Shown piece by piece: positions 1 to 64,000 of a stretch of 64,000 nt of DNA. The stretch spans positions 30,807 to 94,806 of the forward strand of contig JASJDR010000004.1 of the NCBI GenBank assembly GCA_030065615.1. Reading direction: 5' to 3'. The notes below the pieces were generated by a model that did not search any database, had not been told where the DNA came from, and worked only from the letters and a program-made list of their open reading frames with translations. This DNA is from Xenococcus sp. MO_188.B8. Its GTDB lineage: Bacteria > Cyanobacteriota > Cyanobacteriia > Cyanobacteriales > Xenococcaceae. Both the position numbers and the translations under genes were made by a program. Each line of letters starts with the position of its first letter. The stretch's first letter is position 1.

Positions 1-1783
1 CTGAGACAACAGCTACTGCTTCTTCTTGTCCAATAACCCGGTGGTGTAAATGTCCTTCTAATTGGAGTAGTTTTTGTTTTTCTGATTCTAAAAGACGGTT
101 TATGGGGACACCTGTCCAATTAGCCACGATTTCGGCAATATCCGATTCGGTTACTTCTTCTCTGAGTAAAGCAGTCTCTTGAGATTGTAGTTCAATAAGT
201 TTTGTTTCTTTAGTTTCTAAGCTGCGTTGCAGGACTTCTAGCTTGCCATATTTTAACTGGGCGGCTTTTTCTAGGTCATAGGCTCTTTCTGCTTGTTCAA
301 CTTGGAGACGTAATTTTTCTTCTTCTTCCTTGAGAGAGTTGATTTCATCTAGCAATTCTTTTTCTGAGGTCCATTGGTCAGAAAGTTCTTGTTGTTTGCC
401 TTTTAATTCGTCGATTTCGGCTTGAATTTTTTGCAACCGTTCTTTAGATGCACGATCTACGGTTAACATACCAGGACGCTGACTTTCTCCCTCTAAAGAG
501 AGTTTTTCCATCTGAAGCTGCATGACTCGACGGTCGATAACTTCCAGTTCCACAGGTTTAGAAGTGATCTCCATTTTTAGTTTTGCGGCTGCTTCATCTA
601 CCAGGTCTATCGCTTTATCAGGTAAAAATCTTTCCGTAATATAACGATCCGATAAGGTTGCCGCAGCAACTAGAGCAGAATCGGTAATCTTAACTCCATG
701 ATGTACTTCGTAACGCTCCTTGAGTCCCCGTAAAATTGAAATCGTATCTTCTACTGTGGGTTGCTTAACGTAAACCTGTTGGAAGCGTCTTTCTAAGGCC
801 GGATCTTTTTCGATATGTTTGCGATATTCATCTAAGGTTGTCGCCCCAATACAACGCAACTCACCCCGAGCCAACATCGGTTTTAGCAAATTTCCTGCAT
901 CCATAGCTCCCCCTTCACGAGAACCGGCACCGACAACAGTATGCACCTCATCGATAAAGAGGACAATTTGTCCTTCCGACTCGGTTACTTCCTTCAGAAC
1001 ATTGCGCAAGCGATCTTCAAATTCTCCCCGATATTTTGCTCCGGCAATCAGACTTCCCATATCGAGACAAATTAACTGACGATTTTTCAAGGACTCAGGA
1101 ACATCCCCATTAACTATGCGTTGTGCCAGCCCTTCTGCGATCGCAGTCTTCCCAACCCCAGGTTCGCCAATTAACACAGGATTATTCTTCTGCCGACGGG
1201 AAAGTACTTGAATTACCCTTCTGATCTCCTCATCTCTACCAATTACCGGATCTAACCTCCCAGAACGGGCTGCTTCAGTGAGATCTCGTCCGTATTTTTC
1301 TAAGGATTGATATTGATCTTCTTGGTTTTGTTCGGTTACTTTCTGCGAACCTCGAATAGACTTGATCGTCTTTTCTAAATCTTGAGGATCGAGATTGAAA
1401 GCTCGTAAAGTACGTTTACCAATCCTTGTATCTTCAGCAAATGCGACTAAAATATGCCCTACAGAGATATACTTATCATCCCAACTTTGACGACAAGATT
1501 CTGCGCGATCAAGCATTTTATCAAGACCTTGACCAAGATAGAGTTGAGAGCCGCCAATTTTTGGTTGACGATGAGTAAATACTTCTATCTGCTTCTTGAG
1601 ACGCTCAACCTCAACATTAGATTTTTCTAAAATAGTACTAGCTAGCCCTTCCTGTTCCAGCAAAGCCAGGATGAGATGTTCTACTTCTAAATTTTGATTT
1701 TGAAATTGTTTAGCTATTTCCTGGGACTGAACAATCGCATTCCAAGCTTGTTCTGTAAATTTACTAGAATCGGTAGGCTGCAT
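1..1783 (-). CDS. clpB: ATP-dependent disaggregase ClpB, N-terminal 594 residues (partial)
   Basis: ClpB is the cytoplasmic Hsp100 disaggregase that threads aggregated protein through its hexamer together with DnaK. Reading leftwards from ATG at 1783 ([14 protein letters not shown]) the frame stays open to the window edge. It shows the Clp N-domain repeats, the first AAA+ module with Walker A GEPGVGKT (near 1150-1175) and Walker B LFIDEVH. Next comes the long, Glu/Lys/Gln-rich middle coiled coil that separates ClpB from ClpA and ClpC, and then the start of the second AAA module (VIGQEEAV) at the edge. About two thirds of a usual ClpB (roughly 870 residues) is present. The 3' end lies outside, so integrity of the second ATPase cannot be judged. 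The gene is divergent from anything to its right except a possible small RNA. Confidence 0.95.
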
Positions 1784-2074
1784 ACTAAAGGTTACGATAA
1801 ATAGATTAGTTCTTATAAAATCTGTTTTAGTCGTAAGTATAGCAAGGTTGGGTTGTTTCCGTGAATACGGAGATTAGGGACTAGGGCATTGGGCACTTAG
1901 TATAAAGATGAGAGATTAAGGATGAGGTAATAAGTAATTTCCTTACTTTCCGTATCTTACTCTTGCCGATCTTGCTCGTTCCTTACTTTCTGCCAAACAA
2001 AAAGCTCCCTAACATTTAATTTCTTAGAGAACTTTTTTTTCTATTCGGTCTAGAGTAGATCTACAATGTGAAGA

Positions 2075-2134
2075 GTTTGATTAGCGTCATTCCCAAGTTT
2101 AGATTCTGCTTAGTCTAATGACTAAGCTTTTTTT
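2075..2134 (+). ncRNA. Candidate small RNA ending in an orphan terminator
   Basis: A TACAAT hexamer at 2062-2067 resembles a -10 element. About 65 bases on, a perfect hairpin with a T-run ends the stretch. No rightward protein gene lies between clpB and this terminator, so a short rightward transcript of about 60 nt is the simplest reason for it. No good -35 is visible, and no known family (for example the Yfr1 core) is recognised. This is inference from signals only. Confidence 0.3.
2108..2134 (+). terminator. Perfect intrinsic terminator, rightward
   Basis: The stem GCTTAGTC / GACTAAGC has eight paired bases and a TAAT loop, followed directly by seven T. On the opposite strand there is no T-run, so it acts rightwards rather than as the nblA terminator. 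Confidence 0.75.
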
Positions 2135-2199
2135 CGTTTCTCTTCACGATTATTTTGAATTAGACAGCACAAAATCTATAACCTCGATCCAAATAAGTA

Positions 2200-2367
2200 T
2201 TAAGCAGTTTTTAGAAGCTGCTTCATCAGATTATCTTTGACCATCATTTGACGGAACATTTCTAATAAATATTCCTGAGCTTGTTCTTTCGTGAGATCTT
2301 GCACTTGCTCTTGTAGAACCTTTAATTTAAACTGTTGCTCCATGCTTAATTTTGCAGATATATCCAT
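2200..2367 (-). CDS. nblA: Phycobilisome degradation protein NblA (55 aa)
   Basis: NblA is the small adaptor that binds phycobiliproteins and recruits the Clp protease to dismantle phycobilisomes during nutrient starvation. The 55-residue product starts MDISAKLSMEQQFKL and contains the family pattern L(S/T)xEQ...F, then VQDLTKEQAQEYLLEMF, RQMMVKDNLM and a basic C-terminal tail, LLKTA. Length and the two-helix layout fit NblA. An AAGGAG ribosome-binding site sits just upstream of the ATG. Its neighbour clpB is an Hsp100 relative of NblA's partner ClpC; no functional link is implied. No clear NtcA box (GTA-N8-TAC) was seen upstream. Confidence 0.9.
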   Translation of the reverse strand: MDISAKLSMEQQFKLKVLQEQVQDLTKEQAQEYLLEMFRQMMVKDNLMKQLLKTA

Positions 2368-2667
2368 ACGCTTACTCCTTACTAAAGTGGATGACTAATT
2401 GCAAAAAGCGAAAGTCATAAAAACTTTTACTTTTTTAATTAGGTTATTTTTTTATAAATTTAGCACAAGATAACAATATGTCCAACTTGTCAAGCGATAA
2501 CCATAGTCATTAATAAAAATTAATATTATGGATTAGCAACTTGAATGCTTTTTTGTATAATTCGATGCGAAAAAATAAAAAAAAACTGCTATATTGGATA
2601 ATTTTTCTTAAGAGAATTTCAACCAAGGTCATAAAGTACGGGAAAACGCTCTAATTGCGAAATCAAA

Positions 2668-3054
2668 TTATCTGATGGCATTGGTGACGGCCAAAGTATC
2701 AATATATTGTCTAAACTTGATTACTTTGCCATTTTTTAATGTCCAGATAGAAGCTGTCGGTGCTTGCATCTTCTTGCCAGTCGCTTTATAAATACCACTA
2801 TCAGTCCCCAGAGTAACTACAATATCACCTGCATCAATAAACTGGTCTACATTTGCTGTAAAGTTATCCCACTCTGCCCCAATCTTGGCAAAAACTCCAT
2901 TCAAGACTGCTTCGTATCCTTGGAAAACACCGCCATAAGGAATTCCATCTGATTCGATCCACTCTACAGAAGGATCTATCAATGCAGATATAGAATCCAT
3001 GTCGCCTTCCGCAAATGCTTGATAAAGTCTTTTGATGATATCAACGTTACTCAT
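2668..3054 (-). CDS. SnoaL/NTF2-like fold protein (128 aa)
   Basis: A small single-domain protein of the NTF2/SnoaL superfamily. It starts MSNVDIIKRLYQAFAEGDMD, followed by a conserved tryptophan segment (VEWIESDGIPYGG), the VFAKIG.EWDNF helix and the IVVTLGTDSGIYKATGKK strand pair. It ends with the typical WTLKNGKVIKFRQYIDT motif. Members act as small-molecule isomerases or cyclases or simply as ligand-binding cups, and the substrate cannot be predicted here. It stands alone, with about 300 featureless AT-rich bases before nblA and about 400 before the CHAT operon. Confidence 0.75.
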   Translation of the reverse strand: MSNVDIIKRLYQAFAEGDMDSISALIDPSVEWIESDGIPYGGVFQGYEAVLNGVFAKIGAEWDNFTANVDQFIDAGDIVVTLGTDSGIYKATGKKMQAPTASIWTLKNGKVIKFRQYIDTLAVTNAIR

Positions 3055-3272
3055 GAGTTATCTTTCCACTAATTAATTATTGATAGCTTTTACCTATAAA
3101 AGATTTAAAATCGTTTTTTTACATTTATTAACGAAAAAATTAATTTTTGGAAAATCTTGGAATTAGTTTTAACCCGTGATATTATTAATTTCATAATGGG
3201 AATAGTTGGATTTACTGATGAGAGTCACCACTTCCATTATGAAGAATTAAAACTACAATATCATCAGCGATC

Positions 3273-3326
3273 AGGCAAAGCCTGGCACTTCGTGGTCTCG
3301 CAAAGCGAGGCGCTACGCGATTGCCT
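3273..3326. repeat. REP-like imperfect palindrome
   Basis: Outer arms AGGCAA / TTGCCT enclose CTTCG, CTCGC and GCGAG blocks that can fold into a compound hairpin. The GC content jumps against the AT-rich surroundings. It lies in the roughly 410-base gap between the SnoaL-like gene and the CHAT gene and resembles other modular repeats in this window (7583, 22430, 24300, 44380 and 59330). An open frame crossing it (3157-3348) is not believed to be a gene. Confidence 0.6.
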
Positions 3327-3466
3327 TGAGTCAACCCTTATTTACTAAAAGCAATATCAAGGAAAATTAAACTTTTTAGATTGCATGTTTTTGTAAGATT
3401 TTCTTGAGTTTCATAGATGTTTATGATGTTTTTTTTGACTTGACACAAACATTGTTTAGTTACAGG

Positions 3467-6160
3467 CTAATCAATATCACAACCTTTATCACTTATTGGA
3501 ATCTGTCCTTCGATTGGAACAAATTTTAAACCGTACTCGTTATTAGCCTTCTCCACATCAACCAATCTTACTGGGGGATTCTTGCGATCGCCACTCTTGG
3601 GGCTGTCAAACTGAATTTTTCCAGTTACTCCACATACTTTAAATTTAGGATCTGCTAATGTTTGTTGTATCCCTTTGCGAGTTGGTCTTTTGCTTTTTGA
3701 TAAGGCTTCAATCAAGGTGCGAGTCGCATCATATGCTGCGGCTGTATTCTCATTAATGTATCCCTTCCAAAATGTGTTAGATTTTGCTGAGAATTCTGGG
3801 CTATCACTTCGATGCCATTGTTGAAAAACAACGAGCTTCTCAAGAGCCGGTAGTTCTCCAATTTCAAGAGTTTTTGCCGAGTAGAGCGTTGATGCTCCCA
3901 CAATCCAATTACGACCATTATTTGCTTCGATCAGATTGATAGCATTGTTTTGAGCATCAGTAACTTCCCCATCTGGAAACAAAACAATAGCTGTTTCTCC
4001 TTTTGACTGCAATTCCTTTATCGCTTTTTCTGCATTGAAACTAGATTTAGTCAAATCAAATTGGTTTATTTTGAGCACTTTTCCTCCTTTTTGTTCGAAG
4101 ATCTTTTTAAAATCTTTCCAAAGAGAGTAGGTAAATGGAGAACGAGGATTATAAAATATAGCTGCTTGTTTCTGACCTTCTTGAATCAAATAGTTAGCTA
4201 AAGACTCAGCTTCCAACTGAGTATTACCTGCAAGCCGAAAGAAATAGTCTCTAGGCTCTTCTGTAAGTTCATATGTTGTGCTTCCGGGAGATATTAAAAC
4301 CAGATTATTAGAGTTTAAAATATCTACCATTGCCATAGTAACTTCACTGCTGTAACTACCAACTACTCCTAGAATATTCCGTTGTTTAGAAATTAGATTG
4401 GCTATCTGTTTTGCTTGCTGTTCATTATTGGCTGAATCTACTATTAAAACTTTTAAACCAAAACCATTAATTGCCTGACCTTCAAGTAAATTTTGACCAG
4501 GTAAATCTTGAGCCAGTTCATCATTGCGATCAAAAAGTCCTAAATTTACTTCAGTTTGTGCTTGTGCGAATCCTCGCAAAAGTTCTTTAGCTAGAGCTGT
4601 ATCTCTTGAACCATTTGGTTTTTGAACGATGGGAATTATCACAGCCATTGTATGGTATTTAGCTTGATTAGCATCTAGTAAGGCATTATTCAGGTAAATT
4701 AAAGTTTCCGGATCTGGATGGGACTGTTTCCATGATTGGCTAAGTAAATTAAATGCTTTTTGATAGTTATCAGTTGTCAGAAAACAATCTTGCCATTTTT
4801 TTCTGGTTCTTTGACTAAAAATTCCTAAGTAATTTCTTAGGGGTTCTTTGCAACCTGCAAATAACTCTACAGCTCTTAGTTTGTCACGGGTTCCAGACTC
4901 TGTAAACAGTATTTCTTCCCCATAACTTAAATTGTCTCTTATAGGTGCAAAAATTGCTTTCGCAAAGTAAGAACCTGTAATACCTATAAGTGCTAAGGCA
5001 GTGGCTGCTAATGCCAGTTTCACTTTATTCCTCCTGTTTTTCTGTTGTCTCTCAACTCTGACACCGTGAAGATCTTGCCAAGTTGGAGGAACTTCTGCGG
5101 GATTCTGAAATAGTACAGGTAACCAACTAGCACAGATAAAGTCTTTTTCTATCGCCTGTAAACTTTGACGCGCCGTTTGCATAGCAATATTTAAAGACTT
5201 TCCATTAGCAAATGCTGAGAGAAACTCCTTCAAGAATTTTTGAGCTACTTGATCTGGTATTGGTTCCCGCATGACAATTAGTTGTGGAATGGAATATTTA
5301 GTTAATAATTTCTTTGCCAGTCCTAAACCATCACAAGAATTAAAAATAGCTAATCTTAGCCCATTTTCAACTGATTTTTTTAAAGCATATTCTAAGTCAT
5401 CAAAGGTTATGTGATCATTCTTATTAAGAAAAATATAGCCATTTTTATTGTCTGTTTGAGAAAAACTGTGACCAGCAAAAAAGAAAATATCCCAACCTTC
5501 ATTGTCTCTAAGAGATTTGTTTAAAATCTCTCGATCAGGTTCAACTAGAAACTGGATCTCTGCTTGAGTATCTTTTTCAAGATCTTCTAGAAATTTTCGA
5601 TCTTCTTTAATATCAATTCCAACACTGTTACCCAAAACAGCCAAAATTCTGCCTTTCTTACGATTAGTCGATAAATGTGACAGATGTTCATACTCATTTG
5701 AAATAAAAGCAATTTCAGCATTCTTATAGGACATTAAAGTATCCCAGAGATGCCAAGGAAGACGTTGCAATTGAATATCCGCAGTTTGAATAATTACACG
5801 AATATTTTCCGAGCGATTTAATTCTCTTTCAAAAGCTCGTCCAAGAGGAATAAAACCTTTAGATTTTAGCCAATTATTCAAGTTGTTATTTAATTTATCA
5901 GCCAACTCCCTTGCTTCATCTTTTCCAATGAGAGAAGTGCTGCTTTGTTTTCTAAACCTTATTTCTCGGAGAGAAAATCCCAAACTTGGATATATTAAAC
6001 GCCAACGATTATAGATTTCTAGTAATTCTGGGGCTGGAGGTAATTCTCCAGGGATTTCTTGTGATGGACTTTTGCCATCTTCTCCAATTCTCAGAGTAAC
6101 TTTAAATCCTTCTTCAAGACTTCCTCCCTTATGAAAACTAAAGATAGCTAATTTGCTCAT
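3467..6160 (-). CDS. Membrane CHAT-protease receptor with periplasmic-binding-protein domain (897 aa)
   Basis: The N-terminal half is a CHAT (caspase HetF-associated with TPR) peptidase domain. The presumed catalytic dyad is His231 in FFFAGHSFSQ and Cys276 in AIFNSCDGLG, within an alpha/beta caspase-like fold (about residues 100-350). A basic linker (RQQKNRRNK) precedes one hydrophobic segment at about 380-402 (LALAATALALIGITG). The C-terminal part (about 490-890) is a type-1 periplasmic-binding/ANF-receptor fold with MAVIIPIVQKPNGS, ILGVVGSYSSEVT and LVLISPGSTTYEL. The layout implies a cytoplasmic protease coupled through one membrane helix to an extracytoplasmic ligand sensor; ligand and substrate are unknown. 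It is third in a minus-strand operon after an XRE regulator and a DUF1822-like protein (24-base gap). Family knowledge: CHAT proteins act in cyanobacterial differentiation, signalling and several defence systems. Confidence 0.85.
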   Translation of the reverse strand: MSKLAIFSFHKGGSLEEGFKVTLRIGEDGKSPSQEIPGELPPAPELLEIYNRWRLIYPSLGFSLREIRFRKQSSTSLIGKDEARELADKLNNNLNNWLKSKGFIPLGRAFERELNRSENIRVIIQTADIQLQRLPWHLWDTLMSYKNAEIAFISNEYEHLSHLSTNRKKGRILAVLGNSVGIDIKEDRKFLEDLEKDTQAEIQFLVEPDREILNKSLRDNEGWDIFFFAGHSFSQTDNKNGYIFLNKNDHITFDDLEYALKKSVENGLRLAIFNSCDGLGLAKKLLTKYSIPQLIVMREPIPDQVAQKFLKEFLSAFANGKSLNIAMQTARQSLQAIEKDFICASWLPVLFQNPAEVPPTWQDLHGVRVERQQKNRRNKVKLALAATALALIGITGSYFAKAIFAPIRDNLSYGEEILFTESGTRDKLRAVELFAGCKEPLRNYLGIFSQRTRKKWQDCFLTTDNYQKAFNLLSQSWKQSHPDPETLIYLNNALLDANQAKYHTMAVIIPIVQKPNGSRDTALAKELLRGFAQAQTEVNLGLFDRNDELAQDLPGQNLLEGQAINGFGLKVLIVDSANNEQQAKQIANLISKQRNILGVVGSYSSEVTMAMVDILNSNNLVLISPGSTTYELTEEPRDYFFRLAGNTQLEAESLANYLIQEGQKQAAIFYNPRSPFTYSLWKDFKKIFEQKGGKVLKINQFDLTKSSFNAEKAIKELQSKGETAIVLFPDGEVTDAQNNAINLIEANNGRNWIVGASTLYSAKTLEIGELPALEKLVVFQQWHRSDSPEFSAKSNTFWKGYINENTAAAYDATRTLIEALSKSKRPTRKGIQQTLADPKFKVCGVTGKIQFDSPKSGDRKNPPVRLVDVEKANNEYGLKFVPIEGQIPISDKGCDID

Positions 6161-6184
6161 TTGTTTCTAAATCAATAATCTATA

Positions 6185-7063
6185 TTAAATCCTACATAAC
6201 TGCCTATATATAGGCTCCTCGCCATGAACAATGTCAACTCTAAATCGATCATTAATTTGACCATGTAAAAATGTCCTAAGTCCCAGATCTCTTGTTGTTT
6301 GGGGTTGGATTATCGCAGTTTCATCATTGTCTAAATTTTTAACAATTAGATTTGTCTCTGCGGACAACGCTGAGCTGTCAATACAACGAATTCCTAGAGT
6401 AATTTCGTATGTCTTCTCCTCCACTCGGAGAATTCCTATGATTAAGGCGATTGGTGTGTTGCTTGTGCTAGGAATCCTTTTAGCGATTTCCCTATAACCT
6501 CGATGTGGCGATGGCGGAAGTTCTCTGATAAGATTTGATGGGTCACTCCAACCAGTGGGATAAACATTGTAGTTTGTTAATAATTCATGTAGATTAATCT
6601 CAGTTATTTCAGAATTAATCACTGAAGAGTCAACCAGATCTCCAGCTAGACACTGCAAAAACTCTTCTGGAGAGTAGATCTTGACAACAGTCGAAAAAGA
6701 ATATATTGGGCTTACCGTCACAATTGAGTCTATTCTCTGGCGGGTCGCATAGGCAACCATGAATGAGCCTTCGACAGCCTCAAGATATTCATCGTGAGGG
6801 TTTTCAAATTCTGCAACTGTCAGCTCTTCACTTGGGAGATAATGCAGGACTTGTTTGAGCTTTTCAATAATTATATCGGGATTTTCATATTCATCTAGTT
6901 TATAGCGAATAATTTGCCAGCTTAAAGCGATAATATAACACTTGATATCGCGATTAGTTATTATTTCACTCAATAATCGTTTCAATAACTCATACTCGTC
7001 TCTTTCATCAACAAGAGCTTGTAAAAAAAATAATATAACTTGAGCTGAGACAATTATCTGCAT
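6185..7063 (-). CDS. Unrecognised protein of CHAT operon, DUF1822-like (292 aa)
   Basis: The N-terminal part is helical (LFFLQALVDERDEYELLKRLLSEI is split across two helices). The C-terminal half is beta-rich: YEITLGIRCIDSS, TNLIVKNLDNDETAIIQ, then a final FRVDIVHGEEPIYRQLCRI. This distribution, and the habit of sitting beside CHAT genes, recall cyanobacterial DUF1822 proteins, but I assign that only tentatively. AGGTG precedes the ATG. It lies 24 bases upstream of the CHAT receptor and 28 bases downstream of the XRE gene, so all three are probably co-transcribed. It could be an adaptor or substrate of the protease; no catalytic motif is visible. Confidence 0.55.
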   Translation of the reverse strand: MQIIVSAQVILFFLQALVDERDEYELLKRLLSEIITNRDIKCYIIALSWQIIRYKLDEYENPDIIIEKLKQVLHYLPSEELTVAEFENPHDEYLEAVEGSFMVAYATRQRIDSIVTVSPIYSFSTVVKIYSPEEFLQCLAGDLVDSSVINSEITEINLHELLTNYNVYPTGWSDPSNLIRELPPSPHRGYREIAKRIPSTSNTPIALIIGILRVEEKTYEITLGIRCIDSSALSAETNLIVKNLDNDETAIIQPQTTRDLGLRTFLHGQINDRFRVDIVHGEEPIYRQLCRI

Positions 7064-7091
7064 TTTTCACCTCTAATCTTTTATTGACTTT

Positions 7092-7418
7092 TTATATCTG
7101 TTTTTTCCTAATTAACATTTTCTGTATTTCTTTAATGATTACTTCTGGTTCATTATGTTTGGTTTCATCAACCCCAACATGAACTGTTTGCTTTTGATAC
7201 TCAATCAAGTCTTCTGCTCTGCAATTGAGAACTTTACAAAGATTCACAAACCTCTCAAGTTGCTCTAAGCCAGCTCTTCCGCTTTCCCAATTCTGAACTG
7301 TTGTCTCAGTAATTCCTAGTTTCTTTGATAGTTGCAACTGAGTGAGTCCTACTTTCTCACGTAGTTCAGAAATTTTCGATTTAGCTATTTTGTTAATAAT
7401 CTTTTCTTTCCTATTCAT
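7092..7418 (-). CDS. XRE-family helix-turn-helix regulator (108 aa)
   Basis: A Cro/C1-type HTH occupies residues about 15-70: ISELREKVGLTQLQLSKKLG, then ITETTVQNWESGRAG, followed by LERFVNLCKVLNCRAEDL. A short charged tail (EVIIKEIQKMLIRKK) follows. It is the first gene of the operon that continues into the DUF1822-like protein and the CHAT receptor, so it probably regulates that operon. Its upstream gap faces the toxin-antitoxin pair at 7762-9026. Confidence 0.85.
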   Translation of the reverse strand: MNRKEKIINKIAKSKISELREKVGLTQLQLSKKLGITETTVQNWESGRAGLEQLERFVNLCKVLNCRAEDLIEYQKQTVHVGVDETKHNEPEVIIKEIQKMLIRKKQI

Positions 7419-7761
7419 ATTAGTAGTACTTTATTCGTGGAAAACCTACAGAGAATTCACTCTTAAGATATTTAAACCGCGTCCAGATAGAGAACTGGAG
7501 TTTTGAGAGAAAGGAGTCAGGAGTCAGAAGCTGGGAGTTAGGTATTTCTGGTTCAAAATATTGACCTTTTTGAAAACTAGCGGTGCGACTCCGGTCGGGT
7601 TTCCTGACCTAGGGAACGCGCACCAAGAGAAGGGTTTCAAAGTAAACGCGGTTTAAGTGGTTACTACAGTAACCATAAAACTAATTTAACACTAAATTAA
7701 TTTACAGTCAACAAAAAAATTCAAATAAATGCTATGATTACTTTACGAAATATCTCTTGAA
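7419..7761. promoter_or_regulatory. Divergent control region between CHAT operon and RES toxin-antitoxin genes
   Basis: This 343-base gap separates two divergent regulator-led units, so it must hold both promoters. It contains two copies of an AAACCGCG motif (around 7475 and 7645). In its middle sits the modular repeat at 7583-7640. No operator can be assigned with confidence. Confidence 0.4.
7583..7640. repeat. Modular dispersed repeat with GCGCACCAAGAGAA box
   Basis: The block includes CGACTCCGGTCGGG (hairpin) and GAACGCGCACCAAGAGAAGG at 7614-7633. The latter 20-mer recurs exactly, inverted, at 50260-50279 inside a coding region. A shorter match is at about 59373, and a related box is at about 22480. 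Confidence 0.7.
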
Positions 7762-8394
7762 ATGAAGCAAAAGAAAATGGCTGCTATGAAAAAGCCAAAG
7801 TTAGATCCAGCTGCGAGAGCTGATAAGTATGGCACTGAATCTATCAACCGCTTTAAAGAAATTGTGACATCTTTATCTGAAGAAGGCAAAAAGAAGCTTA
7901 ACGAAAGGTTGATAACTTTAGTTAATTCAATTTGTTCCAAAGCTGAGGAGCAGACTTTAGCTGATGCAATAGCAGGAAAAACCTATAGTGCAAAAGAAAT
8001 TAAAGAATTAAAACTGCTGAACTTGATGAACTCTTTTGCCGAAAGAGCCAAACTACTCCAAAACACAATCACTTCAACAGAAGTTGCGAAACTCTTGTCT
8101 TGTAGTTCCAGACAAACCCCTTTAGATCGGGTCAAAAATCAGACTTTGATCGCTGTGAAAGATAACGGTCAGTGGAAATATCCTTTGTGGCAATTTGACT
8201 CAGAAGGAGAAGATGGTGTTGTTCATGGCTTACCAGAGACTATTCAAACCCTACAGGTATCTAATCTCGCTAAAGTCAGTTGGCTAACTCGTCCTAATTC
8301 TAGATTCAATAATTTAACTCCGCTGCAAATGCTCAAGAAAGGAGAAACTCAGCAGGTACTTAATGAAGCAGTGGGAGTAGGATTGACTCAATAA
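7762..8394 (+). CDS. Putative antitoxin of RES-type toxin-antitoxin pair (210 aa)
   Basis: The N-terminal part is very basic (MKQKKMAAMKKPKLDP). A helical middle includes a possible DNA-binding segment, ITSTEVAKLLSCSSRQTPLD. The C-terminal segment WLTRPNSRFNNLTPLQMLKKG resembles the C-terminal domain of Xre/MbcA/ParS antitoxins, which pair with RES-domain toxins. Its TAA stop overlaps the ATG of the next gene by one base (TAATG), the translational coupling common in toxin-antitoxin modules. Expected role: bind and block the toxin and autoregulate the pair. The assignment relies on the C-terminal motif and the partner gene; the N-terminal extension is longer than in the compact MbcA type. Confidence 0.7.
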   Translation: MKQKKMAAMKKPKLDPAARADKYGTESINRFKEIVTSLSEEGKKKLNERLITLVNSICSKAEEQTLADAIAGKTYSAKEIKELKLLNLMNSFAERAKLLQNTITSTEVAKLLSCSSRQTPLDRVKNQTLIAVKDNGQWKYPLWQFDSEGEDGVVHGLPETIQTLQVSNLAKVSWLTRPNSRFNNLTPLQMLKKGETQQVLNEAVGVGLTQ

Positions 8395-9026
8395 TGGTAG
8401 AGATTACATTTCCACCTCCTGACCCACAAATATCTGTATCGCCTGTTTTTGAGATCTTAACCTTAGGGTCAAAATTGAGGAGGATTTTCGACCCTACTAA
8501 ATACGACACTCAAGCAACTAGTTTTCGTCATTATGGTCCTATTGGACGCTTTGATCATCAAAGAGGTTCTTTAGATAAACCTAATTATGATGCAGAAAGA
8601 GGCATCAACTACTGGGGTTTTGAGCTAAGTTGTTGTTTAGTGGAAGTTTTTGGTGATACTAGAGTAATTGAAACTGAAAATAAAGAAGTAGCTTTAGTTG
8701 AACTCACCAAATCAATTAAATTATTAGATTTACGGGGTTCGGGTGCTATGAAAGCAGGTACAGTGAGTGCAATCACTCAAACAGCACAGCGCAATCTTTC
8801 ACAAGCTTGGAGTTCCTATTTCTACGAATATCCTGAACTATATGGTGAAATTGATGGATTGCTTTTCAACAATGCCCATAATAATGAAGCTGCGATCGCG
8901 TTATATGAAAGAGCGCGACCTCAGTTAGATGCTGCCAAGATAGATTCTTTACCTTTAGAGGCAACTGCTTTGTATCCTGCGATCTCTGACTGTGCGATAA
9001 AAAATAATTTGATTTTTGACTATTAA
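8394..9026 (+). CDS. RES-domain toxin, NAD+-degrading family (210 aa)
   Basis: RES toxins (MbcT/Res family) deplete cellular NAD+ by phosphorolysis or hydrolysis. The RES signature elements are present in order: an arginine near the start of the domain (KLRRIFDP), the GPIGRFDH loop, a glutamate within ELSCCLVEVFGD, and a small-residue/serine region later. It ends LYPAISDCAIKNNLIFDY. The start overlaps the antitoxin stop by one base. The 3' end overlaps the convergent murJ stop by three bases. Together with the upstream gene it forms a type II toxin-antitoxin module, adjacent to and divergent from the CHAT operon. Confidence 0.78.
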   Translation: MVEITFPPPDPQISVSPVFEILTLGSKLRRIFDPTKYDTQATSFRHYGPIGRFDHQRGSLDKPNYDAERGINYWGFELSCCLVEVFGDTRVIETENKEVALVELTKSIKLLDLRGSGAMKAGTVSAITQTAQRNLSQAWSSYFYEYPELYGEIDGLLFNNAHNNEAAIALYERARPQLDAAKIDSLPLEATALYPAISDCAIKNNLIFDY

Positions 9027-10624
9027 CTTTTACCTAATTTCTGACGAACCCGATCGCTTAACATTTGTAATTCTGGTAACTTCAAAGGGATAGCAGCAAG
9101 AAAAAAGATAATCACAGTAACTAGACTAGCAATTCCCAGTTCTAATATTAAGAATAAAATATTATCATTACCAAGATAAGTTTCCCAGAGCCAACTAATA
9201 CTATATCCCCCTAAAGTTGCCAGAGCTGTGACTAAAATTAAACCAGCAAAAGATAAAAACCATTTCCTCAAAGGTAAACCATTTAAACGACGATGCAAGA
9301 GCCATAAAAAGATTGCCATTGAGCTAATATTTACGCCAATAGTTGCCATGACTAAGCCAGGAGCTTTGAAAGCAGTTACCAAAAAATAATCTAAAATTGC
9401 ATTCAAGAAAATATTGATAATACTAATTTTGAAAGGAGTTTTGCCGTCTCCTAACGCATAGAAAACCCTTACTAAAACATCTCTAGAAAGGTAAAAGAAT
9501 AAACCTAAACCATAGGCTAAGAGTAAAGGAGCCACGAATCTAGAGGCATCTTCACCAAACTCCGATCGCTGATAAACTAATTTAACAATCGGTAAAGATA
9601 GAGCTATAAAAATTGCCGTCAAAGGCAGCATTGTTAATGCTGACAAAAACAAACCTTGACGAATTCTCATCTTTAACTCTGACCAATTTTCAGGGGCAGT
9701 TAAACGAGAAAATATTGGTAAAAAAGGTACTAAGATTGTATTCGAAATAATACCTAAAGGGGTAAGCGCAATAAAATTCCCATAGCGCATTGCTGCGGCG
9801 GCACCAGGAATAAAAGAAGCAAAAAATAAATCGGTATAAACATTAATATGTAACATCCCCGAAGAAAGAGTAGCTGGAGTCATGACCTTTAAAACATCCA
9901 TTACGCCAGGAATCCGATAGTTAAACCGCAATCGCAATCTCCCCAGTCCAGCTCGCCATTGGGCAATCAGTTGTGCCAGCCATTGTAAAATTGCACCAGC
10001 CAGAGTTGCTCCAGCAAATGCGATCGCACCAAGTTGGATATACTCAGGAGTATTAAGTTGTCCTCCCACACGCCACAATACCACCCCTAGAGTGATAAAA
10101 ATGGTCACACTAGAAAATAAGGGACTAATACTGGGCAACCAATAACTATCAGAAGCGTTGAGAGTCCCAAAACCGATGCCAATTAATCCAGCCAGCAAAG
10201 CCAAGGGAGCCATAATCTGAAGTTGGAGAACGGCAATTTTCCTGACTTCTGCTTCTAATCCTGGGGCTTGAAAAGAGATAATGGAATCGGCAAAAATAAT
10301 TATCAGAATAGTAACAATTAGTAACAGCAGACTAACTAATGTCGATACCGTTTCCACAATTGGTGCTGCCTCAGATTTGTTTCGTTTGGCTAAAACACTA
10401 ACTAAAGCACTGTGGAATGGGCCGTTAATGCCACCTAATAGAATAAAGAGAAAGCCTGGGATAACGTAAGCATAAGTATAAGCATTGGCTACTGCCCCAA
10501 CACCAAATGCAGCAGCAATAACTTGTTCTCTGACTAAGCCAAAAATTTTACTAATTAAGGTTGCAACGGCAACAATACCAGCTATTCCAGCTAGTGAACG
10601 GGATGAGTTTTTATTGGCAGACAC
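9023..10624 (-). CDS. murJ: Lipid II flippase MurJ/MviN (533 aa)
   Basis: An integral membrane protein of the MOP superfamily that moves lipid II across the inner membrane for peptidoglycan synthesis. The N-terminus SLAGIAGIVAVATLISKIFGLVREQVIA is characteristic of the family (given in pieces: VATLISKIFGLVREQ). About fourteen hydrophobic segments follow, with conserved elements LGGINGPFHSALV, TPATLSSGMLHINV and VRVFYALGDGKTPFK (amphipathic, as in MviN). Length is typical. Its start is separated from a small DUF427 gene by a divergent gap of about 130 bases. The stop overlaps the RES toxin gene end to end. Confidence 0.93.
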   Translation of the reverse strand: MSANKNSSRSLAGIAGIVAVATLISKIFGLVREQVIAAAFGVGAVANAYTYAYVIPGFLFILLGGINGPFHSALVSVLAKRNKSEAAPIVETVSTLVSLLLLIVTILIIIFADSIISFQAPGLEAEVRKIAVLQLQIMAPLALLAGLIGIGFGTLNASDSYWLPSISPLFSSVTIFITLGVVLWRVGGQLNTPEYIQLGAIAFAGATLAGAILQWLAQLIAQWRAGLGRLRLRFNYRIPGVMDVLKVMTPATLSSGMLHINVYTDLFFASFIPGAAAAMRYGNFIALTPLGIISNTILVPFLPIFSRLTAPENWSELKMRIRQGLFLSALTMLPLTAIFIALSLPIVKLVYQRSEFGEDASRFVAPLLLAYGLGLFFYLSRDVLVRVFYALGDGKTPFKISIINIFLNAILDYFLVTAFKAPGLVMATIGVNISSMAIFLWLLHRRLNGLPLRKWFLSFAGLILVTALATLGGYSISWLWETYLGNDNILFLILELGIASLVTVIIFFLAAIPLKLPELQMLSDRVRQKLGKS

Positions 10625-10754
10625 AGAGGTTCCAGCTATTTTATAGATCTTTCAACAGGCATTCTATAGCAATTTTTCTGAAACTGAACACCAAGTTATC
10701 TGCCGAATATGTTAATTTTCTTTTAAGCAAAAAAATTAATTTAATTAAAATTTT

Positions 10755-11042
10755 ATGACTCAAGCAATCTGGAATGGCGCCGTTTTAGCCGAAAGTGCCC
10801 AAACTATCGTGGTCGAAGGGAATCATTACTTTCCTCCAGAATCAATTAATCGAGAATATTTTAGACCAAGTGATACCCATAGTTTTTGTGGTTGGAAAGG
10901 TCAAGCTAGTTACTATACGATCGCGGTGGCAGGGCAGGAAAATCAAGACGCAGCCTGGTACTATCCCGAGGCTAAAGAAAAAGCTAAAAATATTGAAGGT
11001 TATATTGCTTTTTGGCGGGGAGTTAAAATTAATAATAGTTGA
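10755..11042 (+). CDS. DUF427-domain protein (95 aa)
   Basis: A compact single-domain protein with the DUF427 pattern: WNGAVLAESAQTIVVEGNHYFP, then HSFCGWKGQASYYTI, then DAAWYYPEAKEKAKNIEGYI and a final FWRGVKI. The function of the family is unknown. The ATG follows an AT-rich run without a strong Shine-Dalgarno sequence. The next gene on the same strand (a phosphonate-type binding protein) begins 35 bases later and may be co-transcribed. Confidence 0.85.
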   Translation: MTQAIWNGAVLAESAQTIVVEGNHYFPPESINREYFRPSDTHSFCGWKGQASYYTIAVAGQENQDAAWYYPEAKEKAKNIEGYIAFWRGVKINNS

Positions 11043-11077
11043 GCAATTAACAGCAATTAACAATGGGCTTTAATTGA

Positions 11078-11926
11078 ATGCTAAAAGTGAAGTTATCTCT
11101 CTTGGTGGGCGCAATCTTGTTAGGTTGTAGCTCTACCCCTTCAATTGGTACAGAAAAACTGACTATTGGAGTAGTTGGTTATGGCAATGAAGTCAGATCT
11201 GTAGAGCAATATGAACCGCTGCAAAGACATTTGGCACAACATACAAATTCGATAGTTGAGTTGGAGCCAGCCTATAATGAACTGCAAGCTTTAGAGCAAA
11301 TTCAGCGTCAAAGATGGTCTTTAGTGTTTGCGCCTCCTGGGATAACGGCGATCGCAATTAAAAATGAACAATATATCCCGCTCTTTCCCCTAGAAGGGTT
11401 TGGTAGTCAGGAAAGATCTTTGATAGTTGTCAGAAAAGATAGCCAGATCAATAATTTAGTTGATTTATCTAATAAAAAAGTAGCCTTAGGTCAACCAGGT
11501 TCGGCTACTGGTTATTATTTACCTTTATACGATCTCTATGGTCTAACCTTAGCTGAGGTCATTTTTGCTCCAACTCCCAGACAAATATTACGCCTGCTTC
11601 AAGATGGGGAAGTAGATGCGGGAGCTTTATCTGAAGCCGAGTTTCAAACCTATCGCTCCCAATTCCCGACTAATTTTCGGGTTTTACAAAAGAGTCGTTT
11701 GATCCCTTCGGGATTGGTGATTGTGAGTCCGACAATAGAACTTAAACAGCAAGAACAGATTATTAATGCAATGCAAAATGCTCCGGCAAGTATAATTAGT
11801 GATGCCGGTTATGTGGTTGATGCTCAGATGCCTGAATATAAGGAATTCATCAAGTTAGTAGAAAAAGTCAAACCTCTAGAAAAGCAAGTCCGCCAAACTC
11901 CTGCAGTCTTAACAATCAATAACTAA
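11078..11926 (+). CDS. PhnD-like ABC-type substrate-binding lipoprotein (282 aa)
   Basis: The N-terminal signal MLKVKLSLLVGAILLGCSS carries a lipobox (LLGC), so the protein is probably a lipoprotein in the periplasm. The mature part matches the PhnD/TAXI type: LTIGVVGYGNEVRSVEQY, APPGITAIAIKNEQY, LVDLSNKKVALGQPGSATGY and GEVDAGALSEAEF. Such proteins bind phosphate analogues, phosphite, phosphonates or other anions. No permease or ATPase gene is adjacent, so it is an orphan binding protein, and ligand assignment is not possible. Confidence 0.8.
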   Translation: MLKVKLSLLVGAILLGCSSTPSIGTEKLTIGVVGYGNEVRSVEQYEPLQRHLAQHTNSIVELEPAYNELQALEQIQRQRWSLVFAPPGITAIAIKNEQYIPLFPLEGFGSQERSLIVVRKDSQINNLVDLSNKKVALGQPGSATGYYLPLYDLYGLTLAEVIFAPTPRQILRLLQDGEVDAGALSEAEFQTYRSQFPTNFRVLQKSRLIPSGLVIVSPTIELKQQEQIINAMQNAPASIISDAGYVVDAQMPEYKEFIKLVEKVKPLEKQVRQTPAVLTINN

Positions 11927-11940
11927 TTAACTATTTTAAA

Positions 11941-11990
11941 CCAAAGAGGAACTGCGAAAACAGAATAAATTTCCTCGTTCCTCTCTTGGT
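11941..11990. terminator. Bidirectional terminator-like hairpin between convergent genes
   Basis: The arms CCAAAGAGGAAC and GTTCCTCTCTTGG flank an AT-rich loop in the gap between two convergent genes (stops at 11926 and 12000). There is no long T-run, so efficiency is uncertain. Confidence 0.45.
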
Positions 11991-11999
11991 GTACATTCC

Positions 12000-13085
12000 T
12001 CATGCATTGGTCTTTTCTAGCCCCAGAGCAGTTGTTAAGCGCTCGAAATCAAAGGATTGTTGCATTAAACTACGAACTCGCTGGACTTTAATCGATTCAC
12101 GAATTGGGACCTTACCAAAAGCACCATCAACAATTTCTACTGTAGTTAAAGTATCAGAATCGACTGCCAGAATAGGTATTTCTAGATCTTCAGCCCGACT
12201 CAAAATCAAGGGCTTAGGAGTTGAATTACCAGTTACAATAAGGCAATTGGTGGAGGTTTCGAGAGCTGCCATCTGGAGTTCGGTGCGATCGCTACCGGTA
12301 ATCACTGCCATATTTTCTCTTTGCCGAAAATATTCTAGAGCCGAATTCACATTCATCGCTCCAATACTGAGACTTTCGACCATTAAATCTAAGCGATCGC
12401 GACGGCAGAGAATTTTAGCATCCAATCTTCTCGCCAATTCCCGAACACTGACGCTGTTGAGCAGTTGATCTCTGGGCAAGATCCCCAATACAGGAATATT
12501 TTGTTGTTCTAGGTAAGGAACAATTAAATTCTGGACATCTTCTAAATCCGCAGGAGGAACATCATTGATCGTAATTCCTAACAAGCGATCGCCAAGAAAC
12601 TGTTTGGCAGTTAAGAGACTAGCAACTAAGGATAAAGAACTGTAACGAGTCACTAATAAAATTGGGCTATCCGCTGCTTGAGCAATTTCTGGGATAGACA
12701 AATTAAATAAACTACCTTCCCAAAGATTACTAGCTCCTTCAAGTAACACTAATTCCCCTTCAATAGATTGGATATAATCCTGTAGGGCTTGAGCATAATC
12801 TTGAGTATCTTTGCCTAGTAACCTACGAGCGATCGTATCGCGATCTAAATTTAAAAGAGTTGGATGAATTTGCTCAGTAGACAAACCCAAAATGTCTGCA
12901 ACAAAGCTAATATCCTTTTCTAAAATCTCTGTAGGTGTAGAACCCAAACAAGTTCCCAAAGGTTTTCCATAAGCAACATGAATTCCTTGTTGGTTCAACT
13001 GATTGGTAATACCCAAGATAGTAGCTGATTTTCCACTATAAGCCTCGATAGATCCAACCAGAAGATATTTGGCAGGTTTCACCAC
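12000..13085 (-). CDS. Phosphotransacetylase-like P-loop protein with DRTGG domain (361 aa)
   Basis: The N-terminal dethiobiotin-synthetase/CobB-like NTPase domain has the motif VGSIEAYSGKSATILG (Walker-type GKS) and LLVTRYSSLSLVASL. It is followed by a DRTGG domain from about residue 210: LGAILPRDQ-type entry, AVITGSDRTELQMAAL and TTVEIVDGAFGKVP. This is the arrangement of the regulatory part of Pta, without the acetyltransferase domain, and is common in cyanobacteria; the role is unclear. Start choice: a GTG at 13094 overlaps its own AAGGAG, whereas the GTG at 13085 lies eight bases after it and is preferred. Confidence 0.8.
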   Translation of the reverse strand: MVKPAKYLLVGSIEAYSGKSATILGITNQLNQQGIHVAYGKPLGTCLGSTPTEILEKDISFVADILGLSTEQIHPTLLNLDRDTIARRLLGKDTQDYAQALQDYIQSIEGELVLLEGASNLWEGSLFNLSIPEIAQAADSPILLVTRYSSLSLVASLLTAKQFLGDRLLGITINDVPPADLEDVQNLIVPYLEQQNIPVLGILPRDQLLNSVSVRELARRLDAKILCRRDRLDLMVESLSIGAMNVNSALEYFRQRENMAVITGSDRTELQMAALETSTNCLIVTGNSTPKPLILSRAEDLEIPILAVDSDTLTTVEIVDGAFGKVPIRESIKVQRVRSLMQQSFDFERLTTALGLEKTNA

Positions 13086-13132
13086 TTCCCCCACTCCTTA
13101 ATTTAATTTTTCAGTATGGTTTGACCCTCTCT

Positions 13133-13507
13133 CTATTCAAATCGCAGTAGCTTCCGATAAAAGCCACGGGGAAAATCTGTAAAGTGAGAGCGCTTAAAGT
13201 TCATAATGACATCAATTAGGTAATCAATAAACTCAGAATTAGATAAAGTTACCTCATAACTTAATTCTGCTTGCCCGTCAAATTGTAAACGACAACGGGT
13301 TAAGTCTGATGGCAGCTTGGAGACATACCAACTACACACAAAAGAAATCGGCTCTCCTCCTTGAACTTGTCTTTTTCCTTCGAGAGCGCCCTGACGATAA
13401 AGGGAAATAGCAAGAGGCAACCAATTATGCTTAGTTTTGGCATAGTAAGGCATATAGATTACTACGTCTGCTCTCCCTGCTGGTTTTAAGGCTTCAATAG
13501 TTGACAT
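13133..13507 (-). CDS. ebsA: EbsA-like type IV pilus accessory protein (124 aa)
   Basis: The product starts MSTIEALKPAGRADVVIYMPYY and continues through NWLPLAISLYRQGALEG, SFVCSWYVSKLPSDLTRCRL and a C-terminal DFPRGFYRKLLRFE. It resembles the cyanobacterial protein EbsA, reported in Synechococcus elongatus as needed for type IV pilus assembly, secretion and biofilm self-suppression. The resemblance is from memory of the family pattern, so the symbol is provisional. The ATG at 13507 is preferred over a longer frame whose extra 21 residues (MVNSCFCYQTNSLL) look non-conserved. It sits just downstream of the gap before the DRTGG gene on the same strand. Confidence 0.62.
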   Translation of the reverse strand: MSTIEALKPAGRADVVIYMPYYAKTKHNWLPLAISLYRQGALEGKRQVQGGEPISFVCSWYVSKLPSDLTRCRLQFDGQAELSYEVTLSNSEFIDYLIDVIMNFKRSHFTDFPRGFYRKLLRFE

Positions 13508-13666
13508 AAAAAGCAAATCTCTGTGGACTAGTAAGCTATTGGTTTGGTAGCAAAAACAAGAATTGACCATAGATTTTTTATTCTCTACGGTTATAACATC
13601 TGTTTTGAAAAATTCGCTGTATTTTTTGTATTTTTTGAATCAACGGTTTTTTGCTCAGTCTTCTAA

Positions 13667-13882
13667 CTACAACACAGATGTTTTCGTCACGGTATGGCTC
13701 AGTTTAATATCTATTTCACCTTCGAAGACAAAGTCAACAGTTTCATCATTGGCAATTTCTAATCTTTTTTTTGGGGTATATTGACGAATTTTTGAGAATT
13801 GTAACCAATCTATTTCTGGACAAAAATCTTCACCTTGAAAATGATATTCAAAAAGAGCAAGGATTAGGTATTTTTTAAGGAA
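13667..13882 (-). pseudogene. Gene relic without start codon (about 71 codons)
   Basis: An open minus-strand frame with natural-looking protein composition reads LKKYLILALFEYHFQGED, then FCPEIDWLQFSKIRQ, then YTPKKRLEIAND, then FVFEGEIDIKLSH and a stop. A TGA precedes it and no ATG or GTG lies in a useful place, so it looks like the C-terminal remnant of a decayed gene. The family is not recognised. It fills most of the gap between the ebsA-like gene and the methyltransferase; a rightward open frame at 13563-13784 is its shadow. Confidence 0.4.
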
Positions 13883-13983
13883 TCAGGAACAGGGAAAAGT
13901 GATTTCTTACCTATTTCCTGCTCCCCAATCCTCAATCTCTTTGGTTCTCAGCTTATAGCAAGCAAGCTAATCGCGAAGTGATT

Positions 13984-15969
13984 TTAATAAATTTTGTGAT
14001 CAGAGATGGTAATTTTATTATTTTGTAAACATTTCTGCCATCCTTGAAGACGACGAATGGCGTTAAAATCTGCCAGTAACCCTAATTCTTGTTCCTGACG
14101 AATCAGTTGTGAAAATTTTGAATAATGGGGATAATCTGGTGCGACTAAAGCATCTTTACGATGTAATACTGGGGGATTAGGATCATCCGAAAGATCGTTA
14201 TAGACAACAGCTAAACTTTGCAGGTCTACTTCCATAGTTGTTTTTAAAGTTGGATGAGCAACTGTATCAAAATCAGGATAATATAAATAACTAATTTTGG
14301 GTCGATTGTAGTAAAGTTTGACAATATTAGCCTTCTCTAAGCTACCGTAAACTCGACTAGCGCAACCTTCATAAACTCTCAGTAAGGGAGGTAGTTTGTC
14401 CAAAGCACTAATATGAATTGCGATCGCGCCTTGTAATTGTTTGCCGATGGCACTTTGTTGACAAAGATCGCCAATTTTTTCGAGGTTACTAACTCCTAAC
14501 AAAAGAATATCTGCGAGGAGACAAGCTTGTTTATAACTTATCAATAAAGCTTTGGCATCTTCTTTAATTTCTGGAGCTATCTTGCGAATTGTGGGACGAC
14601 CTTGAAAATTGCCTAAAGCGAGATAAACTAACAGATCTTGACGTCGTTTCTCTTTAATTGCATCCCATTTATTTTTATCTGTCGATTGCAAAATTAAATT
14701 AAAAGCCCGACGATAGGTTTTAAATTCTTCTTTAATCGCTGCTTCTTCTCCCAACTCTCCCTTGACAGGAAGACGTCCCCTTTGGGTATAAAATTCCATT
14801 AAAGGAATAAGTAATTCTTGATAATCTTCAAAGCTTTTTAATTCTCGATAAACTTTCGGAGTTTTGAGTCGCGAAATAAAACGAGAAGCTCGGAATTGTT
14901 CTGCTTGTTTACTATCACGAAAAACTATAAAAACGCCTAAAGCAATAGCGATCGCGTTTACCTCTAAAACATTATCAATATATGTCTTTAATTCTTCCTG
15001 TTCATAATATTTTTGCCAGGTATTAGGACTGGTAAGAATGCCATCCCCATAGGCTAGTACACCTTTTTGCCGATTATTTACTAATATCTGTGCCGAAACA
15101 ATTAAAATGTTCCTGGTTAAAGACCAAGCTTTCTCTAAAGCTTCACGTCTTTCTTTAACATCGTCGATCACATTAATTATGTAACCAAGATTAACAATAT
15201 CGGCAGCCTTGATCGGATTATCTGGACAATAATGGGGGTCCCAACCAGAACTAGGATAACCAAGCTCCGCAAGCCTGGTAACATCTCCTCCATGACCACA
15301 ACCGTAGTCGAAAAAACTACTGTCTGGAGAAAATAATTCTGCCTCTAAAACGAGCTTTACTGGACGAGATAATTCAGTGCGATGTAATGCAGCTCGATGT
15401 TGATCGACATTGACCTCTTTTTTGACAGGATAATTATTATTAAGAGGACAAACCACATGATGTCCCGCAAAATCTAGTCCATGATCAAATAGCAGTTGTT
15501 GCCATTGTTGCAAGGTTCCGATCACACGAGAATTATCCAATAGTCCTAAGGTGACTTCCTCAGCGGTAAGTTGGGCAAATTCCTGATACAGTGGATAATC
15601 TTGGGTAACAAAAGTTTCTTTACGATGTAAGATTGGTGGATTATCGCAATTTTGATATTGACGCTGAAAAACTTGTTTGTTCTTCAAATCGACGATAATA
15701 CTTTTTTGTAATTTGGGATGGGGATCAGAATTAAAATCTGGATAATATAAATAAGATATTTTGGGTCTATCGATCGCAAATTTTACGATAGTCGCATTTT
15801 CGAAAATTTCTGCTAATTCCCGAGCCTCTGTTTCATATCTTTGTAATACTGGGTCGAGAAACTTTAAAGCATCAGTATGAACATAAAGTGCATTAGGCAA
15901 TAATTTACCTACCTTGCTTTTTTGACAGCGATCTGCGATCACAGTAAACTCATTCGTTATCACTTTCAT
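13984..15969 (-). CDS. DNA phosphorothioation-associated putative methyltransferase with duplicated flanking domains (661 aa)
   Basis: The central SAM-dependent methyltransferase (about 205-300) has motif I FFDYGCGHGGD at about 219-229 and SGWDPHYCPDNP. This architecture is that of the 'DNA phosphorothioation-associated putative methyltransferase' family. Residues about 14-162 and 502-649 are copies of each other. Both contain RPKISYLYYPDF, then VDL, then NPP-(I/V)-LHRK, then a DYP-x-Y segment and a final Q-x-W, so the enzyme is flanked by a duplicated domain. No dndBCDE, pbe or ssp gene is in the window; modification genes, if any, are elsewhere. Its role in phosphorothioation is inferred from the family name only. 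It is divergent from the uridine phosphorylase gene. Confidence 0.82.
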   Translation of the reverse strand: MKVITNEFTVIADRCQKSKVGKLLPNALYVHTDALKFLDPVLQRYETEARELAEIFENATIVKFAIDRPKISYLYYPDFNSDPHPKLQKSIIVDLKNKQVFQRQYQNCDNPPILHRKETFVTQDYPLYQEFAQLTAEEVTLGLLDNSRVIGTLQQWQQLLFDHGLDFAGHHVVCPLNNNYPVKKEVNVDQHRAALHRTELSRPVKLVLEAELFSPDSSFFDYGCGHGGDVTRLAELGYPSSGWDPHYCPDNPIKAADIVNLGYIINVIDDVKERREALEKAWSLTRNILIVSAQILVNNRQKGVLAYGDGILTSPNTWQKYYEQEELKTYIDNVLEVNAIAIALGVFIVFRDSKQAEQFRASRFISRLKTPKVYRELKSFEDYQELLIPLMEFYTQRGRLPVKGELGEEAAIKEEFKTYRRAFNLILQSTDKNKWDAIKEKRRQDLLVYLALGNFQGRPTIRKIAPEIKEDAKALLISYKQACLLADILLLGVSNLEKIGDLCQQSAIGKQLQGAIAIHISALDKLPPLLRVYEGCASRVYGSLEKANIVKLYYNRPKISYLYYPDFDTVAHPTLKTTMEVDLQSLAVVYNDLSDDPNPPVLHRKDALVAPDYPHYSKFSQLIRQEQELGLLADFNAIRRLQGWQKCLQNNKITISDHKIY

Positions 15970-16012
15970 AATGCATTATTGATAATTTATTATTTATTAT
16001 TTCTGACTTAAA

Positions 16013-16771
16013 ATGCCTTATCACATCGGTTTTGAGATAGCAGATTTGGGAGATAACAAGCCCGAGATAGCATTATTATCGGGAGAACCAGAGCGAACTG
16101 GGAAAATTGCTCACACTTATTTACAAAATGTCAAATTACTTTCTAAATATCGCGGACTTCATAGTTATCTCGGTGATTTAGCGTTGAATCAACCAATTCT
16201 CGTAGCTACCAGTGGTATGGGTGCGCCTTCTACTAGCATTATTGTTAACGAATTGATACAAATTGGCATCAAAAAAATTATTCGTATTGGAACTTGTGGT
16301 TCAATTCAATCCCATGTCAAGGTCGGGGATATCGTGATCTCTAAAGCTGCTTTATGTCGTCAAGGTGCAGCTAATGATATCGCACCAATTGAATATCCTG
16401 CTGTTGCTGATCCTTTTCTGACAGTAGCTTTGGTAGAAACCGCTCAGAAGTTAGGAATTAATTATCATCTAGGAATTACGGCTTCTGTCGATACTTTTTA
16501 TGAAGGACAAGAAAGAATTGAATCTTCAGCTAATCCCCATTTACAATCTCATCTGTTAGGAATTACTGAGCAATATCGTAATCTGAATATTCTTAACTAT
16601 GAAATGGAATCTGGAGTTTTATTGAAAATGGCTGGAGTCTATAACTTTAAAGCTGCTTGTGTCTGTGCTGTAATTGCACAACGCAATAACCAAGAAAATA
16701 TTGTAGTAGCTGATAAAGATTTGGCAGTATCGAGAGCTATTGAAGTAGCAATTAAGGCAATTGATAATTGA
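16013..16771 (+). CDS. Uridine phosphorylase-type nucleoside phosphorylase (252 aa)
   Basis: A PNP/UDP-family nucleoside phosphorylase, which splits a (deoxy)nucleoside with phosphate to the base and (deoxy)ribose-1-phosphate in the cytoplasm. Family motifs seen are LLSGEPERTGKIA (phosphate loop region), VATSGMGAPSTSIIVNEL, IIRIGTCGSIQ and NYEMESGVLLKMAG (base/ribose binding glutamates). Length is normal. Uridine specificity is suggested by the YEMES segment and overall similarity but is not proved. It is divergent from the methyltransferase with a 43-base gap, so the promoters must overlap. Confidence 0.85.
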   Translation: MPYHIGFEIADLGDNKPEIALLSGEPERTGKIAHTYLQNVKLLSKYRGLHSYLGDLALNQPILVATSGMGAPSTSIIVNELIQIGIKKIIRIGTCGSIQSHVKVGDIVISKAALCRQGAANDIAPIEYPAVADPFLTVALVETAQKLGINYHLGITASVDTFYEGQERIESSANPHLQSHLLGITEQYRNLNILNYEMESGVLLKMAGVYNFKAACVCAVIAQRNNQENIVVADKDLAVSRAIEVAIKAIDN

Positions 16772-16898
16772 TAATTACTTTTAAACAAGTTAAGGAAATC
16801 GGAAAAAAGTCAAGAAAATTCAAGAATCATGTCAAACTCAGACTAGATAAGTAACTGAATAATCATAGTTCTATGTATTCTCTTAATCCTATAGTCTA

Positions 16899-18242
16899 AT
16901 GAAACTACAAGATATTTGGAATGGGAGCAAAAAATGGCTATCAGCGACTCCAGAAAGAGCCTTAGATGCTGCCTATCGTGCTGCTGTTAAAATTAAAGCA
17001 ATTGAAGATGATCATTTTAATGGTCAAAAAGTATCTAGAAGCAATGCAGATTATTCTGATAGTGTAGTCAAAGTTTTTCGGAATGATGTTAACAACTATC
17101 TCAAGACAATCAAGATTAGATTAACTGAATTCAATTCTAGTCGGACTTTATTAATATTCTCTGATAGTAAATCTAATACTGCTAGTAGTATTGTTAAATA
17201 TACTGGAGAATTAGCAGCAGATCGCGAACAACTTTCGATTATTGACAAGCTTAACTTTATCGATTACGTTATCGATAAATATCAAGATAACTCTTTGGAA
17301 GCAACTTTGACTACTGCTGAATTGGAATCAGATTCAGAGTTTCTAGGAGAAAAAAAAGCTAATCTCTTACCGAATAAAAAACAAACCCAAGCATCAAAAT
17401 ATGGTAAGTCTCTCGATCCGACAATTGAAACTATTTCTGATAAAACTAGTGTCTTACCTCGTTCTTTCTTAAGAACATTAAATCGAATTCGGAAAGAGAT
17501 CGATCCTCAAGCGGATAATACAGAGCAAGAAGTATTACAAAAATTTCGTCTTTCTCGCAATAAAACAGCAATTTCTGTTCGGTTTTTACTAATTTTAATT
17601 ATTGTTCCTTTATTTACTCATCAGTTTACCAAGACATTTTTAGTTAGACCTATAGTTGAAAGATATTTTACCAATCACGAAACTATAGTTTTTATTAATC
17701 AAGATTTCCAGGAAGAAGCTTTGGTCGAGTTACGTAACTATAGAGAGAATCTTCTTTTTCAGGGGTTAATCGGTATTGCCCCTGAGATCTCTGATCAAGA
17801 ATTAGAAGAAAAAGTCCAAGAAAAAGCTGGAGAATTAGCTGCAGAGTATCGCAATCGCGGAATCGAGGCATTCGGTAATGTTTTTGCTGATTTTTGTTCT
17901 TTGATTGCGTTTACAGCAATTGTTTTTTTCTGCAGAAGAGAAATTTTAATTGTTAAATCTTTTCTGGATGAAATCATCTATGGTTTAAGCGATTCAGCTA
18001 AAGCTTTTTTAATTATTCTCCTAACAGATATGTTTGTCGGTTATCACTCTCCCCATGGTTGGGAAGTCATCCTCAAAGGGATAGCTAATCATTTTGGCTT
18101 GGCAGAAAATCGTGATTTTGACTTCCTATTTATTGCTACTTTTCCTGTGATCTTAGATACAGTTTTAAAATATTGGATCTTCCGTTATCTCAATCGAATT
18201 TCTCCTTCTTCTGTTGCTACTTATAAAAATATGAATGAATAA
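16899..18242 (+). CDS. pcxA: Proton extrusion protein PcxA (447 aa)
   Basis: PcxA (CotA, CemA family) is an inner-membrane protein needed for light-induced proton extrusion and supports CO2 and nitrate uptake. The N-terminus MKLQDIWNGSKKWLSATPERAL and the following AYRAAVKIKAIEDDHF are typical. A hydrophilic low-complexity region (about 150-220) precedes four hydrophobic helices at about 225-250, 325-350, 365-385 and 405-430, with the motif LLTDMFVGYHSPHGWE. The length matches cyanobacterial PcxA, which has an N-terminal extension relative to plastid CemA. It is convergent with the trpD-like gene, 12 bases apart. Confidence 0.92.
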   Translation: MKLQDIWNGSKKWLSATPERALDAAYRAAVKIKAIEDDHFNGQKVSRSNADYSDSVVKVFRNDVNNYLKTIKIRLTEFNSSRTLLIFSDSKSNTASSIVKYTGELAADREQLSIIDKLNFIDYVIDKYQDNSLEATLTTAELESDSEFLGEKKANLLPNKKQTQASKYGKSLDPTIETISDKTSVLPRSFLRTLNRIRKEIDPQADNTEQEVLQKFRLSRNKTAISVRFLLILIIVPLFTHQFTKTFLVRPIVERYFTNHETIVFINQDFQEEALVELRNYRENLLFQGLIGIAPEISDQELEEKVQEKAGELAAEYRNRGIEAFGNVFADFCSLIAFTAIVFFCRREILIVKSFLDEIIYGLSDSAKAFLIILLTDMFVGYHSPHGWEVILKGIANHFGLAENRDFDFLFIATFPVILDTVLKYWIFRYLNRISPSSVATYKNMNE

Positions 18243-18254
18243 TTAATTTTCCTT

Positions 18255-19301
18255 TCAAGAACAATTAACAATCAATTGATGTAATTTATCTTTAATTTCC
18301 CCATCAATAATCATTTTTTCAGCCTTAGCCAAACCTGCTTCTAAACTTGAACAAATCCCAAAACGCCAGAGATAGAAACCACCATTAAGTATGGCACTAG
18401 GAATTAATTCTAGATTACTGCCTGCTATTACTCCTTGAAGTTGCTCTACAACTTGAATCTCTGATTCTAAAGCTACATCATGACCCTGTAAATCATAATC
18501 TTGAGGATGTAACATAAATTGCCGCCAACCAGTTGTTTCATCGGATATCCCAATAATCCCTGTGCGATTGCGAGACAGATCACAACTACCTTCTAATCCC
18601 TTAATAGTTGTGTAATTCTTAACTCCTCGTAACTCAAAAGTCTGCCGAAAACGTTCTTCTGTCGGAGGATGAACAAAACCAGAAACCAAAGACACCTTGC
18701 CAACTACTGGTGACCAAATTAATTCTATGGTGGCAAAAGGTGGACGTTTACCAATCTGTGCTCGATAAGTAACTAAATTCTGTGCTTGCGGAAAATGTTG
18801 GGGAAGATAAACAAATCCGATGCCAGTTTTGGCTAAAAAAGTTTGAGCGTGATTCAAAGAAAAACCCGTAAAATCTATTCCCAATGCTTGCCAAATTTTG
18901 ACTGCAGGAATGCCATATTTCGTGGGCATGCGATCGCCACCATGCAGGATCACAGGAATCCCGACTGTAGCCAAGATTAAAGCTGTAATAGCCGTTACCG
19001 GAACAGTCCGAGACCTTCCATCATAAGGATTGCCAAAAACCACAGGAGGATAGGGAAAATTTAATTCTTTGACGGTTAGTCTTTCTCCCAACTCATCATA
19101 GGCATCCAGCATTCCCGCTAATTCTTCAGGAGTCGGACGTTTAATCCGATGAGCAATCATAAAAGCTCCTATTTGAGCGGGTGTCGCTACTTCTTGCAAC
19201 ATCATCATCGTTGCTTGAGCTGCCTCTTGGCGAGTTAAGCTCTTACTGGTATGAGTACCACTGCCAACCTTTTTTAATAGTTCTCGAAACTCATCACTCA
19301 T
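18255..19301 (-). CDS. Anthranilate phosphoribosyltransferase-family protein (348 aa)
   Basis: A nucleoside-phosphorylase-like glycosyltransferase related to TrpD. It has the N-terminal helical domain (LTRQEAAQATMMMLQ, TPAQIGAFMIAHRIKRPTPE) and the alpha/beta domain with VFGNPYDGRSRTVPVT, VILHGGDRMPTKYG and KGLEGSCDLSRNRTGI. TrpD's canonical phosphoribosyl-diphosphate loop (GTGGD) is not seen, so this is probably the second cyanobacterial paralogue of unknown substrate, not the tryptophan enzyme. The start MSDEFRELLKKVGSGTHTSK at 19301, with GGAAAAAAG upstream, fits the family; a TTG 57 bases earlier adds an unconserved tail. Confidence 0.8.
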   Translation of the reverse strand: MSDEFRELLKKVGSGTHTSKSLTRQEAAQATMMMLQEVATPAQIGAFMIAHRIKRPTPEELAGMLDAYDELGERLTVKELNFPYPPVVFGNPYDGRSRTVPVTAITALILATVGIPVILHGGDRMPTKYGIPAVKIWQALGIDFTGFSLNHAQTFLAKTGIGFVYLPQHFPQAQNLVTYRAQIGKRPPFATIELIWSPVVGKVSLVSGFVHPPTEERFRQTFELRGVKNYTTIKGLEGSCDLSRNRTGIIGISDETTGWRQFMLHPQDYDLQGHDVALESEIQVVEQLQGVIAGSNLELIPSAILNGGFYLWRFGICSSLEAGLAKAEKMIIDGEIKDKLHQLIVNCS

Positions 19302-19385
19302 GATCTTTTTTCCTTCTAGTTCCTCCTCTCTTAGTGCACGCTCGCCCTTAATTATCAAGCCTGGTGTGATCTCACCTTTCTAGAG

Positions 19386-19486
19386 CCCTCCTTTTAGGAG
19401 GGAAAAAATTGTAATTGTATCTCCGACCTCTCTCTACCTCTCTCCTGCAAGGAGAGAGAACATATGGTCTTCCCCTATAGGGGAAG
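19386..19486. repeat. Cluster of three short perfect hairpins
   Basis: Three inverted repeats lie in a row: CCCTCCT/AGGAGGG (19386-19402), CTCTCTCC/GGAGAGAG (19438-19458) and CTTCCCC/GGGGAAG (19469-19486). All carry an (A)GGAG-type core. They lie between the ntcB-like stop and the trpD-like start on the same strand. They might terminate or process a shared message, or be a decayed repeat family. Confidence 0.6.
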
Positions 19487-19506
19487 GTTGGAAGGGGTGG
19501 TAATTA

Positions 19507-20487
19507 TTATAGAGGTGTGGGGCTCGACGGATAGGGGTTTTTGATTACTTGTTCCTTGATTGTGTTTTTTACCAAATTACAAAAGTGATTGATGGGCGGT
19601 ATTTGTAAGCGATCGCAGGTTGTAACCATAACTACTTGACGTGTCAGGTGATCGTGACTATCAGAGTCTTCTGATCTTGGTTGCGGGAACTCCCCAAAAG
19701 TTGCAATCGGACGAATTGCTAAAGTTGGATCTTCATGGGAACCAATTAACGCGCCCTGGGGTAACAAAGCTAGCATATTTCCTTGACGAACGACACCGCG
19801 AAACGCATCTAGGGTATTCAATTCCATCACAGTTTTTAATTCCAAATTCTGACGAGTAAACCAATCTTGAACAAATCTTTGCATCCCATAGCCATCTTTA
19901 AAGACTACCTGAGGATATTTAGCTAATTTTTCGAGAGTAATTTGCTCATATGCAGTTAAAGGATGTTCTGCTGCCATTAAAACCGCAATTTTCTCTTCAT
20001 AGAGTGGAATAACTTCGATTTCTGCCGAATTTGTTAAAAAACGATTATTCATTACGATCGCGATATCAATTAAGCCATCTCGTAATACTTTTAAAGCGCG
20101 ATCGCTTCCTAAAGCAGTGACTCTTAACTGAGTTTCGGGGTAATCTGCACAGAATTGGGGCAAAATTGGGGGTAAATAGTGAGCACATACCGAATGAATC
20201 GCTGCCACACATAATTCTGGCTGTTTTCCTTCGATTAACTCTGCACAATCATTAGTAGCCCGTTGCCATTCCTGACAAATTCTTTGAGCGCGGGGTAATA
20301 ATTTTTCTCCTCCTACAGTTAATTTTGCTTGAGAAGTACGGTGAAATAATGGCAAACCCAAATCCTTTTCTAAAGATTGGATTTGGCGGCTAATAGTAGA
20401 CTGGGTAACACCACATTTTTTGGCTGCTTGTCCAAAATTACCGATTTCTACTACTGCCAAAAAGGTTTGTAACTGCTCAATGCGCAT
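19507..20487 (-). CDS. ntcB: LysR-type regulator, NtcB-like (326 aa)
   Basis: A LysR-type activator: an N-terminal winged HTH (MRIEQLQTFLAVVEIGNFGQ, then CGVTQSTISRQIQSLEKDLG) and an effector-binding domain with ELCVAAIHSVCAHYLPPILP, LRVTALGSDRALKVLRDGL and PQVVFKDGYGMQRFV. This pattern is that of NtcB, the nitrite-responsive co-activator of nitrate-assimilation genes, rather than of CmpR or NdhR/CcmR, which start with a different GLTLHQLKVFE-type sequence. The tail after about residue 315 (PYPSSPTPL) is unconserved. No nitrate genes are nearby. The symbol is given with moderate confidence. Confidence 0.7.
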   Translation of the reverse strand: MRIEQLQTFLAVVEIGNFGQAAKKCGVTQSTISRQIQSLEKDLGLPLFHRTSQAKLTVGGEKLLPRAQRICQEWQRATNDCAELIEGKQPELCVAAIHSVCAHYLPPILPQFCADYPETQLRVTALGSDRALKVLRDGLIDIAIVMNNRFLTNSAEIEVIPLYEEKIAVLMAAEHPLTAYEQITLEKLAKYPQVVFKDGYGMQRFVQDWFTRQNLELKTVMELNTLDAFRGVVRQGNMLALLPQGALIGSHEDPTLAIRPIATFGEFPQPRSEDSDSHDHLTRQVVMVTTCDRLQIPPINHFCNLVKNTIKEQVIKNPYPSSPTPL

Positions 20488-20644
20488 AATTTATTATTAA
20501 CTGTCAAGATGCTTAACTTGCAATTTATTCATTAAATCATGACGATATCGAATTTAAAATATTTTTTTGGTATAACAGATCACATACATGAGATATTAAG
20601 AGAGGACAAGAAAAATGTTTTCGATAGTAGGCAATAGGGATTTG

Positions 20645-21172
20645 TTAAAGATTTTCAACAGCATGAGCCAATTCTATGGCAACGCGATCGCAGTAGGGAC
20701 GAATCCACCACCACATCAGAGGAGATAACCAGCCTTTGAGGGTAATGGAGTAGGAAATATAAGTGCCACAAAGAGTAGATTCTACTTGATAAGTAATTCT
20801 CTGTTCCATACCAGGAATCGCTAAAACGCGAATACTGAGTAATTCTTTAGGACGAACATTTTCGACAAACATCTTGATCGGAATCGGGATAACTTCCGTA
20901 ACGACTTTATAAAATAAACCCGGTTTAGCAATTAAGCCTCTTGGTAAATCGGTGCTAGAAAACAAAGGATGCCAAGAGACATCGGCAATATTGATTAATC
21001 TTTGCCATAAAATATCGAGGGGAGCTTTACTGACGATACGATAAGTCTTACAAACTAAAAATTTGTAGGAGCGTTTGCTTTTTTTTGTCCAGAGTTTAAA
21101 AGAGAAACTTAGAATCACCCGACTCTCCTCATAACTATAGATACTATAGATCTGATTCTCTACTGTAACCAA
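20645..21172 (-). CDS. SRPBCC/START-like ligand-binding protein (up to 175 aa)
   Basis: A Bet v1-like fold protein with the family pattern YRIVSKAPLDILWQRLINIADVSWHP, split here as SKAPLDILWQRLINIADV, then FYKVVTEVIPIPI, RPKELLSIRVLAIP and a C-terminal amphipathic helix RVAIELAHAVENL. Proteins of this type bind or shape hydrophobic ligands. The start is uncertain: the longest frame begins at TTG 21172, and a GTG 54 bases later (RVILSF) is also possible. It is divergent from hemF. Confidence 0.65.
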   Translation of the reverse strand: MVTVENQIYSIYSYEESRVILSFSFKLWTKKSKRSYKFLVCKTYRIVSKAPLDILWQRLINIADVSWHPLFSSTDLPRGLIAKPGLFYKVVTEVIPIPIKMFVENVRPKELLSIRVLAIPGMEQRITYQVESTLCGTYISYSITLKGWLSPLMWWWIRPYCDRVAIELAHAVENL

Positions 21173-21326
21173 TATCTTGCTATTGATCCCGAATTTAGAA
21201 CGGTTTTCGTTAAGAAATTTTGCTAATTGCTACAGAAAACTCAACATTCTGGTTCAGTAGTAATTTGAAGATACCGAATTCAGGATAATCTAGATAAGGA
21301 ATTATATTTAATTGTTTACAGATATT

Positions 21327-22346
21327 ATGACAGCTATAAATACTAATAATACTGAATTTTTCGCTCCTCCAGCCGACTCCCAAGAAAGAGTCAGTCAATT
21401 CATGAAACAGTTACAGGACGAAATTTGTGCTGGGTTAGAAGAATTGGATGGGGAAGGCAAATTTAGAGAAGATAGTTGGCAAAGAGAAGAAGGCGGTGGG
21501 GGCAGATCGCGGATTCTTAATGAAGGAGCATTACTAGAACAGGGTGGAGTCAATTTCTCTGAAGTTTGGGGCAGCCAGCTTCCTCCTTCCATTCTCAAAC
21601 AACGCCCTGAAGCTGCAGGACATGGTTTCTACGCCACAGGGACATCAATGGTGCTTCATCCCCGTAGTCCCTATATCCCCACGGTACATCTTAATTATCG
21701 CTATTTTGAAGCTGGCCCAGTTTGGTGGTTTGGTGGCGGCGCAGATTTAACGCCCTATTATGGTTTTACCGAAGATGCGAGCCATTTTCATAAGAGTTTT
21801 AAAGCAGCTTGTGACAAACATCATCAGGAATATTATCCAGTGTTCAAACGTTGGTGTGATGAATATTTCTATCTCAAACATCGTCAAGAAACAAGAGGGG
21901 TAGGCGGCTTATTTTTTGATTATCAAGACGGTAAAGGAAGTCTTTATCGCGGACCAAATCCTGATGGGATAGCAGGAACCTATAGCAAGAATTTACCAGA
22001 ATTAGAACCTCGGAATTGGGAAGATTTATTTAGCTTTATTCAAGATTGTGGTCGTACTTTTTTACCAGCCTATGTCCCGATCGCCCAAAAAAGACGTAAC
22101 CTAGAATATGGCGATCGTGAACGTAATTTCCAACTCTATCGTCGAGGACGTTATGTCGAGTTCAATCTTGTTTATGATCGAGGTACTATTTTTGGATTAC
22201 AAACTAACGGACGCACCGAATCAATTTTAATGTCCTTGCCGCCTTTAGTCCGTTGGCAATATAGCTATTATCCTGAACCTAATACTCCTGAAGCAGAGCT
22301 CTATGATCTTTTCCTCAAGCCTCAAGATTGGGCTAATTGGCAATAG
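21327..22346 (+). CDS. hemF: Oxygen-dependent coproporphyrinogen III oxidase (339 aa)
   Basis: HemF decarboxylates two propionates of coproporphyrinogen III with O2 to give protoporphyrinogen IX for heme and chlorophyll. Signature segments present are [59 protein letters not shown] and [18 protein letters not shown]. Length is normal. The ATG at 21327 (MTAINTNN) is preferred to a TTG 15 bases earlier. It is followed by a GC-rich hairpin at 22378-22412. Confidence 0.96.
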
Positions 22347-22377
22347 AGAAGCAAGATGGGGAAGATAAGGTAGACAA

Positions 22378-22412
22378 GGGAAGGGAGACTAACAAAATAC
22401 TCCCCCCTTCCC
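22378..22412 (+). terminator. GC-rich hairpin downstream of hemF
   Basis: GGGAAGGGAG pairs with CTCCCCCCTTCCC across a short AT-rich loop. No T-run follows, so it may stabilise the mRNA end rather than act as a classical terminator. Confidence 0.45.
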
Positions 22413-22429
22413 AGTGCTGACCAAGAGAC

Positions 22430-22500
22430 GCCCTAAAGTATATGCGAAGCGGTATCCTTTAGGACTAGCTTCGCGTCGCGCGCCAAGAGATCGCCCCTAC
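22430..22500. repeat. Modular dispersed repeat (ATCCTTTAGGA / CTTCGCGTCGCG family)
   Basis: The modules GCGAAGCGGTATCCTTTAGG, ACTAGCTTCGCGTCGCG and GCGCCAAGAGATCGCC follow one another. The same modules recur in the transposase relic (24320-24480) and near 59330-59400. The rest of the gap to tadA holds HIP1 octamers and no gene. Confidence 0.65.
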
Positions 22501-22686
22501 CCATGATCTGTCATGAACATTGTTTAATTTGGTATTATAATTGCGATCGCCGATTTCTGAACTACTAGCGATCGCATTACCGCAAGAATCTACTTTGATT
22601 TCGACAACAAAAGACCTTTCCAGGTTATACCAATTTAAACTGGATAGCCGACAAATGAAGTAAGCTAGAAATAATTAAATAATGAT

Positions 22687-23187
22687 TCATCTTCTTTTTT
22701 GAGTGAACCAAGATTGCAGAAGTTGACGACATTCAGTTTCTGCTACACCGGCTAAAACCGCTAAATTATGATTGGAAGCAACACTATCAGGAATATTCAT
22801 TACTGTACGAATTGCTCCAGTTTTGGGATCATCAACCCCATAAACTAATAAACCAATCCTCCCATGAATGATCGCTCCTGCACACATGGGACAAGGTTCT
22901 AAGGTTACATAGAGAGTACAATCATTCAGATGCCAATTCTGTTTGACTTGGCTAGCAGCTCGTAAAGCAATAATCTCGGCATGGGCAGTCGGATCTTGAT
23001 TTCTTTCTTTACTATTAATACCTTCAGCGATCGCATTACCGTAAGAGTCTACCATGATCGCGCCCACCGGAACATCCCCACCTTCCGCTGCTTGCTGTGC
23101 TAATTCCCTAGCTTTAGCCATCCATTGTTCATGAATTAAATATTCTTTAGCGGTTAATGAAAAGAGGAAATGCGACTGATTCTTCAC
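22687..23187 (-). CDS. tadA: tRNA-specific adenosine deaminase TadA (166 aa)
   Basis: This enzyme converts adenosine-34 to inosine in the tRNA-Arg(ACG) anticodon. The zinc-deaminase motifs are intact: HAEIIAL (ligand His and catalytic Glu) and PCPMCAGAI (two Cys ligands), with QQAAEGGDVPVGAIMVD upstream. The longest frame begins at a GTG (23187); an ATG at 23121 inside EQWMAKAREL is an alternative. The C-terminal QSWFTQKRR fits the family. It is followed by a HAD phosphatase gene on the same strand upstream. Confidence 0.9.
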   Translation of the reverse strand: MKNQSHFLFSLTAKEYLIHEQWMAKARELAQQAAEGGDVPVGAIMVDSYGNAIAEGINSKERNQDPTAHAEIIALRAASQVKQNWHLNDCTLYVTLEPCPMCAGAIIHGRIGLLVYGVDDPKTGAIRTVMNIPDSVASNHNLAVLAGVAETECRQLLQSWFTQKRR

Positions 23188-23286
23188 TGTTTCAGATACT
23201 AGAAAATTAACACTACAGATTAAAAACTTACTATAATAAGTTTCTGACCTTATTTTGCGATCTAGGATTTTTCCCTTCTGCTTTCT

Positions 23287-23919
23287 TCAAGATGCGATTA
23301 CTTCTAATAGTTCGGTTGGTTCAACCGCCAAAAAATCTGGTTTATATTCTGCTAAAATTTCTTGAGAATTAAAACCCCAGCCAACAGCAATTACGCCAAT
23401 CCCACTTTTCCTGGCAGAGCGAATATCTCTAGTTTCGTCTCCAACATAGATAACGTCTGTTTTGTTTAGTTTATGTTTTCTGACAAGTTCGTTAATGATG
23501 CGATGTTTGCCAAAAATATTAGTTCCAGAATATATAAAATCAAAAAGATAATCTAGGCCATTTTTTTGCAAAAAAGCTACCACATTTTCTTGAGCATTAG
23601 AAGTGACAATCCCCAGAACATAATCTCTACGCTTTAATTCTAGTAATACTGATTTAATTCCTGTAATGGGAGAAAGTTCGGTAATTTGTTGTCCTAATTC
23701 TTTTTGAACTCTTTTAACCAAGAAAGGAATCTTGAATAAGGATATTTCTGAGCGCTTAACTATTTCTTTAGAACTAAGATTTTTTAATAGTAAAAGTTCT
23801 TCTTCATTTATCGGTTGATAACCAAACTCAGACGATAAACTGTTGGTAATATCAACAACGGCTTGATATGTGTCGGCAATTGTACCATCAAAATCAAAAA
23901 CAATAACTTTATTTGTCAT
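23287..23919 (-). CDS. HAD-family hydrolase, phosphoglycolate-phosphatase-like (210 aa)
   Basis: Motif I VFDFDGTIADT is at residues 7-17 (Asp nucleophile and acid/base). Motif II is in VLGIVTSNAQ, with motif III lysine and motif IV VIYVGDETRDIRSARK. A helical cap lies between (about 20-80). This is a subclass I HAD phosphatase resembling Gph/PGPase. In a cyanobacterium a 2-phosphoglycolate phosphatase is expected for photorespiration, but HAD substrate cannot be read from sequence. It lies 99 bases upstream of tadA. Confidence 0.8.
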   Translation of the reverse strand: MTNKVIVFDFDGTIADTYQAVVDITNSLSSEFGYQPINEEELLLLKNLSSKEIVKRSEISLFKIPFLVKRVQKELGQQITELSPITGIKSVLLELKRRDYVLGIVTSNAQENVVAFLQKNGLDYLFDFIYSGTNIFGKHRIINELVRKHKLNKTDVIYVGDETRDIRSARKSGIGVIAVGWGFNSQEILAEYKPDFLAVEPTELLEVIAS

Positions 23920-24179
23920 CTTCTTGGCAAGAATTTCAGTAGCAAACTAATTTAGTGAGCGACTAAATAATTATAATAGATTATTGCTCCTGACTTCTAT
24001 TCCAAAACTTTAGTTGTGAATGGGGACGTAGTTGAATAAGAATTATTTACTAGTTTCTTTAAGATACAAGTATTAGTTGATAGCGGTGCAAACCTAGCGA
24101 AGCTGGTGTTCGCCAAAGTCACACCGCAAAAACCAAGTTTGTTACAATCTCCTTAAATAATGTTTCTTACTCTTCTTCC

Positions 24180-24712
24180 TAGCGATTTTGTCGTTCTATC
24201 GAAAAGAGCTAACCATCTTTCTCACCATAGTCTGACCATTTCCCTACTCACTCCTAATTCTTTTGCTATTTGACGGTGATTTTGAGGTCACCGCAGCGGG
24301 CAGACCCCACGTTATCCTAAAGGATATGCGAAGCGGTATGCTTTAGCATATGCGCTTGCGCTTGCGAAGCTCTACCCGAAGGGTCTGCTCTACCCGAAGG
24401 GGCAGCGGTATCCTTTAGGACTACCTTCGGGGCGTGCCCTAAAGGACTAGCTGCGCGTCGCGGAGCGGTATCCTTATCCGAAGGGGTACCCTTTAGGGTT
24501 AGGGCGGCGAAAGACGCTTGCCCAGCTCCGTGTTCTGGGTTTATCCAGAGCACCGATCTGTTTACCCAGCTCCGTGTTCTGGGGACAAGCCCAGCTCCGT
24601 GTTCTGGGCACGCGGTGTAACGGTGACTTGTGCTATGGCGAGTCAGAATCTTTTCTAGTTCTTGCTGTTCATCATCTTCTAGCGTTAAAGGTTTGGGCAC
24701 TAATCTTGGCAT
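24180..24712 (-). pseudogene. IS630-family transposase relic split by a repeat cluster
   Basis: From ATG 24712 the frame reads MPRLVPKPLTLEDDEQQELE then KILTRHSTSH, the start of IS630-type transposases. It then runs into about 300 bases of modular repeats. The homology resumes at about 24290-24180 with NHRQIAKELGVSREMVRLW, an in-frame TGA, then ERWLALF. This is the helix-turn-helix that should follow directly. The gene is thus interrupted by repeat expansion, carries a stop and lacks the DDE catalytic part. Traces of the left part may continue to about 24130. Confidence 0.75.
24296..24612. repeat. Dense cluster of modular short repeats inside a transposase relic
   Basis: Repeated units include CCTAAAGGAT / ATCCTTTAGG, CTACCCGAAGGG (twice in tandem), GCGCTTGCGCTTGCG, GCGGTATCC, and three copies of CCCAGCTCCGTGTTCTGGG near 24518, 24567 and 24590. 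The stretch 24353-24412 is almost identical, in inverted orientation, to 44386-44445. GC content is far above the surroundings. Confidence 0.8.
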
Positions 24713-25414
24713 CTGCTCTATTCAAAAATCTTGTTTTTCTGGCCACTATTTACTCTTGTTTGACGATGACTGTAATCTAATTTAATGGTTGCTTTATCTA
24801 AGCCCACGTCCACTAGGGTTTATTAAGGAAAGATGAACGAGGAATTAGACATTAGGTATTAGAGAAAAAATATGTGTAATTAATTTTGTGTATTTACTTA
24901 TGTAAATTGACTTAGAAGTACAGGTAAAAATATTTGCTGCCAGATAGATATAAAATTATCAACAAAGCAGAAAAATTGAGTAAAAAATTACTTTAAAAAA
25001 AATAAAATAAATAAATTACAACTAAAAAAACACGGTCACAAAACTGAAAACTCATCATATTTATAGCAACTAAAATATGACATCTAGAAATTTATTTGGA
25101 TGGCAAAAACTAGGTATTTTAAAGTATTACATAAATATTTTCTAGCAGCTTGATTTCTGATTATAAAATACTTGATAGTTACTTAGTATTTAACAATTAT
25201 TGAATATTAAATACATATTTTCTGTTTATAATATAAGTAGGAACACTAATAAACAATATTTTATTCAAGTAAGAGGATTTCTGAAAAGTCTCAGTTTACA
25301 AACACTTTAGTTCGATAAAGGAATAGGACTGATCACAGCATTTTTTAAGTACAAATCAATCCTTATGATGTCGCAAAAATCACTTCTCAGAGATGCTCTA
25401 AGAAGGAGGGATTT
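24713..25414. other. AT-rich intergenic region before RTX gene
   Basis: About 700 bases with very low GC and no convincing coding frame on either strand. It probably contains the promoter of the RTX-like gene, whose ATG at 25415 is preceded by a strong AAGGAGGG. Nothing else is recognised. Confidence 0.6.
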
Positions 25415-26050
25415 ATGACTAATTTTATTAACGGCACTTCGGGTGACGATTCACTCATTGGTACTCATGGCAATGATATTATTAATGGTCTTAATGGAAA
25501 CGATACTCTCCGTGGTAGAGCTGGAGCCGATATTCTGCTCGGTGGAGCAGGGCATGATAATTTAGTCGGGGGTCGGGGTCGCGATACTCTTCGTGGCGGA
25601 GCTGGAGCCGATATTCTGCTCGGTGGAGCAGGGCATGATAGTTTAGTCGGGGGTCGGGGTCGCGATGCTATTCATGGCGGAGCTGGAGCCGATATTCTGT
25701 TTGGTGGCCCAGGGCATGATAGTTTAGTCGGGGGTCGGGGTCGCGATGCTATTCATGGCGGAGCTGGAGCCGATATTCTAGTTGGCGGCAAGGGTCTTGA
25801 TAGTCTAACTGGAGGAGCAGGAAGAGATCAGTTTAACCTAGTATCAGGTTTAACTGCTGACCGGGACATTATTCAAGATTATCAAAATGGTTTGGATCGA
25901 CTTGGACTAACTGGTAGTTTGACTTTTGGCAGTCTTGATATTAGGCAAAATGGGACAGATACCGACATTATTGAAATTGCTACCCATCAAACCCTAGCTA
26001 CTCTCATTGATGTAGATGCCTTAACTATTGACAATCATGATTTTGTATAG
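25415..26050 (+). CDS. RTX-type calcium-binding repeat protein (211 aa)
   Basis: The product is almost wholly made of nonapeptide RTX repeats (GGxGxDxLx): GTSGDDSLIG, GNDIINGLNGNDTLRG, GAGADILLGG, AGHDSLVGG and RGRDAIHG. A C-terminal segment (FNLVSGLTADRDIIQDYQNG to the end) resembles the non-repeat cap of type I-secreted proteins. No N-terminal signal peptide is visible, which fits C-terminal-signal type I secretion. It would fold as a calcium-stabilised beta roll outside the cell; no enzymatic domain is attached. The strong AAGGAGGG ribosome site and downstream terminator suggest a single-gene unit. Confidence 0.85.
   Translation: MTNFINGTSGDDSLIGTHGNDIINGLNGNDTLRGRAGADILLGGAGHDNLVGGRGRDTLRGGAGADILLGGAGHDSLVGGRGRDAIHGGAGADILFGGPGHDSLVGGRGRDAIHGGAGADILVGGKGLDSLTGGAGRDQFNLVSGLTADRDIIQDYQNGLDRLGLTGSLTFGSLDIRQNGTDTDIIEIATHQTLATLIDVDALTIDNHDFV
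25514..25783 (+). repeat. 81-bp tandem repeats within the RTX gene
   Basis: Three successive units of 81 bp (27 codons, three RTX nonapeptides each), plus partial flanks, are nearly identical in DNA. Each contains GGAGCTGGAGCCGATATTCT and then GTCGGGGGTCGGGGTCGCGA. The low divergence indicates recent unequal duplication or gene conversion. Confidence 0.8.
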
Positions 26051-26087
26051 TTTGGATTCCAAGGAAATATGTAAACTTTAGTAGGTG

Positions 26088-26117
26088 AAGGCGATCAGAA
26101 TTCTAAGATCGCCTTTT
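26088..26117 (+). terminator. Intrinsic terminator after RTX gene
   Basis: AAGGCGATC and GATCGCCTTTT form a nine-base stem around AGAATTCTAA, ending in a T-run, 38 bases after the RTX stop codon. Confidence 0.75.
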
Positions 26118-26384
26118 GCTAACTAACCTAACTATGAATAAAAGTTAAAAGCCTCTAAAATTCTCTCTTCAGATAAGCGACATTTAAAATATTAAAATAC
26201 TGCAAAGTGACATCTAATATGTTAAAAAATAAGGATTAACTTTTGAAGATTTTTAATTAATGTTAAATATATAAAAGCTATATATTAATCATTTGAGAAT
26301 CATTTGCCTTCGGCGACACTCGCTTGTTAGGATGACAAATAATTAGTTACTGTACAGTCTTTGTTAACAAATTATTGTCGTTAT

Positions 26385-26753
26385 TTAACGATAGTAAGTA
26401 ACACCGCGATATTTTAATTTAATTTTCTGCTTTTGTTTTAAAGCTTGGAGTTGTTCGATTTGTAAAGTCACATCCCAACAACGATCAAGTTTTTCTAAAT
26501 CTTCTACATGCCAACAATTTTCGATAAATTTCCTTTTATGGTTATACCAAAAAGTAATGGGATCGAAGACTGGTTTTGATTCAGGCTTACTAAAGAGTTG
26601 TGTGAGATATTTTAACCAAGGAAATTGAGGATTTATTCTTTCTTTAAGCGAGTTTCCCCGATAAACAATATCTTTGTTGCCAATAACTGTTTCTGGGGTG
26701 GCAAGTTTCGGGTTTTTATCACTATATTGAACTCCCCGATAAGTTAGTTTCAT
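26385..26753 (-). CDS. DUF4278-domain protein (122 aa)
   Basis: It has the DUF4278 hallmark at both ends: MKLTYRGVQYSDKNP at the N-terminus and LKYRGVTYYR at the C-terminus, with PETVIGNKDIVYRGNSL between. The middle (about 45-100) is helical and charged. The family is restricted mostly to cyanobacteria and has no known function. The ATG at 26753 starts exactly at the domain, so the upstream GTG at 26762 is rejected. Confidence 0.75.
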   Translation of the reverse strand: MKLTYRGVQYSDKNPKLATPETVIGNKDIVYRGNSLKERINPQFPWLKYLTQLFSKPESKPVFDPITFWYNHKRKFIENCWHVEDLEKLDRCWDVTLQIEQLQALKQKQKIKLKYRGVTYYR

Positions 26754-26928
26754 CGATATCACCTCTGTTACTCTATCATTATGAGGCGCGTTCCTTCAGG
26801 ATTTTCCAATAGTTCCTTACTTCCGTCTTTTCTAGATTGATCTACAGAAAAGATGAACGATTTATTAATCCTATTTTTATCATAATCGATAATTATAAAT
26901 GGGAAGGCTAGTTTGATAAGTATCAATA

Positions 26929-26943
26929 TGTATACTGTATACA
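26929..26943. promoter_or_regulatory. 15-bp perfect palindrome, candidate operator (distal copy)
   Basis: TGTATAC-T-GTATACA is a perfect dyad with seven-base arms. A near-identical copy lies 325 bases on, just upstream of the GntR gene. FCD-type GntR regulators bind short dyads of this kind, so autoregulation is the likely use. It lies in the 578-base gap between the DUF4278 gene and the GntR gene. Confidence 0.6.
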
Positions 26944-27253
26944 ATCTTCTGAAGAAGCACTAGTTACTGGTTATCTTAGAAATTCCTAGAAAATTTACCA
27001 TCTAGCCAAACTGAAACTTTGATTTCAGCAATGAAAAATTGACAGTTCGTAATTATTAATCATCCATCATCAACTCTTAAAATATGTCTTATTACAGATT
27101 GTCCTTAACTACGAAGAAGGCTCAGAATATTCTATTCCTGATGGTGACAATACCTCTTTCAGCATTGATAATTCATAATTTAAAAGAAGTTGTTAAAGAT
27201 TTAGCAGAACAACTAGAACTAGACTATAAAAGCTTCATTAAATTGATTTTTAA

Positions 27254-27268
27254 TGTATACTGTATACG
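27254..27268. promoter_or_regulatory. Second copy of the TGTATAC dyad, proximal to the GntR gene
   Basis: TGTATACTGTATACG matches the 26929 site at 14 of 15 positions and lies 63 bases before the GntR ATG. The core GTATAC-T-GTATAC is intact. Confidence 0.6.
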
Positions 27269-27296
27269 TAAAATTGACAATATTATTTTTAATTAA

Positions 27297-27320
27297 AAAC
27301 TTAGTCCTATCGCTAAGTTT
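27297..27320 (+). terminator. Hairpin just before the GntR gene
   Basis: The stem AAACTTAG / CTAAGTTT has eight perfect pairs and an eight-base loop, ending 11 bases before the GntR ATG. It could be a leader hairpin hiding the start region or the end of a short upstream transcript; no T-run beyond TTT. Confidence 0.4.
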
Positions 27321-27331
27321 GAGTTCTGCCT

Positions 27332-28078
27332 ATGATTGCTATTCAACGAAGTAAGTCCCTAAGAGAGCAAGTTTATCAAGCTCTGAGGCAAATTATTCTT
27401 AGAGGAGATTTAGCTTCGGGAGAGCGGATAGTTGAGACTAAATTAGCTAAACAATTAAACGTTAGTCGTACTCCGATTCGCGAAGCGATTGGGCAACTGC
27501 AACGAGAAAAATTAATCGTCTCTAATCCTAATGGTGGTTTTAGAGTGGCTACCATGTCGATCAAAGATGCGATGCAACTTTACGATTGTCGAATCGCTTT
27601 AGAACAAGTGTCGGTAGCAGGTGCTTGTGAGCTGGTTAATTCTCAGCATCTAGAACAATTAGAACAATGTATAGTTTCGGCAGAAGAGATAGCAGAATCT
27701 AACACAGGTAAAGCGAATAGTTTTGAGTTATTGGAACTAGACTATCAATTTCATCACCTAATAGCAGAAATTGCTGACAACCAATGGTTATTAGCTTTAT
27801 TAGAACAGGTTTTCGACAAAATGGCTTTGTTGCGAGTTCAAACTACGCAACATAATCCTCAAGTATTGCAAATTCGCTTAGAACATCGTCAAATTTTTGA
27901 GGCGATCGCCAATAAAAACGCGGATTTAGCTAGACAATCTATTGAGCAGCATTTAACTGCGAGTAAAGCCAGAGTTGTTGGCGAGATGGAAATTATGAAG
28001 AATCAAGAAACTAACCAAAAAAATACCCTCTCTTTGACAGAGAGGGAAATCAAGGGGGATCACAAACCCCAAAATTAA
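27332..28078 (+). CDS. GntR-family regulator with FCD domain (248 aa)
   Basis: The N-terminal winged HTH shows SLREQVYQALRQIILRGDL, ERIVETKLAKQLNVSRTPIR and EAIGQLQREKLIV. The C-terminal FCD domain (about 80-220) has the metal/ligand positions D..FHHLIAE, a later H in RLEHRQIF and SIEQHLTASK. FCD regulators respond to small carboxylic acids. Two palindromes upstream are probable binding sites. The last 18 residues come from an inverted repeat (CCCTCTCT/AGAGAGGG, 28026-28046), probably a repeat insertion that replaced the original end. It is convergent with rbcS, 13 bases apart. Confidence 0.87.
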   Translation: MIAIQRSKSLREQVYQALRQIILRGDLASGERIVETKLAKQLNVSRTPIREAIGQLQREKLIVSNPNGGFRVATMSIKDAMQLYDCRIALEQVSVAGACELVNSQHLEQLEQCIVSAEEIAESNTGKANSFELLELDYQFHHLIAEIADNQWLLALLEQVFDKMALLRVQTTQHNPQVLQIRLEHRQIFEAIANKNADLARQSIEQHLTASKARVVGEMEIMKNQETNQKNTLSLTEREIKGDHKPQN

Positions 28079-28091
28079 CTTCAATTACAAT

Positions 28092-28427
28092 TTAGTAACG
28101 GCTAGCACCAGGCTTATAAACGATGAAGCTAACAGTTTGACATTGTCTAAGATTGTCAAAACCAACTACGCGAATATAGCAGTCAGAATATTCGGAACGG
28201 CATTCGCGAACTTCTGCTAATACTTCCTGTGCACTACGGCAAGAGAACAGAGGAAGTTTCCACAAAGTCCAGTGGTGAAGCTCAGGAGTAGGATCTTTTT
28301 CAAACTCAACTCCAGGAATATAACCTTGCTCCAACATATATTCAATTTGTCGAGAAATTTGTTGGTCAGTTAGAGGGGGTAAGTAAGAAAGGGTTTCGTA
28401 ACGGCGCTCTTTAGGTAATGTTTTCAT
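28092..28427 (-). CDS. rbcS: RuBisCO small subunit (111 aa)
   Basis: Form IB small subunit: [20 protein letters not shown], then [33 protein letters not shown], the [10 protein letters not shown] segment and [10 protein letters not shown] at the end. Eight copies cap the RbcL8 core in the carboxysome. Its sequence can be compared with the four small-subunit-like repeats of CcmM in this window, which bridge RuBisCO holoenzymes. It is third gene of rbcL-rbcX-rbcS; the gap to rbcX is 12 bases. Confidence 0.96.
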
Positions 28428-28439
28428 GTGATTTATACT

Positions 28440-28847
28440 TTACTTGTTTTCGTCAGAATATTCATTGGCATCTACACCAGGCTCGGCATTATCTGCTGGC
28501 GAAGAAGATTGAGTAAGACGTTCCAAAAGATGTCGACGATGAGCTAAGTTTGCTTGCTTAATTGAAGTACTAACCATTTCTGGTAAATATTCCAAGACCT
28601 GTTCAGCTAAATTGTCGCGGACTGTTAAAATCCGCATGACTAATTTTTTCCCTTCAGTTTCTGACATCAACCCCTCAATATAGCTTTCACCATCTTGAAG
28701 TTTACCATCAGAAGAATATTGTCTGAGCCAGATAGCTTCTCCAGGGTTGGTTTCTGTCAGTTGGGCAATAATCACCTTTACTGCTTGATAGGTTAGATAA
28801 TCTTGCAGAGCTTTAGCTGTATCTTGCGCGATTTTCTTGGAATTCAT
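28440..28847 (-). CDS. rbcX: RuBisCO assembly chaperone RbcX (135 aa)
   Basis: A homodimeric helical chaperone that clamps the RbcL C-terminal tail during L8 assembly. The product starts MNSKKIAQDTAKALQDYLTYQA and continues with VIIAQLTETNPGEAIWLRQY, LMSETEGKKLVMRILTVR and a disordered acidic tail after about residue 110. The RbcL peptide it recognises, EIKFEFD-like, is present at the RbcL end as [12 protein letters not shown]. Length fits the family. Confidence 0.95.
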   Translation of the reverse strand: MNSKKIAQDTAKALQDYLTYQAVKVIIAQLTETNPGEAIWLRQYSSDGKLQDGESYIEGLMSETEGKKLVMRILTVRDNLAEQVLEYLPEMVSTSIKQANLAHRRHLLERLTQSSSPADNAEPGVDANEYSDENK

Positions 28848-28853
28848 CTTATT

Positions 28854-28978
28854 CAGTTATCAGTTACCAGTTATCAGTTGTCAGTTTTTTAAATCTTTAG
28901 TTACTAAACTAAGAGTTAAATCTCTTTGATTATCACTGTTGATTCCACTGCTTACTGTTTACTGATAACTGTCGACTG
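28854..28978. repeat. Inverted and direct CAGTTATCAGT repeats in the rbcL-rbcX gap
   Basis: CAGTTATCAGT occurs at 28854-28864 and 28868-28878, and its exact reverse complement ACTGATAACTG at 28961-28971. The rbcL-rbcX spacer can therefore fold into a long hairpin. Such a structure could lower rbcXS expression relative to rbcL. Confidence 0.65.
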
Positions 28979-28980
28979 TT

Positions 28981-30399
28981 TTAGAGAGTATCCATTGCTT
29001 CGAACTCGAAGGTAATTTCTTTCCAAAGTTCACAAGCAGCAGCTAATTCAGGAGACCAACGGCAAGCTTCGCGGATCACATCGTTACCTTCACGAGCTAG
29101 GTTACGACCTTCGTTACGGGCTTGAACACAAGCTTCAAGGGCCACACGGTTAGCTGTTGCACCAGGAGCATTACCCCAGGGGTGACCAAGAGTACCACCA
29201 CCAAATTGTAAGCAAGAGTCGTCACCAAAGATTTCAACTAATGCAGGCATATGCCAAACATGGATACCACCAGAAGCAACTGGCATAGTTCCACCCATGG
29301 AAGCATAGTCTTGAGTGAAGAAAATACCGCGAGAACGATCTTCTTCGACGTAGTCTTCACGCATTAAGTCAACGAATCCCATAGTGATGCCGCGCTCACC
29401 CTCTAATTTACCGACAACAGTACCAGAGTGTAAGTGGTCACCACCAGATAGACGTAAGCATTTAGCTAGAACACGGAAGTGGATACCATGATTTCTTTGA
29501 CGGTCGATTACTGCATGCATTGCACGGTGAATGTGGAGTAATAAACCGTTATCACGACAATATTTAGATAGAGTAGTGTTCGCAGTGAAACCACCAGTTA
29601 AGAAGTCATGCATGATAATGGGAGTGCCGATTTCTTTGGCGAATTCAGCACGTTTGAGCATTTCTTCACAAGTACCAGCAGTAACATTAAGGTAGTGACC
29701 TTTGATTTCGTTAGTTTCTGCTTGGGATTTTTCGATCGCCTCTTGAACGAAGAGGAAGCGATCACGCCAGCGCATGAAAGGCTGAGAGTTAATGTTTTCG
29801 TCGTCTTTAGTAAAGTCAAGACCACCACGAAGACATTCATAAACTGCACGACCGTAGTTTTTGGCGGATAAACCTAGTTTGGGTTTAATGGTACAACCAA
29901 GTAAAGGACGACCGTATTTGTTTAGTTTGTCACGCTCAACAGTAATACCGTGGGGAGGCCCAGGGAAAGTCTTGATTAGAGCAACTGGGAAACGAATATC
30001 TTCTAAACGTAACGCACGTAAGGCTTTAAATCCGAATACATTACCAACCAGAGAAGTTAAGACATTAGTAACAGAACCTTCTTCAAATAGATCTAAAGGA
30101 TAAGCTACAAAACAGAAATACTGATTGTCTTCTCCAGGTACGGGCTCAACGTCATAGCAACGACCTTTATAACGGTCTAGGTCTGTGAGGTTATCAGTCC
30201 AGACAGTAGTCCAAGTACCAGTAGAAGATTCAGCTGCAACTGCTGCACCAGCCTCTTCAGCAGGAACTCCAGGTTGAGGAGTCATGCGAAAACAAGCTAA
30301 CAAGTCGGTATCTTTGGGTGTGTAGTCAGGAGTGTAGTAGGTAAGGCGATAATCCTTGACCCCTGCTTCAAACCCTGCGGATGATTTGGTTTGTACCAT
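28981..30399 (-). CDS. rbcL: RuBisCO large subunit, form IB (472 aa)
   Basis: The catalytic subunit carboxylates ribulose-1,5-bisphosphate. Active-site elements are intact: [11 protein letters not shown] (catalytic Lys), [14 protein letters not shown] (carbamylated Lys plus Mg ligands Asp and Glu), [25 protein letters not shown] and the mobile loop. A GGAGGG Shine-Dalgarno precedes the ATG. Highly expressed codon use is evident. It is first of rbcLXS and lies downstream of the ccm operon on the same strand, with a 686-base gap that suggests its own promoter. Confidence 0.98.
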
Positions 30400-31085
30400 T
30401 TAGTTTAATCCCTCCATAAACAATATGTTTAGTGTTTTCTCTCTTTTAGAGTCTCAATATACGTAAGGACTCTATACCTACTGGGAAGAAAAATCTTTAA
30501 AAGATTACTTTAACTAGCGTCAATTGTAAGTCGCTAAGTCATGTATGACTAATTTTCTTTTTCAGTTTTTAATCTTATCATATGCTTGAGATCAAAAAAT
30601 ATTTTTTAGCTATTTTTTTGTCAAAATATGATTGCAATTATTTTTATGATTGATTATTTTAGCTAATACTTAATATTCCTTCATGTTCAAGGTTGTTTGC
30701 TATCAAGAAATAAGGCAATCTTGATAGATAAGTTGCCAATATCTCTTTGATTAAGTTAGTCCGAAGATTCAGCCAATTATTTTTGTTGCAATGTGCACTT
30801 CAAAATGATTACATTTTATTTTTGTCGGGAGTATAGTTCAGATAAATAATCCTAATTATTCGGAGAAGATGTTACCAGTTAATGCCTAAGTACTTTTGCT
30901 TATTGACTGTAAATAAATAGCAAAACCTACAAGCTTTTGACTTATAGGCTATAAAAAAATCTATTTAATAGATAGATGATTAAATAATTTCTATTGCTGA
31001 TAAACTGATCGAGAAAGTTTTAAACTGTTATTTTATCGAGTAAGCTTAGACAATATATTGCTAGAATTTTTCTTTTTAAATTGGT
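30400..31085 (-). promoter_or_regulatory. Upstream region of rbcL with several dyads
   Basis: The gap holds no gene. It shows a palindrome AATCTTT-A-AAAGATT (30492-30506), a dyad AGTCAT-GT-ATGACT (30537-30550) about 140 bases before the rbcL ATG, and a hairpin CTATCAAGA/TCTTGATAG (30700-30727). These are candidates for LysR-type (CbbR/RbcR) binding or leader structure. Assignment is inferential; no -10/-35 pair is claimed. Confidence 0.4.
30953..30973 (-). terminator. Weak AU-rich terminator-like hairpin after ccmN
   Basis: On the minus strand ATCTA/TAGAT pairs around a small loop and is followed by seven T, 113 bases past the ccmN stop. The short AT-only stem makes it weak. Confidence 0.35.
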
Positions 31086-31892
31086 TTATTTGCTACTATT
31101 GTTAGGGTTATTATTTAGAGAATTTTTATGGGGAAATAACGTAACTAGCAACTGATCAATGTAAACTTTGCCGATCGCGACTCCAGGAGAAGTCTCCGTG
31201 CTTTGAGTTTTTTCCCCTACTTCAAACTGAGATCCCATAGGGGAATTTTTTTCTGGCTCCCAAGGATCAAAATCTGCAATATCAGCTGAAGCATTAACTA
31301 CTTCTTGATTGGTTAGTAAATTATCCTGTTGAGTAGCTTTTTTACCGTTATAATTAGCTTCTAAATTACTAACTTCTGTACTAATTTCTTCTTCTATAGC
31401 AGCAGCTTCATCGACTAGTTCTCGATCGGGAGTTAGGTTTTGCTCGGAACTAGATTCTTGATTATTAGTTGAGGCTTGAGCTTCAGCAGCAATTGCTGTT
31501 TGGGAATGTTGTGCTTGATTGTGAGGGATTTTTTGCCAAGGTCTTGAATGATCGCCAATGATTGAACCAGGATTAATGACTGTCATGGCAGCAATCGAAG
31601 TATTAAAAATAGTTGTGATTGTGCCAATACAAGCATTTGCTCCAATTTTACTGGAACCAACTATGAGAACTCCAGAACCTAAAGTAACACCAGCTTCGAT
31701 TTCAATAGAGCCATTATATGCACTGAGAATAACCCCCATTCCTATACAGACATCAGGACCAATGACAATCCGAGAGTTAGGAGCAGCTTTCAAAATTACC
31801 CCTGGAGCTATCGATGCTGAGGGATGAATTTCGACATCACCATCAAGCCGAATTTCCGAATTAACTATAGGTTGCAGAGGTGGTAAATACAT
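31086..31892 (-). CDS. ccmN: Carboxysome adaptor protein CcmN (268 aa)
   Basis: CcmN links the CcmM/RuBisCO core to the CcmK shell. The N-terminal half (about 1-125) is a left-handed beta-helix of hexapeptide repeats (IHPSASIAPGVILKAAP, VCIGMGVILSA, VTLGSGVLIVGSSKIGANA). An acidic, Gln/Asn/Glu-rich disordered linker follows (about 126-235). The C-terminal encapsulation peptide is the amphipathic segment VAIGKVYIDQLLVTLFPHK, which docks on CcmK. The architecture is complete, with a short extra Asn-rich tail. It is last in the ccm operon. Confidence 0.93.
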   Translation of the reverse strand: MYLPPLQPIVNSEIRLDGDVEIHPSASIAPGVILKAAPNSRIVIGPDVCIGMGVILSAYNGSIEIEAGVTLGSGVLIVGSSKIGANACIGTITTIFNTSIAAMTVINPGSIIGDHSRPWQKIPHNQAQHSQTAIAAEAQASTNNQESSSEQNLTPDRELVDEAAAIEEEISTEVSNLEANYNGKKATQQDNLLTNQEVVNASADIADFDPWEPEKNSPMGSQFEVGEKTQSTETSPGVAIGKVYIDQLLVTLFPHKNSLNNNPNNSSK

Positions 31893-32090
31893 GGTTAAGG
31901 ACAGGACTAAGGAAGAAAGGGAATTGGGAAACGGGAAGTGGGAATTGCGGTGCGATCCTGACGAATAGCTTCACTTTCAGGAACACCGAAACAGGAAATA
32001 GAAAAATGTTTAAGCTATCTCCTGATTCTTGTTCCCTAATCTCCCAGTCAATCCTCATCAGTAACTTGGAAACACAACTAGCTGAATCTA

Positions 32091-34070
32091 CTATGGACGT
32101 TGGATAATAGTTTCAGAAATTCGGCGTTTGGCAGCAGAGTCAATGCCGATCATGCGGACATATTCCCCTGCATGTTCTGCTAAGCAAGCTTCTAAAGCAG
32201 ATATCACATCACCTTCACGGGAACTCGCGATCGCAGAACCACTTTGCCAAGATTTGCTCTTGAAACGACGTTTGTCAGCATGTTCGGTGCTGATTCTGTA
32301 ACCTGCCGCTAGTAGGGAGCGAACTTCTTTTAAAGCTTCTGGACTTAAGCTAGTACTGGCAACAGTATTGCCGTTACTATAACCATTACCATTACCATTG
32401 CCGTTACTGTAATTAGATGTAGCCCTAGTTTGAGACCCGGTCGCATTACCAGGACGCTGAATAATGCTGTCAGAAACTCGACGCTTAGCAGCAGCGTCAA
32501 TGCCGATCATGCGGACATATTCCCCTGCATGTTCTGCCAAACAAGCTTCCAAAGCTGCGACTACTTCAGATTCGCGGTTACTGTTGATTGGCGAGCAACT
32601 TTGCCAAGATTTAGTTTTAAAACGGCGCTTATCAGCATGTTCTGTGCCAATTTTGTAGCCTGCAGCCAACAAAGAACGAACTTTTTGTAGGGTTTCTGAA
32701 CTGAGACGGTTACTACCAGTAGTGTGACCGTTACTGTAGCTTGAAGGAGAACTCTGACCAGAACCAGCAACAATTCCAGTTCCTGGACGTTGCACGATAA
32801 TTTCCGCAATTCTAGTTTTGGTGTTGGGGTCAGCGCCAATAATGCGAATATAATCTTGAGGATATTCCGCAGCAATAGCTTCAATTTTGCCCATAACTTG
32901 ATTAATACTACCGCTAACTTGTCCTGCAGTTAACCAAGATTTAGTTTTGAAGCGACGTTTATTAGCCCGTTCGATGCCAATGTTACAGCCCTGGGATAAT
33001 AGGGAACGAATTTTTCCTGAAATATCATCATTTAAATTACTGCTACCGTTACTAGTAACACGGTGGCCATTACCACTACTGTAGCTAGTACTAGTAGTTC
33101 CCTGAACTGGGGCATCTCCAGGACGTTGCACAATAATTTCCGCTACTCGACGCTTGGCAGTAGGATCAACCCCTACCAGTTTGACGTATTCTCCTGGATA
33201 TTCTTGCAGAATACGGTTTAATTCAGCTACAACCTGCTCTTCTCGATGACCAGCAAGTCTACCGCCATCAAGCCAGGATTTAGTTTTAAAGCGGCGCTTG
33301 TTGGCATGTTCTGTAGTTATTGTGCAACCTTGAGTTAAGAGCGATCGCAATTGCGCTCTGATATCAGTACTTGAACTCATATTTCCTACTAAATTTATAT
33401 AATTATTATCTTTAGCAGCCTCAGACAAATTCACTGCAGAATCACCGAGACTGTTGGAGAGGGGATTAAGACACGCGGTATCTTCCGCGCATTGATATCC
33501 AGCTAGGAGAGCTTCATTGATTTCCACCACATGGTGCGCAAAATGGCGATCGCTATCTTGAACATCAGGTAAACGATCTGCTTGCTGCTGATTAGTAATC
33601 ACTGCTCCAGATGGGACATATTTCCCCGGAGGAATCTCCACATCTTGAATCAAAGCATGCATCATCACGATACAGCCATGACCTACCTTGGCATTAAATA
33701 CCGTCGAACGGAATCCAATAAAACATTCATCACCAACATAGGCAGGCCCGTGTATAAGCGCCATATGGGTAATACAGGTATTGGCACCGATCCAAACTGA
33801 ATATTCATTCCCGTCATCGCCGATGACTCTCCCTTTTTCCAAGCCATGAATCACCACCCCATCTTGAACGTTGGTACTGGCACCAATGTAAAATGGGGTT
33901 CCTTCATCAGCTCTAATTGAGCTTCCAGGAGCGATAAAGACTTGGGGACCTACGCGGACATCCCCAATTAATCTGGAGAATGAATGGACGTAGGCGCTAT
34001 TGTCTACTTGTGGTTCTGCTAGATTGCTCGACCAAGGAGTTGGGGGAGCCGCTTTAGTGCGGACTGGCAT
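32091..34070 (-). CDS. ccmM: Carboxysome scaffold CcmM, gamma-carbonic anhydrase plus four RbcS-like repeats (659 aa)
   Basis: CcmM condenses RuBisCO into the procarboxysome. The N-terminal gamma-carbonic-anhydrase domain keeps the zinc ligands His75, His102 and His107 ([13 protein letters not shown]). It also keeps the Cys194/Cys200 pair ([11 protein letters not shown]) that permits redox-controlled activity, so it is probably an active enzyme. Four small-subunit-like domains follow, beginning near residues 231, 350, 450 and 575, each with a RSLL..G...EHA(D/N)KRRFK-type core. They are joined by Ser/Gly/Asn linkers. An internal start at Met231 (33380) should give the short M35/M58-type form. 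It lies between ccmL and ccmN. Confidence 0.95.
33378..33390 (-). promoter_or_regulatory. Internal ribosome-binding site and start for short CcmM
   Basis: Codon 231 of ccmM is ATG (33378-33380), preceded by TAGGAAAT, an AGGA-type Shine-Dalgarno at normal spacing. It lies just before the first RbcS-like domain ([15 protein letters not shown]). This matches the known internal initiation that makes the short CcmM isoform lacking the anhydrase domain. Confidence 0.7.
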
Positions 34071-34154
34071 GATTTCACTTTCTCCTAAACTATTAAATCA
34101 ACCAACTATGAATCAATATCAAGACTTACCGTCCCTTAACAATCCATAATTGAT

Positions 34155-34463
34155 CTAGGCCAAACGTTCTATTTCCCGTTTGCTATAAAGAGAGCGATTA
34201 TCAACCGAAACCGTATCGATAATCCCTACTATCGTTGCATCAAGAGGGCGTTCTTCGTACCGACTTTCAATACGAGCTGCACTCCCTCTGCTAACTAGTA
34301 CCCACTCATTGATACCTGCACCAACGATATCTGCAGCGACTTCATATTTAGGTAACAGCTGTCCTTGTTCGTCGATAAACTGAACGAGTAAAAGCTTTAC
34401 ACCAGTCATACTATTCGCTTTGTGAGTACTGACAACTGTGCCACGAACTTGGGCAATTTGCAT
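34155..34463 (-). CDS. ccmL: Carboxysome vertex protein CcmL (102 aa)
   Basis: A pentameric BMC vertex protein that closes the twelve corners of the icosahedral shell. It starts MQIAQVRGTVVSTHKANSMTG and continues with VKLLLVQFID, then DIVGAGINEWVLVSRGSAAR, the pentamer-pore motif GAG..EWVLV.RGSAAR, and ends DATIVGIIDTV then a short variable tail. Length is normal. It sits between the third ccmK and ccmM. Confidence 0.96.
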   Translation of the reverse strand: MQIAQVRGTVVSTHKANSMTGVKLLLVQFIDEQGQLLPKYEVAADIVGAGINEWVLVSRGSAARIESRYEERPLDATIVGIIDTVSVDNRSLYSKREIERLA

Positions 34464-34490
34464 CTATTAAGTCCGCTCGCTAATTAATGA

Positions 34491-34829
34491 TTATGGTCTT
34501 CTTAAAGGTTGGGGGTTAACGCTTTCGCGGAATTGTTCTACCGCTTCGGTATAACGAATCGGTAGTACATATTCCAGGTTTTCATGGGGGCGAGCAATAA
34601 TGTGATGGGATAATACTTGACCGCCATTAACTCGTCCCACATTATCAATTCCAGCAGATACGGAAGCTTGAACTTCTGATACATCACCGCGAACAATTAC
34701 TGTCACACGACCAGTACCAATTTTCTCGTAGCCGACTAGGGTAACGCGAGCTGCTTTAACCATCGCGTCAGCGGCTTCTACTACTGCGGGAAACCCCAAG
34801 GTTTCCACCATTCCTACTGCGATCGACAT
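34491..34829 (-). CDS. ccmK: Carboxysome shell hexamer CcmK with C-terminal extension (112 aa)
   Basis: A BMC-domain shell protein: [20 protein letters not shown], pore loop [21 protein letters not shown] and [19 protein letters not shown]. Compared with the other two copies it ends [15 protein letters not shown] instead of EQFRSY, so the C-terminal helix edge is longer. The ATG at 34829 matches the conserved start, and a TTG one codon earlier is ignored. It lies 28 bases upstream of ccmL. Confidence 0.95.
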
Positions 34830-34887
34830 CAATTTACTCCTTTACTTGGTTTGCTAGTTTTTCGGCTGTTAGTCGTTGGGTAATTAT

Positions 34888-35199
34888 CTAATACGACCTA
34901 AATTGCTCTACTTCTTCTGTATAGCGAATCGGTAACACATATTCGAGGTTTTCGTGAGGGCGAGCAATAATGTGATGGGACAAAACTTTACCGCCATTGA
35001 CTCTACCGACATTTTCAATTCCAGCAGCTACAGAAGCTTGGACTTCTGATACATCCCCGCGGACAATTACTGTCACGCGACCAGTCCCGATCTTTTCATA
35101 GCCGACTAAAGTAACGCGAGCTGCTTTAACCATAGCGTCAGCAGCTTCTACTACTGCGGGAAAACCCAAGGTTTCCACCATTCCTACTGCGATAGACAA
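34888..35199 (-). CDS. ccmK: Carboxysome shell hexamer CcmK (TTG start, 103 aa)
   Basis: A BMC shell protein nearly identical to its neighbours, with pore loop KIGTGR and the variant [21 protein letters not shown]. The start codon is TTG: the bases correspond exactly to the ATG of the flanking copies ([12 protein letters not shown]), with AAGGAG seven bases before. The weak initiator on a major shell gene may tune its ratio to the flanking copies. It is the middle one of three tandem ccmK genes. Confidence 0.95.
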
Positions 35200-35262
35200 A
35201 AATTTTCTCCTTTACTTAACTTGAATTTAATAGCTGTTGGCGATTAGTCGTCGGTTATTTGG

Positions 35263-35574
35263 CTAATACGAACGGAATTGTTCTACTTCTTCTGTATAGC
35301 GAATCGGTAGGACATATTCGAGGTTTTCATGGGGACGAGCAATGATGTGAGTGGATAAGACTTCTCCACCATTGACTCGGTTAGCAGCTTCAGTCCCAGC
35401 AGAAACAGAAGCTTGGACTTCTGATACATCCCCGCGAACAATTACTGTTACACGACCAGTTCCGATTTTTTCGTAACCTACTAGGGTAACGCGAGCTGCT
35501 TTGACCATAGCATCGGCAGCTTCTACTACTGCGGGAAATCCCAGAGTTTCAATCATTCCTACTGCAATAGGCAT
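35263..35574 (-). CDS. ccmK1: Carboxysome shell hexamer CcmK, first copy (CcmK1-like, 103 aa)
   Basis: The first gene of the ccm operon: [20 protein letters not shown], pore loop KIGTGR at residues 36-41, then [20 protein letters not shown] and [20 protein letters not shown]. It differs from the other two copies in residues 2 and 8 and in the TEAAN...EVLST stretch. Residues 31-82 of this protein recur without change in the leader-fused peptide at 63468-63707. The K1 label follows position and sequence type; paralogue numbering varies between strains. Confidence 0.95.
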
Positions 35575-36399
35575 CTTCTTAATCCTTCCTGTTTTATTTA
35601 AGTCAATATTTAGAAACTAAATTAAATATTTCGATAGCACTAATTAGCAACAATAGAACCTTGATTAATGAAAAACGCTTTCCAATATTCACTATTTATT
35701 GTTCCCAAATTTAAGAGATATCTAAAGTTTGAGGCTACTTTAATGAGCAATTCAACTTGATATTTACGGGATTAGCTAATTTACCTACCCATGATCAAGC
35801 ATAATTAACCTTGTCCCCTTTGACAATATAAATCGTGATTATATTTTTTAATTCGATTGTTAATAAGAATTAATACCTAAGAATTTCTCATGTGGTGCTA
35901 CGTATATTAGAAGACCATTTTTCGCTGGTACTATTTTGTCCTAGAATATTTCTAAATTGATTTAGTTTAGAACATCTTAGGAAACGCCTATTATGCTTAT
36001 TAAAAGATAGCAATAAAAAAAATTAATTATCTTAAATGTGATCCTATGGGTTTAAACGTCATTTTTTCGCAAATCTTAAGGAAATAAAAACTTTTTTGGA
36101 ACCTAGTCTATCGTGACCCAATGTCAAATTGAAATAAGCAATATTAACTATTGCTATAAGGACGATTTTATGCTGTCCTTTGATTTCTAGAATCAATAAT
36201 AATCTCTAGTTTTAACAACAATATATGATTTCGATTATACCTAAGGTCACAATCGGGAACTCTTCCTTAAAAATACCTATTAAGATTAACGTTTAAGAAA
36301 ATATTAATAAACTGTGTTTATTATTCCAATAATAAAAATCATAAAAATACGAGCTAATCGTAACTATCAGTTTTCTATTGTAAATTCTAGGATATTTTG
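35575..36399. promoter_or_regulatory. Divergent control region between ccm operon and ndhF3 operon
   Basis: About 825 AT-rich bases without a gene separate two inducible carbon-concentrating operons. The promoters of both must lie here. I looked for the NdhR/CcmR-type TCAATG-N10-ATCAAT pattern and did not find a clear match. The length may point to long 5' leaders. Confidence 0.5.
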
Positions 36400-38295
36400 A
36401 TGGCTGAGTTTCTTCTCCAAATTATCTGGACAGTCCCTCTATATGGTTTTCTGGGGGCAGTTTTTACCTTGCCCTGGTCTTTGGGGATAATCCGTCGTAC
36501 GGGACCCCGACCAGCAGCCTACATTAACATAGTCATGACTCTGCTGGCTTTTATTCATGGCTCATTGGTGTTCAATCTAGTCTGGACAAGACAGACTGAA
36601 CAATTAGTCTTCCATTGGTTCCAAGTTGCCGACTTAGATTTGACCTTAGCGATAGAAATTTCTCCGGTCAGTCTGGGAGCATTAGAGTTGGTCACCGGTA
36701 TTAGTTTGTTGGCTCAAATCTATGCTCTCGGCTACATGGAGAAAGATTGGTCTTTGGCTCGTTTTTTTGGCTTGATGGGCTTTTTTGAAGCAGCTTTAGC
36801 GGGTATTGCTCTAAGTGATTCTCTGTTGCTGACCTATGGATTGTTGGAGTTGTTAACCTTATCTACCTATCTATTGGTAGGGTTTTGGTATGCCCAACCT
36901 TTAGTGGTGACAGCAGCGCGGGATGCCTTTTTAACCAAACGGGTAGGGGATATTATTTTGCTCATGGGGATAGTCGCCATGTCTTCCTATGGGGCAAATT
37001 TAAATTTTTCCGACTTAGAAGCATGGGCGAAAACTTTTCCTTTACATCCTTTAGCCGCAGCTTTAGTAGGTTTATCCTTAATTGCTGGTCCTACAGGGAA
37101 ATGCGCCCAGTTTCCGCTCAATCTCTGGCTTGATGAAGCGATGGAGGGGCCTAATCCGGCTGGAATTTTACGGAACTCGATCGTGGTTTCGGCAGGGGCT
37201 TATGTCTTGATTAAGTTGCAACCAGTTTTCACCCTTTCTCCTGTCTCTTCTGATGTTCTAATTATTTTAGGAACAGTGACTGTGATTGGGACATCTTTGA
37301 TGGCGATCGCGCAGATTGATATTAAGCGAGCCTTATCCCATTCCACCAGCGTTTATCTGGGCTTAGTCTTTATCGCCGTCGGGTTAGGACAAGTAGATAT
37401 TGCTTTCTTGCTGCTGTTTACCCATGCGATCGCAAAAGCCTTATTATTTATGAGTGCGGGGTCGGTAATTTTAGCAACTAACAACCAAAATGTTACGGAA
37501 ATGGGTGGCTTATGGTCGAGGATGCCTGCTACTGCGATCGCTTTTGTTGTAGGTAGTGCGGGCTTGCTGGCATTAACGCCGATGGGCATGTTCTGGACTT
37601 GCCAGCGATGGTTTAATGGCTCTTGGTCAGTTAGTTGGCTATTGCTGGGACTGTTAATGTTTACCAATTGTTTATCCGCTATTAACTTAACTCGCTTATT
37701 CCGAGTTATTTTCCTGGGAGAGCCCCAAGCCAAAACTCGTCGTGCCCCAGAATCTCCTTGGTTGATGTCAGTACCAATGGTTTCTTTAACAGTAGTAACC
37801 TTACTTGCGCCGATCGCGCCGATAGAATGGCCTTTATGGCTCAGTCCCACAACTCCTTTAAGTCTTCAGTCAGAATCAGCAATTCAATTTGCCATCCCTT
37901 TATTGATCGCTTCTGGAGTGCTTGGAGTTATTATCGGTAGCACCATTAAGGTCAGACAAGCTTGGAAGCGTTCTAGCCAAGTAGTTATCAGGTTTTTCCA
38001 AGATTTATTTGCTTACGATTTTTATGTTGATCGCCTGTATGAAGTGACTGTGGTGGCAGCAGTATCTTTTCTCGCGAAGTTTACTTCCTGGATAGATCGT
38101 TATGTGATTGATGGCGCAGTCAATTTAGTAAGTTTAGCGACTATTTTTGGTGGTAATGCGCTTAAATACAATGTTACAGGACAATCTCAATTCTATATTT
38201 TGACAATAATTGTGGGAGTTGGACTATTACTTTGGTTACTACTAAATGGTCAGTGGTCTATAGTAACAGATTATTGGTCGTCTTTTATCAGTTAA
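36400..38295 (+). CDS. ndhF3: NDH-1MS CO2-uptake subunit NdhF3 (631 aa)
   Basis: The NdhF-type proton-pumping membrane subunit of the inducible high-affinity CO2-uptake complex in the thylakoid. More than a dozen hydrophobic helices are present, with conserved GPTGKCAQFPLNLWLDEAMEG (in parts: GPTGKCAQFPLNLW, DEAMEGPNP), ALSHSTSVYLGLVFIAVGLG and FTHAIAKALLFMSAGSVI. The DEAMEGPNPAG variant replaces the usual DAMEGPTP and marks the NdhF3/F4 CO2-uptake branch. The ATG at 36400 is preferred to a TTG three bases earlier. It leads ndhF3-ndhD3-cupA. Confidence 0.93.
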   Translation: MAEFLLQIIWTVPLYGFLGAVFTLPWSLGIIRRTGPRPAAYINIVMTLLAFIHGSLVFNLVWTRQTEQLVFHWFQVADLDLTLAIEISPVSLGALELVTGISLLAQIYALGYMEKDWSLARFFGLMGFFEAALAGIALSDSLLLTYGLLELLTLSTYLLVGFWYAQPLVVTAARDAFLTKRVGDIILLMGIVAMSSYGANLNFSDLEAWAKTFPLHPLAAALVGLSLIAGPTGKCAQFPLNLWLDEAMEGPNPAGILRNSIVVSAGAYVLIKLQPVFTLSPVSSDVLIILGTVTVIGTSLMAIAQIDIKRALSHSTSVYLGLVFIAVGLGQVDIAFLLLFTHAIAKALLFMSAGSVILATNNQNVTEMGGLWSRMPATAIAFVVGSAGLLALTPMGMFWTCQRWFNGSWSVSWLLLGLLMFTNCLSAINLTRLFRVIFLGEPQAKTRRAPESPWLMSVPMVSLTVVTLLAPIAPIEWPLWLSPTTPLSLQSESAIQFAIPLLIASGVLGVIIGSTIKVRQAWKRSSQVVIRFFQDLFAYDFYVDRLYEVTVVAAVSFLAKFTSWIDRYVIDGAVNLVSLATIFGGNALKYNVTGQSQFYILTIIVGVGLLLWLLLNGQWSIVTDYWSSFIS

Positions 38296-38381
38296 CCAGT
38301 GAGAAAGTTAAAAGTTAAAAGTAATTTATTACTTATTACTTATCCCCAAAAACTAATACCTAACACCTAATTTTTAAAACT

Positions 38382-39839
38382 ATGCTCAGTGCCTTAATAC
38401 TAATACCCTTATTGGGGGCTGCTATTGTAGGGCTTTTATCAGATGAGAAAAACAGCAATCAAAGCCGTAATATAGCAATAATTGCTGCGTTCTCTATTAT
38501 TGTAGTCAATTGTTATCTAGGATGGCAGTTTGACACTACAACTAGTGGATTTCAGTTTTCAGAATATATTCCTTGGTTAGAAGGAATTGGTTTTGATTAT
38601 AGCTTAGGCATTGATGGTCTATCTTTTCCTCTAGTATGTCTCAATAGTTTGCTAACTCTAATTGCCATTTTAGTCACAGATAAATCAACTGCTCGACCTA
38701 GATTATATTATGCAATGTTGTTGTTGTTGAGTGCGGGGGCAGCTGGTGCTTTTTTAGCTCAAGATCTCTTATTATTTTTTCTCTTCTATGAATTAGAAAT
38801 TATCCCCTTATATTTTCTAATTGCTATTTGGGGTGGTAAGAGAAAAGGTTACGCAGCGATGAAATTTTTGCTTTACACTGCGTTTTCTGGCATTTTGGTG
38901 TTAGCCTCTTTCCTGGGATTGGTTTGGTTAACAGGGGCAGAAAGCTTTGCCTATGAACCTTTGCGCAACCAAACTTTGCCTCTGGCCAGTCAGCTACTAT
39001 TACTCGCACCCTTACTGGTGGGAATCTTTATCAAAATTCCGATTTTTCCTTTCCATACTTGGCTACCTGATGCTCACGTAGAAGCCTCCACGCCAATCTC
39101 TATCTTACTCGCAGGGGTTTTGCTTAAATTAGGAACCTATGCCTTATTACGCTTTGCTGTGGGATTATTCCTTGAAGGATGGGTATATCTGGCTCCTTGG
39201 ATGGCAATATTAGCGGGAATTAGTGCTTTATATGGGGCCTCATGTGCGATCGCGCAACAGGATATGAAGAAGGTGGTAGCTTATTCGTCGATCGCTCACA
39301 TGGCTTATATTCTTTTGGCAGCCTCGGCAACAACTCGTTTAAGTATCACAGCTTCGGTTTTCCAAATGGTCAGTCATGGTTTAATCTCAGCATTTCTCTT
39401 TCTCTTAGTGGGCATTGTTTATCAGAAAACAGGTACAAGAGATGTCAATTCTTTAACAGGTTTGCTCAATCCTGAACGAGGTTTACCAATTACAGGAAGC
39501 TTTATGATCTTAGGAGCGATGGCAAGTTCTGGACTACCTGGAATGGTAGGTTTTATCTCAGAATTTTTGGTATTTAGAGGTGCCTTCCCAATTTTTCCGG
39601 TACCTACCCTATTATGCTTAGTTGGAACAGGTTTAACGGCGGTTTACTTCCTGCTTGTGATCAACAAAGTCTTTTTTGGTCGCCTGACTCCTAAATTAGC
39701 CCAATTACCTCCTGAAAGATTACTAGAACAAGCTCCCGCTTTTGCGCTGCTCGCACTAATTATTGGTTTTGGGCTCCAACCTAATTGGGTAGTCCATTGG
39801 AGTGAAGTACAAGCGATCGCATTATTGACAGGTGGGTAA
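38382..39839 (+). CDS. ndhD3: NDH-1MS CO2-uptake subunit NdhD3 (485 aa)
   Basis: An NdhD-family antiporter-like subunit: LIPLLGAAIVGLL, YSLGIDGLSFPLVCLNSLLT, FFLFYELEIIPLYFLIAIWG (with the conserved Glu), KFLLYTAFSGILV and IFPFHTWLPDAHVEASTPIS. About fourteen helices are present. It partners NdhF3 and CupA in NDH-1MS to couple electron flow to CO2 hydration. It lies 86 bases downstream of ndhF3 and 37 bases upstream of cupA. Confidence 0.94.
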   Translation: MLSALILIPLLGAAIVGLLSDEKNSNQSRNIAIIAAFSIIVVNCYLGWQFDTTTSGFQFSEYIPWLEGIGFDYSLGIDGLSFPLVCLNSLLTLIAILVTDKSTARPRLYYAMLLLLSAGAAGAFLAQDLLLFFLFYELEIIPLYFLIAIWGGKRKGYAAMKFLLYTAFSGILVLASFLGLVWLTGAESFAYEPLRNQTLPLASQLLLLAPLLVGIFIKIPIFPFHTWLPDAHVEASTPISILLAGVLLKLGTYALLRFAVGLFLEGWVYLAPWMAILAGISALYGASCAIAQQDMKKVVAYSSIAHMAYILLAASATTRLSITASVFQMVSHGLISAFLFLLVGIVYQKTGTRDVNSLTGLLNPERGLPITGSFMILGAMASSGLPGMVGFISEFLVFRGAFPIFPVPTLLCLVGTGLTAVYFLLVINKVFFGRLTPKLAQLPPERLLEQAPAFALLALIIGFGLQPNWVVHWSEVQAIALLTGG

Positions 39840-39876
39840 ATCATTGAACACTAAACATTGAACAATTAACAAAACG

Positions 39877-41007
39877 ATGGTTATTGCAACTAAATCCACA
39901 AAATCTCAATTAATAGAAGAATATAGTCAAAGACTAGAAGCAGGTTTGGCATTACTTAATGATAATCCGCAAAACTTGATTGAAGTGGTGGGGATTCTCA
40001 AAAGCTATGGTGTAGTTTTGGATGCCTATTCGATTAACCTCTGTTATATTGCCGATCATCAGTTTTTACGTCTTTTTCCTCTATTTAAATATTTCAATGG
40101 GGACATAAATTCTGGTAAATTATGGCGCAATATTTGGCATGATAGGATCAATTATGAATATGCTGAATATTGTATGAAATCGATGTTTTGGCATGGAGGC
40201 GGCGGTTTAGATGCTTATTTAGATACTCCTGAATTTGCCGAATTAGCAGAAGCAGCGATTCAAGCTCAATTTAAAAATAATCCCTTGATGTTAGGGTTAC
40301 ATAAATTATTTAAAGACCATTGGCCAGAACAGGTACGTCAGATGTGCTATTACAGTGGTCTAGGACAATTTTGGCGCGTCATGAGTGATATCTTTATCGA
40401 TCTGAGCGATCGCTATGATGCAGGAGAAATCAAGTCGATTCCCGATGTGGTGCAACATATTCTCGATGGTTTGGTCAAAGATGCAGCGCGTCCGATTACC
40501 TACACAGTAAATATCGGTGGTCAGGACTATGACCTTCTTCCGAAATCTGCTGGGTTAACTTTCCTGATGGATACTGGCGTACCCTATGTAGAGGCAGTCT
40601 TTTTTAGGGGGACTCCCTTTCCTGGGACAATTTCTTACAATGCCCAAGCTTATCAAATTCCCTATGAACAAGAAATGTTTAGTTACGGGGCATTATATGC
40701 CGATCCGCTGCCCATTGGTGGTGCGGGAATTCCTCCGACATTGTTAATGCAGGATATGCGACATTTTATTCCTGATTATTTGATGGATATATATCATACA
40801 GGCATTCGAGGAGAAGGAGATTTGCGGATTAAAATTTGTGAAACTTTCCAAAAATCAATGTTTTGCGTCACCACAGCAGCGGTCAAAGGTTTAGCGCCTC
40901 ATCCTCTAGATACTACCGATCCAGAAGAACAAAAGGCAAATCGCAAATATCTCAAAGGATGGTTGAATCGATTACTAAAATCACAGATGACTGTAGTCAA
41001 TAGATAA
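39877..41007 (+). CDS. cupA: CO2 hydration protein CupA/ChpY (376 aa)
   Basis: CupA forms the carbonic-anhydrase-like module of NDH-1MS at the membrane end of NdhF3. Family pattern: EVVGILKSYGVVLDAYSINL, ADHQFLRLFPLFKYFNG, WRNIWHDRINYEYAEYCMKS, MFWHGGGGLDAYLDTPEF and YHTGIRGEGDLRIKICETFQ. His- and Cys-rich segments are intact. The small partner CupS, often next in the operon, is not found downstream; aroF follows instead after 130 bases. Confidence 0.94.
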   Translation: MVIATKSTKSQLIEEYSQRLEAGLALLNDNPQNLIEVVGILKSYGVVLDAYSINLCYIADHQFLRLFPLFKYFNGDINSGKLWRNIWHDRINYEYAEYCMKSMFWHGGGGLDAYLDTPEFAELAEAAIQAQFKNNPLMLGLHKLFKDHWPEQVRQMCYYSGLGQFWRVMSDIFIDLSDRYDAGEIKSIPDVVQHILDGLVKDAARPITYTVNIGGQDYDLLPKSAGLTFLMDTGVPYVEAVFFRGTPFPGTISYNAQAYQIPYEQEMFSYGALYADPLPIGGAGIPPTLLMQDMRHFIPDYLMDIYHTGIRGEGDLRIKICETFQKSMFCVTTAAVKGLAPHPLDTTDPEEQKANRKYLKGWLNRLLKSQMTVVNR

Positions 41008-41137
41008 CACTACTTTTGAGGGTACCTAATTAAAGACAAAATATTAGTAAAACTCTAAATAATTCCCTGCATTCACAAAAAATAATTACCATATACTGAA
41101 GTAGTAGTTATATTTTAGCGATCGCGGAAGTAGAGTC

Positions 41138-42199
41138 ATGATAGTAGTCATGAAAGTTGGTTCTCCAGAATTAGAGATCACTCGAATTAGTGAAGAACTT
41201 AAAACTTGGGGTTTGACGCCAGAGAAAATAATTGGCAAACATAAAGTAGTAATTGGTTTAGTAGGAGATACCGCTAGTCTCGATCCTTTACAATTACAGG
41301 AAATTAGTCCTTGGATTGAACGGGTGTTACGAGTAGAACAACCTTTTAAACGAGCGAGTCTCGAATATCGACATGGCGATCCGAGTGCAGTGGTAGTCCC
41401 GACTCCCAATGGGGATGTTGCCTTTGGTAAAAATCATCCCGTAGTGGTAGTTGCCGGACCTTGTTCCGTAGAAAATGAAGCCATGATCGTTGCTACTGCT
41501 AAAAGAGTACGCAATGCTGGAGCAAAGTTTTTACGCGGAGGAGCCTATAAACCTCGGACATCTCCCTATTCTTTTCAGGGTCATGGCGAAAGTGCTCTCG
41601 AATTACTAGCAGCAGCTAAGGAAGCTAGTGGGTTGGGCATTATCACTGAAGTTATGGATACTGCCGATGTCGAGAAAATTGCGGCGGTTGCTGATGTCCT
41701 TCAAGTAGGGGCAAGAAATATGCAGAATTTTGCCTTACTCAAAAAAGTTGGCGCTCAAGACAAGCCAGTACTCTTGAAACGGGGCATGTCTGCCACTATT
41801 GATGAATGGTTGATGGCAGCAGAATATATTCTAGCAGCAGGAAATCCTAATGTAATTCTTTGTGAGCGAGGTATTCGTACTTTTGATCGCAAATATACTC
41901 GTAATGTCTTAGATCTGGCAGTTGTTCCTGTCTTAAGAGGCTTAACCCATCTACCTATTATGCTCGATCCTAGTCATGGCACAGGTAAAGTAGAATATGT
42001 TCCTGACATGGCCAAAGCAGCGATCGCAGTCGGTGCAGATGCTCTGATGATTGAAGTCCATCCTAACCCCGCAAAAGCTCTTTCTGATGGCGCTCAGTCC
42101 TTACATCCCGATCGCTTTGATGAGGTGATGAAAGACTTATCTGTTATCGGCAATGCAGTAGGCCGATGGAGCGAAACCCCTGTGGCGATCACCCAGTAA
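41138..42199 (+). CDS. aroF: 3-deoxy-7-phosphoheptulonate synthase, type I-beta (353 aa)
   Basis: It joins phosphoenolpyruvate and erythrose-4-phosphate in the first step of the shikimate pathway. An N-terminal ferredoxin-like regulatory domain ([20 protein letters not shown], residues 1-75) precedes the TIM-barrel with [63 protein letters not shown] and [10 protein letters not shown]. These are the metal and PEP-binding motifs of the beta subtype. GGAAG upstream of the ATG serves as ribosome site. It stands alone. Confidence 0.94.
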
Positions 42200-42318
42200 A
42201 ACTAAGGAATGAGGAAGATGGGGGGACAAGGAGAAAATATATATTCTGCCCTCTTAACTCTGCCTCCTACCTCAAAAATAAACGCTTTATGACTCACTAG
42301 TATAAAAACTTCTATCTG

Positions 42319-42636
42319 ATGAGCGATCGCTTAATCTATCATATTACTTCTGCTGAAGAATGGAATCTTGCCCAGTCAAAAGGAGAATATGAACCTCGTC
42401 AATTTGCTGATGAGGGATTTATTCACTGTTCCCATGCACATCAATTAGAGACTGTGGTTAATAGATTTTTTCAGGGACAAAAGAATCTGGTCGTCTTAGA
42501 AATTAACTCTGCTGCTTTAAACTGTAAAGTAATTGAGGAAAATCTTGAAGGTGGTGCAGAATTATATCCTCATGTTTATGGGAAATTGACTTTAGACGCG
42601 ATCATAGCCTGTCGCTCAATAACTGAATTTATTTAA
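42319..42636 (+). CDS. DUF952-family protein (105 aa)
   Basis: A small protein with the DUF952 pattern: LIYHITSAEEWNLAQSKGEY, ADEGFIHCSHAHQLETVVNRF and KNLVVLEINSAAL, then AELYPHVYGKLTLDAI near the end. The family resembles ADP-ribosyltransferase-like folds but its function is unknown. The sequence is of typical length and fully conserved in its F-I-H-C-S core. Confidence 0.85.
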   Translation: MSDRLIYHITSAEEWNLAQSKGEYEPRQFADEGFIHCSHAHQLETVVNRFFQGQKNLVVLEINSAALNCKVIEENLEGGAELYPHVYGKLTLDAIIACRSITEFI

Positions 42637-43257
42637 GAATGAATAGTTACTTTAGAGATTCTGCCAATAAACCAAATGAAATATTTTTTATTAAGAAATA
42701 AAGATTAAATTAATTTTTGTCTATCAAATAATAAAATTAGCTAAAGTTCTTAGATATTTTATCTTATTTGCTTAAGTATTCATCTTAATTTATAAATTTA
42801 GATATTGGCATTATATGGCAAGCCAAGGATCAGTAAAAACATGATTTAATGTTGAACATATTAAGATATTTTTCAAGAAAACTTGTCTCAGTAACAATTA
42901 CTATCATCTCTAAATCTGCTGGCATTTAACTACAATTATATGTTTTTAGCAAAGATTTAAAGAAGAATTGTAAAATATATATAAATTATCAAATAGAAGA
43001 TGCTAGTTGACTGTTTATAAATAATAATTCCTAATTAATTTACTAATTGAATATCTGTAAAAGTACTGGTTACCTAAAAAAAAGATAACTGCTACAATTA
43101 TTAACAAGACCGACAAAGTAGGTACTAAAAGCAATTGTATTGCCGCCACTGTATATTTATTTGCTTGTTTTTACTTTTTACTTAATATACAACAAGCTTA
43201 ACTAAAACTAGCTATATTTAACATTGTTTTGTTGCTTTTAAGGCATTCCCATAAATC
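42637..43257. other. AT-rich gap without recognisable features
   Basis: About 620 bases of very low GC between the DUF952 gene and the pentapeptide-repeat gene. No gene, tRNA or clear hairpin was found. It presumably contains the promoter of the pentapeptide gene. Confidence 0.6.
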
Positions 43258-44196
43258 ATGTCAACATCTTTTCCAGACCCAAGATATCCACAATCATCTA
43301 AAAAATCATTAACTAATTTAGAGGAAAAGAAACCTTTAGGAAAAATTCTCTTAGAAGCAGGATTAGTATCTATCTATCAGATAGAAATTGCTTTAGAAGA
43401 ACAGAAGCAACATAATTTTAGAATTGGGGAAATCTTAGCTAACCACGGTTGGATTAAACAGGAAACGGCTAACTTTTTTGTTGATAAATGGCCTAATCTT
43501 ATTCAGACCCAACAAAAAAGACCTTTATCATATTATTTGTTTGCAGCAGCCATCATAGATAAAGACCAACTTTTTAGCCTCAGACACAAACAATTACAAA
43601 CTAACTCTGATACCAGTTTACATAAACTAGCATTAGAAGAAGGCTATGTTAAACAAGTCACTGTTGATTTCTTTCTGAAACATATATTCAATGTTAATAG
43701 CATTCAAAATTTATCATTTACTAAGCCATACAAGCTGATCAAAAATTATGTTAATGGAGAGACTAACTTTCAGAGATTAGAACTCAGCCAAGTACCTTTA
43801 AATGGAGTAAGGTTAAAAAAAGTTATATTGGATTTTTCTATCCTAAGACAAGCCAATCTTAAGAAAAGTAATCTCAGTCATTCTAGTCTAATTGACGTTA
43901 ATTTAACTTTAGCTAATTTAGAATTAGCAAATTTATCTCATGTTAATTTTAAAAGAGCTTGTTTAATTGAAGCTAATTTACGAAAAAGTAATTTAGAACA
44001 AGCAAATTTCCGGCAAGCAAATTTACAAGAAGCAGATTTAAGAGCTGCCAGTTTAAAAAATGCTTCTTTTGGCTCTGCCGATCTTAGAGGAGCCAAGTTA
44101 GCCTCAGAATATTCCTATGATGTTTTTTATGACAACAAAACGATGTTTAGCAGTAATTTTAATCCAATCAAAGCAGGATGGAAATTAAAGAGTTAA
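43258..44196 (+). CDS. Pentapeptide-repeat protein with duplicated MshEN-like N-terminal module (312 aa)
   Basis: Residues about 20-165 contain two copies of a helical module (LGKILLEAGLVSIYQIEIAL, IGEILANHGWIKQETANFFV, then a second pair ending EEGYVKQVTVDFFLKH). It resembles the N-terminal domain of type II/IV secretion ATPases (MshEN/GspE-N). From about 180 on, A(N/D)Lxx pentapeptide repeats form a right-handed beta-helix (ANLKKSNLSHSSL, ANLRKSNLEQANF, ADLRGAKLASEY). No signal peptide is visible. The combination is common in cyanobacteria; function is unknown, possibly cyclic-nucleotide responsive. Confidence 0.78.
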   Translation: MSTSFPDPRYPQSSKKSLTNLEEKKPLGKILLEAGLVSIYQIEIALEEQKQHNFRIGEILANHGWIKQETANFFVDKWPNLIQTQQKRPLSYYLFAAAIIDKDQLFSLRHKQLQTNSDTSLHKLALEEGYVKQVTVDFFLKHIFNVNSIQNLSFTKPYKLIKNYVNGETNFQRLELSQVPLNGVRLKKVILDFSILRQANLKKSNLSHSSLIDVNLTLANLELANLSHVNFKRACLIEANLRKSNLEQANFRQANLQEADLRAASLKNASFGSADLRGAKLASEYSYDVFYDNKTMFSSNFNPIKAGWKLKS

Positions 44197-44626
44197 TGAC
44201 TGGAGTTGGGTTTTGGGATGAATAGTTCTGATAGCAACAAAAAATATAAGTCCCTCTCCTATTAAGAGCTGTCAGACCCCGCGGAGGTTATCTTGGAGGA
44301 TATTTCCAAGCTAGTCTGTTGCAGGGGTTCCCAAGGGGCTGTCTTTTGAGCGTGAGGGACGGCGCCCTAACCCTAAAGGGTACTGCTGCCCCTTCGGGTA
44401 GAGCAGACCCTTCGGGTAGAGCTCCGCAAGCGCAAGCGCATAAGGATACCCCTTCGGATAAGGTTTCCTCGCCATGTCCAATCACGCTGTTGGGGTTTCC
44501 CCAGAAGTTTATACGCCCCGCCCCATTGTGGCGACTGCCGCCAACTTGAAGAAACTGGCGTTTATCCAGAACACCGGGTTGGAGAGAGATCTTCTTTAAT
44601 TTTTCAAGACTTTGATCAAAAAATAC
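44197..44626. repeat. Modular repeat region between pentapeptide gene and pgk
   Basis: A GC-rich patch with CCCTAAAGGGTA, tandem CCTTCGGGTAGAG units, CGCAAGCGCAAGCGCA and CCCCTTCGGATAAGG. The stretch 44386-44445 is an inverted, almost identical copy of 24353-24412. Apparent open frames on both strands here are translations of repeats, not genes. Confidence 0.75.
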
Positions 44627-45826
44627 CTAAGCATCATCAAGAGCTAGGATACCAGGTAATGCTTTACCTTCAAGTAACTCTAAACTAGCACCACCGCCAG
44701 TAGAGATATGACTCATTTTCTCAGCAACACCAACTTTTTCTACCGCAGCAACCGAATCGCCACCACCAATAATAGTAATCGCATCAGGTTTACCCGCTAG
44801 AGTATTAGCAATAGCTTCAGTTCCTACAGCAAATTTATCAAATTCAAAAACTCCCATAGGTCCATTCCAAATTACCGCATTACAGTTAGCTAAAGCATCT
44901 TGAAACACGATTACCGAATCAGGACCGATATCCAATCCCATCCAACCATCAGGAATATCATTAATGCTGACAGTTTTGGCATTAGCATCAGGAGCAAAAT
45001 TATCTGCAACTACAACATCGGTAGGTAACAGTAACTCGACACCCTGTTCTTTCGCTTTCGCTTCTAAAGATTTTGCTAGTTCTAGTTTGTCTTCTTCTAC
45101 TAGGGATTTACCAACACTTAAACCTCTGGCTTTGTAGAAAGTGAAGATCATACCACCGCCAATCAGTAACTTATCGCATTTATCTAAAAGAGTTTCGATA
45201 ACACCGATTTTACTAGATACTTTAGAACCACCAATAATAGCAGCCAAAGGACGCTGGGGATTATCTACAGCATTTTGTAAGAACTCTAATTCTTTTTCGA
45301 TTAAGTAACCAGCAACAGAAGGACTTAAGTATTTGGTTACCCCTTCAGTAGAAGCATGAGCACGATGTGCAGTACCAAATGCTTCATTAACATAGACGTC
45401 GGCGTTTGAGGCTAAAGCTTTAGCAAATTCAGGGTCGTTTTTAGTTTCTTCACTGTGGAAACGAAGATTTTCTAACAGCACTACTTGACCATTGCTCATG
45501 CCATTGACAGTCGCCGTAACTTCATCGCCTACGCAATCATTGCATTTAGTAACTTTTTGCCCTAAAAGCTCAGAAAGACGTGCGGCTACAGGAGTTAGAC
45601 GAAGTCCTTCTTTGACTTCACCTTTGGGACGACCCATGTGACTACAAAGAATTACTTTAGCACCTTTGCCAATTAAGTCTTTGATAGTGGGTAAAGCAGC
45701 ACGAATCCGAGTATCATCGGTGATGCTTCCACTATCATCTAGAGGCACATTAAAATCTGCTCTGACTAGAACTCTTTTTCCTGCTACATCAGCTTCTGTT
45801 AAGCTAGCCACGGTTTTCTTTGACAT
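44627..45826 (-). CDS. pgk: Phosphoglycerate kinase (399 aa)
   Basis: It transfers phosphate between 1,3-bisphosphoglycerate and ADP, and works in the Calvin cycle in reverse. Typical elements: [86 protein letters not shown] and [11 protein letters not shown]. Length is usual. It was probably transcribed alone; the modular repeat region lies downstream. Confidence 0.97.
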
Positions 45827-46043
45827 GTTTTAATAGCCTCCTGTTATGTCTGATAAACTAATAAATTATTAAAATTAAGGTGCTAGGACAAAAATCAAGC
45901 ACAACCCCGAATTTGCCAAAAAATCAAAATAAGGGGATAGCAATAATCTACCAGAGGAGATGACACAAAGAAAGCACAGCTTAGTGAAATTACCGATGAG
46001 TCAACAGGAGAAATGTTACCCTGAAATCCCTATAAAATAGACA

Positions 46044-46259
46044 TTACAGGACTTCCAATGATTCTAGGTTTAACCAAATATTGGGAGTAGGAACATAAAA
46101 TTTGACCAAAGCATAGTCTCCATCAATCTCTAAAATTTCGCCTTTACTATCAAAAAGATAGTCAGGAAAGCGATTATCACTAGCTGTAGCTTCGACGCTA
46201 TCTGCTAGTTTTTCTTTGACTGCTCGAACTAATGTACCTTTTTTAAGTTTGCCTGCCAT
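46044..46259 (-). CDS. ndhO: NDH-1 subunit NdhO (71 aa)
   Basis: A small cyanobacterial/plastid-specific subunit of the thylakoid NDH-1 complex. The product starts MAGKLKKGTLVRAVKEKLAD and continues with ASDNRFPDYLFDSKGEILEI, then DYALVKFYVPTPNIWLNLES at the end, as in known NdhO. It relates functionally to the ndhF3/ndhD3 genes of this window but is encoded alone, between pgk and a NUDIX gene on the same strand. Confidence 0.93.
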   Translation of the reverse strand: MAGKLKKGTLVRAVKEKLADSVEATASDNRFPDYLFDSKGEILEIDGDYALVKFYVPTPNIWLNLESLEVL

Positions 46260-46318
46260 AGGATTAATTCAATAAATTTACTCGATCTTTTCTTCTGGTT
46301 GATTGTGCCATATTTAAT

Positions 46319-46330
46319 AGACCTCTTGCA
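46319..46330. repeat. Dispersed motif AGACCTCTTGCA
   Basis: The 12-mer occurs at 46319-46330, 49057-49068 and 54687-54698, and an inverted 11-base core GACCTCTTGCA at 59595-59605. All copies lie right beside gene ends, usually following AAT. It may be the end of a lost insertion sequence or a small repeat family. Confidence 0.55.
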
Positions 46331-46354
46331 TTTAAGTTATTTTTTGAAGTCTAC

Positions 46355-46810
46355 TTAAGCAACTGTGGTTGCGCCCTTAAAATAATCATCAAGATGGTGA
46401 TCGTGATCATGGCAGAGATTGCCTCGGGGTAGCTCTTCAAGTTTAAAAGCCTTTACCTGTAAGATTTCTAACTTATCTTTTACTGCCAATTCTCCTGTGA
46501 CTTCTGCTGCTAATACTACAGAAATAGAGTGAAGACGGGGATCTCTGTCGGGGGAAGAGTAAACTCCGACTAAACGACCAATCTTGATCACATCTAAGCC
46601 TGTTTCCTCTTTTAATTCCCTCTTAGCAGCATGGGGAATATCTTCTCCCCAATCAATTATTCCCCCAGGTAATCCCCATTTTTTATTATCACTACGTTGT
46701 ACTAAAACTATGCGACCATCTGGTAATACGGGAATAATTGTAGTACCAGCAATTGGATGACGGAAAATAATACCGATTACAGTTGAGATAAATCGCCAAG
46801 TATGACGCAT
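46355..46810 (-). CDS. NUDIX hydrolase (151 aa)
   Basis: It has a complete NUDIX box, GxxxxxEx7REUxEExGU, seen as GGIIDWGEDIPHAAKREL then KEETGL, at about residues 52-75. The N-terminal strand reads AGTTIIPVLPDGRIVLVQRS and the substrate-side segment VGVYSSPDRDPRLHSIS. It would cleave a nucleoside diphosphate linked to another moiety; the substrate is not assignable, although the DPRLHS segment resembles ADP-ribose-type pyrophosphatases. It is 23 bases downstream of argH. Confidence 0.85.
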   Translation of the reverse strand: MRHTWRFISTVIGIIFRHPIAGTTIIPVLPDGRIVLVQRSDNKKWGLPGGIIDWGEDIPHAAKRELKEETGLDVIKIGRLVGVYSSPDRDPRLHSISVVLAAEVTGELAVKDKLEILQVKAFKLEELPRGNLCHDHDHHLDDYFKGATTVA

Positions 46811-46833
46811 AATTAGTTGATAGATACTAAATG

Positions 46834-48234
46834 TTAAATGTTTAGTCGGGATTTGGCTCTTGCGATCGCAGCTTTGACTTGCTCAAAACCTGTTCCACCA
46901 TAGCTATTGCGGGCAGAGACTACGGTTCGAGGAGCGATCGCTTGATAAATATCCGCTTCAAAAGCGGGATGGAGTTGTTGCCATTCTTCTAAGGTAAGAT
47001 CCTTAAGGAGTTTACCCACAGCAAGACTTTTTTTTACAACTTTCCCGACTAAATTATAAGCTTCACGGAAAGGAATGCCCTTAGCTGCTAAATAGTCGGC
47101 TACATCAGTAGCATTGGAAAAGTCTTCACCTACGGCATTATTTAATCTGGTGGTATTAAATTCAATCCCGTCTGCTAAGAGAATAGTCATCGCTTCTAGG
47201 GAAGCTTTGACCGTTTTAACCCCATCAAACAACCCTTCTTTATCTTCTTGTAAATCTTTGTTGTAAGCGAGGGGCAAACCTTTCATGATGACGAGCAAGG
47301 CTTGAAGATGCCCAAATACCCTGCCTGTTTTGCCCCTGACTAATTCAGGAACATCGGGATTTTTCTTTTGCGGCATAATACTAGAACCTGTAGCGCAGCT
47401 ATCTTTGAGCTTCACAAAATTAAATTCTTCTGATGCCCAAAGAATCATTTCTTCGCTTAAACGACTCAGATGTACCATAATTAGGCTAGCAGCACAGAGA
47501 AATTCAATCGCAAAATCGCGATCGCTGACTCCATCGAGACTATTTTCATAAACTGCGTCAAAATTCAGTAACTCGGCACTATATTGGCGATCGATGGGAA
47601 AAGTTGTTCCTGCTAAAGCGCCACAACCTAAAGGCGAAATATTAGTGCGTTTGTAGACATCTGCTAATCTCTCCCAATCCCTTTGTGCCATTTGGACATA
47701 GGCAAGTAGGTGATGAGCTAAACTCAGAGGCTGGGCTCTTTGGAGATGGGTATAACCAGGAATTAAAGTTTCAACATTATTTTCAGCTAATTCTAGTAAA
47801 ACAAGCTGGAATTCTCTTAATTTACCTCTAATATTGGTAATTTCTTCCCTGAGATATAGTCTGACATCCGTTCCTATCTGGTCATTTCGCGATCGCGCAG
47901 TATGGAGTTTTTTCCCCACATCACCGACAATTTCGGTCAGTCTCCTCTCGACGGCAAAATGAATATCTTCAGCTTCGACTCCTGGAGTAAATTCTCCTTG
48001 ATAATATTCCTGACGAATTTGTTCTAAACCTGCTACTAATTGAGCTACTTCTTCGGTTGTAATAATACCTGTTTGACCCAACATTTGGGCATGGGCGATC
48101 GAACCCGTGAGATCATATTCAATTAGTTCAATATCAAAACCAATACTAGCATTAAAAATCGCGATCGCGGGATGCAAAGCTGATTCAAAGCGATCGCTCC
48201 AAGTTGTTTTTTTTGTCACAGGGTTTTTAGTCAA
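46834..48234 (-). CDS. argH: Argininosuccinate lyase (466 aa)
   Basis: The last enzyme of arginine synthesis, splitting argininosuccinate to arginine and fumarate. Fumarase/aspartase-family signatures: [39 protein letters not shown], the superfamily signature [20 protein letters not shown], and [14 protein letters not shown]. Length is usual. It starts [20 protein letters not shown]. Confidence 0.96.
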
Positions 48235-48455
48235 TAGTTCTCAGTAAACAGTAGGTGTAAGGTAATGTCCCACGATTGGTGTTGTGACCGTACACAGTAA
48301 ATAATAAACGATTGGTCACCGGTCAAAATACAGATCAATCTGACAAGACATTGATCAAGTCTGCCGAGAGATGAGGCACTATAGATATGAATCATCATTT
48401 TTGGTCATTGAATACTAATAATAACCCATAAATATCAACTATTAACTAAATTTCT

Positions 48456-49028
48456 ATGGAAATTTTTATCGCTTTGTGTCTGGGAATTGCTTTGAGTGCA
48501 GCTTCTGGGTTTCGGGTATTTATGCCCCCTTTGGCAATGAGTTTAGCAGCTAATTATGGTGATTTTACGCTATCTCCTGGATTAGCTTGGATAGGGACGT
48601 ATCCTGCGATGATCGCTTTTGGCGTTGCCACCATAGTAGAAGTCTTGGCTTATTACATTCCTGTGGTGGATAACTTGCTGGATATGATAGAGATTCCGAC
48701 CGCTATTGCCGTGGGAACAGTTTTAACTGCTGCTAATTTGGGAGATATCAATCCTGTATTACAATGGTCGTTAGCAGTAATAGCTGGTGGTGGTACGGCG
48801 GGAATTATCGAGAGTGCAACCAGTGTCACCAGATTAGCCTCTACAGGAATGACTGGTGGAATTGGCAATGTCTTTTTGGCGACCATTGAAGCTTTGAGTG
48901 CTGCGGTACTATCTATATTGGCGTTAACTTTACCCTTACTAGCTGCTGGGTTGGTAATCGGGTTATTAGTATTTGCGATCGCGAAGTTAATTAAATTGAT
49001 TCCTTCTTTACTAAAAAAGCTCAGATAA
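48456..49028 (+). CDS. DUF4126-family membrane protein (190 aa)
   Basis: A hydrophobic protein with about five membrane segments and the DUF4126 pattern: ALCLGIALSAASGFRVFMPP at the start, then WIGTYPAMIAFGVATIVEVL, YYIPVVDNLLDMIEIPTAIA, GGGTAGIIESATSVTRLAST and a C-terminal hairpin. The family function is unknown. It lies divergent from argH across a 220-base gap with two partial direct repeats (ATTGGT(G/C)) but no other feature. Confidence 0.8.
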   Translation: MEIFIALCLGIALSAASGFRVFMPPLAMSLAANYGDFTLSPGLAWIGTYPAMIAFGVATIVEVLAYYIPVVDNLLDMIEIPTAIAVGTVLTAANLGDINPVLQWSLAVIAGGGTAGIIESATSVTRLASTGMTGGIGNVFLATIEALSAAVLSILALTLPLLAAGLVIGLLVFAIAKLIKLIPSLLKKLR

Positions 49029-49150
49029 TTAATAATTTATCTTGGCTCAAATCAATAGACCTCTTGCATAATTAATTGAGAGTATTTCTATTAAACTCTA
49101 TAAAACACCAATCACAATACATATGGGGATTATTAAAAGTTAAAAGAAAA

Positions 49151-50032
49151 ATGATTTTTGAAACTACTATATTCACGACAGTACTAATTAATGCCATAGG
49201 CTATACTGGAGCCTATTATTTAACCCATCACCGTAATCCTGACGAATTTGGGCTCGGGCTTCCGCGATCGCAAATTTATAGTTTGCCCACAGAATTAGGA
49301 CTGCAATATAGTAACCAAAAGATTGCAATTAATAATCAAGAATGGTTGTCCACCTGGTTGATTAAGGCTAAAGCTCCCCAAGGGACAGTTATCTTATTTC
49401 ATGGCAAAGAAAGTAGCAAAAGCAGCTTACTTGAGCAAGCCCAAATATTTAATAGTCGTAATTATGATGCTCTTCTGGTAGATTTTCGAGGCTCAGGAAA
49501 TTCTAGTGGTCATACTAGTACTGTCGGATTTAATGAAGGGGAAGATGTTGCCCTAGCAGTTAACTATATTCAGCAATTCAATGCGGAGCAACCGATAATT
49601 CTCTATGGGATTTCTATGGGAAGTGCTGCTATTTTAAAAGCGATCGCAGATAATCAAGTTAAACCAGATGGCATTATTTTAGAACTGCCTTTTACTCGTC
49701 TTTTAAATGCCGTTAAAAATAGGTTAAAAATCTATAATATTCCATCTTTTATTATGGGAGAGCTAGTAGTTTTCTGGGGTGGCATTCAACATCGTTTTGA
49801 TGGGTTTAGTCATAATCCGATTGACTATACAAAAACTGTAGATTGCCCTACTTTAATCTTTTCAGGCGATCGCGATCCTCTAGTTTCAGTAGATGAAGTC
49901 AAACAGATGCATAATAACTTAAGTGCGCCTAAGAAATTAGTAGTTTTTCCTAATGCGGGACATCAGTTATTAGTCAAAGTAGATCGTCAACTTTGGCAAG
50001 AAAACGTAGAAACATTAATTAATGAACTTTAA
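49151..50032 (+). CDS. Alpha/beta-hydrolase, membrane-anchored (293 aa)
   Basis: It begins with one hydrophobic segment (MIFETTIFTTVLINAIGYTG), then a serine hydrolase fold: GTVILFHGKESSKSSL (oxyanion region), LLVDFRGSGNSSGHTS, the nucleophile elbow LYGISMGSAAIL (Ser in GISMG), the acid in FSGDRDPLVS and the histidine in FPNAGHQLLV. All three catalytic residues are present. An upstream TTG would add 25 residues overlapping the AGACCTCTTGCA repeat; the ATG at 49151 is preferred. Substrate is unknown. Confidence 0.8.
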   Translation: MIFETTIFTTVLINAIGYTGAYYLTHHRNPDEFGLGLPRSQIYSLPTELGLQYSNQKIAINNQEWLSTWLIKAKAPQGTVILFHGKESSKSSLLEQAQIFNSRNYDALLVDFRGSGNSSGHTSTVGFNEGEDVALAVNYIQQFNAEQPIILYGISMGSAAILKAIADNQVKPDGIILELPFTRLLNAVKNRLKIYNIPSFIMGELVVFWGGIQHRFDGFSHNPIDYTKTVDCPTLIFSGDRDPLVSVDEVKQMHNNLSAPKKLVVFPNAGHQLLVKVDRQLWQENVETLINEL

Positions 50033-50223
50033 AAGATTTGCTGACCAGGGTTTTACGCTTCAGATAAAACGTAGCAAACAACTCTAAATTTGATGAGATT
50101 GGGCAATAAATGAATTTTTCTGAGTTGTAATCCTGAACTTTTCTGAACTTTGAGGTATTTTTTCGGCTGAAGATTTCCCACATACTGATCATCAAAGAAA
50201 TCAATACCTCAAGGAGAAATATC

Positions 50224-50523
50224 ATGCAATTACGTTTTTTAGGTCACGACTCGCGCGTTCCTTCTCTTGGTGCGCGTTCTCAAATTAATAATAATCAAGT
50301 CGATTATAGACAGTACTCCCAATCTCAGAAGTTAACAACAGTCAATTCAGTTGAAAAACAACCTTCTAAAATAAGACTCTTAATCTTATTCATGGTAACT
50401 ATTGCTCTATATGCTTTTAGCATCAGTGAGTTGAGCAAAACTTTTACTAAGATCTTAGAAGCAGCAGTTCAAGAAGCTATTCAAGATTATCATCCAACAA
50501 TGATTAGGGTGCCAAAACTATGA
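50224..50523 (+). CDS. Small single-span membrane protein with DUF4278-like start and a repeat in its coding sequence (99 aa)
   Basis: A strong AAGGAG precedes the ATG. The start MQLRFLGHDSR resembles DUF4278 (xLxxxG) proteins. Residues 11-18 (VPSLGARS) are encoded by the dispersed repeat CCTTCTCTTGGTGCGCGTTC, which also occurs inverted at 7614-7633. A repeat has therefore been accepted in frame. One membrane helix follows (IRLLILFMVTIALYAFSI), and a helix ends in a conserved-looking IQDYHPTMIRVPKL. The next gene overlaps its stop (ATGA). The function is unknown. Confidence 0.6.
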   Translation: MQLRFLGHDSRVPSLGARSQINNNQVDYRQYSQSQKLTTVNSVEKQPSKIRLLILFMVTIALYAFSISELSKTFTKILEAAVQEAIQDYHPTMIRVPKL

Positions 50524-50705
50524 AGATTCTAACAATTTGCCCCTGTTGTTCTAACACTATGCTTTACCACATTAGTAATCATCAAGGCTATTGGTTTTGC
50601 CGTAGCTGTTGGCAAAAAATGCCTGACTTAGGCGAAGTTATAAGTAGTCGCGCCATCGATCAAGAACCGAAATACTTATTTCGGCAAGCCAAATACAATA
50701 CATAA
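50520..50705 (+). CDS. Small zinc-ribbon-like protein (61 aa)
   Basis: The ATG overlaps the preceding stop (ATGA), which implies translational coupling. Two Cys pairs, CPCC (residues 8-11) and CRSC (27-30), with GYWFCRSCWQKMP, form a likely zinc ribbon. The rest is short and polar. Family is not recognised. After it, an AGGAGAAATATTATC leader like that of the preceding gene is followed by GTGATGAAATAA, apparently a decayed third copy of the start region. Confidence 0.55.
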   Translation: MKILTICPCCSNTMLYHISNHQGYWFCRSCWQKMPDLGEVISSRAIDQEPKYLFRQAKYNT

Positions 50706-50765
50706 CATTAACAGGAGAAATATTATCGTGATGAAATAATAGTTAGCTAAATTTTGTTGAGCAAT

Positions 50766-51551
50766 TTATGCAGTAAGCTGTTCTAGCTTTTGGAGAGCTT
50801 GTTGTAACTGACGGTCTTTTTCTTTTAACTCTTGTTGTAGACGTCGCACTTTTAATTGATTTTCCACTCTAGCTAAGACCTCAACCGTCTTAAAGGGCTT
50901 ACTAATATAGTCACTTCCTCCCACAGAAAAAGCTTTAACTTTATCCCAGGCTTCATTAAGAGCGCTGACAAAAATCACTGGAATGTCTTGGGTTTGAGGA
51001 TTGGCTTTAAGTCTTTGACAGACGGTATAGCCGTCTAACTCTGGCATATGAATATCTAATAAGATTAGATCGGGACATGCTCTGGGAATTGCTTGGAGGG
51101 CAACTTTTCCATTAAGCGCCTGTTGGACTTCATATCCTTGTTCTTCGAGTAAATCAGACAAGAGTCTGAGATTTTGTGGATGATCGTCCACTAAAAGAAT
51201 CGTCCCCTTTTCCGCAGCTGTGGGAGCAACAGGCACAGAAGATTTAATTACGGGTGGCTGCTCAATTACAGATGGCTGATGACGGATCTGCTGCTCCAAG
51301 ATAGCTTTAAGGTTAGATTTGGTAATTTTTTGGTCAAAAGCTTGAGATAGAAGTTGCCAGAGTTTAGGTGCAACATCTTGCTTAACATATTTCGGAGAAT
51401 AGCCACATTCTTCCGCTAACTGGTCATAGGTTTTTCTCCCTTCTTGGAGAGTTGTAATGAGAATAGTGCGCTGCAAATCGTTTAAATAAATTCCTATTTT
51501 ATTGTGAACCGATTCTTCGGCAAACCCTAAAAGCTCTTCAAAATTACTCAT
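50766..51551 (-). CDS. Response regulator with VMAP-type N-terminal HTH (261 aa)
   Basis: Residues 1-85 (LNDLQRTILITTLQEGRKTY, DQLAEECGYSPKYVKQDVAP) match the helix-turn-helix that precedes vWA-MoxR-associated proteins in cyanobacteria. Residues about 115-235 form a CheY-type receiver: ILLVDDHPQNLRLLSDLL, phosphoacceptor Asp in DLILLDIHMPELDGY, and the conserved Thr/Lys in DYISKPFKTVEV. A coiled coil (VRRLQQELKEKDRQLQQAL) ends the protein. It is divergent from the hybrid kinase, a likely partner. Confidence 0.85.
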   Translation of the reverse strand: MSNFEELLGFAEESVHNKIGIYLNDLQRTILITTLQEGRKTYDQLAEECGYSPKYVKQDVAPKLWQLLSQAFDQKITKSNLKAILEQQIRHQPSVIEQPPVIKSSVPVAPTAAEKGTILLVDDHPQNLRLLSDLLEEQGYEVQQALNGKVALQAIPRACPDLILLDIHMPELDGYTVCQRLKANPQTQDIPVIFVSALNEAWDKVKAFSVGGSDYISKPFKTVEVLARVENQLKVRRLQQELKEKDRQLQQALQKLEQLTA

Positions 51552-51690
51552 TTAACCAAGACTTTTTCTAAACTGCAACAAGCTAAAATCTCAAACACTG
51601 CTAACTTAAATAATAATAATATTAAGTGGTTCTAGTTTAAAGCGATCGAAATAATTACCTAGTGCTACATATCGCAATTGAGAAAGAGAG

Positions 51691-51882
51691 ATGCTCAAGA
51701 GAATCCTGAACCAGACTATTCATAAAATGCCTCTGCGGACAACTTTGATCGTACCTTTTGTGTTGCAAATTGCGATCGCAGTTGGTTTGGTGAGTTACCT
51801 TTCCTATCGGAATAGTCAATTAATAATACTAGCAGAAAACTATCAATTTGATAAGATTTTGCAATTACTGAATTTTTCTTAA
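51691..51882 (+). pseudogene. Collapsed hybrid-kinase gene: sensor N-terminus joined to kinase C-terminal tail (63 codons)
   Basis: The first part, MPLRTTLIVPFVLQIAIAVG then LVSYLSYRNSQ, is the membrane start typical of cyanobacterial sensor kinases. It is followed at once by ILAENYQFDKILQLLN, which is the C-terminal tail of the intact kinase (TLAENYQFDEILRLLN). The 47 bases at 51828-51874 match 54640-54686 at 44 positions. An internal deletion between the two ends of a once complete paralogue is the simplest history. It might still make a 63-residue membrane peptide. Confidence 0.6.
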
Positions 51883-52009
51883 TTCTAATGCCGAACTTTT
51901 CTCACTGACTTAGGTGAAGTGAAAATATTTGAAACATCGTCAATGAAATCTTGTTGAAATTAACTATAGTTGTTTTAGATGGTTGTGTTCAAATTATAGT
52001 TTTAGATTG

Positions 52010-54688
52010 ATGAATATCATAGATCCAGGAGACAGCAACCCCCTACAGGCTGAGGTCAACAGGCTGCAACAACAACTAGACTATGTCACTGAAGCAAAAG
52101 GCGAACTTGAACTCTTGCTAGAAACAGTTACGGAGCATTCGACCAATCTCGAAAATGAGATTCTCCATAAAAATCAGAATCTGCTCGGCTACATCGCTCA
52201 GGTCAACAAAGTGACAGCTGCCGCTGCTGCGGTGGAGGAGGATTGCTTCGATCCTCAGAGCCTGAACGATGTCTCCGCTCGTACTGATGAATTGGGAAGA
52301 CTGGCACGAGTCTTTACTCAAACCATGCAAACCATCAAATTACGGGAACAGCAATTGCAGCGAGAGAAGGACTTCTCTGACATTTTGATTGTCAGTGTTC
52401 CAGGTGTATTTTACCTCTATGATCGCTGGGGAAATCTGGTTCGGTGGAATGATCGCTTTCAGCAAGTTTTGGGCTATTCTCCTCAAACTATGAAGGGTTT
52501 TGCCGTACTAGACACCGTTGTACCAGAAGATCGCGAAGTGATTGCCCAGCACATTGAGGTAGTAATTCGAGAGGGTGAAAGCATTGCGGAAACCCAACTT
52601 CTGACCAAAACAGGTGAAAAAATTCCCTACTACGTGACGGGTCGTCGAATCTTCATTGATGATGAGCTGTATCTGTTGGGAATGGGACTGGATATTAGCG
52701 ATCGCAAACGGGCTGAACGAGCCCTAGAACAAGCCAATCAAGAATTAGAGCAAAAAGTAGCTGAACGGACAGCTTCTCTAGTAGAAAGCCAAAGAACTCT
52801 GGCCACCCTAATGAGTAATCTACCAGGAATGGCCTACCGCTGTCTCAATGACCCAGACTGGACTATGATTTTTGTTAGTGAAGGATGTCATAGTTTAACG
52901 GGTTATTCACCTGAGTATTTAGCAGAAAACCACTTAGTTAAGTATAGTCAATTGATTCATCCAGAAGAGCGAGACAGGGTCGAGCGAGAGGTAAAAAAGG
53001 CTCTGGCTGACAAAAGATCATTTCAGCTTACCTATCCTATCTTTACTCAACAGGGAAAGGAAAAATGGGTTTGGGAACAAGGACAAGGGATATTTAACTC
53101 TGAGGGAGAAATAGAATTTATTGAGGGTTTTATTACTGATATTAGTGATTTGATTAGAGCCGAACAAGCCCTAGAACAAAGCAACCAAGAATTACGCGAA
53201 ACTCTACAACGGCTAGAAGCAACTCAAGTAGAACTTCAAAAAGCTAAAGAAAAGGCGGAAACTGCTAATCAAGCCAAATCAGAATTTTTAGCTAATATGA
53301 GTCATGAGCTCAGAACTCCCCTCAACAGTATTATTGGCTTTGCTCAAATTCTCAGCAAAGACAGCTCCTTTAAACCAGAAAAACAGCAACGCTTGAGTAT
53401 TATTAACCGCAGTGGCGAACATTTACTATCTTTAATTAACGATATTTTGGAGATGTCCAAAATTGAAGCGGGTCAAATCAGTCTCAATGAAACATCTTTT
53501 GACCTCCACGATCTGCTTCAAAATATGCAAGAGATGTTTTGTCTCAAATTACAAAACAAAGGACTGCAATTTTTATTAGAATTTGATGCCAATTTACCGA
53601 ACTATATCACTACTGATGATGCCAAACTGCGACAAGTTTTAATTAATTTAATTGGCAATGCCGTTAAATTTACCGAACAAGGCGGGATAGTTTTAAAAGC
53701 TCAAGTTAAACTACATAAGACCAATAACCAACATCAACTTAAATTAGAAGTAGAAGATACAGGTCCAGGGATTGCCCCAGAAGAACTTGATAAGTTATTT
53801 GTGCCCTTTGAACAAACCACCGCCGGGCGCAAAATCAAACAGGGTACGGGATTGGGACTATCTATCAGCCGCAAGTTTACTCAGCTGATGGGGGGAGATC
53901 TTACTGTGAGAAGCACATTAGGTGTCGGGACTTGTTTTCAATGCTCGATTCCGATTTGTCTGATTGACCGGGAGACTTCTACTGTCAAAACAGCTCATAG
54001 TAACGTGATTGGTTTAGCACCGAATCAACCTGAATATCGTATTTTAGTAGTGGATGATGAGGCCGACAATCGCCTATTATTGTTAGATTTACTGATTCCA
54101 GTAGGTTTGGCGGTGCAGCAAGGTAGTAATGGTAGAGAAGCGACAGAGATCTGGCAAGCATGGCACCCCCATCTGATCTGGATGGATTTGCGGATGCCTG
54201 AGATGAATGGATATGAAGCTACCAAACAGATTAGACAAGCAGAATCAGAATTAGACCAACAAGCATCTTCAACTAAGATTATTGCCCTGACAGCTAGTGC
54301 CCGAAAAGAAGAGCGAGACCATACTCTGGGATCAGGTTTTGATGATTTTGTCATCAAGCCTTTCAAGGAAGAAACTATTTGGGAGAAGATTAGCCAACAT
54401 CTCGGGGTTAAATTTATTTACCAGCAGTCTGCTAAGGTCAATGGTCAACAACTGGAAACAAATATTAATGGTCAAGAAATAGTTCGCCCAACAGATTTAT
54501 CAGAAGACTTAAAGACTATGCCCTCTGATTGGTTAGAGAAGCTGCAACAAGCTTCTAGTCAACTCAAAGGGAAAAAAGTCATGCAGTTAATTCAAATTAT
54601 TCCTGCAGAAAAAACAGCTCTTACTGCTCAATTAACAACACTAGCAGAAAACTATCAATTTGATGAAATTTTGCGATTACTGAATTAG
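52010..54688 (+). CDS. Hybrid sensor histidine kinase, soluble, with two PAS domains (892 aa)
   Basis: Order: a coiled-coil/HAMP-like start (LQAEVNRLQQQLDYVTEAKG; TDELGRLARVFTQTMQ), PAS1 (FSDILIVSVPGVFYLYDRWG), a coil, PAS2/PAC (MAYRCLNDPDWTMIFVSEGC), a coiled coil, HisKA (FLANMSHELRTPLNSIIGFA, phospho-His), HATPase (NLIGNAVKFT, DTGPGIAP, GTGLGLSI) and a receiver (LVVDDEADNRLLLLDLL; phospho-Asp in LIWMDLRMPEMNGYE). It ends with a short helical tail. No membrane segment remains, while the relic upstream carries one, so the two may once have been neighbouring kinases. The ATG at 52010 is preferred to a TTG at 51983. Confidence 0.9.
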   Translation: MNIIDPGDSNPLQAEVNRLQQQLDYVTEAKGELELLLETVTEHSTNLENEILHKNQNLLGYIAQVNKVTAAAAAVEEDCFDPQSLNDVSARTDELGRLARVFTQTMQTIKLREQQLQREKDFSDILIVSVPGVFYLYDRWGNLVRWNDRFQQVLGYSPQTMKGFAVLDTVVPEDREVIAQHIEVVIREGESIAETQLLTKTGEKIPYYVTGRRIFIDDELYLLGMGLDISDRKRAERALEQANQELEQKVAERTASLVESQRTLATLMSNLPGMAYRCLNDPDWTMIFVSEGCHSLTGYSPEYLAENHLVKYSQLIHPEERDRVEREVKKALADKRSFQLTYPIFTQQGKEKWVWEQGQGIFNSEGEIEFIEGFITDISDLIRAEQALEQSNQELRETLQRLEATQVELQKAKEKAETANQAKSEFLANMSHELRTPLNSIIGFAQILSKDSSFKPEKQQRLSIINRSGEHLLSLINDILEMSKIEAGQISLNETSFDLHDLLQNMQEMFCLKLQNKGLQFLLEFDANLPNYITTDDAKLRQVLINLIGNAVKFTEQGGIVLKAQVKLHKTNNQHQLKLEVEDTGPGIAPEELDKLFVPFEQTTAGRKIKQGTGLGLSISRKFTQLMGGDLTVRSTLGVGTCFQCSIPICLIDRETSTVKTAHSNVIGLAPNQPEYRILVVDDEADNRLLLLDLLIPVGLAVQQGSNGREATEIWQAWHPHLIWMDLRMPEMNGYEATKQIRQAESELDQQASSTKIIALTASARKEERDHTLGSGFDDFVIKPFKEETIWEKISQHLGVKFIYQQSAKVNGQQLETNINGQEIVRPTDLSEDLKTMPSDWLEKLQQASSQLKGKKVMQLIQIIPAEKTALTAQLTTLAENYQFDEILRLLN

Positions 54689-54737
54689 ACCTCTTGCACA
54701 ATTAAAAAAGCTAGAACCATCACCACTGATTGCGGTC

Positions 54738-54766
54738 TAATGAGCTCTCAATTGAAAGCTCATTAC
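54738..54766. repeat. Perfect hairpin after the kinase gene
   Basis: TAATGAGCT and AGCTCATTA form nine perfect pairs around CTCAATTGAA. It follows the AGACCTCTTGCA motif at the end of the kinase gene. Confidence 0.55.
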
Positions 54767-54838
54767 AGAAAAAATATTCGCGAGTACCAATCGCAAATTA
54801 TTTTGCTGTTTGTCCAAATTCTCATACCAACAAAAAAA

Positions 54839-54880
54839 ACAGGGTAAAAACTAAATTAATGTTTCTGCCCTGTAATTATT
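54839..54880 (+). terminator. Terminator-like hairpin in kinase downstream region
   Basis: ACAGGG and CCCTGT pair across an AT-rich loop, followed by AATTATTTTT. The whole gap of about 340 bases between the kinase and the PSRP-3 gene holds no gene. Confidence 0.45.
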
Positions 54881-55028
54881 TTTATAAACAAAAATAAAGA
54901 TTAAAATAGATAACTTTATTTAGTGAATATTGGTCTTTAGTGGCAGTGGAGGTAGATAAGTTAGCGATTGGGCAATAATTAACCAGCTTGCCAATCAATA
55001 CTTAACTTATTACTTCCGCGCAGCGCTA

Positions 55029-55331
55029 CTAGTTAGTTCCACTAAAAACTACATCAGGAAACTTGGTTTGAGCTTGTAACATAGTAGTTTTCTTGCCATA
55101 CTCTTGCCAAAAGTTAATTACTTCTGTAGCCTTGTTAAGAATACCAATCCGTTCTTCTTCAGTAATCCAATGTTTTGCTTCTAGTTCCTCTTTGAGTTGC
55201 TGCCAAGCATCATTACGAGGCCAGAAAAAATATGCAGTCAAAGGGCTTGTGCCTTTACCTACCACCTGATCAACTGCGATCGCAACATCTTTATCTAACC
55301 AAAGAATTTTTAAAGTAAACCTAGACTCCAA
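55029..55331 (-). CDS. Ribosomal protein PSRP-3/Ycf65 (100 aa)
   Basis: A cyanobacterial and plastid-specific 30S ribosomal protein. The product reads [20 protein letters not shown], then [40 protein letters not shown] and [10 protein letters not shown] at the end, matching the family. The start is a TTG with a strong GGAGG five bases before it. No ATG exists in range, so an unusual initiator is well supported here. Confidence 0.92.
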
Positions 55332-55412
55332 TTCCGCCTCCGACGTTAATTATGAAATAATTTTAGACATTCTTCTGGGGTCTATTATATCAAACAGAGT
55401 ACCAAAGCTATT

Positions 55413-55616
55413 ATGAAAATTTTGCGTTATTCATCTTTTTGGTTTTTTTGTTTTACAGTGCTGTTTCTGCTCTCCCTCGATTTTTGGGCTTGGGAGCAGG
55501 ACATTACTATCGGCTGGGGGAATCTTCCTGTTTGGATATTCTATTTTGTGGGATTGCAAATATCTTTGGCGATCGCTTTATGGGTTTTTACTCAAAAATT
55601 TTGGACAACAAATTAA
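55413..55616 (+). CDS. Small membrane protein paired with a sodium symporter (67 aa)
   Basis: Two hydrophobic helices (FWFFCFTVLFLLSLDFWAW and VWIFYFVGLQISLAIALWVF) on a short loop. Its position 27 bases ahead of an SSS-family symporter recalls the DUF3311/YhdT-type small partners that precede such symporters, probably a stabilising subunit. This is inferred from context; the sequence itself is not diagnostic. A second overlapping frame (55439-55621) is rejected. Confidence 0.6.
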   Translation: MKILRYSSFWFFCFTVLFLLSLDFWAWEQDITIGWGNLPVWIFYFVGLQISLAIALWVFTQKFWTTN

Positions 55617-55643
55617 AATAATTTTCAATTTATTTACAAGTCA

Positions 55644-57089
55644 ATGAATATCGAATCTATTATTCCTTATATTGCGATCGCGATTTATTTATTGTTAACT
55701 TTGGCAATTGGAATTGTAGGTTATCAAGGAAGTAAAAATACAGTTGATGATTATTTTTTAGCGAATCGTAGTTTAGGTTCTTTTGTCTTATTTTTTACGT
55801 TAATTGCCACCAATTTTAGTGCTTTTTTCTTTTTGGGTTTTGCCGGTTCAGGCTATCGTACGGGGATTAGTTATTATCCGATGATGGCTTTTGGGACAGG
55901 CTTTGCTGCTTTAACTTTTTATGTCATTGGTTATCGAGTATGGTTACTGGGAAAAGCCAAAGGTTTGGTGACTCCACCAGAATTAATTGACGAATGTTTT
56001 GGCAATCAGACTCTTAAGTTAATTTTTTTGCTCGTTATGGTGGTTTTTACCTTGCCTTATTTAGCTTTGCAACCAATTGGTGCAGGATATTTATTAGAAA
56101 ACTTAACAGGGGGACAGATTCCTTATTTTACTGGTGCAACTATTTTAACTTTAGTGATCGTTTTTTACGTATTTATTGGTGGAATGAAAAGTGTTGTCCT
56201 GACTGATGTTTTACAAGGTATTTTAATGGCAGGATTGATGCTGGTTGCTGTAGTCGCGATCGCTCATGGTTTAGGAGGTTTTACCCTAGCTAACCATACT
56301 GTTTACAATCTGAAACCAGAGCTTTTTTCTCGCAATGGCGCTGACAATTTTTTTACGCCGCAAATCTGGTTTAGCTATCTCTGTTTATGGAGTTTCACGC
56401 TGCCGATGTTGCCTCAAATGTTTATGCGCTTTTATACCCCTAAAACTTCGACATCGTTAAAAGTTTCAGCGATTCTTTATCCAATTATTACGATAGTTTT
56501 ATTTATTTGCCCTGTAATTATTGGGGTTTGGGGACATATTGCCTTTCCCGATTTAGTTGGTAAAACAACGGATCAAATTTTACCAATGATGTTGAACAAA
56601 TATACTCCTATTTGGGTTTCATCTATTGTTATGGTAGGGGCTTTATCTGCTTTTATGTCAACCTTAGATTCGCAACTTCTGTCTCTGAGTTCGATCTTAG
56701 TTAGAGATATTTATATTGTTTTCTGGCGTAAACATGCTTCTCTATCAGAGCAAACTCTTGTGGGAAGATTATTAATTATAGCTTTAGCAATCATGGGTTT
56801 GATTTTGGCTTATCGCCCACCGAGTACAATTTTGTCATTAGCAACTCAAGCTTTTACCGGTTTATCGGTTTTATTTCCCACCGTGATTGCTGCTTTGTAT
56901 GGCAAAAATATCCATCCTATAAGTTGTATTATTTCTATCTTAGTGGGAGAAACAATGTTACTTGGCTTCCAGATTGGTTGGCTCCCAAAAAGTTTGACTT
57001 TTGGGTTTCTTCCTGTAGTGCCAATAGTTGCTATTTGTTCTCTAATTATTATTTTAGGAATAAGAAAAGAAATAATTAACGAACCATAA
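55644..57089 (+). CDS. Sodium:solute symporter, SSS family (481 aa)
   Basis: A secondary transporter with about thirteen helices. Family pattern: VDDYFLANRSLGSFVLFFTL, TNFSAFFFLGFAGSGYRTGI, YVFIGGMKSVVLTDVLQGIL (the conserved GGMKSVVxTDxxQ of SSS proteins), and MVGALSAFMSTLDSQLLSLS (sodium-site region). It imports an unknown organic solute with Na+; PanF-like pantothenate or monocarboxylate transporters share this layout. It is likely co-transcribed with the small membrane protein just upstream. Confidence 0.88.
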   Translation: MNIESIIPYIAIAIYLLLTLAIGIVGYQGSKNTVDDYFLANRSLGSFVLFFTLIATNFSAFFFLGFAGSGYRTGISYYPMMAFGTGFAALTFYVIGYRVWLLGKAKGLVTPPELIDECFGNQTLKLIFLLVMVVFTLPYLALQPIGAGYLLENLTGGQIPYFTGATILTLVIVFYVFIGGMKSVVLTDVLQGILMAGLMLVAVVAIAHGLGGFTLANHTVYNLKPELFSRNGADNFFTPQIWFSYLCLWSFTLPMLPQMFMRFYTPKTSTSLKVSAILYPIITIVLFICPVIIGVWGHIAFPDLVGKTTDQILPMMLNKYTPIWVSSIVMVGALSAFMSTLDSQLLSLSSILVRDIYIVFWRKHASLSEQTLVGRLLIIALAIMGLILAYRPPSTILSLATQAFTGLSVLFPTVIAALYGKNIHPISCIISILVGETMLLGFQIGWLPKSLTFGFLPVVPIVAICSLIIILGIRKEIINEP

Positions 57090-57158
57090 ATTTCAAGCAA
57101 TCTGTAAATACAAAATTTGGCTATTTTTAATAAAAATAAGAGAATATAAGAGACAAAA

Positions 57159-58940
57159 TTGAAAAGTATTACCAGCATTTGGCATTCACCTAAAAAACAT
57201 TCTAATATCTATGGATTAGTTGCCCTAATCTGGTTATTGATAGTTGGTTTTATGGCCTTGTTATGGCATTTAGGAAACACTGGTTTAGTAGACGAAACTG
57301 AACCATTATTTGCCGAAGCAGCTCGTCAAATGACGGTTACAGGAAATTGGATTACTCCCTATTTTAATGAAGTAACTCGTTTTGATAAACCACCTTTAAT
57401 TTATTGGTTGATGGCAATTGGTTATGAATTAATAGGAGTTAATGAATGGGCTGTACGCTTACCTTCGGCATTATCAGCCATTTCTTTAATGGTTTTAGGA
57501 TTTTATACTTTAAGGCGTTTTGGTTGTCTCAATCAAGATTATAAGCAACCACAAAAGCTTCAGCAATTATGGCTAGTTGCGGTACTGGGGGCTAGTTTAA
57601 TGGCTTTGAATATTCATACAATTCTTTGGGCTCGTACTGGAGTTTCTGATATGTTGCTTAGTGCTTGTATGGGTAATGCTTTGTTTTGTTTTTTTCTGGG
57701 ATACAGCTCATCAGTTATCAGTAAACAATCTAAGTTGCCTAATTTATGGTATTTGGCATTTTATGTTTTAATTGCTTTGGCAGTTTTAACTAAAGGGCCA
57801 GTGGGTATTGTGTTGCCTGGCTTAATTATTTTTTGTTTCTTGCTTTATGTAGGCCAATTCAAGGCGGTAGTGCGAGAAATGAATTTATTTTTAGGGACAA
57901 TTATTTTTCTCCTTATTAGTGTACCTTGGTATATTTTAGTTTTTTTAGAAAATGGTCAAAGTTTTTTTGATTCTTTCTTTGGTAAACATAATTTTCAACG
58001 TTTTACAGATGTAGTTAATGGTCATGATGCTCCTTGGTATTTCTATATTTTTATCGTCTTAGGTTTGTTTGCTCCTTGGTCAGTATATTTACCTCTAGCA
58101 ATCCATCGTTTGGCTTGGTGGCGTAGATCTTGGTGGCTCAGACAACCTCGGCATAATCATTTGGGCATCTTTGCTTTTTTTTGGTTTGTTTGTATTTTTC
58201 TCTTTTTTAGTATTTCCATCACTAAATTGCCGAGTTATGTTTTACCTTTGATTCCTGCTGGTGCTATTTTAGTGGCAATATTATGGAGTGAATATTTAGT
58301 TGTAGATCACAAAAAGCTCAGGAAGCGAGGCTTATTATTGACTATCTTGGCTAATTTATTACTTGCCATTTTAATTGCGATCGCATTTTTGTTGATTCCT
58401 AATTTTATTGGTAATGATCCTGCTATATTCCATCTAGATATCTTACTCGCTAAGTCCGGATTAATTACCAAAGGAGCTATTATTTGGGGTCTAATGGCGA
58501 TCGCAATCATAGTCTGTTTAACTAAAATTAAATATTGGCGGTGGATTATTTGTGTTAACTTGGTGGGCTTCTTGGCTTTTACCAGTTTTGTGTTGATACC
58601 AACCAATTTTTTTCTCGATTACCATCGCCAATTACCTTTGCGAGAAATTGCCGAAAAAATTATTACTATCCAAAAAGATCAAGAGCCCATCATAATGCTA
58701 GGCTTTAAAAAGCCAAGTTTGGTATTCTACACTCAACAACCCGTTAAGTTCTTCCGTAGACACCAATCTTTGACTGAATATCTGACAGAGTCTTCAGAAG
58801 ATATTAAATCTGATACTTTGCTCATAATCTCTCGACAGAAAGAAATTCGTAAAGTAGCAAAGTTACAAGCTCAAGATTACCAACAACTTGAATATAAAGG
58901 TATTTATAAATTAATTAGAGTTCCCAAATCAAAATACTGA
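57159..58940 (+). CDS. GT39/ArnT-like membrane glycosyltransferase (593 aa)
   Basis: A dolichyl-phosphate-mannose/ArnT-type transferase. After the first helix come NTGLVDETEPLFAEAARQM (the conserved D-E-P/A motif, catalytic Asp), TPYFNEVTRFDKPPLIYWLM (the FDKPPL signature), GVNEWAVRLPSALSAI and an Arg/His loop. About twelve hydrophobic helices follow, then a C-terminal soluble part. It would transfer a lipid-linked sugar to a lipid or protein at the periplasmic face; the acceptor is unknown. It begins at TTG with AGAGA upstream; no ATG is available before the first motif. Confidence 0.85.
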   Translation: MKSITSIWHSPKKHSNIYGLVALIWLLIVGFMALLWHLGNTGLVDETEPLFAEAARQMTVTGNWITPYFNEVTRFDKPPLIYWLMAIGYELIGVNEWAVRLPSALSAISLMVLGFYTLRRFGCLNQDYKQPQKLQQLWLVAVLGASLMALNIHTILWARTGVSDMLLSACMGNALFCFFLGYSSSVISKQSKLPNLWYLAFYVLIALAVLTKGPVGIVLPGLIIFCFLLYVGQFKAVVREMNLFLGTIIFLLISVPWYILVFLENGQSFFDSFFGKHNFQRFTDVVNGHDAPWYFYIFIVLGLFAPWSVYLPLAIHRLAWWRRSWWLRQPRHNHLGIFAFFWFVCIFLFFSISITKLPSYVLPLIPAGAILVAILWSEYLVVDHKKLRKRGLLLTILANLLLAILIAIAFLLIPNFIGNDPAIFHLDILLAKSGLITKGAIIWGLMAIAIIVCLTKIKYWRWIICVNLVGFLAFTSFVLIPTNFFLDYHRQLPLREIAEKIITIQKDQEPIIMLGFKKPSLVFYTQQPVKFFRRHQSLTEYLTESSEDIKSDTLLIISRQKEIRKVAKLQAQDYQQLEYKGIYKLIRVPKSKY

Positions 58941-60165
58941 TTGCTTTAGTCCGAAAAACCTTGGTCAATAGCCTTGTAGAATGACTAATGATAAGTTGGT
59001 CTTAAGTCTTTAGTGTTTTTTATAAGTATTTAAAATACAATAAAAGTTATAATAGTAGATGAATTACCAAGTTAAACAATGTTTACGACAAAAATTATGG
59101 TGGTCGTTACGATGAGCCAAGCGGTGCAACCCTAGAGCGTCGATTCAGTATTTATAAATTACTAGTTAGGTGAGAGGGGGGAGTGTGGGAAGAAGAGGAA
59201 GAGAGGGAAGAAAGAAAAGGCAAAAAGCTTAACTTATCTTGATTCTCCCCACACCTCCGATCCCCCCCCAAACTTCCGTTTCCCTCTCAATTAATGATTG
59301 CTCTTGATACTGAATCGGTGTTCTAGCGTCCTAAAGGATACACCTTCGGATAAGGGAACCTCGCCTAAGGAAAGCGCACCAAGAGAAAGCACGCGCATCA
59401 AGAGATCGCCTTTGTAGAGTCAAGTGTCGTATTATTATTTCAAATTGGTATTATTTTTAGTCCCAATCTAGTTCAAGCGTCAGGAAATATTTCACCTTCA
59501 AAAAACTTAACTAGTTTACCTCTAGATAGTGTAGCTAATGTTTCCTGAATTGTCCCAATTGATCAAGCTTTTTTTTCGAGCGTCCTAGTGTCGATGCAAG
59601 AGGTCAGACCTAGCAAGGGAACAGGCGAGTCGTGATAGAAAGAGTCCGTGCATTAACTAGAGATTTTCTCGAACAAGTTGATGATGGTTTTCGTCAAGTT
59701 CTTTATACATAAATAAATTCATTAACTGCTATGGCCTTTTTTTGCTAATTAAGATGTTAAATTATGCCTTAGCTTGGTTCTAAAAGCGAATTAATTATGG
59801 TAGAAATCTCGCTATAAATGGCTTGTCCCACCTTACATTCTGTCAATATATTGATTGATTATGTGAACTTATTTCCCTAGTGGAGCTGGTCTTAAGTCTC
59901 ACCACCATTAGAAGTCCTTCAATTTTGATTTCTCAAGGTTTTATAAATGGTAGGCGTATTTCCGCTAACTTACGCTAGCAAGACAAAAACTTTGATCTTC
60001 TATTAATCTGCTTATCGGCTGAGATTGGGGATTATTTAAAAGGAAATAACTAACAAATGTTAGTCATTGCTCAAACAAACGTATTGCCTTATTCCACAGC
60101 ACCTATAACTACAACGCCCCCATAGTTTGCTAATTAGCTGAGAAGAGGGTCTCTCGGAGGTCACG
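58941..60165. other. Gene-poor region with repeats and gene remnants
   Basis: About 1.2 kb without an intact gene. It holds modular repeats near 59330-59410 (CCTAAAGGATACACCTTCGG, GCGCACCAAGAGAA), a GA-rich stretch at 59170-59220 and an inverted AGACCTCTTGCA core at 59595. Remnants: an open rightward stretch at about 59420-59548 reading VVLLFQIGIIFSPNLVQASG (signal-peptide-like) and ending at a TGA; and at 59632-59712 a tail reading ERVRALTRDFLEQVDDGFRQ. Both look like ends of decayed genes. Confidence 0.5.
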
Positions 60166-60387
60166 ATGAATCGTAATTTAGATAATTTATTAACTGCTTT
60201 GTTACCCAAGTTTTTAGAATTTAGTTGTAATTTTGTTGACGATTTTCTTTGTCTTTTATTATCCCATTTGGGAATTCATTTAACCTGGTTGCAGTTTTTT
60301 AGTTATGGGTTCATTGCTGGTAAATTGATATATTGGCTAGTTAAATATCTTATGAACTCTCAGAAATCCACTTTGCAGCTCGCGTAG
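60166..60387 (+). CDS. Unrecognised small protein with one or two hydrophobic helices (73 aa)
   Basis: A strong GGAGG lies five bases before the ATG, which supports translation. The sequence starts MNRNLDNLLTALLPKFLEFS, continues with DDFLCLLLSHLGIHLTWLQF and FSYGFIAGKLIYWLVKYLM, and ends polar. The middle could be an amphipathic or membrane hairpin. No family is recognised. It lies alone between a gene-poor region and the convergent dehydrogenase gene. Confidence 0.5.
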   Translation: MNRNLDNLLTALLPKFLEFSCNFVDDFLCLLLSHLGIHLTWLQFFSYGFIAGKLIYWLVKYLMNSQKSTLQLA

Positions 60388-60447
60388 TAAGTAGTTGTCC
60401 AAAAATAACTTCGGCTTTTTCTGATCTTTTGAATTAGAGTTCATTAT

Positions 60448-61668
60448 TTAATCTTCAGGTTCAATACTTATCAATTGTCCATTTTGTTCATCCGTCAAAA
60501 CGTATAACATTCCGTCGGGACTTTGCCGTACATCACGCACTCGCTGACCGATAGGAATCGATTCTTCACTCACAACATTACCTTCGGAGTCCAAGTCAAT
60601 GCGACGAATATCGCGAGAAACTAGCCCCCCGGCAAAGAGATCCCCTTGCCATTGAGAAAAGCGCTCGCCTGTATAAATTGCTAGTCCTGAAGGTGCTGTA
60701 GTAGAAATCCAAACCACTTTGGGGTCTACCATACCTGAGCGCGATCGCTCTTGAGAAATTTCTCCTCCAGTATATTCTTTGCTGTAGGTAACATAGGGCC
60801 AGCCATAGTTTTCCCCAGCTTCCACCAGATTTAGTTCATCCCCTCCTCTAGCACCGTGTTCTGTTGACCATAACCTATTATTGGCTGAGTCAAAAGTCAT
60901 GCCTTGAATATTACGATGACCGTAACTCCAGATAGCAGGCTCGGCAGATGCCGAGTCAAAAAAGGGGTTGTCTGGTGGTATAGAGCCGTCATCGTTTAAG
61001 CGCACCACTTTACCAAGATGAGAGTTGAGATTTTGAGCTTGTTTGCGAATTAAGTCCCCATCCAATTGAATTGGTGGGTTTCCTCCATCGCCGATCGCTA
61101 CTAACATCGTATTATCGGGCAGCCAAACAATGCGCGAACCAAAGTGTTGACCTCCTGTTTTTGTTGGGGAAGCCTCAAAAATAACCTCTAAATTTTGTAG
61201 CGCCTCCCCATCAAAGGTTGCTCTAGCTACTCTGGTGTGGTTGGCTGATTCGCTACCGTGAGAATAAGTAAGGTAGAGCGAGCGATTTTCGGCAAAATTT
61301 GGGTGCAGGGAGACATCCATTAAGCCTCCTTGACCGACAGCGAAAACTTCGGGAACTCCTGCGATTGGTTGCAGTTGCTTGACCCCATTACGAGCGATTT
61401 GCAACCTACCTGCTCGTTCGGTAATTAACATTGCTCCATCAGGTAGCCATGCCATACTCCAAGGACGTTCTAAACCCTTTAATATTGTTGTAGTTCGAAA
61501 ATTATCCGCAACAGTAACATTATTTTGTGACATCAGAGGACTATTTGATGATGATTCCTCCGGGCTGGGGGCTGAGGTAGTATTTCCCAGGAATGAACAA
61601 CTCACAAGAAGTAACAGAAAGCTAGCACCTAGTGCCATCGGTATTGGGCGATTGATTATAGTTTTCAT
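60448..61668 (-). CDS. PQQ-dependent sugar dehydrogenase-like beta-propeller lipoprotein (406 aa)
   Basis: The signal MKTIINRPIPMALGASFLLL ends in a lipobox (LLVSC), so the product is probably exported and lipid-anchored. The glucose/sorbosone dehydrogenase propeller follows: RTTILKGLERPWSMAWLPDG, MLITERAGRLQI, GGLMDVSLHPNFAENRSLYL, HFGSRIVWLPDNTMLVAIGD, YGHRNIQGMTFD and WSTEHGARGGDELNLVEAGE then NYGWP. These are the usual PQQ-site segments. The physiological substrate is unknown, and many family members oxidise aldose sugars. Confidence 0.88.
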   Translation of the reverse strand: MKTIINRPIPMALGASFLLLLVSCSFLGNTTSAPSPEESSSNSPLMSQNNVTVADNFRTTTILKGLERPWSMAWLPDGAMLITERAGRLQIARNGVKQLQPIAGVPEVFAVGQGGLMDVSLHPNFAENRSLYLTYSHGSESANHTRVARATFDGEALQNLEVIFEASPTKTGGQHFGSRIVWLPDNTMLVAIGDGGNPPIQLDGDLIRKQAQNLNSHLGKVVRLNDDGSIPPDNPFFDSASAEPAIWSYGHRNIQGMTFDSANNRLWSTEHGARGGDELNLVEAGENYGWPYVTYSKEYTGGEISQERSRSGMVDPKVVWISTTAPSGLAIYTGERFSQWQGDLFAGGLVSRDIRRIDLDSEGNVVSEESIPIGQRVRDVRQSPDGMLYVLTDEQNGQLISIEPED

Positions 61669-62583
61669 TATTTCGGGTCGGAGTAATTTTTATATTAATT
61701 AAGTTAAGAGAATCTCTTTTGCTTTGGAGGATTTGGCGATCGCGTCTCCCATACCCGCTTTCGCGCGCAAGCGCTGACAGAACTAGTGTAAACCGATTAC
61801 ACACAGGTTTTAGCATTATACGGCGGTTATTAAATAAGGTCTCCCTGCGGTCAGTTTGTTTCGGCTTGGCAAGGGTCTAGTCATGCTGCGTCGGGGCTGT
61901 TAATTGAGGTCGCTTCGCGGTTTGTTATTTGCCCCACTTGCCCTTGCCTTCGCCTAGAACCGCCGTGATGAGACAGTGTTGTGTCTCTTTCGGGGGTTTT
62001 GTTTCGTGTCTGTTTCAGTTGCTGGTGCTGTTTCTTCTCCGCCTTCTTGTCCTGCTCCTTTCCCTGGTGAGGTGCGTCGTTTGGCGGTTGCTGCTGGTGC
62101 TGACTGGCTCTGTCTGCGTCCTTCTGTTCGCTCCTTTTCTCGCTGGTGCGTTGTCGTGTACTTTTCTTCTCGTGCTGCTGTCTCTGCGTTTGCTGCTCCT
62201 GTTGCTGGTTTGTTGCCTGGTGCTGCCTTCTCTGCTGGTGTCTCCTCTGTTGTCCTGCGCCGTTGTGGTGCCTGGTGGTGCGTTTCTGTGCCTGTGTCGG
62301 TGCTTTTCCCTCTTGTGCCTGTTTCTCGCTGTCCTTGTTTGTTTGCTCCTGTTGGCTAGTTTCTGTTGGCGGTTCGTCCGCCTTTTTTTAGAAGCTAATT
62401 TCCTGTCAAGAAATATGAATGTAATGTCAAGAAATATGACTAAATTGATTGTTCAGGAGCCAATCCTGTATTATGTTTAAAATAAAAAGTAATCAAGTTG
62501 GCGTCTCATAAGTAGTTAGGCTTTGTGTTTTTTCTTCTTGGGGACTGACGAGCTCTGTATAATTAAAGCTGGGGGTGAAGCTA
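61669..62583. other. Gene-poor region with an adenine-depleted tract
   Basis: About 915 bases. The first part has mixed GC-rich elements (CGCTTTCGCGCGCAAGCGCT near 61757). The middle, 61977-62357, is almost free of A (separate entry). It is followed by two direct copies of TGTCAAGAAATATGA (62404-62418 and 62425-62439, 21-base period). No convincing gene is present. Confidence 0.6.
61977..62357 (+). other. Adenine-depleted T/C/G tract; no assigned product
   Basis: On the plus strand only four A occur between 61981 and 62357, and none at all from 62161 to 62357 (197 bases). The content is T, C and G with recurring CTGCTGGT and TTCTCC words. All stop codons contain A, and the complementary strand lacks T, so all six frames are open by composition. 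Three overlapping frames (61929-62480, 61976-62359 and 62146-62391) therefore carry no weight as genes. Origin is unknown. Confidence 0.75.
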
Positions 62584-62799
62584 ATGATTCGCTGGTTTTT
62601 TGAAAAACTCCGTAATTTGTTTTCGACTGAAGTTCCGGCAGCTCTTGCTGCTTGTGAGTTTGACTGTCGAGAGGTGGAATGTCTAACTAAAGAGTTCCTG
62701 ACTTGCCCCAGACGTCTGCAAAAAGCAGAAGCTCTGAAAAGGTTATCTGAAGCCGAGCCAACAAATAATTTTAAATCCCAAAGCTCCACTTTGGGGTAA
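62584..62799 (+). CDS. Unrecognised Cys-containing small protein (71 aa)
   Basis: The sequence starts MIRWFFEKLRNLFSTEVPAA, then LAACEFDCREVECLTKEFLT and CPRRLQKAEALKRL. Four Cys in a C-x3-C-x4-C-x7-C pattern could bind metal. An ATG with GGGGGTG upstream is chosen over a GTG nine bases earlier. Basic and acidic residues alternate in a helix-like N-terminus. I do not recognise the family. It lies just before the leader-fused peptide genes, on the opposite strand. Confidence 0.5.
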   Translation: MIRWFFEKLRNLFSTEVPAALAACEFDCREVECLTKEFLTCPRRLQKAEALKRLSEAEPTNNFKSQSSTLG

Positions 62800-62891
62800 G
62801 AGCGCGAGAGATTTGTAACATGAGTCTTGAGTGAAATCTATATCTGAAATTAGTAAATTAAATTATTTAAATAATATCTGATTTACTTTGC

Positions 62892-63107
62892 TTATTGTAG
62901 CACCCCTGGCATTAAAGGTCTACCTGGAAAATGTTCAGGAAAATAGGGTTCATCAAAGGTAACATTAGGTATTATATCTGTTTTCGCAATTGCTGGTAAT
63001 AATTCTCTCAGTTCTTGAAAATCGACACAACCACCAACAACTTGATTCATGTCATCGAGGGATAATCTTTCCAATGTTTCGATGTCTTCTATTTTGAGAT
63101 TAGTCAT
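62892..63107 (-). CDS. Double-glycine-leader peptide fused to a FabZ-like fragment (71 aa)
   Basis: Residues 1-26 form a leader of the type removed by C39-peptidase ABC exporters: acidic/helical [20 protein letters not shown], then NQVVGG with Gly-Gly at 25-26. The mature part starts with Cys: [20 protein letters not shown], then [13 protein letters not shown], then [12 protein letters not shown]. The last two stretches are the conserved segment of 3-hydroxyacyl-ACP dehydratase FabZ (NVTF(N/D)EP.F...HFPGRP.MPGVL). ELRELLP recalls the IxxLLP before the FabZ active site, but the region carrying the catalytic His is absent and the chain stops before the catalytic Glu. It cannot be an enzyme. A strong AGGAGG lies six bases before the ATG. 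What is seen: leader plus fragment. Export and role are inference. Confidence 0.75.
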
Positions 63108-63166
63108 AGGAACCTCCTCAAAAAATTACAATACACCTGTAACCAAATGATAACGAAGGTTAGTAA

Positions 63167-63313
63167 ATGCCTTTATTAACTTTAGTAAAACATGGCAAAT
63201 CAGGAGTAAACTGCGGTATCAACTGGAGATTCCTAAAAAGAGCAGGTAATACTACCAAATCAAAAACATTTAATAATATCTCTCTGTTACAATACATCAT
63301 GAAGTACCAATAA
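63167..63313 (+). CDS. Possible small basic peptide between the two leader-peptide genes (48 aa)
   Basis: ATG 63167 has GAAGG seven bases upstream. The sequence, MPLLTLVKHGKSGVNCGINW then RFLKRAGNTTKSKTF, is rich in Lys/Arg with a single Cys. It is antisense-oriented to both neighbours, at the place where an immunity or accessory gene might be expected. The only support is the ribosome site and composition. Confidence 0.25.
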   Translation: MPLLTLVKHGKSGVNCGINWRFLKRAGNTTKSKTFNNISLLQYIMKYQ

Positions 63314-63467
63314 CAGAAACTTTGGCGCCGATCACTATTAAATATCTAAACCCAGATCGCGGCGTCTTAAGATACATCGCAACTATCAACACCTACTGAG
63401 AGAAGCAGAAGTTAATGAATTGACAATACTTGCTCTTCCTACTGAACCATCGCACGCTTGCAACTGC

Positions 63468-63707
63468 TTAATTTTCGAGTTTTTTATGGGGGCGAGCAAT
63501 GATGTGAGTCGACAAAACTTCTCCACCATTGACTCGGTTAGCAGCTTCAGTGCCAGCCGAGACGGAAGCTTGGACCTCCGATACATCACCGCGGACAATT
63601 ACCGTCACGCGGCCTGTACCAATCTTTTCATAACCTACCAAACCACCTGAAATACTCGCAGCTTCTTCGTTAGTGAGTTTTCTTAAATTTAGCTCTTCTA
63701 TGTTCAT
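63468..63707 (-). CDS. Double-glycine-leader peptide fused to a CcmK fragment (79 aa)
   Basis: Residues 1-22 ([20 protein letters not shown] then GG) are a classical double-glycine leader. From residue 23 the sequence equals residues 31-82 of the CcmK1 encoded at 35263-35574, without a single change over 52 residues: [20 protein letters not shown] through HIIARPH, including the hexamer pore loop KIGTGR. It then ends KKLEN. At DNA level 22 of these 52 codons differ from ccmK1 (23 base changes), all silent; 14 changes raise GC and 5 lower it. Strong selection on the protein sequence is the direct implication. The BMC domain lacks its first strand and helix and its C-terminal third, so it should not form a normal shell tile. 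Only a weak GGTG precedes the ATG. Export is inferred from the leader; function is unknown. Confidence 0.78.
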
Positions 63708-63927
63708 AACTGTAACACCAAAGAAAACTATACTTGAACACTAGCATTAGATGATGAAAAACTCCATTAAGATTGGCAGGCTTTTCAGACGATCAGCTGC
63801 TGAAAAGATAGAATTAAATATCGCGATCGCACCTGGGACGATAAAATAAGATCAGAATCCGCGATCGCTATAATCCTTATAAAAGCTTAATTTCTCATGC
63901 CTTGAGGTGAAATTAATTGAATTTAGC
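63708..63927. promoter_or_regulatory. Upstream region of the leader-CcmK gene
   Basis: 220 bases with two HIP1 octamers (GCGATCGC near 63824 and 63864) and no gene. It should contain the promoter of the leader-peptide gene unless that is transcribed from the partial gene at the right edge. Confidence 0.4.
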
Positions 63928-64000
63928 TCATACTTCCAGGAGTTGTATTTTACTCTTAATCACTTCAAACAACATATTTGCTTCATCTATATTCAGCTCT
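63928..64000 (-). CDS. C-terminal end of a gene entering from the right (24 residues visible)
   Basis: A minus-strand frame is open from the window edge to a TGA at 63928. It reads ELNIDEANMLFEVIKSKIQL then LEV: helical and gene-like. Too short to identify. As the next gene upstream of the leader peptides it deserves attention as a possible processing or export partner. Confidence 0.35.
   Translation of the reverse strand, partial: ELNIDEANMLFEVIKSKIQLLEV

Follow-up and report, generated by a model that had tools for sequence, protein, structure and literature searches.

The window, meaning the whole stretch of 64,000 nucleotides analysed here (G000:C257:30807-94806), ends where its contig ends, in a draft genome of 8.26 Mb that comprises 354 contigs and shows 4.61% contamination. 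Less than 1.2 kb from this contig end lie two short genes on the minus strand, here called ORF A and ORF B. ORF A (63468-63707, 79 amino acids), established from the ORF list and a Pfam BMC match, consists of a 22-amino-acid double-glycine (GG) leader ending in SISGG (63642-63707), which was recognised by leave-out leader HMMs, and a CcmK piece of 57 codons (63471-63641), which was delimited by Pfam and by DNA and codon comparison with the ccmK of the same genome. ORF B (62892-63107, 71 amino acids) was established from the ORF list, Pfam and comparison with genes of its own genome. It starts with a GG leader of 26 amino acids ending in QVVGG (63030-63107), supported by an own-genome leave-out HMM and by a paralogous module, and continues with an N-terminal AccB piece of 19 codons (62973-63029), identified by comparison with accB of its own genome and of the same-genus genome G026. 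Two junction codons (IP) separate the AccB piece from a FabZ piece of 24 codons (62895-62966; Pfam and DNA comparison with fabZ), which ends in GVLQ and is directly followed by TAA.

The preliminary description of this DNA had recognised two neighbouring minus-strand genes in which a GG leader is joined to pieces of housekeeping proteins, and both reading frames are indeed present at the positions it gave. Its CcmK and FabZ cores are also present, but the CcmK piece comprises 57 rather than 52 codons and the AccB piece had been missed. Likewise, the name CcmK1 holds at the level of the CcmK family, but beyond that only the closest of the three full-length ccmK copies in the window can be named. 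These copies are located on the minus strand at 35263-35574, 34888-35199 and 34491-34832, and the first of them is the closest DNA relative that was found for the piece in ORF A.

The start codon of ORF B is preceded by GAGGAGG, which lies within an upstream stretch (63108-63191, minus strand) that ORF B shares by DNA similarity with another GG-peptide gene of the genome, G000:C321:12058. No clear Shine-Dalgarno sequence was seen for ORF A, and a promoter/terminator scan found no excess of promoter-like sites (3, against a mean of 4.2 in shuffled sequences). The neighbouring dehydrogenase gene has its best named relatives in Hyella patelloides (81%) and in Xenococcaceae/Pleurocapsa genomes, which makes a pleurocapsalean the likely source. 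Nearby, positions 61929-62387 form a strand-biased stretch of low complexity, rich in T, C and G on the plus strand and with long open frames in several reading frames, which is followed at 62397-62438 by two copies of a 21-nucleotide repeat ending in CAAGAAATATG.

Double-glycine leaders and export machinery

The window contains 896 stop-to-stop ORFs of at least 30 amino acids, which were searched with two leader HMMs that contained neither of the tested leaders. The HMM built from 135 leaders of other genomes placed ORF A first (E 2.4e-5; next ORF 1.4) and did not find ORF B among these 896 ORFs, while the HMM built from 16 other leaders of the same genome placed ORF B first and ORF A second (E 0.0011 and 0.0021; next ORF 2.8). 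The test is not wholly independent, because the training leaders had partly been gathered with profiles that contained both tested leaders. Judged from these matches, the N-termini of ORF A and ORF B are GG-type leaders.

For ORF B, the leader and the 84 nucleotides upstream of it show 77% identity over 162 nucleotides with the gene at C321:12058, and the similarity ends at the GGTGGT codons that encode the two glycines. By this similarity, the ORF B leader is a copied module that is also found elsewhere in the genome and ends at GG. The C321 locus (G000:C321:11014-12171, corresponding to L324:3015-4172) carries two GG-leader ORFs, one of which is the paralogue of the ORF B leader. The paralogue adjoins a GrrP-like gene, which scores just below the model cut-off, and a gene for a GrrM/OscB cyclophane maturase of the radical SAM type, which scores above it; the locus also holds the start of a cyclic-peptide ABC exporter.

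The genome contains 13 C39-peptidase places, ten of which are in open frames of more than 700 amino acids, and GG ORFs are found near three of them (on contigs C155, C161 and C185). With 22 leader matches it has the highest count among 368 genomes of the order, by a profile for which its own leaders were the main source. The GG leaders of the preliminary description are thus borne out by the leave-out HMMs and stand in a genome rich in GG peptides and C39 exporters. The nearby C39 transporter that it had suggested looking for is absent, since none of the 13 places lies on the contig of ORF A and ORF B (C257, 94.8 kb). Considered as precursors for C39/PCAT transporters, the two genes have the leader and the genome has the transporter, and the adjacent transporter gene, which is usual but not required, is missing. 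Broken C39-peptidase fragments with internal stops were observed at G000:C350:16424-16669, close to a GG ORF at C350:15972, and at C280:10284-10502, and both represent decayed exporter loci.

Parentage and constraint of the cores

For the CcmK and FabZ pieces, the nearest relatives are the corresponding genes of their own genome, and for the AccB piece it is accB of a genome of the same genus. ORF A matches positions 28-75 of the 75-position Pfam BMC profile (E 6.1e-14) and thus carries an incomplete BMC domain; its core corresponds to the later two thirds of BMC, lacks the first 27 profile positions and the C-terminal tail of CcmK, and aligns to residues 30-86 of the CcmK homolog 2 chain 3cim_A. 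Compared with the product of the ccmK at 35263-35574, 54 of the 57 residues are equal, including all of the first 52. At the codon level, 22 differences are silent and three change the residue, and these three are confined to the last six codons (HKKLEN in ORF A versus HENLEY).

Within the first 27 codons the piece differs from the three ccmK copies of its genome by 17, 16 and 13 nucleotides, and every one of these differences is silent. Where the copies differ most from each other, it contains a run of 35 nucleotides that is identical to one of them, which fits an origin from that copy or a later gene conversion. The third-position G+C content of the same 27 codons is 0.48, versus 0.19, 0.26 and 0.41 in the own copies, a difference that fits a long separate life of the piece or another donor. 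Possible donors were searched in overlapping draws of 388 genomes of the order and 388 of the class, with two candidate places scored per genome. The ccmK at 35263-35574 was the closest DNA in both draws (86%, followed by 84% in the order draw and 82% in the class draw), and thus these draws revealed no foreign source from which the CcmK piece could recently have come.

For a codon model, a ccmK tree of 85 sequences was used, containing the piece and 84 different ccmK stretches from family loci and from the best hits in the order, from which sequences with gaps, N or stops had been dropped. The nearest tip to the piece was a ccmK of its own genome. On the branch of the piece, which includes any time spent inside an unsampled full-length ccmK, dN/dS was 0.044 over the 57 codons and fell to its lower bound when only the first 52 were taken, compared with 0.024 on the other branches of the tree. 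Setting dN/dS to 1 on this branch was worse by 2dlnL values of 21.1 for 57 codons, 32.9 for the first 52 and 27.8 for the first 27. The earlier proposal that the CcmK fragment is functional is thereby strengthened by a strong signal of purifying selection. A recent arrival of the piece from a diverged donor ccmK outside the sample would produce the same signal. Given the almost wholly silent divergence, selection seems to have maintained the piece as a peptide, and not only in the time before its capture, and the CcmK fusion is therefore likely to be a working peptide.

From 24 aligned sequences, the fold of ORF A was predicted with low confidence (pLDDT 53.8), and a pre-folded 'poison' domain is therefore not indicated. 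The low score may instead mean that the core needs a partner, for which CcmK would be the obvious candidate.

The cores of ORF B give a different picture. Its FabZ piece covers only positions 32-54 of the 138-position Pfam FabA/FabZ profile, an incomplete domain, and shows over 72 nucleotides 91.7% DNA identity with the own fabZ and 86.1% with fabZ of G026; among its 24 codons, four differ from the own gene silently and two with a change of residue. The AccB piece shows 71% identity with the own AccB (contig C162) over query positions 27-47, and its DNA is nearer to accB of G026 (12 of 57 nucleotides differ) than to the own accB (17 of 57); eight of its 19 codons differ silently from the own gene and four change the residue. 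With the GTG immediately ahead of SVDFQ taken as the start of accB, the AccB piece would begin at codon 2, directly after the GG codons. Judged by these counts, the FabZ/AccB gene carries no clear sign of selection.

Occurrence in other records and among other precursors

A profile of the leader-CcmK fusions was searched against a collection of 5.8 billion proteins, which gave 4880 shared-word candidates and 1360 hits, of which the best 120 were examined. ORF A and two further proteins, P0004 and P0021, all three of which are contained in the profile, reached 171, 173 and 152 bits, and the next hit had 123. Apart from ordinary CcmK, P0004 and P0021 were the only others among the best 120 of the 1360 hits. 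P0004, encoded on a contig of 573 bases, combines the same 22-residue leader with a different type of CcmK core and a complete CcmK tail. In P0021 the leader has diverged, with about two thirds of its residues alike, and the protein terminates in HENLE, one residue short of the end of ORF A. Changes among the three fusions cluster near the leader junction, in the core-type stretch and at the tail. A combination of FabZ and AccB occurs in P0002, in the reverse order to ORF B and without a recognised leader; the idea that its N-terminus is a frameshifted leader was dropped, because the leader model gives no match. From these sequences, such fusions appear to exist in other records, if rarely. 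P0014, a CcmK-like protein of 93 amino acids, is shorter by about ten residues close to its N-terminus and carries no leader.

Neither a leader-CcmK nor an AccB/FabZ fusion was found in the 26 other genomes of the family. When the DNA of window positions 62800-64000 was compared with 388 genomes of the order (two best candidates scored per genome), only ccmK-like places appeared among the matches listed. The surroundings of the dehydrogenase relatives, with 80 out of 211 loci kept, some of them with little upstream sequence, gave no blastn match to window positions 61671-64000 at E 1e-3 and no match to either peptide at 0.1. A conserved locus in relatives, the test by which the preliminary description had proposed to judge its idea, was rejected on the grounds of both searches. 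In plasmids only two weak matches were obtained, to BMC-type genes in Rahnella and E. coli records, and the DNA pattern of the leader, in which CTN was the only codon form admitted for the first leucine, gave no match in a search of genome contigs that perhaps left out records near the window's genome.

Whether housekeeping-derived cores are common was judged from 209 unique ORFs with a leader match, taken from the loci of the listed matches. Among these, 201 have cores of at least 15 residues, and removal of similar cores left 131 non-redundant precursors, which were scanned in Pfam and NCBIfam at E 0.01. Clear housekeeping matches among the matches listed came from two of the 131, with one member each for BMC and FabA/FabZ, and these two are ORF A and ORF B. 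The 'CTB family bacteriocin' model NF038167 matches 45 of the 131; single members match Crystall, Inhibitor_I36 and SH3_3 (E 4e-9 to 4.2e-4), and weak single matches (E 0.001-0.01) include several unusual families as well as the NADH oxidoreductase subunit model PRK08183 (E 0.0066). The Crystall match at E 4e-9 is seen at L197:609-938 in the family genome G008, a locus assigned by eye, where a GG leader is followed by what resembles a beta/gamma-crystallin-like domain.

As only two of the 131 precursors have a clear housekeeping core, a wide class is not seen, and a local or rare process is indicated instead. The search for GG-leader ORFs with such cores, which the earlier description had advised, thus returned clearly only its own two examples among the 131 non-redundant precursors and the matches listed. 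The fusion class that it had proposed survives in part, as leader-CcmK fusions occur in two further proteins and an AccB/FabZ fusion in one, but a general class does not. A widespread class of self-fragment peptides was rejected with two of 131 precursors and none of the 26 family genomes.

Possible explanations and known systems

On the best reading of the sequences, ORF A and ORF B are chimeric GG precursors, of which at least the one with the CcmK core would be functional. Spelled out, two GG-type precursors would carry CcmK, AccB and FabZ cores that were likely joined to them by recombination, and for their products, cleavage behind GG and export through C39 transporters are predicted, an account that we favour tentatively and with confidence somewhat short of even. 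Leader modules would be copied within this GG-rich genome and fused, at their GG codons, with parts of other genes; of these chimeras the majority would be lost and the CcmK one kept. Cleavage after GG would be followed by export through one of the C39-peptidase transporters of the genome, and the CcmK core would most likely act as a mimic that pairs or competes with CcmK/BMC subunits, passing between related cells as a signal or in the manner of a bacteriocin. The AccB/FabZ gene may have arisen more recently by the same kind of capture and have no settled function. It counts against the mimic that an exported core would have to enter the cytosol to meet its target. Also counted against the best reading are the lack of either fusion in the 26 other family genomes, the lack of a C39 gene on the contig and of a clear Shine-Dalgarno sequence for ORF A, promoter-like sites no more frequent than in shuffles, the failure of the other-genome HMM to find ORF B, the poor fold of ORF A and the weak constraint on the FabZ and AccB pieces.

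A quite different view, which is a serious possibility although on balance we doubt it, holds both genes to be recent chimeras without function, in which the CcmK piece acquired its silent differences before capture, as part of a full-length ccmK that belonged to a foreign donor or was a paralogue since lost. The missing locus in relatives would then be expected, as would the mosaic structure of ORF B with its premature end and mixed substitution pattern; that all three terminal changes of the CcmK piece alter residues, that its third-position G+C in the first 27 codons exceeds all three own copies, and that the draft genome is large and partly contaminated point the same way. Against such chimeras, the overlapping draws of order and class contain no closer ccmK, the 35-nucleotide run is common with one own ccmK exactly where the three copies differ, and leader and CcmK are combined with intact frames in two further proteins. 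It is improbable, in our estimation, that the products stay in the cell with an incidental or vestigial GG and that the CcmK piece is a cytosolic partner or a dominant-negative fragment that tunes shell assembly. A core of near-perfect CcmK sequence, as pairing with CcmK needs, and a contig without an exporter would suit this possibility, but the leave-out HMMs pick out both N-termini (ORF A by two models, ORF B by the own-genome one) and the ORF B leader is a copied module that ends exactly at GG. An assembly artefact or misjoined reads might be suspected in a draft of so many contigs and for genes so close to a contig end, yet the many silent differences from the own genes, the open frames and the similar fusions in other records make this very improbable indeed.

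If the chimeric precursors are exported as predicted, export leaders would make peptides for export out of parts of essential proteins, which would constitute a direct route from a housekeeping gene to a bacteriocin or signal, and possibly a natural counterpart of dominant-negative fragments, directed against the assembly of carboxysomes. The origin of new GG peptides would also become testable, as a single genome displays leader modules, GG junctions and probable parents. A generalisation, which we regard as unlikely, is that cyanobacteria rich in GG exporters make secreted self-mimics, in which leaders recombine at GG with pieces of essential genes and useful cores such as CcmK are selected, and perhaps refreshed by gene conversion, to interfere with the equivalent protein of rivals or kin.

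Some known systems share single features with these genes. NHLP/Nif11 leader RiPPs, which Haft is said to have described in 2010, reportedly include a precursor family derived partly from a housekeeping enzyme sequence, with the enzyme-derived part as the leader; here, in contrast, the core is of housekeeping origin and the leader a plain GG leader, and neither ORF matches TIGR03793 or TIGR03798 at E up to 1. Pieces of essential proteins can reportedly inhibit the protein from which they are taken, a result ascribed to Savinov in 2025, but those fragments are laboratory-made and intracellular, whereas the peptides considered here are natural and predicted to be exported. The CTB bacteriocin model NF038167 matches neither ORF at E up to 1, and a second search of ORF A at 0.01 again gave no match. 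ORF A is set apart from CcmK/BMC-H shell proteins, and ORF B from the FabZ dehydratase, by the lack of a complete BMC or FabA/FabZ domain, respectively.

A survey of cyanobacterial bacteriocin precursors describes GG leaders, diverse cores and C39 exporters and mentions precursors far from clusters; its main text contains no word beginning with 'housekeeping', 'carboxysome' or 'fragment' (Wang 2011, PMC3140520). No GG precursor with a housekeeping-derived core was found among the listed open-licence papers, as judged mostly by titles and the beginnings of abstracts. The proteins EbfG1-4, which are small secreted proteins in biofilm development, share a GG secretion motif and are paired with the C39 transporter PteB, whose peptidase cysteine is needed for efficient secretion; the abstract of that study speaks of no housekeeping-derived cores (Parnasa 2016, PMC4997328). 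They resemble ORF A and ORF B as short GG precursors and differ in that no transporter lies beside the latter. HetC of Nostoc, a peptidase-containing ABC exporter that is thought to export a signalling peptide (PMC10986499), is comparable as a cyanobacterial exporter of the C39 type.

GG peptides of another kind are encoded in the same genome at G000:C1:46556-48103, where about 1.5 kb hold four near-identical short peptides (MKDKKLQPKQKV...GG) with cores of seven residues, such as WGWSGFW.
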